From an uncultured Lachnospiraceae bacterium (GTDB taxonomy: Bacteria > Bacillota > Clostridia > Lachnospirales > Lachnospiraceae): a stretch of 43,628 nucleotides of DNA. The position numbers and the translations under genes are program-made. How positions within the stretch are numbered: position 1 is the stretch's first letter; each line of letters begins with the position of its first letter. Location of the stretch: positions 1-43,628 of the forward strand of contig CALZOU010000007.1 in the NCBI GenBank assembly GCA_945827805.1, written 5' to 3'. Shown here piece after piece: positions 1-43,628 of the stretch. Under the pieces are notes generated by a model, which was not told the origin of the DNA, ran no database searches, and saw only the letters and a program-made list of their open reading frames with translations.

Positions 1-50
1 TACGAGATCTAGTACGGTCTCGTTGGCTCGGAGATGTGTATAAGAGACAG
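1..50 (+). other. Illumina Nextera i7 adapter remnant (P7 end, 8-nt index CTAGTACG, transposase mosaic end)
   Basis: TACGAGAT + CTAGTACG + GTCTCGTTGGCTCGG (1 mismatch to GTCTCGTGGGCTCGG) + AGATGTGTATAAGAGACAG. Confidence 0.97.
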
Positions 51-179
51 CAATATAATTATGCAAATGAAATAAATCGGCTATTTAAGCTGGAAACGAT
101 TAAAAAAATCTACCGCATGATGGGCTGCGGAGTGGACAATGTTCTGGAGTTTATTCCAAATAATACGGAGGAAATGTAA
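51..179 (+). CDS. C-terminal fragment, probable small XRE/Cro-CI-type HTH regulator (5' truncated by contig end)
   Basis: Open frame from 51: ...INRLFKLETIKKIYRMMGCGVDNVLEFIPNNTEEM*; resembles the C-terminus of short HTH regulators (xxLGCxxxDxxEFIP). Stop TAA overlaps next ATG (TAATG). Confidence 0.5.
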   Translation, partial: QYNYANEINRLFKLETIKKIYRMMGCGVDNVLEFIPNNTEEM

Positions 180-733
180 TGGATAAAAAGAGAGTCAGCC
201 AGATTAAAGAGCAGTTTGATCTTGTGATACATAGCGATGAAAGCTCACATATCGAATTCTGGTATGCCCGTGAGTTGATGCCTCTACTTGGATATGAGCG
301 AGGGGTAGATGATGCCGGTTTTGGCCGCATCCGTTCCAAAGGTGATCGTGCGCTCTTCGGTGGATATACCACGCAGGAAATGAAGGATCGTCTTGGAGTC
401 AAGGACACACGTCCCCTTGCGGATTTTTTGCCAACATTGACCATTGCCGCCAAAAATCTGGCGACCGAAATGACCAACTATAATGTGGAAGAAAAGGATT
501 TACAGGGCGAACATGCCATCACCGGTGAACATGTGCAGAATAACCTCTCTGTCCGGGAGATGTTGGGACAGCGTGGAATCAAACCAGAAAATCTCCCGCC
601 AGCTGAGGATATCAAGAAGCTGGAACGACGGGTAAAATCACAGGAAAAGAAACTTGCCACGCAGTCGGGCAAATTGCCGGGAAAAAGAACGAACAGAGGA
701 AACGACAATGGTCAAAAAACGGAACTAGCCTGA
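179..733 (+). CDS. dinD: DinD-like (DNA-damage-inducible protein D / BRO-type) protein, apparently internally deleted
   Basis: N-term EFWYARELMPLLGY and C-term ERGVDDAGFGRIRSKGD...LADFLPTLTIAAKNLATEMTNYNV...ITGEHVQNNLSVREMLGQRGI are DinD hallmarks, but the middle is absent. Confidence 0.75.
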   Translation: MDKKRVSQIKEQFDLVIHSDESSHIEFWYARELMPLLGYERGVDDAGFGRIRSKGDRALFGGYTTQEMKDRLGVKDTRPLADFLPTLTIAAKNLATEMTNYNVEEKDLQGEHAITGEHVQNNLSVREMLGQRGIKPENLPPAEDIKKLERRVKSQEKKLATQSGKLPGKRTNRGNDNGQKTELA

Positions 734-800
734 TACAACAAAGATGAGCCTATCTGTATGGATCCCAGACTTTCTCTCCGTTCAAGTCACTATTGCACGT

Positions 801-843
801 AAAAGACCACACAGCAGACATTGTATCTTGTTGTGTGGTCTTT
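801..843. terminator. Rho-independent terminator, possibly bidirectional
   Basis: AAAGACCACACA...TTGTGTGGTCTTT stem between convergent dinD and tyrS. Confidence 0.75.
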
Positions 844-946
844 CTGTTGCCCCCTCTCGAAGAGTGGCAGTCAAAAAATCTTGTTTTAGGTTATCCCTAT
901 ATTGAACCCTCTTTATATGGTTAATTTTCGCTAATAATTCTCTGAA

Positions 947-2167
947 TTATTTCACCGTCACCTTACGGAAATTCTTCTTACCTCTCTTAACCACCAGGCC
1001 GTCCTTGAAAGCGTCAATCGGATAGGTTCTGGCAATATCCTTCACCAGCTCGCCGTCCACGGACACACCGCCCTGCTGGATATTTCTTCTGGCCTCGGAG
1101 CGGGTTGCACACAGACCGGACAGATGTACCAGAGTGATTATATCGATAACTCCGTCCTTAAAATCAGTCTCAGAAAGTTCTGCTGTAGGCATATGCTCGG
1201 CATCGCCGGAAGTAAACAGTGCTTTTGCTGCATGCTGTGCCTTTGTGGCTTCTTCCTCGCCGTGTACCAGCTTGGTCAGTTCAAAGGCCAGAATCTCTTT
1301 GGCTGTATTCAGCTGGCTGCCTTCCCAGTCATTCATCTTATCGATCTCTTCCAGCGGCAGGAAGGTCAGCATACGGATACATTTCAGTACATCCGCATCA
1401 GCCACATTTCTCCAGTACTGGTAGAACTCAAACGGAGATGTCTTCTCCGGATCCAGCCATACAGCGCCCTTCTCTGTTTTTCCCATCTTCTTTCCTTCAG
1501 AGTTCAGAAGCAGGTTGATCGTCATGGCTGAAGCATCTTTACCCAGCTTACGGCGGATCAGTTCCGTACCTCCCAGCATATTGCTCCACTGGTCGTCGCC
1601 GCCGAACTGCAGGTTGCAGCCGTAACGCAGGAAAAGCTCATAGAAATCGTAGCTCTGCATGATCATATAGTTAAACTCCAGGAAGCTTAAACCTCTCTCC
1701 ATACGCTGCTTGTAGCACTCTGCACTCAGCATACGGTTTACGGAGAAATGCGGTCCGATCTCACGCAGGAAATCCACGTAGTTCAGATCCAGCAGCCAGT
1801 CTGCATTGTTTACCATCAGCGCCTTACCGTCAGAGAAATCGATAAACTTCTCCATCTGCTTTTTGAAGCACTGGCAATTGTGCTCGATCTGTTCTTTTGT
1901 CAGCATCTTACGCATATCGGTCTTTCCGGAGGGATCGCCCACCATACCGGTACCGCCGCCAATCAAAGCGATGGGTTTGTTTCCTGCCATCTGGAGACGT
2001 TTCATCAGACACAGTGCCATGAAATGTCCTACATGAAGGCTGTCTGCTGTCGGATCAAATCCAATGTAAAATACTGCTTTTCCTTCGTTAACCAGATTAC
2101 GTACCACATCCTCGTCTGTTACCTGAGCGATGAGACCTCTGGCCTGTAATTCTTCATAAATCTGCAT
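947..2167 (-). CDS. tyrS: Tyrosyl-tRNA synthetase
   Basis: 406 aa; [43 protein letters not shown]-terminal S4-like region. Confidence 0.97.
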
Positions 2168-2224
2168 TTTGTTCCTCCTTTTTTCCCTGCAGCGGGACTG
2201 TTCTGGATCCGGTCTTTTTTACAT

Positions 2225-2515
2225 ATAAAAAAGCCCGGTCCTTTTGTTCTAAAAAACTAAAGGACGGGCTGATATCCCGTGTTACCACCTTTATTCACAG
2301 GTCTCTCACGATCCCTGCCTCATAGAGTACATCCATACTCTGACCCGTATAACGGAGGTTCTTCCGTCGCAGCCTACTGATCACGGTTCGGTGCGAAGCT
2401 CCGGGAGGTATTCATCCTGCTGTGACCCTAACGCCTCTCATCAACCGGCTGCTTTCTGTCGGACACGGGGCAGAATTACTTGTTCCCTTCATTGCCTTTC
2501 GTTTCCTCATTATAT
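2225..2515 (-). promoter_or_regulatory. T-box leader of tyrS with Tyr (UAC) specifier
   Basis: Minus strand: AAAGGTGGTAACACGGG T-box motif (about 2277-2293), terminator AGCCCGTCCTTTAG...AAAGGACCGGGCTTTTT (2227-2270), candidate specifier GAA-UAC at 2408-2410, AGUA motif upstream. Confidence 0.93.
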
Positions 2516-2644
2516 AGAAATGAAAGCTCAAGTGTCAAGCCTAAAATAAAGTAAAATCTGCTGCGCCGATGGGGTTTGCTCGCACCTGAATTATGTTCTT
2601 ACGACCTCATCAACAGGTGATTCGGCCTGTTCTGAACAGTTACG

Positions 2645-3142
2645 TTAATTCATAAATACACATCTCGGCTTCTGCATCCGCATATTGTTGACAACAGTTG
2701 CCGGAAGCTCCAGATGCAGCGCCACCTGGCCTTTTTCAGTCTTATATATTGCCACATAATAGGGTACATTCTCTTTGCCCGATGTATAATCCATTACGGT
2801 GATATCTTTCGGATAATTATCCAGCGCCGCAGAACCCTTTGGTGCCAGGCACAGAAGCTGCTCACTGTCATAGACTGCAATATTTTTTCTCTTGGTCTTG
2901 TTATAGATTACATCAATATCGATCTGTCCGCTGGTATAGGCATATTCAAACTCCCGATGCACCCGGGTTCCCATAATATAGCCCCCGACAAAAGCAGCGA
3001 TACCAACCAACAGCAATGCCACATGGATCCACATTCCTCCGGCCAGGCCGATCACACCGATCACAAAAAGAAGGATCGACAAAACACGGCTTTTCCCGTC
3101 ATCCTTTGCCGACACCAGAATTTCTTCGTACATTTCGTTCAT
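2645..3142 (-). CDS. Hypothetical membrane protein (two predicted TM segments)
   Basis: 165 aa; SILLFVIGVIGLAGGMWIHVALLLVGIAAFVGGYIMG. Confidence 0.7.
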   Translation of the reverse strand: MNEMYEEILVSAKDDGKSRVLSILLFVIGVIGLAGGMWIHVALLLVGIAAFVGGYIMGTRVHREFEYAYTSGQIDIDVIYNKTKRKNIAVYDSEQLLCLAPKGSAALDNYPKDITVMDYTSGKENVPYYVAIYKTEKGQVALHLELPATVVNNMRMQKPRCVFMN

Positions 3143-3380
3143 TGTCCGTTCCCTCCACGTCTCGTATAAATCCGACCGCTGAATACGCGCCGGTTTCTAA
3201 TAAGACATTTTACCGTTTTTGTATCTGTATTGCAAGGAAACTGCTGCTTTAAATCTAAAATATTTATAATCTTATTTTTCAACTTTTTGAAAATAATACT
3301 TGCTTTTTTGTTTTTCTGTGTTATATTGGTTATAGAACAAATGCAGATTTAATAGTTTGCCTGAAAAAGGAGGCGATCAT

Positions 3381-5990
3381 ATGAATATAAGTAAATTTAC
3401 GCAAAAATCTCTCCAGGCCGTGCAGGAGCTGGAAAAAACAGCTTACGACTTTGGCAATCAGGAGATCGAACAGGAGCATCTTTTGTACAATCTTATTCAT
3501 CAGGAAGATTCTCTGATCCTGAAGCTGATCGAAAAGATGGAAATCAATACCGAGCATTTTACAGACCGTCTGGACCAGGCGTTAAATGCCAGAGTAAAGG
3601 TTTCCGGCGGCCAGCAGTATATCGGTAAATATCTGAATGAAGCGTTGATCAATGCGGAGGATGAGGCAAAGGCCATGGGTGACGAATATGTATCCGTAGA
3701 GCACCTGTTTCTGTCCATGCTGAAGCATCCCAGCCCGTCCATGAACAAGATCTGGAAGGAATACGGCATCGACCGGGAACGCTTTCTGAAAGCATTAAGC
3801 ACTGTCCGGGGCAATCAGCGGGTAACCACGGATAATCCGGAGGTGACCTACGACACACTGAATAAGTACGGTGAAGATCTGGTAGAAAAAGCCCGGGCTC
3901 AGAAGCTCGATCCCGTCATCGGCCGTGACGCCGAGATCCGAAACATCATCCAGATCCTTTCCCGCAAGAGAAAGAACAATCCTGTACTGATCGGTGAACC
4001 CGGCGTAGGTAAGACCGCCGCTGTAGAGGGTCTGGCCCAGCGTATTGTGCGGGGCGATGTGCCGGAAGCATTAAAGGATAAAAAGGTCTTCTCCCTGGAT
4101 ATGGGTGCCCTCGTAGCCGGGGCCAAATACCGGGGCGAATTTGAGGAACGTCTGAAAGCCGTTCTGGAGGAAGTCAAGAAAAGTGAAGGACAGATCATCC
4201 TGTTTATCGATGAGCTGCACCTGATCGTAGGCGCAGGTAAGACAGACGGTGCCATGGACGCCGGCAATATGTTAAAGCCCATGCTGGCCAGAGGCGAACT
4301 GCACTGTATCGGTGCCACCACTCTGGATGAGTACAGACAGTACATTGAGAAAGATGCTGCTCTGGAACGTCGTTTCCAGCCGGTCATGATCGATGAACCC
4401 ACAGTGGAGGATACCATCTCCATTCTTCGTGGTCTGAAGGACCGCTACGAAGTATTCCACGGTGTCAAGATCACCGATAACGCCCTGGTAGCCGCCGCTA
4501 CCCTTTCCAAGCGCTATATTTCCGACCGTTTCCTGCCGGACAAAGCCATCGACCTGGTGGACGAGGCCTGTGCCCTGATCAAGACCGAGATGGATTCCAT
4601 GCCGGCAGAGCTGGATGAGCTGCGCCGTAAGGTTTTGCAGATGGAGATTGAGGAAGAAGCGCTGAAAAAAGAAACGGACAATCTGAGCCGTGAACGTCTG
4701 GATGCTTTGCAGAAGGAGCTGGCAGAGCTCAAGGATGATCTGAATTCCCGCACCGCCCAGTGGCAGAATGAGAAAAAGAACGTGGATAATCTTTCGAAGC
4801 TGCGCGAGCAGATCGAAGATATCCATAAACAGATAGAGAAAGCCCAGCGCGAGTATAATCTGGAGGAGGCTGCCCGTCTGCAGTACGGTGAGCTGCCGAA
4901 GCTGGAGCAGCAGTTGGAAATTGAGGAGAAAAATGTACGCGAAAAAGATATGAGCCTGGTACACGAGAGTGTAGACGACGATGAGATCGCCCGCATCATC
5001 TCCCGCTGGACCGGCATCCCGGTGACCCGTTTAACCGAGGGTGAGCGTGAAAAGACACTCCATCTGGATGAACTGCTGCACAAACGCCTGATTGGTCAGG
5101 ATGAAGCCGTACAGCGGGTTACAGATGCCATCATCCGCTCCAAAGCCGGTGTCAAGGATCCGAACCGTCCTATCGGTTCCTTCCTGTTCCTTGGCCCCAC
5201 CGGTGTAGGTAAAACAGAGCTGGCCAAGGCATTGGCAGAATTCCTGTTTGACGATGAAAACAATATGGTGCGTATCGATATGAGTGAGTACATGGAGAAA
5301 TACTCCGTCTCCCGTCTGATCGGTGCACCGCCCGGATATGTAGGCTATGAGGAAGGCGGCCAGCTGACCGAAGCCGTACGCCGCAAACCGTATTCCGTAG
5401 TTCTGTTCGATGAGATTGAAAAGGCTCATCCGGATGTATTCAATGTGCTGCTGCAGGTCCTGGATGACGGTCGTATTACGGATTCTCAGGGTCGTACCGT
5501 GGACTTTAAGAATACGATTCTGATCATGACTTCGAATATCGGTTCTTCCTATCTGCTGGACGGTATTTCCGATGACGGACATATCCTGCCGGAGGCTGCC
5601 AACGCAGTCAATGCAGAGCTTCGCGCTCACTTCCGTCCGGAGTTTCTGAACCGTCTCGATGAGACCATCATGTTCAAGCCGCTGACCAAAGAAGATATAG
5701 GCTTTATCGTGGATCTGCAGCTTGACAAGCTCAATGAGCTTCTGGCTCCGCAGGAATTCACCGTAGAGCTGACGCCCGCCGCCAAGACCTATGTCATCGA
5801 TAATGGTTACGATCCGACCTACGGTGCGAGACCGCTTCGCCGTTATCTGCAGACCCATGTGGAAACACTGACAGCCCGCATGATCCTGGCCGGAAACATC
5901 CATACCGGCGATATCATCGTCATTGATCTGGAAAACGGCAGACTGACAGCCCACACCAAAGAAGTGCTGAAAGGAGAAGTAGTAGAATGA
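3381..5990 (+). CDS. clpB: ATP-dependent chaperone ClpB
   Basis: [16 protein letters not shown] start after AAGGAGGCGATCAT; two Walker A motifs ([18 protein letters not shown]), ClpB middle coiled coil. Confidence 0.96.
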
Positions 5991-6160
5991 TCCCCAACGA
6001 CCCCGTTATGCTTTTAAGTTACATCAATACGCAGCTTAGAGACAATTATAAGGATCTGGAAGATCTCTGCGACCGCCTGGATGTAAGCCAGAGTGAGATT
6101 GAGGAGAAACTGGGAACGATCGGTTACCACTATAACAGGGACTTAAACCAGTTTAAGTAA
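5987..6160 (+). CDS. Small DUF4250-like protein
   Basis: 57 aa [61 protein letters not shown] overlap with clpB stop; missing from the supplied ORF track. Confidence 0.8.
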
Positions 6161-6199
6161 GGTGTTGTTTTTGACTGACTTCGTCATGAATATTATCTA

Positions 6200-6244
6200 G
6201 AGAAAAAGACCGGATGTGTTTGATACATGTCCGGTCTTTTTCTG
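6200..6244 (+). terminator. Rho-independent terminator of clpB-DUF4250
   Basis: AGAAAAAGACCGGATGTG...CATGTCCGGTCTTTTTCT. Confidence 0.85.
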
Positions 6245-6277
6245 CGTATATTTTTTATTGTATTAATATCTTTTCGG

Positions 6278-6306
6278 TTGATAGCCAACACTATGTTTGC
6301 TATAAT
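6278..6306 (+). promoter_or_regulatory. Sigma-A-type promoter of toxin mRNA
   Basis: TTGATA - 17 nt - TATAAT. Confidence 0.75.
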
Positions 6307-6444
6307 GAATTAGGGCATTATGCCTAAGGTGCTACCACACGTTGGCGTGTGTATGGCGGTTCGCTTTTTGCGGAGAGTTTATAGCTCCGATTACATAGAT
6401 TACTCTCTCATTTGAGAATTCTAATGGAAAGGAGGGCTCAGCTT

Positions 6445-6549
6445 ATGCTAACAATCGTTGACTTGATTGCAGTGCTTAGTCTCTGCTTAACCTCATTTGG
6501 TCTTGGCTATTCGATTGGATCTAATGGCATTAAGACCAAAAAGAAATAA
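6445..6549 (+). CDS. 34-aa hydrophobic peptide, candidate type I toxin (Hol_Tox/TxpA-like in character)
   Basis: MLTIVDLIAVLSLCLTSFGLGYSIGSNGIKTKKK*; AAGGAGG RBS at 6429-6435; single TM segment plus basic tail; below the ORF-track length cutoff. Confidence 0.75.
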   Translation: MLTIVDLIAVLSLCLTSFGLGYSIGSNGIKTKKK

Positions 6550-6628
6550 CCGCCCCAAACCTGACAAGTTGAGCGGTTATATCCTCACATTATAATCAGG
6601 CGAACCGTCATCGGTAGCACCTTTTCTA
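6536..6628 (-). ncRNA. Candidate antisense antitoxin RNA, copy A (about 93 nt)
   Basis: Follows TTGACA-17-TATTAT; ends at hairpin AACCGC...GCGGTT followed by ATTTCTTTTT; overlaps the 3' end of the toxin ORF. Confidence 0.65.
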
Positions 6629-6664
6629 TTTCTAATAATAGCACCACTTCTATTTCATGTCAAA
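6543..6664. repeat. Repeat copy A (antisense RNA gene), matched at 25187-25307
   Basis: Shared aaataaccgccccaaacctg..aagttgagcggttat...tcaggcgaaccgtcatcgg.agcacctt...ataatagcac..cttct...atgtcaaa. Confidence 0.9.
6635..6663 (-). promoter_or_regulatory. Sigma-A-type promoter of antisense RNA copy A
   Basis: TTGACA (6658-6663) - 17 nt - TATTAT (6635-6640), minus strand. Confidence 0.7.
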
Positions 6665-6720
6665 CATATAATCACGCAATCCTACTTCACTATATGCTCC
6701 TGTATATATGTTCAGTACTG

Positions 6721-7542
6721 TCAAGGAGACAATCCACAAACACCCCATCCATATTCAATATCATACCCCAACGCTCCCCGGTCCTCCGCTTCGTCCATAA
6801 GATACTTCTCAAATTCTTCCGGGGATTCCCAGGTTCGTCTGGCGCATATACCTGCGATCCGTGCCGCCGCATAAGACGTACCCTGACTCTCCCCGTCAAG
6901 GGAACTCGCAGGTGCCGTTACAAATACACTTTCATTTTTCTGACTGTAAGAAGCTGCCTCTCCGTTTTCCGTTACAGTGCCTACACCTATCACACTGTCA
7001 TAAGCCGCAGGATACAGCATCTTGTTCTTTTTGTATGTTTCGCCAAGATTTCCTGCCGCGCTGATCAGAATTACCTGATTACTCGCTGCATACTCCACCG
7101 CATTCTGCAGTTCTTCACTGTCCGGAATACTGAATGCCATACATACCACACGACAATCATATGTATCTACTGCGTCATAAATTGCCCGGATCACTTCTTC
7201 CGGCTTTGTATCCTGCTTGTCACCGGAGATTTTCAGAGGAACAATCACCGTCTCAGGAGCATATTGACAAATCACCTCTGCGATCCGTGTGCCATGACCG
7301 ATATCATCGTCTGTATGTATGGATTCATCAAGATAATTCCACCCCTCATCAATTGGAAGCGATTTCTCCGGACTGATTCCGGAATCCAATACCGCGACCC
7401 GTACAGCCGCAGATTTGTCTGAGTCAGTGATTCCACAGCCTGAAAGTATGAATAACAGCAATATAAGAAGACATCCTTTCCATTTTGCACGCATTCTTCT
7501 CGCCTGCCTTCTATCCATCCAAATAAATGACTCGTATCTCAC
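6721..7542 (-). CDS. Subtilisin-like S8 family serine protease, probable lipoprotein
   Basis: Asp in AVLDSGI, His in GHGTRIAEVI, oxyanion-region SAAGN, Ser in GTSYAAARIAG; lipobox-like LSGC near N-terminus. Confidence 0.88.
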   Translation of the reverse strand: MRYESFIWMDRRQARRMRAKWKGCLLILLLFILSGCGITDSDKSAAVRVAVLDSGISPEKSLPIDEGWNYLDESIHTDDDIGHGTRIAEVICQYAPETVIVPLKISGDKQDTKPEEVIRAIYDAVDTYDCRVVCMAFSIPDSEELQNAVEYAASNQVILISAAGNLGETYKKNKMLYPAAYDSVIGVGTVTENGEAASYSQKNESVFVTAPASSLDGESQGTSYAAARIAGICARRTWESPEEFEKYLMDEAEDRGALGYDIEYGWGVCGLSP

Positions 7543-8045
7543 GGATTACTCTGAATAGTAAAAACTATTTCCGCACGATGCAGCGGTGTTAATTGCTCAT
7601 CCTCGCTAAAACACTCATATCTCAGGATAGAATTCGGGTATTCTCCTTCCGGCAGAGCTTTCTTTATTTCTATATCGTATAACCCTTTTCCCGGAGAAAT
7701 CAGACCGGACTGAAACAGCAGCGTCTCATCCTCCAGCAGGATGCTGATCCTAAAATAACAGTTATTCTTACCTGGATTATATAAATTGACTTCCTGTTTT
7801 TTCTGGTCGGCTTTAAATATCATCTTCTCTGTTCCCGGCACAGCAATGCTCCCCTGAGCAGATGTCTCATTCTGCTTCTGTCCGGAGCCTTCCGGCAAAG
7901 AGGCTTCCGGCAGATCAACGGCATTTTCTTCAAGAGGCAGGGGAGTTTTTTTCTCCCCTGTCTTTACCACGCCAATAACGCCAACCATTGTCAGCAGACC
8001 CAGCATCAATACCACAAATATGATACTCTGTTTTCTTTTTATCAT
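7539..8045 (-). CDS. Membrane-anchored hypothetical protein with beta-rich extracytoplasmic domain
   Basis: 168 aa, N-terminal TM, YFRISILLEDETLLFQSGLISPGKGLYDIEIKKALPEGEY...; 4-nt overlap with the S8 gene. Confidence 0.75.
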   Translation of the reverse strand: MIKRKQSIIFVVLMLGLLTMVGVIGVVKTGEKKTPLPLEENAVDLPEASLPEGSGQKQNETSAQGSIAVPGTEKMIFKADQKKQEVNLYNPGKNNCYFRISILLEDETLLFQSGLISPGKGLYDIEIKKALPEGEYPNSILRYECFSEDEQLTPLHRAEIVFTIQSNP

Positions 8046-8078
8046 ACTTTATTCTCCTAACGGCTCATCTTATGGCTC

Positions 8079-11000
8079 TTAGTTTTCCACCATTCTGGCA
8101 TTAAACAGCAATCGCAAAGGCTTATCCTCTTCCTTTTCGCTGGTCTCAAAAAACTCAGCAAGAGAGAATGATTTCTTTTTTTCCGGTGTGGAAGAAGAGA
8201 TTACCATCATCTGACCAGACTCATCATCCACAGAACCATCATTCTGTTTTTCTGCTCCGATCTCTGTAATTCTGATGCGCACCTCGCGATTCTCCAGAGA
8301 AATATTTTCACTGACAGAAATCTGGGCCGTATCCTCTTCTCTGTTTATTTCATCCGGAATGATCAGCTCATAGGTTGTGGTAACCTCCATTGTCTGTGCC
8401 ACTGATGGTGAGAAAGCATCGTTTCCGCCATATCTCGCCTGCACCGTATACGTTCTCGCTGCCTGCAAACCGGTAAACTGATGATCTGACTGCCATGGAC
8501 CCTGATCAATACGATACTGGGTCTCACCGTATAGCTTGACATCTTCTTCGGGCAATGGTTTTACCCATACCATGGAATCGGTTACATAGGCCCTTGTCTC
8601 AGGAGGTGCCGGAATAGTTTTTTCAATCTGACATACCTGTTTTTCCGATTGTCCTCCATTATGATCTGTAGAGTTTTCGTCCGGAGTGAATACTGCATAA
8701 ATAACAGATTCACCCAGCTGAAGGTTCTTTGCAGAAATGGATGCCTGTCCATTTTTCAACTGCACGCTTTGTTCCAGAACATCATTGATATAGAAATCAA
8801 CCTGCCCTGTCTGTGCTGTTTCATCCACACCGGTAACGGTTGCCGTCAGACGAAGTTTCTGGCCCGACTCAACATGGAAAAGCTTTTTGATATTAGCCCA
8901 TACTCCTGTCTCTTCTTCGGCCGAAACGGTAAGACGGACAACTGGCTCTGCTCGATTAACTGTAATATCCATGGCCGCATCTGCTTCTGCCTGATAATTA
9001 CTGTCTCCCGTGGACGCAAGTACGGTGTATGTTCCTGCATGAAGCAGCGGTACCTTTTCTTTTGTCCGCAGTACGGCTTCGTGTCTTGTGCCTTTACTGT
9101 CTGTCCACGACGCGGATAACTGATCCATAAGATCTTTTCCCGTATACACAAGTTTCGGCACTTCTTCCCACTGGATCTGGACAGATGCCGGTAAGATACG
9201 ATATGTCCGTTTTGCGTTTTCCGGCAGTATGTAGTTATGATTTGTGGCCTCTACTGCTGCTGCTGTATATTCACCTGCATTAATGGCTGTATTTCCCTGC
9301 AGGCGAATCTCACACTTATCTTCGCCCACCAGATTTACCGCATATGTAGCGACAGCAGATGCTGTACCGTCATATGTTCTGTCCTGATATCCTTTCCACT
9401 CCAACTCCAGAACTTTAGGAACAACTGTCACTTTCTGCGAGTCGCTTGAAGCATTGTACACGTCATCTTCTGCTTTTGTTGCCGTGATAACCGCAGTTCC
9501 CACTTTTTTGATCACGGCTTTGCCATCTTCAACCGCTACTACCGACGGATCACTGCTTGTAAACGTAATATCTCCCTGACCACTGCCTCCACTGGCCAAT
9601 ATGTTCAGAGGTTCGTCACCATATACGGCATTATCAGTCATAGAAAGTTCGATCGGCTGTTGTGCTGCTTTCCCCGTAGCTGTAATCCGAACTTCTGTAC
9701 TTTCACTCACCATCCAGAGATCGTTCTCTGCATAGCGAACCTGATAATATCCGCTCTTTAATCCGGTGATCGTGCTTCCCTGTACAGGTGTCCAGTGATA
9801 GCCACTGTCACTGCTGTATTCCATTTCTTCTGTAACACCTGCGATCGTACCGTCAGTCGTGACCGTTGTCTGTGTATTGGAAGAAACAATCCCTGCCGGT
9901 TTATCACGTTTACCTTTATTTACGGTCAGCACAGCTGTTACTTCTGTTTCTTGATAACTTGCTGTTGCTTCTGTCTTCAGACGTATCTTAAAGTCTCCCG
10001 CTTTGGTCACGGTCAACCGGGAACCTTCCAATACACCTTCTCCGCTGCCGCCGATCAATGTATAAGCTGCCTCGCCGGCATTGGGATCAATCGTAAACAG
10101 TGCTGACACATCAATAGCATCCCCACCATACGTACAGGTCATATCTTTGGCCGCTGTATTCGTGCCCAGCTTCTGCACATTGATCGTCTGCCTTGCCCTG
10201 AGCTCATCGGGATTACGAACACCTTCCGGAAGAACCAGATCACCGTATACCGTACAATGCCCGGTAAGTTTTTCATTAAACGCACCTTTTGTCCACTGTA
10301 CCTGCATATCCACTGTCTCACCGTTATTCAGGGTCACTTGTACGTGATCCGGCAGTTTCAGCTGATCAAAGGTGGTTCCATAATCTGTAGAAATATCATT
10401 TAATTCAGCAATAGTCACTGCTTTTACCAGCAGATCAAAGGTAAATCGATCAGAAACCTCATACTCTCTTAACGTTCCGGTACTATCATGATAAGTTCCC
10501 CGTCCCGAGATTTCGACGGAAAAAGCGGCGTCAGGACGCTTCTTTAATACAAGGAACTGTCCGTTAACCTCCAGATAGTCATTTTCCGAAATACTCCACT
10601 CGACAGTCAGATCTTCGGGTGCTCCCGGAATACTGATATTCGCAACAGTGCTGCCTACGTCAGCATTCTCATCTATCACCAGATCAGATACCTGGATCTG
10701 TGCCGGTGTTATAGGCTGCTGCGCCACAGATACCATCAATGTCTGTTCCAATGAATAGCTGTCCGTCAGCGGATAACTTGCCATAACTACCGCATCTCCG
10801 GCATTTACCGCAGTAAGTGTATTTTCTTCCAGGGTAACAGCACCATCTCCCATCAGTACAGAACACTCAATCTTACTGCTGTCCAATGTAATCGTATTGC
10901 CATTTGTCATGACACCATAGTAACTCAGTTCGGCCTGATTACCCGCATACATGGTTTCCTTCTGTGTATCTGCGTCCACGATCATGCCATCGACCGCAAT

Positions 11001-14000
11001 GGAAAGCCCGGTCAGACCACTTAATTCCCCGGGAATTATCTCACACAGCTGACTGGTTGTATTTCCTGCCCGATCCTGTGCGCTTACCGTGATCTGCTGC
11101 GTATTGCCATTACCTGTACCTGAATACTCAAACCGTCCGTTTGTCACCGGTACTGTCTGCCCGTTTATGGTTACAGCACTGTTGTTTTCCGCAGTACCCG
11201 TAATGGTATACCGGTTATCCCGGCTCTGCACCACCACATTATCCAGCATCAGCTCCGGAGGCGTCGTATCGACTTCTACCGTCACGGTATTCTGCGTATA
11301 ATCTCCCTGTCCATTGATCGCGCATATGCCAATGTTGCTGCCGCCGTCGGCAAGGGTAAACGTATGAACTCTCGTTTCACCCGCATTCAGACTATGATCA
11401 AGGATTGCGCCTGATGCATCCGTAAGATACTCTCCGTCTACATCCAGAAGATAGCTGATATCCTGATCTGCAGTAATCGACAGCTGAATCTCCGAAGTAT
11501 TTGTCTGACCGGTAAAGGCATCATCCACCTGCGTCTGCGCTGCATCCCGGCTGTCATCCGAGGTTTTTGCGGCTGCTGTCAGAGATTTTCCATTTACTGT
11601 ATACGTAAGCTTGGCCGGGTTCGCCTCCGGTAATAACACCGGTTCTGTCTTCGCCACTTCTGAAACGAACGTGGTTCCGTTCACCGTTTTGCTTGCAGAG
11701 ACCACACCTATGTATTTTTTCCCGGGTATAACACCTACCTTCTTTGAGCCACTGATGATACGTTCTCCATTTGCATCTGTGACATAATGACCTTCACCAT
11801 CCTGCAGATATTCCGCTTCCTCAGCCGTATAGCCAAAATAGATCTCATGGTCCGTCGTGGTCATGCCTGTGACACCTTCCACAGCGTTGCCCTCTTCGTC
11901 TAACAGTGTAACAAAATACTCTTCAGTATCACCGGAAGCATCCCATTTCATCAAGAACTGACCGTCGCCTCCCGGTGTCATGGTAAATCCGGTTACCGCC
12001 TGAGGTGTATTCGGATTAACATACGTAAACGCATTATGTGTTAAATTCGATCCAACAGCATTTCCCGTATCATCATTAAGCACAAGACGTACCATGTATT
12101 CTCCGGACTGTGTATTTTCCGGAAGCTTTATCTGCACACTGCCGCTGGCTTTTCCTTCTCCATCCGGCGCGATCTCAACCGCTGATTCCGTGATCTTAAA
12201 TCCCGACGGTTCCGCTTCCATTCTGGAACGATAATACTCGCTGAGTTCATCTTCTGACAGTCTGTCCAGCTCCTCTTCTGCCAGCGTAGCCGGCTCCTGG
12301 GAAATCTCACTGGTATTTACAAGATACGCATCCAGTGAAGCCCCCGGCTGAGCACCGGATACACTGTATGATACATTGATTGTTCCGTCATTTTCTGTAA
12401 CAGAGGATGCCTGGATTCCTGCCACCTCATCTACTTTATGCGCTTCCATATTGAGCGGAATATCTGATTTTACGACCCATTTTCCGTTGACCGGTGCCAC
12501 GAGGCCAATGCCAAGATAATTCTCTTCTGTTCCGCTGTCCGACTCATCTGCGGATATGGTCTGCAGGATACAGTTTTCATCCTCTGTCAGCTGTACTTTC
12601 CTGCCGCTGGGATCATAAAGGGAAACGTGGTTCAGAATGCTGTCTCCATCCGCCAGCTGACTCTTATCGTAACCGATCTGGAAAAGACTGTAATCATTGT
12701 CTTTTATCGAAACCTCATAGCTATTGAGATTTGCCCTTGCGGATTTCTTCACAGCCATATCCGTCATATTGTCGCCAAGCAGCATGACGCCGTCCACATT
12801 GCTGTCACCGGTATCATACGTCACTGCCAGCGCATTTTCCAGATCTCCTTCCGGAATGGAGAATTGTTCGGCCAGATATTCCCAGTCGTCATAGAATTTG
12901 ACCTTTTTATCTGCCCAGTAATAGGACACCGAGATCGGTATGCCGATGACCCGGATACCTGCATAAACACGGTAACTGGACAGCTCTGCCATAACGGACA
13001 GAAGCTCTTTACCGCCAACCACAGGAACATAATCGGGAATAAAAATTCCGACATATGCCTTTCCTCCCAGGGAAAGGGGACCAAATATCGTATCCAGCCG
13101 CGGATCAGCCACCAGCCAGAAGCCTGTCTCACCACGGACAATGCCCAGAATATTTACTTTGGAATCCATGCCCAGATCCAGACAGGGATATACGCTTCCG
13201 TCGGCCATCTTTGTTCCGTAAAGCTTAATATGAGCGCCGATAGATTCAAAGACTTTCAGGCCTATGATCTTACCTTCTGCCGCTTCAAAGCTGACACCCT
13301 GACCGCCTACACTCATATTGACATCATCTACGGTAAAGGTAAACGTCGTCGGATCCACATATCCGGTATACACTGTAAGCGTAGTGGGCGGGAAGATATT
13401 AAAGTTTCCTTTGATCGTATCGTAAAGACCGGAAATACCACCACCCATTTTGTTCAGGAATCCAACAGGTCCCAGCGGGATTTTTACCACATCGCCGCCC
13501 ATGTAGAAGTACATGGAATCCGGATAGCAGTTTCCGCTGTCCTCCTTAACGAGAGAGAAGCCAAAACTACACTCAAATGTATCGCCGACTTTAACATTAC
13601 CGTCAACACCGATGAACCATCCCGGATAGTCAATAGAATCTATCTTAAAGCTTGCTCCGGCTCCGGCTTTGGTAAATTTGGGCATGGAGTCATCCGTAAG
13701 ATTGATGCCTCCCTCAGCCTTTACCCCCACAAGGTAAGCGCTGTTATCACTTTCTTTCTGACCATAACGCATTTCTTCCAGATTCAGTTCCAGGAAATTA
13801 TCTGTTTTCTGGCCTTCTCCGATACTGTTCAGATCATCCCGCTTATTATATTTTTGCTCCAGCGCAGATTGCGGCTCGTCATCATCGTCACCCTTTGCCG
13901 CCTTGCTCCACCATGGTAGGCTTACGGAAATGCTTCCGCCTAAAGAAATGGTTTCCACACCAAGAACTGCATTGCTGATCTCTACCTGAAAACCGGTAAG

Positions 14001-16211
14001 TGCTCCCACCGTTTTTGTCAGCTGACTACCGACAACACCGGCCGGCGTAATGATCTCCACGTCATCTGTTCTCTGGTAATCCTCTCCGATCTCACCATCG
14101 CTGATGTTGTCGTTAAGGTCTTCGTTATTGCTGTCATCGTCAACGCCGCGCAGCTCGTAATTCTTTTCATCTTCCAGGCAGATATAAAAATCACCTACAT
14201 GGAACAGATAATCGCCTACATATAGCCCTCCCTCACCGGTAAATACCAGAGCATCGCTGACCTTACCAAACCATTTCCATCCCGAAAACTGAGATTTAAA
14301 CTGATCTTTCAGACCGTCCGTCTCTGGATGATCTGAATAACGTGTTACCGTAATCACCGCTTCTTTGTTAAAACTGTTGCGATAACGGATCGCTGAATTT
14401 ATGATGGCGCCATTTGCAATGGTATAGTATTCATGGCCGCCCATCTCATATGTACCGATGGTGCCCCGGATCGTCATCAGGATATTGCTGCTTTCCTCTT
14501 CGGTCATGGCCGCCATATCTTCTTCATTCTCCAGAAGACGCACGCCATAATACTTTTCACCTGCCTCATCCGTCATCTGACCCACAAGCATAACGCCATA
14601 TTCAATACGGTCAAACTTCGGATCGTCCGTCATCTGCAGAGCCACGGACAGATTGCCATATCTCTCTGCATTCAGACACAGTCTGCATTCTCCGGGAGCA
14701 TACGAAAACTCCTGATTCCCCGGAAGTGAAACTGTCATTGTGGAATCATCGGCAATAGCTATGGACGCTTTGGAAACAGGTACATTCTGTTCTGACAATG
14801 GATCTGTAAGAGTCATAGTCCAGTCATTGTCTGCCTGAAGGAAGGAGAAACCGGTACCTTTTAACGTAACTTTTTTTTCAACACTTCCCGTATATAACGT
14901 TGCCGGAGCCACTTCGGTGATCTGAAGCTTTGGCAGTTCACCTTTACGGCCGGGAATGATCACATATTTCATTCCTTCTGCCGTGATATCTCCTGATGTC
15001 ACCTGAACCCCAAGGTGTGCCACCGTCGTTTTGTCCTGAAGGGACGGAAAGACTTTAAATGTGGCTGTATAACTGCCTCCTGCATCCAGATCGATATAGG
15101 CCGTGTCACTGCCCTGGGCTATACTGAATTCATCAGAAAGCCCCAGTTTTACAGTCACATCCTCCATTACCTGATCCGTATCATTCGTCACCTGCACAAG
15201 GACATCAAACGGATCATTATCCGCTGAGAAAGCTTCCCCGCTGCTGTCCAGCGAAAGCTTCTGGGGCGCATTGATCTGAACGCTGATCCCCTCATCACCT
15301 ACTGTATCGGATATACTTCCTATACCATAGTAAGTTTCATAGATACGGTGTTCTCCTGCTGCCAGCGAAGAAGCATCATAATATAAAGCAACCGCACTGT
15401 CTGCACGTTCATATGCATTCTTATTGGTTGTAAAATTCAGATAGGGGTTGATCTCGCAGTCCCATTTGGTGCCGGACAGGGTATTCCAATGGGCTGCCAC
15501 CATTTTATCCGGGCGAAGAGCATCTTCCCAGCCATACAACACGCCTCTTGCTGTCACATTTGCGGCATACTGCCGATCCGAAGACTGCCACACCATGGGA
15601 ACCTGCGCACCGGAAAACTCTGTTTCATTGGTAACATAGGTACGTTCCGCCAGCATAGCCGAGCCGTCATTTGACCCCAGCATGGTATCCAGCAAAATAC
15701 GGCTTCCCAATTGCACAGCTTTTCCGGAACCATTGGCCACTTCGTAACGGATCCGCACATTTCCCACATCCGGATCCGCAAAATCCGTGACCAGTCTCAG
15801 CTGCTGTGTTACCTGTACGCCGTTAACCTGCCAGATCGTGGTGGCTGTTGTACCCTGTACACTGGTGGGGGTAACAATACCTCCCTGTACACCATAATCA
15901 TTACCAAAAATGTAATCTTTCCCATCTATGCGGATCGTTGTGAAACTGGTATCCGGAGTGTTGTCAAAGAAACTCAGCAGACGGTTACGATCACTGGTCT
16001 TGCTGGGCAATCCATCTTCCGTAGACACCACATAACGTCCTGTACTGCGATTGACCCGTACCTGTACAAGTGAGTTTCCCACTGTAAGTACGGCATCCGT
16101 ACGGAGCAAAGGCGCTGCTTCTGCAACAACATTAAGCGAAACAGGACAGACCATCGCCGCACACAGGACAACCGCAATAAATTTTCGTAAATACTTCTTT
16201 ATTCTGTTCAT
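8079..16211 (-). CDS. Giant exported multidomain protein (2710 aa) with Ig-like, YDG/MBG-like modules and an unassigned N-terminal region
   Basis: Signal peptide MNRIKKYLRKFIAVVLCAAMVCPVSLNVVAEA; modules such as TYDGTASAVATYAVN...INAGEYTAAAV; no LPxTG or C-terminal TM. Confidence 0.85.
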   Translation of the reverse strand: MNRIKKYLRKFIAVVLCAAMVCPVSLNVVAEAAPLLRTDAVLTVGNSLVQVRVNRSTGRYVVSTEDGLPSKTSDRNRLLSFFDNTPDTSFTTIRIDGKDYIFGNDYGVQGGIVTPTSVQGTTATTIWQVNGVQVTQQLRLVTDFADPDVGNVRIRYEVANGSGKAVQLGSRILLDTMLGSNDGSAMLAERTYVTNETEFSGAQVPMVWQSSDRQYAANVTARGVLYGWEDALRPDKMVAAHWNTLSGTKWDCEINPYLNFTTNKNAYERADSAVALYYDASSLAAGEHRIYETYYGIGSISDTVGDEGISVQINAPQKLSLDSSGEAFSADNDPFDVLVQVTNDTDQVMEDVTVKLGLSDEFSIAQGSDTAYIDLDAGGSYTATFKVFPSLQDKTTVAHLGVQVTSGDITAEGMKYVIIPGRKGELPKLQITEVAPATLYTGSVEKKVTLKGTGFSFLQADNDWTMTLTDPLSEQNVPVSKASIAIADDSTMTVSLPGNQEFSYAPGECRLCLNAERYGNLSVALQMTDDPKFDRIEYGVMLVGQMTDEAGEKYYGVRLLENEEDMAAMTEEESSNILMTIRGTIGTYEMGGHEYYTIANGAIINSAIRYRNSFNKEAVITVTRYSDHPETDGLKDQFKSQFSGWKWFGKVSDALVFTGEGGLYVGDYLFHVGDFYICLEDEKNYELRGVDDDSNNEDLNDNISDGEIGEDYQRTDDVEIITPAGVVGSQLTKTVGALTGFQVEISNAVLGVETISLGGSISVSLPWWSKAAKGDDDDEPQSALEQKYNKRDDLNSIGEGQKTDNFLELNLEEMRYGQKESDNSAYLVGVKAEGGINLTDDSMPKFTKAGAGASFKIDSIDYPGWFIGVDGNVKVGDTFECSFGFSLVKEDSGNCYPDSMYFYMGGDVVKIPLGPVGFLNKMGGGISGLYDTIKGNFNIFPPTTLTVYTGYVDPTTFTFTVDDVNMSVGGQGVSFEAAEGKIIGLKVFESIGAHIKLYGTKMADGSVYPCLDLGMDSKVNILGIVRGETGFWLVADPRLDTIFGPLSLGGKAYVGIFIPDYVPVVGGKELLSVMAELSSYRVYAGIRVIGIPISVSYYWADKKVKFYDDWEYLAEQFSIPEGDLENALAVTYDTGDSNVDGVMLLGDNMTDMAVKKSARANLNSYEVSIKDNDYSLFQIGYDKSQLADGDSILNHVSLYDPSGRKVQLTEDENCILQTISADESDSGTEENYLGIGLVAPVNGKWVVKSDIPLNMEAHKVDEVAGIQASSVTENDGTINVSYSVSGAQPGASLDAYLVNTSEISQEPATLAEEELDRLSEDELSEYYRSRMEAEPSGFKITESAVEIAPDGEGKASGSVQIKLPENTQSGEYMVRLVLNDDTGNAVGSNLTHNAFTYVNPNTPQAVTGFTMTPGGDGQFLMKWDASGDTEEYFVTLLDEEGNAVEGVTGMTTTDHEIYFGYTAEEAEYLQDGEGHYVTDANGERIISGSKKVGVIPGKKYIGVVSASKTVNGTTFVSEVAKTEPVLLPEANPAKLTYTVNGKSLTAAAKTSDDSRDAAQTQVDDAFTGQTNTSEIQLSITADQDISYLLDVDGEYLTDASGAILDHSLNAGETRVHTFTLADGGSNIGICAINGQGDYTQNTVTVEVDTTPPELMLDNVVVQSRDNRYTITGTAENNSAVTINGQTVPVTNGRFEYSGTGNGNTQQITVSAQDRAGNTTSQLCEIIPGELSGLTGLSIAVDGMIVDADTQKETMYAGNQAELSYYGVMTNGNTITLDSSKIECSVLMGDGAVTLEENTLTAVNAGDAVVMASYPLTDSYSLEQTLMVSVAQQPITPAQIQVSDLVIDENADVGSTVANISIPGAPEDLTVEWSISENDYLEVNGQFLVLKKRPDAAFSVEISGRGTYHDSTGTLREYEVSDRFTFDLLVKAVTIAELNDISTDYGTTFDQLKLPDHVQVTLNNGETVDMQVQWTKGAFNEKLTGHCTVYGDLVLPEGVRNPDELRARQTINVQKLGTNTAAKDMTCTYGGDAIDVSALFTIDPNAGEAAYTLIGGSGEGVLEGSRLTVTKAGDFKIRLKTEATASYQETEVTAVLTVNKGKRDKPAGIVSSNTQTTVTTDGTIAGVTEEMEYSSDSGYHWTPVQGSTITGLKSGYYQVRYAENDLWMVSESTEVRITATGKAAQQPIELSMTDNAVYGDEPLNILASGGSGQGDITFTSSDPSVVAVEDGKAVIKKVGTAVITATKAEDDVYNASSDSQKVTVVPKVLELEWKGYQDRTYDGTASAVATYAVNLVGEDKCEIRLQGNTAINAGEYTAAAVEATNHNYILPENAKRTYRILPASVQIQWEEVPKLVYTGKDLMDQLSASWTDSKGTRHEAVLRTKEKVPLLHAGTYTVLASTGDSNYQAEADAAMDITVNRAEPVVRLTVSAEEETGVWANIKKLFHVESGQKLRLTATVTGVDETAQTGQVDFYINDVLEQSVQLKNGQASISAKNLQLGESVIYAVFTPDENSTDHNGGQSEKQVCQIEKTIPAPPETRAYVTDSMVWVKPLPEEDVKLYGETQYRIDQGPWQSDHQFTGLQAARTYTVQARYGGNDAFSPSVAQTMEVTTTYELIIPDEINREEDTAQISVSENISLENREVRIRITEIGAEKQNDGSVDDESGQMMVISSSTPEKKKSFSLAEFFETSEKEEDKPLRLLFNARMVEN

Positions 16212-16235
16212 GGTTTACCTCATCCGTGTATTCGT

Positions 16236-19200
16236 TTATTCTTCTGCAAATACCTGTACAAGCTTTGTATTTCGTTCCTGATCCTGCACAAGTAAGGTAA
16301 AGTATCCTGTTTCCGGGAAAATATAGCTTCCGTCCAGCAGCGAATCTGCGATCTCATTACCTTTCAGCTTAAAATCTCCCATAGATGCTTTTCCTTTTAA
16401 CATTTTTACGGATACATCACCCTCCTGATGAATAAGTCCAAACTGGTTTTGGCCGGTTTTGATACAGAGTGCCTTATCAAAATAGAGCTGCCCGTTCAAC
16501 TGCACCTGGAATTGCTCCGGATCATAGACATACACAGTTCTTTCTATTACCGATGTATTGCCTACGGCATCCACAGCAGTGTACCTGAGCGTATACTTTC
16601 CCTGTTTCTGTGTATCTACCTTTCCCTCAATACTGAGAGGCGTCTCTGCAGGATGATCATCCCTGACATCCACACCATCCAGGGGATCAAAAGGCTGACC
16701 CACAGGAATACAGAGTTCTGTATTTTCCATAGAGATCTCCGGTGCTGTATGATCAATGCAGTCTATAACGATATCTGCAAAGCCTCGATTACCAAGATCG
16801 TCCTGGGCCCACAGGCGGGCAGTAATATTTTCATCATATACCATCTCAGCGCTGGTCTCATCCACAACGGTCATTCCGTTGGGCCATGTCACAGGCTCGT
16901 CCGCAGATACGGTAACCTTCACAGGTTCGCTGCCAAGCTCAGTGCGGTCAGCCTGAACCGTAAGTTTAGGGCCGGTTTTATCAATACAGGTTACCTCAGC
17001 GGTAATCGTATCCACATTTTTCCCTGCCGCATCCGTATACTGGAAAGTGAAGATTCCGTTTTGCCGGAAGGTATAGAATCGGCTTCCATTATTATTCAGT
17101 ACACGGATGGCCGCATTCTCATCTGTTGTGCAAAGCTCCACCTGCACATCATCGCTGGTTCTTTCTGTTGTGGAATACTTCAGCTGTACTTCCGGAAGAT
17201 CCGGAGAGATCCAGTCAACCTGTGCGGTAACACTGGCGGTGTTTCCGGCCCGGTCTTTTGCAGTAAAGCTGTATGTACCGTTTTCTGTGAATTTCCAGCT
17301 TGAAATACCTTTCTCCCAGCTGACACGCTCGTCTGCGCTGGCACTGACATACACAGAGAAGGGTGTTTTGGTAACATTGTCCGGCGTATAGAACAGACTG
17401 ATCTCCGGGGCATCCCGGTCAATACGCTCCATGGTATACGTATATTCTGACTCGTTTCCTGCCTGATCCTTTAAAACAAACGTATACTTTCCGTTTTCCT
17501 TGAACGTATGCGTCATATCCTCTGCGCCGCTTGCGTCGTCCGAAGCATGAAGGGTTATTTCCACATCCGTATTGGTCCATCCTGCTACGGAAGCTGTCAT
17601 ATATCCCGTTGGCGCCACCTTGTCTATCCTGCTTACAGTGACAGTGGCTGTATTCTGGTTACCGGCGGCATCCGCAAAGATAAACACATGATTTCCGTTG
17701 GCTGTAAACAGATGTGTTATGTCTTTCTCGGGCATGGTTACCGGACTGATGCTGTCAAACTCCAGACGGACTGCCACATCCTGGTTTGTCCAGTGATCCG
17801 GATCATATGCTTTACCGTCATCGGTGGTAAATATTGCCTTAGCTTCCGGCTTTTTCTTGTCGATCCAGTCTACACTGACGGTTTTAGACCCCACATTTCC
17901 GGCCTCATCTTTAAAGTAAAACGTATGTTCTCTATTTTCCGTAAACACAAAGGTGTGTCCGACAGCATCTTCTTCGTATTTTACATTTCCATCTTCGTCT
18001 TCAACCTTTTTCAGATAGGTAATCGTTTTTGCCAGATCATCCTTCGCCTGTATCTGCACCGTCACATCCTGATTTGTCCAGTCTTTTGCGGAATACTGAA
18101 TATTATCATCTTCACAGGAAGGTTCCTCTGTATCCACCGCCAGCAAAAGACTTCCGCTGCTGGTGAGATTAATTTCTGTATCCGTGATCTGGTATTCCAG
18201 TACGCCATAGGTGGTGACCCGATAGGTATCTCCCTCGTTTGGCACCAGCTCGATCCCTTCAGCCTCCAGAATACGTTCTCCCATAATATCCTTACCATTA
18301 AAGGTCAGACTGTCATATTTCTGCGCCGCGTTGGTTATCTTCAAAATCACCGTCACCGGCTCCTTTGTCCACTGACCGTCGGACAAAAGTTCTCCCGAAG
18401 CACTCCTGATCTCTGTATCCAGTTTTGGAAGATTCCGGTCTATCCAATCCACCTTGGCTTCAATACTTCCGGTATTTCCCGCCTCATCCGTAAATGTAAA
18501 CGTAAAACTGCCATTCTCCTTAAATGTATGCGTAAAACTGCCATTCTTCGGAGAGGTAACTGTTACGGCACTGTCATCCTTCAGAGAAAGGGTCGCTGTG
18601 ACATTCTCACTGGTCCGCTTTGCCGGGGAATAGCTCACCGAAGCTTCCGGCGGTGTATTGTCCAGTACTACGGTAAGTGTGCGGGATCCGCTTTTATTCC
18701 CCAGATTATCCTCAACATATACTTCAATGGTATAACTGCCGTCAGCCAATGTGGGGAGCGTCTCTTTCAGCGAGCTCATTTTCTGCCATTCTTTGCCGGA
18801 AGGATCTTGTGTATCCTTCGGATAAACACGCCAGAAGCAGTCTGCCAGATCTTTATCTTCGCTCTGCACAGAAAACTCAGCTGTCTGATGAGGTCTTGCA
18901 TCGGCCTGAGCAGAAGAAATCGTAAATTCGGGAGCTGTTTTATCGATCCAATCTACTTTTGCTGTAGCACTGCAGGTATTTCCGGCTTCATCCTTCGCCT
19001 GGAACGTATATTCTCCGTTTGCTGTAAACTCATGGCTGGCTGTAACCTCATGGCTGTCCGGAGTAATCCATTCACCGTCAGAAAGCGAAGCTGTAACTAT
19101 TACATTCTGATTTGTTCTTTCAGTTTGAGAATATTTCAGAGTAATGACCGGAGGCGTAATATCGTAAACAACCGTTGTTTCTGCGATCTCAGACACATTG

Positions 19201-21929
19201 CCCACCGCATCTTTAAAGCGCGCCTGAATGGTATGTTCTCCTTCTGTTGCCTCAAAGGTGATCGCCTTTTTCTCCACATATTTTTCCCATTCAGTCCATG
19301 ACTCATCGTCTACAGAGTCTACAGAAAACTGCATCTGAATATCTCCATTTTCCGAATAATCGTCTTCAACCGAAACATTCACATTGATGCTGTTGATGTT
19401 TGTAGTATTCTTTCCTTCCTTTTCTATGGTTCCTTTCGGAGCGTTCTTATCCAGAGCAAAGACCTTCGAGGTTCTGATCCCGGTGTTTCCGGCCTCGTCG
19501 CTGGCCTTAACGTGAAAATACGTATCATCCTGCAGTCTGATCTGCACACTGATATTCTCGGGATCCTCTGCCCTGGTCCATGTTTCCACAGAAGATGGAT
19601 CCGCACTTCCACTGCATCCATATTCCACGTTCAGCGCTGCTTTTGCAGTTATGGAGTCATTTACCGCTGCGTTTACAGAATAAATACTCTTTCCTTCATT
19701 TCCCGCATTACCATCGGGATCAATGATGATTTCCGGAGGTGTATTATCCAGCAGGCAGTTTCTGTATTTCACCGTCTGATTCCCCGCCGAATCGGTAGCC
19801 CGGACATACAGCCGCCATTCTCCGTCTGCATTTTCTGGAGAAGAGAGCGTCTCAGCATCTGTCGTTTTCCAGTCTGCCTCCGCCGGATCACTGTTTCCGG
19901 ACTTCCACTGGAATTCTACTTTTTCAACAGCAGTAAGGGTATCACTGCATTTTGCCTGCATAATATGACTTTTGGCATAGCCGCTGCTGCTGCAGGTAAT
20001 GGTTACCGTCGGCGGTTCACAGTCAACCAATACTTCCTGTTCGCAGGTATCGCTGTTGCCTGTCGCATCTTCTGCATAGATTTTCAGAAGATACGTGCCG
20101 CTCAATGAAGGCAGAGGAATCTCCTGTCCTTCGTCAAACTTACCGGATCCTGTCAATTGGTTGTTTTCATTAAACCACTGATATTTTCGAAGGAAAACAC
20201 CGCTGCCGCTGTCTGAAATCTGCGGGGTGACACGGACTACCTTACCGCCCATTTCTTTTGTGGAAAGGGTAATCTCCGGAGGTGTTACATCACGTCTTGC
20301 CGCGGTACTGCTGCACACAGGTACAGCGATATTTCCCACGTTATCCTGGCATACAATCCACAGGTACCAGCTGCCATCGCCGGCGGGTGCCGGTATCTGA
20401 TAACCCCCCGCTTCACCATCCATCACATCTGTAAACCGATCCGGTGCTTTCGCTGACTGCACGTCCCATGCATACTGAACAAGCTTCACACCGCTTCCGG
20501 ATATACTCTGTGTATCACTCTGTATATCGTCAGACACTGCAACTGTTACCACACTGTCTTTACCCATCCAGTTCTCGTCAAATTCCGGTATGGTCACTAC
20601 AGGAGGGCAGGTATCAATGTTTACCGCATATGTATCCATATATGTTTTATGAGAAGCCGTAAACTGAGCATATCTTGTGGACGCTGTAGCATCCTGCTTT
20701 ACACCATCCACGATCCCGTTCAGATTAAAACTTTGAATGGCCAGACCATTCACATCATCGCCTTCATTCACCGTGTAGGAAAAACTGGCCAGATCCGTCG
20801 TCGTAGCTGTGAGAATATAGGCTGCCGTTTTTCCATTGGAAAAAGTGACCGTTGGATTTCCCGTCACTTTTATGGTCTCATGAAATTTCAGGTGGAGCTT
20901 GATGGTATCGCCTGCTTTTAATACTGTATCCCGGCTGAAGCCCTCAGACGTAACACCTGTCAGTTCCGGCGGGCGATTGTCCATATAAAGGCTTCCGCCG
21001 GAAGCCAGACCGGAATTCAGATTTTTTACGCCATCTTCCGTAAGTCCGGCTGTGGTACTGTTTCCTGCATCATCCGCTATAGTAAATGCGCTGACACCTC
21101 TGAAAGCAATATTACGGTTGTCGCTGATAACCTCTCCATCTCTGGGGATCGTGTATGTATAGCTTATTGTAGAAGAAGAACCGTCTGCAGTGGACTGTAC
21201 CCCGCCTGTGCTCACGCCTGAGCTGTAAGGCTCGATCCAGGGAGCACCCTTATCTTTAGTCAGATCAACACTGGCTGTGATCCGCTCACTGAAATGCAGA
21301 GTGTATGTAACCTTTGTTCCCGCGGCATGCGGTTTATTCCAGTCTACACCGTCGTTGGTGGTTGCAGTGATATTCAATATTTTGGGCGAAACCTCATCCC
21401 GGATGATCATTGAGCAGTTTTGAATCTCCAGATCACCTTTTGTGCCAATATGGTTATAGACGTAATATTGAATCCTATATGTATTTTTCGGGATTTCTCT
21501 GTCATTAACTGACAGAATGTTCCAATGATGGGATACAGAATAGCTGTCACTCTCCGTTTTCCAGGTGCTTCCTACCTGATTCCCATTCTTATCAAAACAC
21601 TTTACTTCCAGTTTTCTGGTGTTTGTCCGGGAGCCATTGGCTCCTACCTTTACCGACGCATTTAATTTTAATTCTCCCTGATTTGCACGATTCTGAGCCG
21701 CCGCATCCAAATACACATTCTGGGTAAGATTCAACGTGTATTTTCCAGATTCATTCCAGTTTCCTCCTGTCAGACAATTCTGACCATACTTTCCCGTTGT
21801 GAACTGCACATCCGGACGATTCTGATCTGCCGCATGTACTGTTTGAGGCAGACACCACACCATCGCAAGAACCATCAACTGTACGATCAACCATGTGATT
21901 ATCATCCTTTGTTTTATCTTCTGTATCAT
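16236..21929 (-). CDS. Giant exported repetitive Ig-like protein (1897 aa)
   Basis: Signal peptide ...MVLAMVWCLPQTVHA; repeated ...ENGxYTFxxxDxAGN...xxxVDWIDKxxPE modules (8 related linkers); C-terminal DUF5011/HYR-like module. Confidence 0.87.
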   Translation of the reverse strand: MIQKIKQRMIITWLIVQLMVLAMVWCLPQTVHAADQNRPDVQFTTGKYGQNCLTGGNWNESGKYTLNLTQNVYLDAAAQNRANQGELKLNASVKVGANGSRTNTRKLEVKCFDKNGNQVGSTWKTESDSYSVSHHWNILSVNDREIPKNTYRIQYYVYNHIGTKGDLEIQNCSMIIRDEVSPKILNITATTNDGVDWNKPHAAGTKVTYTLHFSERITASVDLTKDKGAPWIEPYSSGVSTGGVQSTADGSSSTISYTYTIPRDGEVISDNRNIAFRGVSAFTIADDAGNSTTAGLTEDGVKNLNSGLASGGSLYMDNRPPELTGVTSEGFSRDTVLKAGDTIKLHLKFHETIKVTGNPTVTFSNGKTAAYILTATTTDLASFSYTVNEGDDVNGLAIQSFNLNGIVDGVKQDATASTRYAQFTASHKTYMDTYAVNIDTCPPVVTIPEFDENWMGKDSVVTVAVSDDIQSDTQSISGSGVKLVQYAWDVQSAKAPDRFTDVMDGEAGGYQIPAPAGDGSWYLWIVCQDNVGNIAVPVCSSTAARRDVTPPEITLSTKEMGGKVVRVTPQISDSGSGVFLRKYQWFNENNQLTGSGKFDEGQEIPLPSLSGTYLLKIYAEDATGNSDTCEQEVLVDCEPPTVTITCSSSGYAKSHIMQAKCSDTLTAVEKVEFQWKSGNSDPAEADWKTTDAETLSSPENADGEWRLYVRATDSAGNQTVKYRNCLLDNTPPEIIIDPDGNAGNEGKSIYSVNAAVNDSITAKAALNVEYGCSGSADPSSVETWTRAEDPENISVQIRLQDDTYFHVKASDEAGNTGIRTSKVFALDKNAPKGTIEKEGKNTTNINSINVNVSVEDDYSENGDIQMQFSVDSVDDESWTEWEKYVEKKAITFEATEGEHTIQARFKDAVGNVSEIAETTVVYDITPPVITLKYSQTERTNQNVIVTASLSDGEWITPDSHEVTASHEFTANGEYTFQAKDEAGNTCSATAKVDWIDKTAPEFTISSAQADARPHQTAEFSVQSEDKDLADCFWRVYPKDTQDPSGKEWQKMSSLKETLPTLADGSYTIEVYVEDNLGNKSGSRTLTVVLDNTPPEASVSYSPAKRTSENVTATLSLKDDSAVTVTSPKNGSFTHTFKENGSFTFTFTDEAGNTGSIEAKVDWIDRNLPKLDTEIRSASGELLSDGQWTKEPVTVILKITNAAQKYDSLTFNGKDIMGERILEAEGIELVPNEGDTYRVTTYGVLEYQITDTEINLTSSGSLLLAVDTEEPSCEDDNIQYSAKDWTNQDVTVQIQAKDDLAKTITYLKKVEDEDGNVKYEEDAVGHTFVFTENREHTFYFKDEAGNVGSKTVSVDWIDKKKPEAKAIFTTDDGKAYDPDHWTNQDVAVRLEFDSISPVTMPEKDITHLFTANGNHVFIFADAAGNQNTATVTVSRIDKVAPTGYMTASVAGWTNTDVEITLHASDDASGAEDMTHTFKENGKYTFVLKDQAGNESEYTYTMERIDRDAPEISLFYTPDNVTKTPFSVYVSASADERVSWEKGISSWKFTENGTYSFTAKDRAGNTASVTAQVDWISPDLPEVQLKYSTTERTSDDVQVELCTTDENAAIRVLNNNGSRFYTFRQNGIFTFQYTDAAGKNVDTITAEVTCIDKTGPKLTVQADRTELGSEPVKVTVSADEPVTWPNGMTVVDETSAEMVYDENITARLWAQDDLGNRGFADIVIDCIDHTAPEISMENTELCIPVGQPFDPLDGVDVRDDHPAETPLSIEGKVDTQKQGKYTLRYTAVDAVGNTSVIERTVYVYDPEQFQVQLNGQLYFDKALCIKTGQNQFGLIHQEGDVSVKMLKGKASMGDFKLKGNEIADSLLDGSYIFPETGYFTLLVQDQERNTKLVQVFAEE

Positions 21930-21964
21930 AGCACCTCTCCCTTTTATGCTGATTTTCCATGTTC

Positions 21965-22030
21965 AGTATAGCATCCGGAAAAGTGCTTTCTTCTTCGCCG
22001 GTGTGAACGGTAAATATACGGTGCGAATGG
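21965..22030 (-). promoter_or_regulatory. Putative LytTR-regulated promoter of giant-protein operon
   Basis: Minus strand -10 TATACT (21965-21970) with poor -35; 12-bp direct repeats cggtgtgaacgg (21999-22010) and cggtgcgaatgg (22019-22030), 20-bp period. Confidence 0.45.
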
Positions 22031-22116
22031 ATCCTTCGCATGGTTGACGCTGCCCCGAAAAATCCCTTATACTTACAGTAATTCTATTAGCGAAAGGTTA
22101 AATAGGTGCCTGCATA

Positions 22117-23382
22117 ATGATACAAATCTTATCCGCCATACATCATATGACGACCATGATGTTTGGCATATTCATCTCTGCTTTCATGCTGGGTGTGCGC
22201 CAGAATCGCAAAAATGTCCTGGTATTGTCCGGCTTTTTCTGCTGCGATGGATTGCTGTTTCTGATCATTCTTGGCCTGTCTGACCACACGATTGCCAATC
22301 AGCTGTACCCGCTGATCGTACATCTGCCGCTGATCGTATTTCTCACTCTATACTACCGTTATCCAATCCTGTCCAGCTGGTTATCCACTCTCTCCGCCTA
22401 CCTGTTCTGCCAGGTCAGCAACTGGGTAGGACTGCTTGTATTGACCATCACCGATGAAGAGTGGTGCTATTATACAGCCCGGATCATTACGACGATCATC
22501 ACCTTTATTCTGCTTTCCTGCCTGGTGTGCCGCACCACGTCGGCTGTCTTTGCCAAGGATCGGCGCAGCCTGTACATTTTTGGCTTTCTGCCCCTGGTGT
22601 ACTATGTTTTTGACTATATTTCCACCAAATTCTCCAGCCTGCTCTACTCCGGAAACAAAGCTGTGGTGGAATTCATGGGCTTCATTTTCTGTATCTCATA
22701 TGTCGTGTTTCTTCTGGTCTATTTCCGGGAATACGAGAAAAAGCAAGAGATCAGCCAGTACAATGCTCTTATGGAAATGCAGCTGTCCTCCCTCCAGAAT
22801 GAGATAGAACAGGTGCATCTCTCCGAAAAGACACTTTCCATCCTGCGGCATGATATGCGCCATCATCTGAATATCCTTCTGACCCAGCTTCAAAATGGCA
22901 ATACCGACCAGGCCATGGACTATATCCGGAGGATCAACGATGCCTATAACGAAACGATTATTACCGCTTACTGTAAAAACGATATGGTCAACTCTGTTAT
23001 TTCCATCTACCAGACTCGTTTTTCCCTGAAATCCATGCAGCTTATCTGCGATATTTCCATTGGTGAACACCTTCCCTGCTCTGAGATTGCCTTCTGCGCG
23101 ATTCTGTCCAATGCGCTGGAAAACGCGATGCATGCACTGGAAAAAAACGATCCCGCCAAAAAATGGGCAACTCTTTCTCTCTCCTGCAGAGATAAGAATC
23201 TGCTGCTCAGGCTGGAAAATCCCACCAGTGAGCCGCCCCGGTTTGTGGACGGCATCCCTGTTTCCGACAAAAACGACCACGGTATCGGTGTAAAAAGTAT
23301 TATCTATTATGTGAATCAACTCAACGGGCAGTACCATTTTTCTCTGTCCGGAAACAGTTTTGTTTTGAGGATCATTATTTAG
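22117..23382 (+). CDS. Multi-TM sensor histidine kinase, GHKL/AgrC-like
   Basis: 421 aa; N-terminal TM helices; LRHDMRHHLNILL H-box, ILSNALENAMHAL N-box, HGIGVKSI G-box. Confidence 0.9.
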   Translation: MIQILSAIHHMTTMMFGIFISAFMLGVRQNRKNVLVLSGFFCCDGLLFLIILGLSDHTIANQLYPLIVHLPLIVFLTLYYRYPILSSWLSTLSAYLFCQVSNWVGLLVLTITDEEWCYYTARIITTIITFILLSCLVCRTTSAVFAKDRRSLYIFGFLPLVYYVFDYISTKFSSLLYSGNKAVVEFMGFIFCISYVVFLLVYFREYEKKQEISQYNALMEMQLSSLQNEIEQVHLSEKTLSILRHDMRHHLNILLTQLQNGNTDQAMDYIRRINDAYNETIITAYCKNDMVNSVISIYQTRFSLKSMQLICDISIGEHLPCSEIAFCAILSNALENAMHALEKNDPAKKWATLSLSCRDKNLLLRLENPTSEPPRFVDGIPVSDKNDHGIGVKSIIYYVNQLNGQYHFSLSGNSFVLRIII

Positions 23383-23410
23383 TATCGGAAATACAAAAGA
23401 GAGGCTGATT

Positions 23411-24121
23411 ATGAAAATTGCTGTATGTGATGATGAAATACAATTTGTAAATGTGACTTGTGAAATGCTGAAAGAATGGGCATATCTAAGGGAAATACCG
23501 CTTACGCTCTGCCGCTTCACCAATGGGGATGATCTGATCATGGCCCACCAGCAGCAGTGCATGGATCTGATCCTTCTGGATGTGGTCATGCCGCTTTTGA
23601 ATGGTATCGATACTGCCAGAGAGCTTCGGGCAAAGGACCGGACAGTTCCTGTGATTTTTCTTACTTCTTCCAGGGAATTTGCCGTGGAATCCTACGATGT
23701 GAACGCCTTCCATTACCTGATCAAGCCGGTTTCCAAAGACCGGCTGTTTAATGTGATGGACCGTTTCCTGGAAACCTGCAAAAAACCGGAGGAAATCTTT
23801 ATGGCACAGACCGATACAGGATTTTGCCGAATTGTTATCAGCGATGTGGATTATCTCGAAGCACAGAATAAACATGTCCATGTCTGTCTCTCCAACGGTA
23901 CCTCCGTCCAGATCCGCGAACTGTTCTCCCGCTGCGAAGAAGTATTTTCGCCGGAGCGCGGCTTCTTTAAATGCCACCGCAGCTATATCGTGCAGCTTGG
24001 CCACGTGGCCCAGTTTACCAGGACTACAGTGATCACACATCACCATGCTTCTATCCCTATTTCCAGAAACAGCTATGTGGCATTTAAGGAAGCTTATTTT
24101 AATCATATGTTTCAGAGTTGA
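23411..24121 (+). CDS. LytTR-family response regulator
   Basis: Receiver domain (CDDE, LLDVVMP, K in LIKPVSK) plus LytTR C-terminus (FKCHRSYIV, ISRNSY). Confidence 0.92.
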   Translation: MKIAVCDDEIQFVNVTCEMLKEWAYLREIPLTLCRFTNGDDLIMAHQQQCMDLILLDVVMPLLNGIDTARELRAKDRTVPVIFLTSSREFAVESYDVNAFHYLIKPVSKDRLFNVMDRFLETCKKPEEIFMAQTDTGFCRIVISDVDYLEAQNKHVHVCLSNGTSVQIRELFSRCEEVFSPERGFFKCHRSYIVQLGHVAQFTRTTVITHHHASIPISRNSYVAFKEAYFNHMFQS

Positions 24122-24151
24122 GTCAAGGGGACAGGTTCCTCGGCTCAACTC
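24115..24151. terminator. Bidirectional hairpin at convergent gene ends
   Basis: GAGTTGAG...CTCAACTC perfect 8-bp stem containing bases of both stop codons. Confidence 0.5.
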
Positions 24152-25170
24152 TCCGCCTCATTTGCTTCATCCATCACAATACTCTCCTGCCCGGCATCCG
24201 CATACTGCACCCGAAGCACAGCCTGCGGCCAGTTGATCTGTACAGAGGGGACTTTGTCCTTCTCAGCACCGGCTTTTCGCATCTGATCAAGAAGCTCCAC
24301 CAGAACCTCCCTCGTCAGATAACCACCCCGCCAGTGAAATGTGAGCAGTTTTCCCTTCTTTGCCGCCTGCAGTGAGCGCTTATACACATCCTCTGTCTTT
24401 GTAAAGGAGAGCTTATTATCCCTGTAATAGAAATGATCCGTATCCGTACACTGGGGAGCCGGGGTTAACAACGGCTCGTGGTCTCTGAAGATCTGCCTGT
24501 CCGGCAAATTAAAGTAATCATAGCGAAACTCAGCTGCTTCGTCTGACTTACCTCTTGTCAGTGTATTATCAAACGTGGCATCCAGATGATAATACTTTCC
24601 GTCTATGCGAACGATATTCCATGTATGACGGTATTTGATGCCTTTATCCGGATTATTGCCGCAAAGGGCGATCACGTTCCACACGCCAAGGGCATCCAGA
24701 AGGACCTTTACCGACTTGGCGATTCCTTCACATACGCCCACACCATGTCCCAGAGGCCCGATGATCTCGTGAGAATACGGCTTCTTTAATTTATCATAAT
24801 GGATATTTTCACAGATAAAGTCATGTACATACTTTTCCTTCTCCCACTCTGAAAGCTTCATGGCCGGCCGTGTCAGTTTCTCCACGCGTGCTGTCATTGC
24901 CTTCTTATGCTCCAGAATCTTATTTTTTTCAAACAGATATTCCGGGACAAAAATAAGATTCGGAGAACCCGGATAATACTTGTAAGAAAAATTCACCGCC
25001 CAGAAAATCTCCGGATGATCCAGCCGCAACTGAAAGAAGATGTTAAAAAGTTCCTCCGCTTCACAGCGGGGCAGCAAGATCTCTGGGGATAATGCCTGGA
25101 GACCTTTTAACAGATCGTGATAAACGGTCTGCTGCTGTTTGTTTAGGTGATTGTAATAATATATTTCCAT
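24145..25170 (-). CDS. Transglutaminase-like domain protein
   Basis: 341 aa; Cys in GVGVCEGIAKS, His in YRHTWNIVRIDGKYYHLD, Asp in LDATFD; no signal peptide. Confidence 0.82.
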   Translation of the reverse strand: MEIYYYNHLNKQQQTVYHDLLKGLQALSPEILLPRCEAEELFNIFFQLRLDHPEIFWAVNFSYKYYPGSPNLIFVPEYLFEKNKILEHKKAMTARVEKLTRPAMKLSEWEKEKYVHDFICENIHYDKLKKPYSHEIIGPLGHGVGVCEGIAKSVKVLLDALGVWNVIALCGNNPDKGIKYRHTWNIVRIDGKYYHLDATFDNTLTRGKSDEAAEFRYDYFNLPDRQIFRDHEPLLTPAPQCTDTDHFYYRDNKLSFTKTEDVYKRSLQAAKKGKLLTFHWRGGYLTREVLVELLDQMRKAGAEKDKVPSVQINWPQAVLRVQYADAGQESIVMDEANEAES

Positions 25171-25184
25171 AAATATTTCGCTCC

Positions 25185-25271
25185 AAAAAATAACCGCCCC
25201 AAACCTGGAAAGTTGAGCGGTTATTTTGTCTCACAATGATCAGGCGAACCGTCATCGGCAGCACCTTCTTT
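25185..25271 (-). ncRNA. Solo antisense-type small RNA, copy B (about 87 nt), no adjacent toxin ORF
   Basis: Promoter TTGACA-17-TATTAT, conserved 5' GAAGGTGCTGCCGATGACGGTTCGCC, terminator AACCGC...GCGGTTATTTTTT. Confidence 0.65.
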
Positions 25272-25307
25272 ATGATGATAATAGCACTGCTTCTACCTTA
25301 TGTCAAA
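25187..25307. repeat. Repeat copy B of the antisense RNA gene
   Basis: Aligns with 6543-6664 along its whole length with scattered substitutions. Confidence 0.9.
25278..25306 (-). promoter_or_regulatory. Sigma-A-type promoter of solo sRNA copy B
   Basis: TTGACA (25301-25306) - 17 nt - TATTAT (25278-25283), minus strand. Confidence 0.72.
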
Positions 25308-25351
25308 TCGTATACAAAGACAGTTTTGTTTTTCTAAAGTAACTCGAAAAT

Positions 25352-25375
25352 GGCCAGGGAACAATCTCCCTGGCC
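25352..25375 (-). terminator. Terminator of lysS
   Basis: GGCCAGGGA-acaatc-TCCCTGGCC, minus-strand tail ATTTTC. Confidence 0.7.
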
Positions 25376-25386
25376 AAAAACTCGCA

Positions 25387-27501
25387 TTATTCATTTTCCA
25401 TCGCTGCTGCTACGCTGTCCTCACAGCTTCTCATAGCCTGGATAGTCTTCTCGAACAGATCATCCAGCTCCCAGCCCAGCATCTCAGCGCCCTGGGTGAT
25501 CACCTCACGGGAGCATCCGGCTGCAAAGCGTTTGTCTTTGAATTTCTTCTTCAGACTCTTTACTTCCATGTCCTTGGTGCTCTTGGACGGACGCATAAGC
25601 GCGCAGGACCAGATCAGACCGGTCAGCTCATCTGCGGCAAACAGCACCTTCTCCATCTCCAGTGTGGGCTCTACATCACAGCAGATGCCAAAACCGTGGG
25701 AACAGATGGCGTGGATCATTTCCTCGCTGACTCCGCCTTCACGCAGAAGCTCAGGCGCTTTTACACAGTGTTCTTCCGGGAACTGCTCAAAGTCAATATC
25801 ATGAAGAAGTCCGGTAATGCCCCAGAATTCTTCCTCATCGGCGTGACCCAGCTCTTTTGCGAACCAGCGCATAACACCCTCTACCGTCAGCGCATGCTGG
25901 ATATGAAAGCTCTCACTGTTGTATTTCTTTAACAGCGCCAGCGCATCCTCACGGCTGATGCTGCTCTTTAATGTCTCATGTGCTTCTTCCTTTTTGGCTT
26001 TCTGTGCACCATCCTCCGGTTTATCCAGAGACTTCATCGTAGGGAACAGCAGTACGTCACGGATAGCCTGGCTATCTGTAAGAAGCATAACGAGACGGTC
26101 GATACCGTAGCCGATACCACCTGTGGGCGGCATACCGATCTCCAGCGCATTCAGGAAGTCTTCGTCGGTGTGGTTTGCTTCCTCATCACCGGCATCTGCT
26201 GCCGCATCCTGCAGTTTGAAACGCTCTCTCTGATCGATGGGATCGTTCAGCTCAGAGTAAGCATTGCACATTTCCCATGTATTGATAAAGAGCTCGAAAC
26301 GCTCTACCTTCTCCGGATCGGACGGTTTCTTCTTTGTCAGCGGAGAAATTGCTATCGGGTGATCCATAACGAATGTCGGCTGGATCAGATTCTTCTCGCA
26401 GAACTCCTCGAAGAACAGGTTTACAATATCGCCCTTTGTATGACGCTCCTCGTATTCGATGTGATGCTCGTCTGCCAGCTTCTTGGCTTCCTCATCACTC
26501 TTCACTTCGTCAAAATCAATACCGGCATATTTCTTGATGCAGTCTACCATGGTAATGCGCTCGAAGGGCTTACCAAAGTCGATCGCAATACCATTGTAGC
26601 TGAATTTGGTGCTGCCGATAACCTTCTCTGCCAGATAACGGAACATGCTCTCGGTCAGCTCCATCATACCCTCATAATCGGTGTAGGCCTGGTAAAGCTC
26701 CATCAGGGTGAACTCCGGATTGTGACGGGTATCTACACCCTCGTTACGGAATACACGGCCGATCTCGTATACACGCTCCATACCGCCGACGATCAGTCGT
26801 TTCAGGTACAGCTCCAGAGAAATACGAAGCTTAACATCCTCATTCAGCGCATTGTAATGTGTCTCGAACGGTCTTGCCGCAGCACCGCCGGCATTGGATA
26901 CCAGCATAGGTGTCTCCACCTCGATAAAGTTGCGTCCGTCAAGGAAATTGCGGATCTCCTTGATGATCTGGGAGCGCTTGATAAAGGTCTTTTTCACCTC
27001 CGGATTCATGATCAGATCCACGTAACGCTGACGATAGCGGGTATCTGTATCTGTCAGACCGTGGAATTTCTCCGGAAGGGGCTGCAGACTCTTGGACAGC
27101 AGAGTGATCTCCTCTACATGAATAGAAGTCTCTCCTGTCTTTGTCTTGAATACCTTACCTTCAACGCCGATGATATCACCGATATCATATTTCTTAAAAT
27201 CTGCATACGGTTCCTCACCTACAGCATCTCTGGCCACGTAGCACTGGATGCTGCCCGGAAGATCCTGAATATTACAGAAGGAAGCTTTGCCCATGACGCG
27301 TTTGAACATCATACGTCCGGCCAGACGAACTGTTTTGCCTTCGAATTCCTCATACTGGTTAATAATGTCTGTAGTGTGATTGGTCACATCGTATTTTGTG
27401 ATCTGAAAGGGATCCTTCCCTCTGCCCTGCAGATCAGCCAGCTTATCACGGCGTACCTGTAAAAGCTGGTTCATGTCCTGATTTTTCTGCTGTCCGGCCA
27501 T
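25387..27501 (-). CDS. lysS: Lysyl-tRNA synthetase fused to a C-terminal HD domain
   Basis: Class II motifs (RRYVDLI-type region, [27 protein letters not shown]) then SFHIQHAL...GLLHDIDFE...AICSHG HD domain (704 aa total). Confidence 0.95.
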
Positions 27502-27530
27502 TTTCTCTCCTCCTGTATAGTTTTCCTAAA

Positions 27531-28010
27531 TTAAATATTTCTTTCGATCTTTAAAATTTTATAATTCATCATACCTGCCGGGGCCTCTACAGAGATCTCA
27601 TCTCCTACCTTGGCACCGATCAGTGCTTTACCCAGCGGGGATTCATTGGAAATCTTGCCCTGCAGGCTGTTAGCCTCAGTAGATCCTACGATCTTAAACT
27701 CTACTTCTTCCTCAAACTCCTCATCATATACGAGAACCTTGCAGCCTACGTTGATCTTCTCTGTATCCGCTTCATCTTCCACAACAACTTCGGCATTTTT
27801 CAGGATAGCTTCCAGCTCCTCAATACGAGCCTCGATATCACGCTGCTCATCCTTAGCAGCATCGTACTCCGCATTCTCAGAAAGATCGCCCTGCTCTCTG
27901 GCCTCTTTGATCTTCTCAGCCACTTCCTTACGGCGAACCACCTTGAGCTCGTGAAGCTCATCCTCCAGTTTCTTTAAACCTGCATAGGTCATTAAGTTCT
28001 TTTTTTCCAT
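27531..28010 (-). CDS. greA: Transcription elongation factor GreA
   Basis: MTYAGLKKLEDELHELKVVRRKEVAEKIKEAREQGDLSENAEYDAAKDEQ; start at ATG 28010 after GAGGTG. Confidence 0.96.
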   Translation of the reverse strand: MEKKNLMTYAGLKKLEDELHELKVVRRKEVAEKIKEAREQGDLSENAEYDAAKDEQRDIEARIEELEAILKNAEVVVEDEADTEKINVGCKVLVYDEEFEEEVEFKIVGSTEANSLQGKISNESPLGKALIGAKVGDEISVEAPAGMMNYKILKIERNI

Positions 28011-28221
28011 TTTTTGCACACCTCTTTCATACTGCCACTTTCGGCATCATGCTATTATAATATGAACCAATGCCCCTGTCAAGACAGCGAATCCCCCCAA
28101 AAAAGCCTTATTTTCCGCGATTTTTCCGTGTTATTTACCCCTCCTCACCACCCAGCCCCCGCCTGCTTCACCATCCCGGCACTCTCCTTCTTCCCACGCC
28201 TCCATCTTCCCCTGCCTCATC

Positions 28222-28266
28222 CTCCCGCACCTTATCCTCCCTTCGCCTTATTCTCCCGCACCTTAT
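28222..28266. repeat. Degenerate 15-16-bp tandem repeats in a polypyrimidine tract
   Basis: ctcccgcaccttat (28222), ctcccttcgccttat (28237), ctcccgcaccttat (28253). Confidence 0.8.
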
Positions 28267-28287
28267 CTTCATCTTCTCATAAACCAG

Positions 28288-28475
28288 CAGTAGCCGGCAG
28301 AGGTCCTCCCATATGAATATATATTGTTCTGAAAAACCCTCCGAAAACGCCGGCACTTAGCGAGAGCAAGCCAACGGCGCAGTCTCGAACTTAGTACCGC
28401 TGCGTTAGAGGCGGAGCGAAAGCGCGTTTTTCAGAACAATATATATTCATATGGGAGGACCTCTGTCGGCTACTG
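28288..28475. repeat. Long inverted repeat element E1 (49-bp arms, 90-bp structured tip)
   Basis: Arms 28288-28336 and 28427-28475 match at 48/49; tip 28337-28426 contains smaller hairpins. Confidence 0.95.
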
Positions 28476-28496
28476 CGTCCTTTTGTCCGTCCCCCA

Positions 28497-29411
28497 CTAC
28501 AAAAACTTCTTCTTTTTAAAATACCAGATTTCCAAAAGGATGATACTCACCGCCACCACAATCACTCCCACATACCCATAGCGAAAATGCAGCTCCGGCA
28601 TATACACAAAATTCATCCCATACCATCCCGTAAGCAGCGTCAGCGGCAAAAACAGCGTTGTCACCACCGTAAGGAATCCCATAATCTTATTCTGCCGGGC
28701 ATCCTGCTGTGACTGATACAGTTCTCTCAGCTGCAGCACATTCTCCTGCAGAAGATGCACATGATTATGCAGTCTCTCCGTCCGGCGGCCATACATCTCC
28801 CAGAGCTGCGCATCCTGCACCAGCTGATGACACGTATGCATCTGCAGGATCTCCGCGATATCCGTCATCTGCTCATAATAAGCATTCAGCTCCGACAGTT
28901 TCCGCCGATACTGGGTCAGTCTCTCAAAAAAGTCCCCGGCTCCGCCATGGTTCAGCTCATCTTCCAGCTTCTCCATCCCCTTCTCCAGATGGGACAGATA
29001 ATAGCTGTCATCCTCCACCATCTGCTCCATCAAAAGCAAAAGCAGCTGATCCGGAAATTTCAGCGCCTGCAGCACAGACATCTGTTTTTTGATCCACAGC
29101 TTCAGATCCCCGGTATCCTCCACAAAGATCAGCTGATCTTCCAGCATATAAAAGCCAAAGGCCAGGGCAGGGGATCGATCTGCCTTTTTCTTCGGTATCC
29201 GGATCGTTCCCACCAGACATTCCTTATAACTCTCCACTTTACAGTAGCGGATCGATCCGAGACTATGCAGTAGCACTTTATAATGGGGAAAATCTTCCTT
29301 TTGCCGAAAAAATTCCTCCGTACGCATAATGGTAAAAAAGGGACATTCCTCTTTGTCCCCGGGTACCGTGACAAGGCTTCCCTCCTCAGCTTCAATATAA
29401 TATCTGGTCAT
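28497..29411 (-). CDS. corA: CorA-family divalent cation transporter
   Basis: LTGWYGMNFVYMPEL with GMN motif and two C-terminal TM helices. Confidence 0.9.
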   Translation of the reverse strand: MTRYYIEAEEGSLVTVPGDKEECPFFTIMRTEEFFRQKEDFPHYKVLLHSLGSIRYCKVESYKECLVGTIRIPKKKADRSPALAFGFYMLEDQLIFVEDTGDLKLWIKKQMSVLQALKFPDQLLLLLMEQMVEDDSYYLSHLEKGMEKLEDELNHGGAGDFFERLTQYRRKLSELNAYYEQMTDIAEILQMHTCHQLVQDAQLWEMYGRRTERLHNHVHLLQENVLQLRELYQSQQDARQNKIMGFLTVVTTLFLPLTLLTGWYGMNFVYMPELHFRYGYVGVIVVAVSIILLEIWYFKKKKFL

Positions 29412-29426
29412 AGCTTCTCCTGATTT

Positions 29427-30128
29427 TTATTCCACCCGCATCATACGATAGCCTACCCCGATATGCGTCTGAATATACTGCGGCGAATCCGGCGAAGGCT
29501 CCAGTTTTTTGCGCAAAGTGGCCATAAACACGCGCTGAGAGGCAATATCGTTTTCCCAGCTGCGGCCCCAGATATTCTGCGTAATATACGTATGAGTCAG
29601 CACCTTTCCCACATTTTTCGACAGCAGGCACAAAAGCTTATATTCTATGGGTGTCAGATGCAGCTCTTCCCCGTTGAGATATGCGCATCCGGCAGCATAG
29701 TCGATCTTTAGCTTTCCGTTCACAAAAACAGAGCTGTTATTCTGACGCTCCGCACTCATATAGGAAAGACGGCGCTGCGTCACCCGAAGTCTGGCTAAAA
29801 GCTCCTCCACCGAAAACGGCTTTGTCAGATAATCGTCGGCTCCCGCGTCCAGCGCCTCGATCTTATCCGTATCCTCACTGCGGGCACTGATGACAATAAT
29901 AGGAAGATTGGACCAGGAGCGGATATTACGGATCACCTCAATACCGTCGATATCCGGTAGTCCCAGATCCAGCAGCATAATATCCGGATTATGGGACGAA
30001 GCCTCAAGAATGGCTTCCTCCCCCTTGGCCGCCACTAGATATCGGTAATCGTTGGTTTTCAGTGTTGTAGTGATCAGATTTCGTACGGGCGGATCATCCT
30101 CCACCACCAGTATCAATGGTTTATTCAT
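29427..30128 (-). CDS. kdpE: KdpE-like OmpR-family response regulator
   Basis: VVEDDPPVRNLITTTLKTNDYR, LLDLGLPDIDGIEVI, LTKPFSVEELLARLR, winged-helix C-terminus; adjacent to kdpD. Confidence 0.92.
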   Translation of the reverse strand: MNKPLILVVEDDPPVRNLITTTLKTNDYRYLVAAKGEEAILEASSHNPDIMLLDLGLPDIDGIEVIRNIRSWSNLPIIVISARSEDTDKIEALDAGADDYLTKPFSVEELLARLRVTQRRLSYMSAERQNNSSVFVNGKLKIDYAAGCAYLNGEELHLTPIEYKLLCLLSKNVGKVLTHTYITQNIWGRSWENDIASQRVFMATLRKKLEPSPDSPQYIQTHIGVGYRMMRVE

Positions 30129-32817
30129 GCAGTTCTACCTCCCCTGCCGGTAATGTAAATGTAAAAACAGCTCCCTGCGGCTGATTATCCGAAACAACAA
30201 TTGTACCTCCGTGAGCTGTAACAATGGTTTTGCACAATGCAAGCCCCAGTCCCATGCTCCGTCGGCTGTCTGCCACACGATGGCTTCCGCAGTAAAACAT
30301 GTCAAAAATGCGCTCTTTCTGCTCATCCGGAATACCGGGACCGTTATCCGCTACCGTAACGACCACCTGTTTTCCCTCCTGTCTGCAGCCGATCTTGATC
30401 ACGGATCCTTTCGGCGTATATTTAATCGCATTATCCACCAGATTGATGAGCACCTGAACGATCAGTTTCGCGTCGATCTGTGCCAGAATCAGCTCTTGAT
30501 CATAGTTTACCCGAATATCGTATTCTTTTCCACGGCGATTTATATGGCGCATGGCTTCCGAGATCACTTCTTCCATTAATTCCACAGAACTGTTCAGATT
30601 CACCTGTCCTCCCTCGATCCGTGTAATGGCCAGAAGATTTTCCACCAGATTGATCAGCCACAGGGAGTCCTCATAAATGTCCGTAAATATCTGATGTCTC
30701 GTCTGTGGATCCATCTTCTGATCGTTGGCCAGAAGATTGCTGGCATTTCCCGAAATAGAAGTCAGCGGGGTGCGCAGGTCATGAGATATGGTTCGGAGAA
30801 GATTGGCCCTGAGCTGTTCGTTTTTGGCCAGAATAGCCGCTTTTTCCTTTTCCTGCATATTCCGGATATTCTCCAGCGCCAGCGCGCACTCTCCGAGGAT
30901 GGACAAAAGTACGCTGTTTTCAAAGGAATCCAGTGCACCGTCTTCCATATCAATGCCTACCACACCGTATACGGTCTGGTTTACCCGGATGGCCAGATAC
31001 ATGCATCGGGCACTGGACAGGGTATCTGTCGTGGCTCCTGCATGCTTGTTGTTCTGCATGACCCAGAAAGCCACCGTTTTTTCATTTTCTGCTAAAAGCT
31101 GCCCGCAGTCTCTGTTTCCCGCATGATAAATGCAGGGCTCCGATAATTCCTTTTCTCTGGCCGGATAGATCACCAGATCCCTTTGCAAAAGCTTCATGAT
31201 CTGTCCCGCTGTTGCAGAAATGACCGCCATCTCGTCATGTTCCTTCTGCAAAAGCTGATTCGTCTCAAACAGGATCTTTGTACGAAAAGCCGATTGTGCC
31301 GCCTGTCTGGCATTCTGCTTTAACCGGGAAGCCAGAGATCCTGTCAATATGGATGCCAGAAACATAATGGCAAACGTTACGATATATCCCGGATCATTAA
31401 AATGAAAGGTAAACCGCGGCACCGTAAAGAAAAAGTTAAATACCAGCACGCCCACCACCGAAGCCAGCAGGCTGCACAAATGGCTGGTAGTGATCACCGA
31501 GATCACCAGTACCGCCAGAAGATACGCAATGATGATATTCGGTTCTGTAAAGCCCAGAGCATAAAATGCATATGCCAGCAGCGTAGCTGCCAGAAGCACC
31601 AGTATACTTTTTCCCACATCCCGTATGGGGAGAGTCATATTCCCCGCCAGCCGTTTTTTCACACTGGGATAATCGTTTCCTGCGGAGGCATCCGGGATGA
31701 TGTGTACATCCAGATTTGGGGCATTGGCGATCAGCCGGTCCGTCAGCGACGGTTTGCCAAACAAATGGTGGCTGCCCAGGGCGCTTCGTCCGATAACCAC
31801 CTTGGACACGCCGGACAGTCTGGCATATTCCGCGATCTGATAGGAAACATCCTCGCCGTACACGGTTTCTATGGCAGCCCCCAACTGTTCAGCCAGCCGC
31901 ATATTATCCCGAAGACGCTTTTTATCCGCCTCATCCATCGCCGCTGTCCGGGGAGTTTCCACAAACAGCGCAGTGAAATTGCCATGAAAAGCTGTAGCCA
32001 TTCGGGCTGCCGTCCGAATGATCCTGGCATTGGAAGGTGAGGAAGAAAGGCATACCAGAATATGCTCATCAGTGTGATAATCCCCCCGATTTCTCACTCT
32101 GGCATTTTCTGTCCGCAGATTCACCCGGTCTGCACAGCGGCGCAGGGCAATTTCCCTGAGTGCAGTCAGATTATCCACTTTAAAGAAGTTCCCCACTGCC
32201 TTTTTTGCCTGTTCCTGCCCGTAAATATTTCCATTTGACATACGCTCCAGCAGATCCCTGGGTTCGATGTCCACCAATTCCACCTGATCTGCCTGGTCAA
32301 AAATGTAATCGGGAATCCTTTCTCTCACCATCACGCCGGTGACGGAAGCCACCGTATCGTTCAGGCTCTCGATATGCTGCACATTCACGGTGGTATAGAC
32401 ATTGATTCCGGACCGCAAAAGTTCCTGCACATCCTGATACCGTTTGGTATGGCGGCATCCTTCGGCATTGGTGTGAGCCAGCTCATCCACCAGGATCAGC
32501 TGTGGTTTTCTATTTAATGCTGCGTCAAGATCAAATTCCCGCAAAACCATCTGTCCATGTCGTATCTGCCGGACCGGCAGCTGTTCCAGGCCGCAGAGAA
32601 GAGCTGATGTCTGCGGTCTGTCATGGGGTTCGATATAACCGGCTACCACATCTATCCCTTTTGTCCGGGCCTGATGTGCCGCTTCCAGCATGGCATAGGT
32701 TTTTCCCACACCGTCTGAGTAGCCAAAAAAAATCTTGAGTTTTCCCTGTACCTTTTCTGCTCCATCCTCCTGCTTCGCCTTTATCAGACGATCAGGATCC
32801 GGTCTTTGTATATCCAT
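30121..32817 (-). CDS. kdpD: KdpD-like sensor histidine kinase
   Basis: KIFFGYSDGVGKTYAMLEAA N-terminal KdpD domain, USP-like domain, 4-TM region, SHDLRTPLTSI, HATPase boxes; 898 aa. Confidence 0.95.
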   Translation of the reverse strand: MDIQRPDPDRLIKAKQEDGAEKVQGKLKIFFGYSDGVGKTYAMLEAAHQARTKGIDVVAGYIEPHDRPQTSALLCGLEQLPVRQIRHGQMVLREFDLDAALNRKPQLILVDELAHTNAEGCRHTKRYQDVQELLRSGINVYTTVNVQHIESLNDTVASVTGVMVRERIPDYIFDQADQVELVDIEPRDLLERMSNGNIYGQEQAKKAVGNFFKVDNLTALREIALRRCADRVNLRTENARVRNRGDYHTDEHILVCLSSSPSNARIIRTAARMATAFHGNFTALFVETPRTAAMDEADKKRLRDNMRLAEQLGAAIETVYGEDVSYQIAEYARLSGVSKVVIGRSALGSHHLFGKPSLTDRLIANAPNLDVHIIPDASAGNDYPSVKKRLAGNMTLPIRDVGKSILVLLAATLLAYAFYALGFTEPNIIIAYLLAVLVISVITTSHLCSLLASVVGVLVFNFFFTVPRFTFHFNDPGYIVTFAIMFLASILTGSLASRLKQNARQAAQSAFRTKILFETNQLLQKEHDEMAVISATAGQIMKLLQRDLVIYPAREKELSEPCIYHAGNRDCGQLLAENEKTVAFWVMQNNKHAGATTDTLSSARCMYLAIRVNQTVYGVVGIDMEDGALDSFENSVLLSILGECALALENIRNMQEKEKAAILAKNEQLRANLLRTISHDLRTPLTSISGNASNLLANDQKMDPQTRHQIFTDIYEDSLWLINLVENLLAITRIEGGQVNLNSSVELMEEVISEAMRHINRRGKEYDIRVNYDQELILAQIDAKLIVQVLINLVDNAIKYTPKGSVIKIGCRQEGKQVVVTVADNGPGIPDEQKERIFDMFYCGSHRVADSRRSMGLGLALCKTIVTAHGGTIVVSDNQPQGAVFTFTLPAGEVELHE

Positions 32818-32854
32818 AATATTTTACTTCCATTCAGCTGTAGTATATGCATAA

Positions 32855-32882
32855 CATAAAACAACCGGCTGGATGCCGGTTG
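32855..32882 (-). terminator. Hairpin between small TM gene and kdpD (terminator or attenuator)
   Basis: CAACCGGC-atcca-GCCGGTTG followed by TTTTATG on minus strand. Confidence 0.6.
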
Positions 32883-32903
32883 CCTCTGTCAGTTCTGTCC
32901 TGT

Positions 32904-33071
32904 TCATTTTTCTCTTTTATCAACAAAACTGTCGTATCTGTCCTTTCTCAGCACAGGCGAACCTTTCGTTCTGCTGTCGTTAGCGTCCAGATCACGATCT
33001 ACTCTTTTCATGACAAAATATATAAAAATGAAAATTGCCGCAAGAGGAATAATCATCCAAAAATCACCCAT
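32904..33071 (-). CDS. Small single-TM protein (55 aa)
   Basis: MGDFWMIIPLAAIFIFIYFVMKRVDRDLDANDSRTKGSPVLRKDRYDSFVDKREK*; GAGGTGACAGT before ATG; missing from ORF track. Confidence 0.7.
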   Translation of the reverse strand: MGDFWMIIPLAAIFIFIYFVMKRVDRDLDANDSRTKGSPVLRKDRYDSFVDKREK

Positions 33072-33186
33072 ACTGTCACCTCAATCCTTTTCTCTACCTT
33101 TCTGCGCAGATGATGTTTCTCATCTTTATAATAGTGGATATAAGATAAAGAGGGTAAAAAGGAGTTTTTTATCACATTAAGATTGT

Positions 33187-34170
33187 CTAAAGAACACCGT
33201 CAAATCCATTCCCCTGCACGGAAATCAGTTCTTCCAGCTCCTGCATCGTGGAGATTTCATTTGTCCTGGCACGCAATCTTGCCGAATGGGGAAATCCTGC
33301 CGTGTACCAGGCCACGTGTTTTCGCATTTCCCGAAGAGCCGTGTATTCCCCTTTCAACTCTACCTGCATCCGGGTATGGCGAAGGATCATCTCACCGACC
33401 TCTTCCATGGTGGGGCGGGCTTTGTGCTCTCCCGTTTCCAGGTAATGCAGGATCTCAGAAAACAGCCAGGGATTTCCCCGCACGGCCCGGCCGATCATGA
33501 TGCCGTCACAGCCGGTCTGCTCCATCAGGGCCACAGCGGTCTCAGGGGAGGTCACGTCCCCGTTTCCGATAACGGGAATGGAGACCGCCGCCTTTACCCG
33601 GCGGATAATGTCCCAGTCAGCTTTACCGCTGTAATACTGTTCCCTTGTTCTGCCGTGCACCGCTACCGCCGCCGCGCCGCAGTCTTCGATGATCTTTGCA
33701 ATTTCCACAGCATTGACACTGTCCTCGTCAAAGCCCCGGCGAATTTTTACGGTTACCGGCTTATCCACGGCCTTTACCACTGCAGTCACGATCTTTCGCA
33801 CCAGCTCAGGGTTTTTGAGCAAGGCCGATCCTTCACCGTTATTGACTACCTTCGGTACCGGACAGCCCATATTAATATCCAGAATATCAAAGGGTCTGTC
33901 CTCGATCCGGTGGGCCATGGCCGCCATGATCTCCGGATCTGAGCCAAACAGCTGCAGTGACACCGGCTTTTCTCTGGTATCAATCTCCAGAAGAGCCTCC
34001 GTGTTTTTGTTATTATAGTAAATGGCTTTGGCGCTGACCATCTCCATACAGACAAGCCCGGCCCCCTGCTCTTTGCACAAAAGACGGAAGGGCAGATCCG
34101 TGACACCGGCCATAGGCGCTAGCACCAGGGGATTGTCCATCACCACATTTCCGATCGTTAATGTTTTCAT
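33187..34170 (-). CDS. dusB: tRNA-dihydrouridine synthase (DusB type)
   Basis: LVLAPMAGVTDLPFR, DINMGCPVPKVVNNGEGSALL, VIGNGDVTS. Confidence 0.93.
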   Translation of the reverse strand: MKTLTIGNVVMDNPLVLAPMAGVTDLPFRLLCKEQGAGLVCMEMVSAKAIYYNNKNTEALLEIDTREKPVSLQLFGSDPEIMAAMAHRIEDRPFDILDINMGCPVPKVVNNGEGSALLKNPELVRKIVTAVVKAVDKPVTVKIRRGFDEDSVNAVEIAKIIEDCGAAAVAVHGRTREQYYSGKADWDIIRRVKAAVSIPVIGNGDVTSPETAVALMEQTGCDGIMIGRAVRGNPWLFSEILHYLETGEHKARPTMEEVGEMILRHTRMQVELKGEYTALREMRKHVAWYTAGFPHSARLRARTNEISTMQELEELISVQGNGFDGVL

Positions 34171-34505
34171 TCAAATTCCACTTTCTGTTTCAGGAATACG
34201 ACTTTATAGAAAAGCTCCAGTTCTTCCAGAAGCTCCCGTCTGGATTTCTGTATCTCCTTGATCATCAGACCGCTGCCGATATCGTCGTACATATAATCCG
34301 ATTCTTTTGCCTCCGTGGTAAACTGCAGATTACCCTCCTCATCAAAGGAAAGCGTCAGAATACCACCGATCTCTTCGGTAAACAGCACACAGATGATGTG
34401 CAGTTCTTCCTGAATAGACTGGGGCAGCTTACTGAAAGCCTTGTTAAAATAATATTTCTGTTCGTATGCGTTGGCTCCGCAGAGCACTACATTTTTGTCA
34501 TCCAT
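34167..34505 (-). CDS. Conserved hypothetical protein between birA and dusB
   Basis: MDDKNVVLCGANAYEQKYYFNKAFSKLPQSIQEELHIICV...; overlaps dusB start by 4 nt; start trimmed to ATG after AAGGGGAATGAGT. Confidence 0.78.
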   Translation of the reverse strand: MDDKNVVLCGANAYEQKYYFNKAFSKLPQSIQEELHIICVLFTEEIGGILTLSFDEEGNLQFTTEAKESDYMYDDIGSGLMIKEIQKSRRELLEELELFYKVVFLKQKVEFE

Positions 34506-34518
34506 ACTCATTCCCCTT

Positions 34519-35511
34519 TCAGACATAGCTGTACAGCCCGCGAATGGATACCTCGCCGGCAAATACCTTTTCCGTCTGGCCGTTATCGCTTCTCTCCACG
34601 ATCAGATCACCCATGGCATTGATGCCCCGGGCCACACCGGCATGTTCATCACCGGGCTGCAAGACACGCACTTCTTTGTCCTTGTTCAGAAGGAAACTGT
34701 GATATTCCTCCATCAATCCTGTCAGATCCTGTGTTTTCAGAAAGATCTGATATTTTTCCTCAAACAGCTCCAGAATCTTTACCACGATCTCCGCCCGTTT
34801 TACCGGATGACCCAGCTCATTTCTGAGAGATGTGGCCTTATCTGTTAGCTCCGGAGAAAACTCCTGCATATTGGCATTGATGCCTACACCGACGATAACC
34901 GAATCAATATACTCTGCCTGCATGGTCATCTCCGTCAGGATACCACAGATCTTTTTGCCGTTTACCACCACATCGTTCGGCCATTTGATGCCCACATCCA
35001 GTCCATACATTTCCTGAATTCCCTGAGCCACGCAAAGCCCGATGACCAGAGTCAGCATGGATGCCCGATCCGGGCGGATATCCGGACGAAGCAGGACGGA
35101 AAACGGAGCGGATGTGCCAAAGGGTGTCACCCATACACGACCCCGGCGGCCCTTGCCCCGGCTCTGCATATCCGCAATGGTCACACTTCCTTCCGGGGCA
35201 CCATCTTCCGCCAGACGTTTCATCCAGGAATTGGTGGAATCAATCTCCGACTGATAATATACCTCTTTTCCGATCCACTGCGTATGCAGACGGCTCCTGA
35301 TCTCACTGGAATCCAGCACATCTGCCGCCTCCAGAATGTGATATCCTTTGTTTCGGACAGCCTCGATCTCGTAACCTTCCTCTTTCAGCTGATTGATCAC
35401 TTTCCATACAGCGGTGCGGGATACTCCCAGCTCATCACAGAGCTGCTGTCCCGATACATAACCGTCCGTATGTCTCAGTATCTGCAGAATTTTTGTTTTC
35501 ATCTCTGTCAT
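34519..35511 (-). CDS. birA: Bifunctional biotin-protein ligase / biotin operon repressor
   Basis: N-terminal HTH (SGQQLCDELGVSRTAVWKVINQLKEEGY), SRGKGRRGRVWVTP, KWPNDVVVNGKKICGIL. Confidence 0.95.
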   Translation of the reverse strand: MTEMKTKILQILRHTDGYVSGQQLCDELGVSRTAVWKVINQLKEEGYEIEAVRNKGYHILEAADVLDSSEIRSRLHTQWIGKEVYYQSEIDSTNSWMKRLAEDGAPEGSVTIADMQSRGKGRRGRVWVTPFGTSAPFSVLLRPDIRPDRASMLTLVIGLCVAQGIQEMYGLDVGIKWPNDVVVNGKKICGILTEMTMQAEYIDSVIVGVGINANMQEFSPELTDKATSLRNELGHPVKRAEIVVKILELFEEKYQIFLKTQDLTGLMEEYHSFLLNKDKEVRVLQPGDEHAGVARGINAMGDLIVERSDNGQTEKVFAGEVSIRGLYSYV

Positions 35512-35535
35512 TTCTCCTACAGGCGATACAGACCC

Positions 35536-35571
35536 GACAGGGGAACAGATCCTGTCATCCGTTCCCCTGTC
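35536..35571 (-). terminator. Terminator-like hairpin downstream of argF
   Basis: GACAGGGGAAC...GTTCCCCTGTC 11-bp perfect stem. Confidence 0.55.
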
Positions 35572-35623
35572 AGACTGTCATTTATCTTATCTGTTCATTA
35601 CTTCACAGATATAATTATTTATT

Positions 35624-36622
35624 TCATTCTTCCGGCACACCCAGCGTCGCTGCCATCACAGCTTTGATGGTGTGCATACGGTTTTCCGCCTCATCAAATA
35701 CCACAGACTGGGCGGACTCAAAGACTTCATCCGTCACTTCCATCTCTGTCAGACCGAATTTCTCCTGGATCTGACGGCCTACAGTTGTGTTCAGATCATG
35801 GAAAGCCGGCAGACAATGCATAAAGATGGCCGTATCTTTGGCATTGGCCATAGCTGCCGCATTGACCTGATAAGGTTTTAAAGCCTCAATACGCTCTGCC
35901 CATACAGCATCCGGCTCACCCATGGATACCCATACATCTGTGTAGATCACATCCGCATCCTGTGTACCGGCCTTTACATCTTCAGTCAGTGTCACGCTGC
36001 CGCCGCTTTCCGCCGCATACCCACGGCAAAGCTCCACCAGTTCCTCATTGGGGAAGTATTTTGCATTGGTACATGCCGTAAAGTGCATGCCCATCTTGGA
36101 GCAGGCGATCATCAGAGAATTACCCATATTGTAGCGGGCATCTCCCATGTAAGTCATTTTGATGCCTTCCAGATGACCGAATTTCTCCCGGATGGTCAGA
36201 AGATCTGCCAGCATCTGGGTGGGATGATACTCATTGGTCAGGCCGTTCCATACGGGAACACCGGCGTATTTTGCCAGATCCTCCACGATCGTCTGGGCAA
36301 AACCGCGGTATTCGATACCGTCATACATGCGTCCCAGCACTCTGGCTGTATCGGCAATACTCTCTTTCTTGCCGATCTGGGATCCGGACGGATCCAGATA
36401 CGTAACATGCATACCCAGATCGTAAGCGGCCACCTCAAAGGAGCAGCGGGTGCGGGTACTGGTCTTTTCAAAGATCAGGGCCACATTTTTGCCTGTATGC
36501 CACAGCGTGGGCACGCCGCTCTTTTTCTTTTCTTTTAATTCGGCGGAGAGATCCAGAAGGTAGGTGATCTCCTCCGGTGTATAATCTTTTAATGTCAGGA
36601 AATTTCTGTTTTTCAGGTTCAT
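35624..36622 (-). CDS. argF: Ornithine carbamoyltransferase
   Basis: [43 protein letters not shown]. Confidence 0.95.
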
Positions 36623-36680
36623 CTGTCTATTCTCCTTTTACAGCTTAACGTTCTAAACTGCCTAACATCATACCATTGTT

Positions 36681-36707
36681 TTTACTGTTCTTCAACAGTG
36701 CAGTAAA
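36681..36707 (-). terminator. Terminator-like hairpin downstream of MFS gene
   Basis: TTTACTGTTCTTCAACAGTGCAGTAAA region; minus-strand A/T-rich tail. Confidence 0.4.
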
Positions 36708-36731
36708 GCAAAACCTGGTTTTTCAACAAAA

Positions 36732-37940
36732 TCATCCGGTTATAGTTCGTTTTTTCTGTTGCCGGTCATAGGAAAGAGCCATCACAAAACCGATCACCGT
36801 GATAGCAAGAACAAAACCGACAGATGCATGCAATCCCACGTGATCCGCCAGCAGCCCGAATACCGTTGGCGCTACCGCACCGCCGATGCCGCATCCCGCC
36901 ACCATGATGCCGGAGATGCGGCCGGAATTCTGCTGGTCAAGATGACCGGCCTCGCTCATGATCAGCGGCCATATAGGCGCAAAGAAAAATCCCATGGCAC
37001 CGTATACCAATATAAGCAGTGGCAGTGAGCGGGCCGCAAACAGCAATGCCAGGCAAACCGCTCCGCCGAAATAGGAAAGCTTGAGCAACAGTTTTTCTTT
37101 ATTTCTGATCACCCCTACGATATAACGGGACGGTATCATCGCGATCCAGAATACGGACAGGATAAGAGAGTTGTATTTCTCTGTCAGCAGTACTTCACTG
37201 ACCTGGGTACCCATAAAATATGCAATGCCGTTTTCCATGCCCGCATAGATCATAATGCCGCCGGTCAGAAGAATGACAAGATACAGGATTCCTCTGCTCT
37301 GGGACTTTTCGGCAAACGATGTCTGTCCCGTCTCTTTTTGACCTTTGATTTGCACTGTTTCATTCTTATGTAATGCTATCGGGAAAGCAAGAGATGCCGC
37401 AAATATTGCCAGTACCACATACATCGCAAAAAGAAGCAGAAAAAAAGCTCTCCAGTTAAGCCCCAGTCCATCACACATCCATTGTCCCAGGAGAGGTGAT
37501 ACCAGTGCTCCCACAGAAAAACAGGACTGTGACCAGTTGATATACCTGGAAGCATGATCCCCAAACACATCCGCCAGAAGAGAAGTACCCGTACTCTCGC
37601 AGATGCTGTAGCCTGCACCGATAAGAAACACGCCCAGAAGCGCAGGAACGAATCCGCCGGACACAACCAGGATCAGACAGCCGCAGGAAAAACAGAGGCC
37701 AAAACCGATGAGGATCTTTTTCTTTCCGTAACGGTCTCCCATGCCTCCAAACAGAAGAGGGATCAGGATAAAGGCCAGATACTGTACCGATACGAGATTG
37801 CCCATCCGGGTAGCATTGATTCCCATTTCCCGCCCGATCAGAAGCAGGTGATACTGTAATCCACCGGCTTCCATGCCCAGGACCGCCAGCAGGAGGCAGA
37901 TATAGATAAACAGCATTCGCCTGGAAACTTTCTTTTGCAT
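36732..37940 (-). CDS. MFS transporter
   Basis: 402 aa, 12-TM pattern, GGMGDRYGKKKILIGFGL loop 2-3 motif. Confidence 0.9.
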   Translation of the reverse strand: MQKKVSRRMLFIYICLLLAVLGMEAGGLQYHLLLIGREMGINATRMGNLVSVQYLAFILIPLLFGGMGDRYGKKKILIGFGLCFSCGCLILVVSGGFVPALLGVFLIGAGYSICESTGTSLLADVFGDHASRYINWSQSCFSVGALVSPLLGQWMCDGLGLNWRAFFLLLFAMYVVLAIFAASLAFPIALHKNETVQIKGQKETGQTSFAEKSQSRGILYLVILLTGGIMIYAGMENGIAYFMGTQVSEVLLTEKYNSLILSVFWIAMIPSRYIVGVIRNKEKLLLKLSYFGGAVCLALLFAARSLPLLILVYGAMGFFFAPIWPLIMSEAGHLDQQNSGRISGIMVAGCGIGGAVAPTVFGLLADHVGLHASVGFVLAITVIGFVMALSYDRQQKKRTITG

Positions 37941-38047
37941 ATTTCTTATCCCTTCATTGCGTAATATTTCTGACTATAGCATATGTTACAAAACTTTCCC
38001 ACTCTTTTTCGGCATTATCTCTGCTTTTTCTGCCAAAAACAGGGGAT

Positions 38048-38186
38048 GCTGCAGTTTAGTGGTCTCTTCGTATGCAGGTAAACGCCGCGCGACTTTAACG
38101 AGCACGACTCCGAGACCTCAGGCTCGGAGCGAGCGCAGTAGGAGCCCGGAGTTTACCTGCATACGAAGAGGCCGCTGAACTGCAGC
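38048..38186. repeat. Long inverted repeat element E2 (36-bp arms, 67-bp structured tip)
   Basis: Arms 38048-38083 and 38151-38186 match at 33/36; tip includes CTCCGAG-acctcagg-CTCGGAG hairpin. Confidence 0.95.
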
Positions 38187-38203
38187 GGCCCCGTCCGTCA
38201 AGA

Positions 38204-39145
38204 TCATTCATTTTTCGGCGTATCTACGTTGACAATTTCCTTAAGTGAAGTGGCTAATCCTGCCAGCCCCTGGAGATCGGAGGGAACCACGATCTTGGTG
38301 GCTCTGCCCTGGGCCAGCTGACCGAGAGCTTCGAGACTCTTCATGGTCAGTACTGCCTGGTCGGCTCCGGCCTCTTTGATCAGGCGGATACCTTCGGCAT
38401 TGGCCTGCTGAACCTTCAGGATGGCTTCCGCTTCACCTTCTGCCTCGCGGATCATCTTTTCTTTCTGAGCCTCAGCTCTGAGAATAGCCGCCTGCTTTTC
38501 AGCCTCGGCATCAAGGATCGCGGATTCTTTTTTACCTTCGGCTACAAGTACGGTGGATTTCTTCTCACCTTCGGCGATCAGGATAGCCTCACGGCGTTCA
38601 CGCTCGGCTTTCATCTGTTTCTCCATGGCTTCCTGAATAGCCGCCGGAGGCATAATGTTCTTTAACTCTACACGATTAACCTTGATGCCCCAGGGATCGG
38701 TAGCCATATCCAGTGCGGAACGCATCTTGGTATTGATGATCTCACGGGAAGTCAGGGTCTCATCCAGCTCCATATCACCAATGATGTTACGAAGGGTGGT
38801 GGCTGTCAGATTCTCGATAGCCATGATTGGATTCTCTACACCGTAGGAGAAAAGCTTCGGATCAGTGATCTGGAAGAACACGACCGTATCGATTCTCATG
38901 GTAACGTTATCTTTTGTGATTACGGGCTGGGGCGGGAAATCCACTACCTGCTCTTTTAAGTTGACTTTCTTTGCCACACGCTCAATGATCGGCACCTTGA
39001 AATGAAGTCCTGTGGACCAGGTTGCCTGATAAGCACCGAGGCGCTCCACAACAAATGCTCTTGCCTGAGGTACTACCTTCACACAGGAGGCCACTACCCA
39101 CAGAATGATCACTGCCAGCACTACTAATAAAATAAAGCCTTTCAT
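38204..39145 (-). CDS. SPFH/stomatin-prohibitin family protein (QmcA-like)
   Basis: RAFVVERLGAYQATWSTGLHFKVPIIERV...KVNRVELKNIMPPAAIQEAMEKQMKAERERREAIL. Confidence 0.93.
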   Translation of the reverse strand: MKGFILLVVLAVIILWVVASCVKVVPQARAFVVERLGAYQATWSTGLHFKVPIIERVAKKVNLKEQVVDFPPQPVITKDNVTMRIDTVVFFQITDPKLFSYGVENPIMAIENLTATTLRNIIGDMELDETLTSREIINTKMRSALDMATDPWGIKVNRVELKNIMPPAAIQEAMEKQMKAERERREAILIAEGEKKSTVLVAEGKKESAILDAEAEKQAAILRAEAQKEKMIREAEGEAEAILKVQQANAEGIRLIKEAGADQAVLTMKSLEALGQLAQGRATKIVVPSDLQGLAGLATSLKEIVNVDTPKNE

Positions 39146-39149
39146 ATAA

Positions 39150-39581
39150 TTACTCTCCTTTTTTTACAATAACTTTGACACCTTCAATACGAAGTATCCG
39201 CACGATACTGCCTTTTTCATACACGGCTGCGGAATCTTCTGCTCTCGCTGTCCATTCAATACCGTTAAGCATCACTTTTCCGGTGTTATCCCGGTTACTG
39301 ATGTTCTCACAGACCACTGTTTCCTGTCCGATAAGACTGTCTACATTGGTCTTTTCCTGCTTTTTGCATATGTACTTTTTCGCCACCGGCCTCGTACAGA
39401 CCAGAAGCAGTACAGATACCACCAGCCACAGGATCAGCTGTACATACAGATTGGCTCCGGCCAGCGCCGCGAAAAAAGCGACCAGCGCGCCTCCGGCAAA
39501 CCAGATCGTTGTCAGACCCAGGGTGAAGATCTCCACTGCCAGCAGTATGGCGAACAAGATCAGCCAGTAATATGCCTGCAT
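39150..39581 (-). CDS. NfeD family membrane protein
   Basis: MQAYYWLILFAILLAVEIFTLGLTTIWFAGGALVAFF; C-terminal OB-fold-like region; AAAGGAG before ATG 39581; partner of SPFH gene. Confidence 0.88.
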   Translation of the reverse strand: MQAYYWLILFAILLAVEIFTLGLTTIWFAGGALVAFFAALAGANLYVQLILWLVVSVLLLVCTRPVAKKYICKKQEKTNVDSLIGQETVVCENISNRDNTGKVMLNGIEWTARAEDSAAVYEKGSIVRILRIEGVKVIVKKGE

Positions 39582-39751
39582 GGGTAACTCCTTTCTTCGC
39601 CTATGCGACTTTGTATCCATCTTACAACACTTTGGGCTAAAACTCAATCGTATTGCCATGGATGCTTTGTATAAATAACAAAATCGTGTGCAGGATCGCC
39701 CGGGCCCAGAGATAAAACATGTGGTTTACGCTCACGCAGAATTCCTGAGTA

Positions 39752-39877
39752 TAAAAAAAGACTTTTGCCAGCTGTTTGACTGACAAAAGTCTTGCAATTT
39801 CATTGTGATCCGAATGCGTGTGCATTGTCCTGACGAACCACAAGCATATGTCTGTATGCCTGCTACTCTCTTTTGTT
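39752..39877 (-). ncRNA. Candidate small RNA, or 3' UTR/terminator of the hydrolase gene
   Basis: Minus strand TTGCGT (39908-39913) - 18 nt - TATACT (39884-39889); hairpins GCATA-cagaca-TATGC and AATGC-acac-GCATT; terminator AAGACTTTTG...CAAAAGTCTTTTTTT. Confidence 0.35.
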
Positions 39878-39948
39878 AAGAGCAGTATATATCAGATACT
39901 CCCCAAAACGCAATCTGATATTTCTTAAGATTTATGAAGTAAACTCCC

Positions 39949-40923
39949 CTAGAAGAAATACTGATTATCGATCTGTATTCCTTTCTTGCTGTGTCCGGCA
40001 CGGAAGGACATACAGTTTCCTACCGGGCTTTCTCCCTGAAGCGCAGCTATGGCCGCGTCATAGCAGGAGCTTGGTGCACCTTTTTTCAGGATTTTTGCAA
40101 ATTTTCCGCTTCCCACCGGAGAGAACTGCTTTTTCTGCTTAATAACAGCTTCCACATTGTCCGGGTAACGGCTGCTCTGTACACGGTTAACAACTACAGC
40201 CGCTACGGCCAGTTTTCCTTTGTAGCTCTCTCCACCGGCTTCACAGTATACGATGGCAGCCAGCATATCCAGCTCACTGTCACTGCAGTTGATCACATAC
40301 TTTCCGTTTTCCTTTTTAGAAGTATATGCGCTCTGCTGCTCGCTGTCTTCTTTCATATCGTCATAGGCTGTTTTTGTAATTGCTCCCTTTGGGGTGCTTT
40401 CTTTTACATAACTTCCAAGAACGTAACCATTCACACCATTACAGTGAACTTTGTACCAGCCATCCTCCAGATTTTTTAAGGAAAGCTCAGTTCCTTTCGG
40501 AACAGATGTAAGTCTGTCAGAAGCTGTGGTGGCTTCTTCACGGATGATCAGGGAACTGGCTGTTACTTTTCCTGTAGCGCCTACCGTCTTATTGTAAAGC
40601 TTTCTGGCTTCATCTTCGCTGACAAGATATTTTGTCAGAACATAACCGCTGATATCGCCGGATTTTACTTTTGTCCAGCTTCCAGCTGTACCTTCTACTG
40701 TAGCTGTACATCCCGGAAGCAGAACACCTACGATCTTGGATCCTGCATCCGCGCTCTTTCGAATATTTAAATAATCGTTAACATCGGCAGCCACCTTTTT
40801 TTCCCAGCTGATGCTGCCCATCAGTTTACTCTGTGTATCTGCAAGTACCGGATCTTTTGTCAGACTCAGTGCCGCGCAGAGGCCGCCGAGCAGGATAGCT
40901 GTTTTCTTAATTTTACGAAACAT
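39949..40923 (-). CDS. Cell-wall hydrolase (SleB/Hydrolase_2 type) with SH3b-like domains
   Basis: LDMLAAIVYCEAGGESYKGKLAVAAVVVNRVQSSRYPDNV; SH3 repeats (LNIRKSADAGSKIVGVLLPG; LIIREEATTASDRLTSV); signal peptide. Confidence 0.88.
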   Translation of the reverse strand: MFRKIKKTAILLGGLCAALSLTKDPVLADTQSKLMGSISWEKKVAADVNDYLNIRKSADAGSKIVGVLLPGCTATVEGTAGSWTKVKSGDISGYVLTKYLVSEDEARKLYNKTVGATGKVTASSLIIREEATTASDRLTSVPKGTELSLKNLEDGWYKVHCNGVNGYVLGSYVKESTPKGAITKTAYDDMKEDSEQQSAYTSKKENGKYVINCSDSELDMLAAIVYCEAGGESYKGKLAVAAVVVNRVQSSRYPDNVEAVIKQKKQFSPVGSGKFAKILKKGAPSSCYDAAIAALQGESPVGNCMSFRAGHSKKGIQIDNQYFF

Positions 40924-41090
40924 GGTTCCTCCTGTTAATTTTTTGTTTTAATTGTTACATTTTTATTACGATTTGTTACGAATGGATTCTAACAGGCCTA
41001 TCTCGCTTTGTCAACACTTATTTATCGACTTTTTTTGATTTTTCCCCAAAATCACGTATTTTTGTGCACTTTTACCCCAAAAACGGGCAA

Positions 41091-41137
41091 AAAAAAGCCT
41101 TCATGCAAGGTTTTATCCCCACATGAAGGCCTTTTTA
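41091..41137. terminator. Bidirectional terminator
   Basis: AAAAAAGCCTTCATG...CATGAAGGCCTTTTT. Confidence 0.8.
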
Positions 41138-41144
41138 CACTACA

Positions 41145-42401
41145 TTATTCACTTCGAAGAGCATCGATAGGATTAAGATTTGCCGCTTTTCTTGCCGGCA
41201 GGAAACCAAAAATCAGACCGATGCACATGGAAAACAGCACTGCGATAATCATGGAAGGTATACTTAATCCGGTGGGTATACCCATGATTTTTGACAGCAG
41301 TTTGGCTGTAATGATACCGAAAATCACACCCAGTATACCACCGAGACTGGTCAGTACCGCAGCCTCTGTCAGAAACTGTCCCAGGATCATTCTCTTTCTG
41401 GCTCCGATGGCCTTTTTCAGACCAATCTCCTGGGTACGTTCTGTTACCGTCACCAGCATGATGTTCATGACACCAATACCACCTACCAGAAGAGAAATAC
41501 CGGCAATCCAGATCAGCTGCTGGTTTGTGGCATTACTCATGGACTGCAGCTGTTCCGCCTGTTTCAGAAGATCCTGGCTCTTGAAAATATACTGACTTTC
41601 ACTGGTCAGTCCCAGTCTCTCGTTTACTGCGTCTGCTACCGCCTTGCCCGCTTTTGTCATGGCATCCGTATTCACTGCCTTGACAGCCACATTCTGCACT
41701 TCATCAAATCGGTATACCATGGGCCAGACTGAACTGGTCACAAACATTTTTCCGCTGGAGTTATTGGCATAAGTATAATAATCCGACACACTGTTGATGT
41801 TCAGATTGACTGTTGTCTCCAGACTGACGATTCCCACTACGGTGAAGGGTTCTCCGCCAATCTCCACCACTTGTCCCAGGGGATTTTCACCGGGGAACAG
41901 TGATGAGGCTGCTGTATCGTCCAAAAGTACTACTTTACGAATTTTTTCATAATCGGACTTCAGAAATTTCCGGCCATTGGTCACCTGATACCTATACAGA
42001 TCAAAATAACTGTCATCCACGCCATAGATTCCTCCGGTAAAAGAAGTCTCCAGGCGATAAATACTGTTGTCGCTGTTTTCGCGGCTGTTATAAAAAGATA
42101 CTTTATCTACTGTATCAATAGCTTCCAGATCTTTCTTAAAATCGTCATCCAGGGGCAGAATGCCTTCCGGATTGCCGTTCCACTGCATATCGTATGCCCA
42201 TTCACCATCGTACAGACTGACAGTAACCACGTTATTGTTGGAACCGATCAGACTTTCCTTGATCATCTCACTGTTGCCGGTGATCGTGGAGACAATGGCA
42301 ATGATGGATGCGATACCTATAATAATACCCAGCATAGTCAGCATGGAGCGCATCTTATGACTCCATATGCCCTGCAGGGAAAGTTTAATATTTTCGCGCA
42401 T
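41145..42401 (-). CDS. MacB/FtsX-type ABC transporter permease
   Basis: MRSMLTMLGIIIGIASIIAIVS, LLVGGIGVMNIMLVTVTERTQEIGLKKAIGA. Confidence 0.93.
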   Translation of the reverse strand: MRENIKLSLQGIWSHKMRSMLTMLGIIIGIASIIAIVSTITGNSEMIKESLIGSNNNVVTVSLYDGEWAYDMQWNGNPEGILPLDDDFKKDLEAIDTVDKVSFYNSRENSDNSIYRLETSFTGGIYGVDDSYFDLYRYQVTNGRKFLKSDYEKIRKVVLLDDTAASSLFPGENPLGQVVEIGGEPFTVVGIVSLETTVNLNINSVSDYYTYANNSSGKMFVTSSVWPMVYRFDEVQNVAVKAVNTDAMTKAGKAVADAVNERLGLTSESQYIFKSQDLLKQAEQLQSMSNATNQQLIWIAGISLLVGGIGVMNIMLVTVTERTQEIGLKKAIGARKRMILGQFLTEAAVLTSLGGILGVIFGIITAKLLSKIMGIPTGLSIPSMIIAVLFSMCIGLIFGFLPARKAANLNPIDALRSE

Positions 42402-42413
42402 GGCCTTACCTCC

Positions 42414-43628
42414 TTAGCTGTACAATTCATCCATAGTAGCCTCCCTCGTGGAAGCCCCCTCTTTAACAGTTTTGCCGTACGGGAACGCAATCCATTCCGT
42501 ATCTCTGTTGAGTCCGGAAAGAATCTCTGTAGAACCGTAGGAAATGGTTCCCGTCTTAACCTGGCGTTTTTCCAGCTTATCGTTTTCTCCGCGTACGTAA
42601 ACGTAACTCTTGCTGCCTTCTGTAAGAATGAACATATTATCCATGTAAAAGCCTGATCCGCCGGATACACTTGTGTTATTTCGCTTTACAGATACCCATT
42701 CATTATCGGACAGATCCGCGTCCGCAGATACTACCACCGTAAAGGGATAATAAGATGTATTGGAAGACTGACCATAATAATATCCCTGATTCGTTACGGG
42801 CATATCGCCAATAACATCCACTGTACCTGTGTACATTCCACCGCTTTCATAGGACATAACCTGAACCTCTTCTCCGATCTGCAGGCTGTCACGGCTCAGT
42901 TCTCCGATTGTACACTGAATCTTATATCCGCCGGTACCTGTTACCTTGATCATAGGTGTACCGTCCGCCCGGGACTGATCCGCATCCTGTAATGTAGATA
43001 CACGACCGTCTACGGCAGCCAGCACCTGACCATTATCCAGTTCCCGTTTCATCTGCGCCAGCTCATTTTCAGCCATACGGATGCTCAGATCTGTTTCCTT
43101 GATCTTTTTCTTCATTTCCGCAATCTCTGCTGCCGTCAGCTTGGAGTCATCATAATAGCCTCCGCCGCCTCCCATGCCCGGATTCACGATGCCTGGATCT
43201 GCATTTGCCGGTTTATAGGTAAACGCAGAAGCGTCAAAGAAGGAAAACCCATAGCTTCCATCACTCTTTTTCGTAAATACCATACCGTTTTTAGACAGAA
43301 TCTCACCGGAAACTTTGTTGCCTTCTGTACTTACAAAAATCAGATAGTTTTTGCCATCTTTCAATTCCAATGCGTTCAGCAGTGTGTCGCTGATTTCAAA
43401 ATTCTCAGCGAGGATCACAAATTTCGGTGACTTCTCGGTTCCTTCGCCCTGTACTACGTAGTAGTTATTTACTACGTCATCAATTACGATGCTGCCGTTA
43501 GGATCCGGTTCTGTCGGAGCTGTCGGTTCTGTTGGCTCTGTCGGTTCTGTTGGCTCTGTCGGTTCTGTTGGAGCTGTCGGAGCTGTCGGTTCAACCGGCT
43601 CTGTCGGAGCTGTCGGTTCTGTCTGTTC
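42414..43628 (-). CDS. Periplasmic-adaptor/HlyD-like efflux subunit, 5' end outside window
   Basis: Frame stays open past the annotated start at 43418 (a GTG) to the window edge; adaptor features GRVSTLQDADQSRADGTPMIKV and beta-barrel region. Confidence 0.85.
   Translation of the reverse strand, partial: EQTEPTAPTEPVEPTAPTAPTEPTEPTEPTEPTEPTAPTEPDPNGSIVIDDVVNNYYVVQGEGTEKSPKFVILAENFEISDTLLNALELKDGKNYLIFVSTEGNKVSGEILSKNGMVFTKKSDGSYGFSFFDASAFTYKPANADPGIVNPGMGGGGGYYDDSKLTAAEIAEMKKKIKETDLSIRMAENELAQMKRELDNGQVLAAVDGRVSTLQDADQSRADGTPMIKVTGTGGYKIQCTIGELSRDSLQIGEEVQVMSYESGGMYTGTVDVIGDMPVTNQGYYYGQSSNTSYYPFTVVVSADADLSDNEWVSVKRNNTSVSGGSGFYMDNMFILTEGSKSYVYVRGENDKLEKRQVKTGTISYGSTEILSGLNRDTEWIAFPYGKTVKEGASTREATMDELYS
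43507..43628 (-). repeat. 9-bp coding tandem repeat, (T-E/A-P)n linker
   Basis: Minus strand ACAGAACCG/ACAGCTCCG units give TEPTAPTEPVEPTAPTAPTEPTEPTEPTEPTEPTAPTEP. Confidence 0.92.

Follow-up and report, generated by a model that had tools for sequence, protein, structure and literature searches.

What could be the advantage, for an antisense RNA, of beginning with the same sequence as the mRNA that it opposes and, for that mRNA, of having ends complementary to each other? The question is raised by a locus found in the window analysed here, i.e., a stretch of 43,628 nucleotides of DNA from an uncultured Lachnospiraceae bacterium, whose positions 6278–6663 constitute a convergent module consisting of the gene of a hydrophobic peptide of 34 amino acids and of an antisense RNA of ~90 nt that runs across the 3′ end of the peptide mRNA and terminates at a hairpin with which the stop codon of the toxin overlaps (Table 1). 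We regard it as rather probable that the locus is a type I toxin–antitoxin module; its gene layout, antisense RNA and panhandle (the helix joining the two mRNA ends) can be read from the sequence, and the roles of these parts we infer. The peptide is probably membrane-acting.

Table 1. Features of the module and of the toxin-less antisense gene in the window
Feature	Position	Strand	Remarks
Toxin promoter TTGATA-17-TATAAT	6278–6306	+	matches 11/12; TG precedes second hexamer; predicted start ~6313
Panhandle 5′ block 1, AAGGTGCTACC	6326–6336	+	partner 6613–6623; covaries among relatives
Hairpin CACACG-TTGG-CGTGTG, between blocks	6336–6351	+	from folding
Panhandle 5′ block 2, ATGGCGGTTCGC	6353–6364	+	partner 6600–6611; covaries
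Leader hairpin CGGAG..CUCCG	6371–6389	+	CUCC arm a possible anti-Shine-Dalgarno; pairs with SD in leader-only fold
Shine-Dalgarno (SD) AAAGGAGGG	6428–6436	+	strong, from sequence; mostly paired in all isoforms according to prediction
Toxin ORF, 34 aa, MLTIVDLIAVLSLCLTSFGLGYSIGSNGIKTKKK	6445–6549	+	hydrophobic; own promoter and SD
Terminator hairpin common to both directions	6543–6583		apparently tuned to antisense strand (U-tract and G–U counts)
Panhandle 3′ block 2, GCGAACCGTCAT	6600–6611	+	partner of 6353–6364
Panhandle 3′ block 1, GGTAGCACCTT	6613–6623	+	partner of 6326–6336
Antisense (putative antitoxin) RNA	6540–6630	−	5′ end repeats toxin 5′ UTR; covariance model match 6540–6625, 84 bits
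Antisense promoter TTGACA-17-TATTAT	6635–6663	−	matches 11/12, with TG; kept in relatives
Orphan antisense RNA, toxin-less	25184–25269	−	81 bits; promoter TTGACA-17-TATTAT, 11/12

The window also contains a T-box leader (2257–2501, minus strand, 103 bits) and an open frame of 2710 amino acids resembling a repeat-rich secreted protein (8079–16211, minus strand), adjoined by a protein with an S8 peptidase domain (6721–7542).

Pairing of the mRNA ends

The complementarities described in the first-pass annotation were recovered in full: the two strands of block 1 match at 100% over 11 nt, those of block 2 pair over 12 nt with one G–U, and the hairpin said to lie between the two 5′ blocks is located there, with C6336 in common with block 1. 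When the predicted full-length mRNA (6313–6632) is folded, every 5′–3′ pair forms with a probability of 0.73–1.0 and the folding energy has a z-score of −5.65 with respect to dinucleotide shuffles; over 84 loci, the mean predicted closure probability of the full-length RNAs is 0.94. In most loci the first base of block 1 lies 6–9 nt past the −10 box, so that the 5′ end of the mRNA should itself be inside the helix, whereas the leader of the window, unlike these loci, in which the first bases enter the helix, has a small extra 5′ hairpin. Furthermore, instead of the inter-block hairpin of the window, most relatives have a CUACC..GGUAG hairpin, which makes use of block 1 itself and is kept, in most of them, at 93–100% of the cells per pair; this hairpin is a candidate for an early fold comparable to the metastable hairpins of aapA (PMC6733600). 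On the other hand, a three-way switch seen in the window leader, with block 2 alternating with a local GCGGA and thereby freeing the anti-SD, is not claimed, since the matching segment is absent by eye in several relatives (e.g., L023, L029, L010).

The 5′–3′ complementarity is confirmed to be real, far above chance and conserved. The first-pass annotation had staked its proposal on covariation of the paired blocks among homologues, and such covariation is indeed what the relatives display: in 64 distinct toxin loci (block sets), 97.2% of the 5′–3′ cells are paired and two-sided changes are seen in 13 of the 20 pairs, while none of 500 shuffles matches the observed pairing and, with a one-base slide as control, pairing falls to 33–41%. 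On a tree of the toxin coding DNA which, being built on ~100 bases, is poorly resolved, both partners have changed on 27 branches and have remained paired on all 27, compared to a random expectation of 6.1 ± 2.1 (0 of 2000 randomizations). Departures from identity are G–U in 85 cases and A–C in 15, G–U being favored in most columns and nearly fixed at pair 11 (60 of 64); this excess indicates selection on pairing within the sense RNA and not mere identity of the repeats. The 3′ blocks also fit their own leaders (mean −42.2 kcal/mol) better than do the blocks of other members (−35.2), the mean for shuffled leaders being −20.9, and the panhandle is retained in more distant loci having quite different block sequences (L281, L284, L288 and L290). 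Since the only molecule carrying both blocks is a sense transcript that proceeds past ~6623, the selected covariation implies that some sense mRNA would extend to 6623.

Translation, transcript ends and the antisense RNA

The premise that long-distance 5′–3′ pairing itself silences translation found no support in the folding analysis. Indeed, in the 84 loci the SD is predicted to be mostly paired whether or not the ends are closed, its mean unpaired value being 0.16 in leader-only, 0.17 in leader plus ORF and 0.27 in full-length RNAs, and this similarity indicates that SD occlusion is local. These values bear on a reading of the panhandle as a translational off-switch in the style of hok and aapA, in which the closed mRNA would be inert, 3′ trimming would activate it and the antisense would catch the open form. 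Exactly such a role is played by the 5′–3′ long-distance interaction of aapA (PMC6733600), and the mean closure probability of the full-length RNAs would be fitting; however, both SD and start codon lie outside the panhandle, closure does not lower the predicted accessibility of the SD (0.27 vs. 0.17) and the antisense aims at the 3′ end, unlike aapA/IsoA, where the target is the 5′ end, so that we consider the off-switch doubtful. The likeliest role of the panhandle, in our analysis, would be in mRNA stability and antisense control; in the Fst mRNA, burial of the 5′ end is known to be one source of stability (PMC7472228).

A second alternative is that the toxin mRNA normally stops at the common hairpin, that 3′ pairing and RNase III suffice for control and that the panhandle belongs to a minor read-through form. 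The hairpin is followed by a U-tract in 83 of 84 loci in the antisense direction and in 46 of 84 in the sense direction and, read on the antisense strand, has 29 G–U versus 5 A–C, so that it appears to serve the antisense; yet the good sense U-tract in about half of the loci means that part of the mRNA may stop short of the 3′ block. That RatA acts through RNase III alone (PMC3531473, PMC6562991) also speaks in favor of an early stop. Against it are the poor termination to be expected from the sense tail that follows the common hairpin in the window, TATATCCTCAC, and, above all, the strong covariation, which calls for one selected molecule with both blocks, and an early stop is therefore rather improbable as the normal condition. 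The T-run following the 3′ block was considered as a sense terminator and set aside: it is equally strong in orphans and in full loci and hence uninformative on sense termination.

Far less likely is that the repeats matter as DNA, with gene conversion, or a protein binding the start regions of both promoters, maintaining the similarity of the inverted copies. Although both RNAs begin with the same sequence just past their −10 boxes, as this explanation would have it, conversion or selection for identity would be strand-symmetric, whereas the departures are 85:15 in favor of G–U and one G–U is nearly fixed (60 of 64 block sets). Finally, a functionless inverted repeat due to chance or low complexity, for which no supporting point was found, is hardly credible in view of the z-score of −5.65 and of the covariation across genera.

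A further-reaching reading, which we consider less probable than not, is a joint one, namely that selection has shaped the 5′ end of the antitoxin to take the place of the toxin leader on the shared 3′ strand and that the orphan antisense RNAs are antitoxic in trans toward related modules. The antisense had been proposed to begin with the sequence of the toxin leader and to act as a mimic of the toxin 5′ UTR. In fact, AAGGTGCTACCGATGACGGTTCGCC is present at its 5′ end, but the start predicted from the promoter (6663–6635, minus strand) lies a few nt further upstream; likewise, the repetition of the 5′ sequence is borne out, while the competition for the 3′ strand is something that predicted energies favor. 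The mimicry is a geometric consequence of the 5′–3′ pairing and of the transcription of the antisense across the 3′ strand. In co-folding, the antisense is predicted to occupy the 3′ strand and the leader, once released, to revert to its local hairpins, with a net gain of −103 kcal/mol, which makes competition between antisense and 5′ UTR for the 3′ strand plausible. The antisense may also have an internal helix between the bases following block 2 and the terminator loop (−5.49 with its own partner vs. −4.53 ± 0.17 in permutations), possibly a pseudoknot.

The mechanism that we propose can be outlined as follows. In the full-length toxin mRNA the two ends would be joined in a helix that encloses the 5′ end, local pairing would hide the SD, and an mRNA both stable and little translated would result from panhandle and hidden SD together. 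The antisense, sharing the 5′ sequence of the mRNA, would dislodge the 5′ UTR from its 3′ partner strand and form with the mRNA a duplex of ~90 bp, a substrate for RNase III; the displacement would also leave the 5′ end of the mRNA open to decay. Toxin would be produced when the level of antisense drops or, in some relatives, when SOS-type promoters fire. As to the latter, a box resembling CGAACATATGTTCG, which we take to be the Gram-positive LexA consensus, is found in 24 of 83 toxin promoters (29%; among them those of L008, L024, L088, L137 and L029), compared to 1.3% of shuffles and 2.4% of antisense promoters. The toxin promoter of the window was rejected as a carrier, having a degenerate half box in the spacer with a score of 4.8, the scores of relatives reaching 8.9. 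Antisense promoters (e.g., window 6635–6675, minus strand) have a conserved upstream ATATATGTTTGACA that is similar to one half of the SOS-type box found in toxin promoters.

Distribution of the module and relation to known systems

Of 396 genomes from the family of the host (by record titles mostly Lachnospiraceae), 182 have matches to a covariance model of the antisense, with up to 8 per genome, as do 70 of 292 genomes of a class-wide sample, where the scores are weaker and some of the genomes belong to the host's family; a profile of the toxin, applied to 250 genomes of this family, has matches in 71. Among the matches listed in a pattern scan, most are from Lachnospiraceae (Butyrivibrio, Roseburia, Coprococcus, Pseudobutyrivibrio, Faecalicatena, Mediterraneibacter) and a few bear Anaerovibrio, Oscillospiraceae or other labels; records of Coprococcus comes and Faecalicatena contorta are among them. 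One genome of the class has a tandem array of five antisense matches ~400 nt apart (L285, G543:C1:2361976-2363900). A phage origin was considered and rejected, the antisense pattern being matched in only 5 IMG/VR contigs.

Of 139 distinct antisense units, 90 are accompanied by a toxin ORF preceded by a credible SD, and the position in the hairpin at which this ORF ends is nearly always the same. Within one RNA frame the peptides form several groups between which no common sequence is obvious, so that toxins appear to have been exchanged behind a constant RNA. The window toxin has no match in Pfam or NCBIfam, and the locus has none in Rfam at gathering or relaxed thresholds except for chance ones to an upstream hairpin; Hol_Tox (PF16935, putative holin-like toxins) is matched weakly by one toxin group (E 0.0019; 18.5 bits vs. 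a cut-off of 23.3) and by neither the window toxin nor the main peptide group. No description of the family was found in the open full-text literature searched, most subscription journals lying outside its coverage.

Toxin and antisense differ in how often either occurs without the other. An antisense is present near 45 of the 50 toxin loci that were identified from the protein only, and in four of the remaining five, admittedly a small set, the signals are broken: there is a stop right after the ATG in L331, no start in L341, an insertion between SD and ATG in L308 and loss of the SD in L332, while in L323 an insertion cuts the antisense at the contig edge. Conversely, no toxin passing the ORF test accompanies 49 of the 139 antisense genes, of which 37 have a good promoter, the set having been chosen by antisense conservation and the test being one that may have missed a few toxins. 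This asymmetry, with toxins rarely without antisense and antisense often without toxin, is suggestive only. The genome under study has, in addition to the present module, a second full copy and a decayed one, as well as two antisense genes without toxin. One of these two lies in the window; this orphan gene (25184–25306, minus strand), 18.5 kb from the full module, has promoter and terminator intact, and its RNA is predicted to pair with the toxin mRNA in trans with a net energy of −59 kcal/mol. Short palindromic insertions, perhaps a small mobile element, occur in the toxin leaders of L308 (e.g., ACCGACCGAAGCGGAGCGG), L332, L034 and L009.

Among the known systems, the module resembles txpA/RatA, bsrG/SR4 and bsrE/SR5 of Bacillus subtilis in its short hydrophobic toxin, convergent genes, local SD helix and antitoxin overlapping the mRNA 3′ end, there by ~100 nt; in this class SR4 invades the 3′ part of helix P1 of bsrG (PMC6562991, PMC7430163). 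It differs in its shorter antisense (~90 nt vs. 160–220), in having an antisense 5′ end equal to that of the mRNA and in the covariation of the panhandle across many genera. In Pfam, NCBIfam and Rfam no sequence relation was found between the window locus and txpA/RatA or bsrG/SR4, so that the module would work like this class but, no homologous toxin or RNA sequence having been detected, is not assigned to it as a member. Long-distance 5′–3′ pairing of the toxin mRNA is shared with aapA/IsoA of Helicobacter pylori and with hok/Sok, in which metastable local hairpins form earlier (PMC6733600); there, however, the SD is sequestered and the 5′ region targeted, whereas in the present module the panhandle does not include the SD and the antisense is directed to the 3′ end. 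The par locus of pAD1 (Fst/RNA II) likewise has convergent promoters, a common terminator hairpin and a stabilizing helix that encloses the 5′ end of its mRNA (PMC7472228), but its repeats are direct and its 5′ ends complementary, while here the repeats are inverted and the 5′ ends alike; to judge from the sequence, the module is the topological opposite of par, and the Fst peptides are unrelated to the present toxins. The CD-RCd systems of Clostridioides difficile share convergent antisense RNAs, membrane toxins of 34–53 amino acids and the presence of several copies per genome, but have other peptides, and the portions of the reports consulted make no mention of 5′–3′ pairing (PMC6563280, PMC7699646).

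Both 5′–3′ pairing in type I toxin mRNAs and antisense RNAs directed to the 3′ end are known from the systems compared above; here they occur in a single arrangement supported by covariation, where two 5′ ends of almost the same sequence, that of the mRNA in cis and that of the antisense in trans, could compete for a single 3′ strand, and antitoxin strand displacement thus becomes accessible to compensatory mutation. If the antitoxin is a true mimic, a single binding event would open the panhandle, expose the 5′ end to decay and form the RNase III duplex. The module would represent a widespread type I family of gut and rumen Lachnospiraceae, absent from the protein and RNA libraries searched, whose swapped toxins, orphan antitoxin genes and SOS-type promoters would offer a natural experiment on module evolution and induction.
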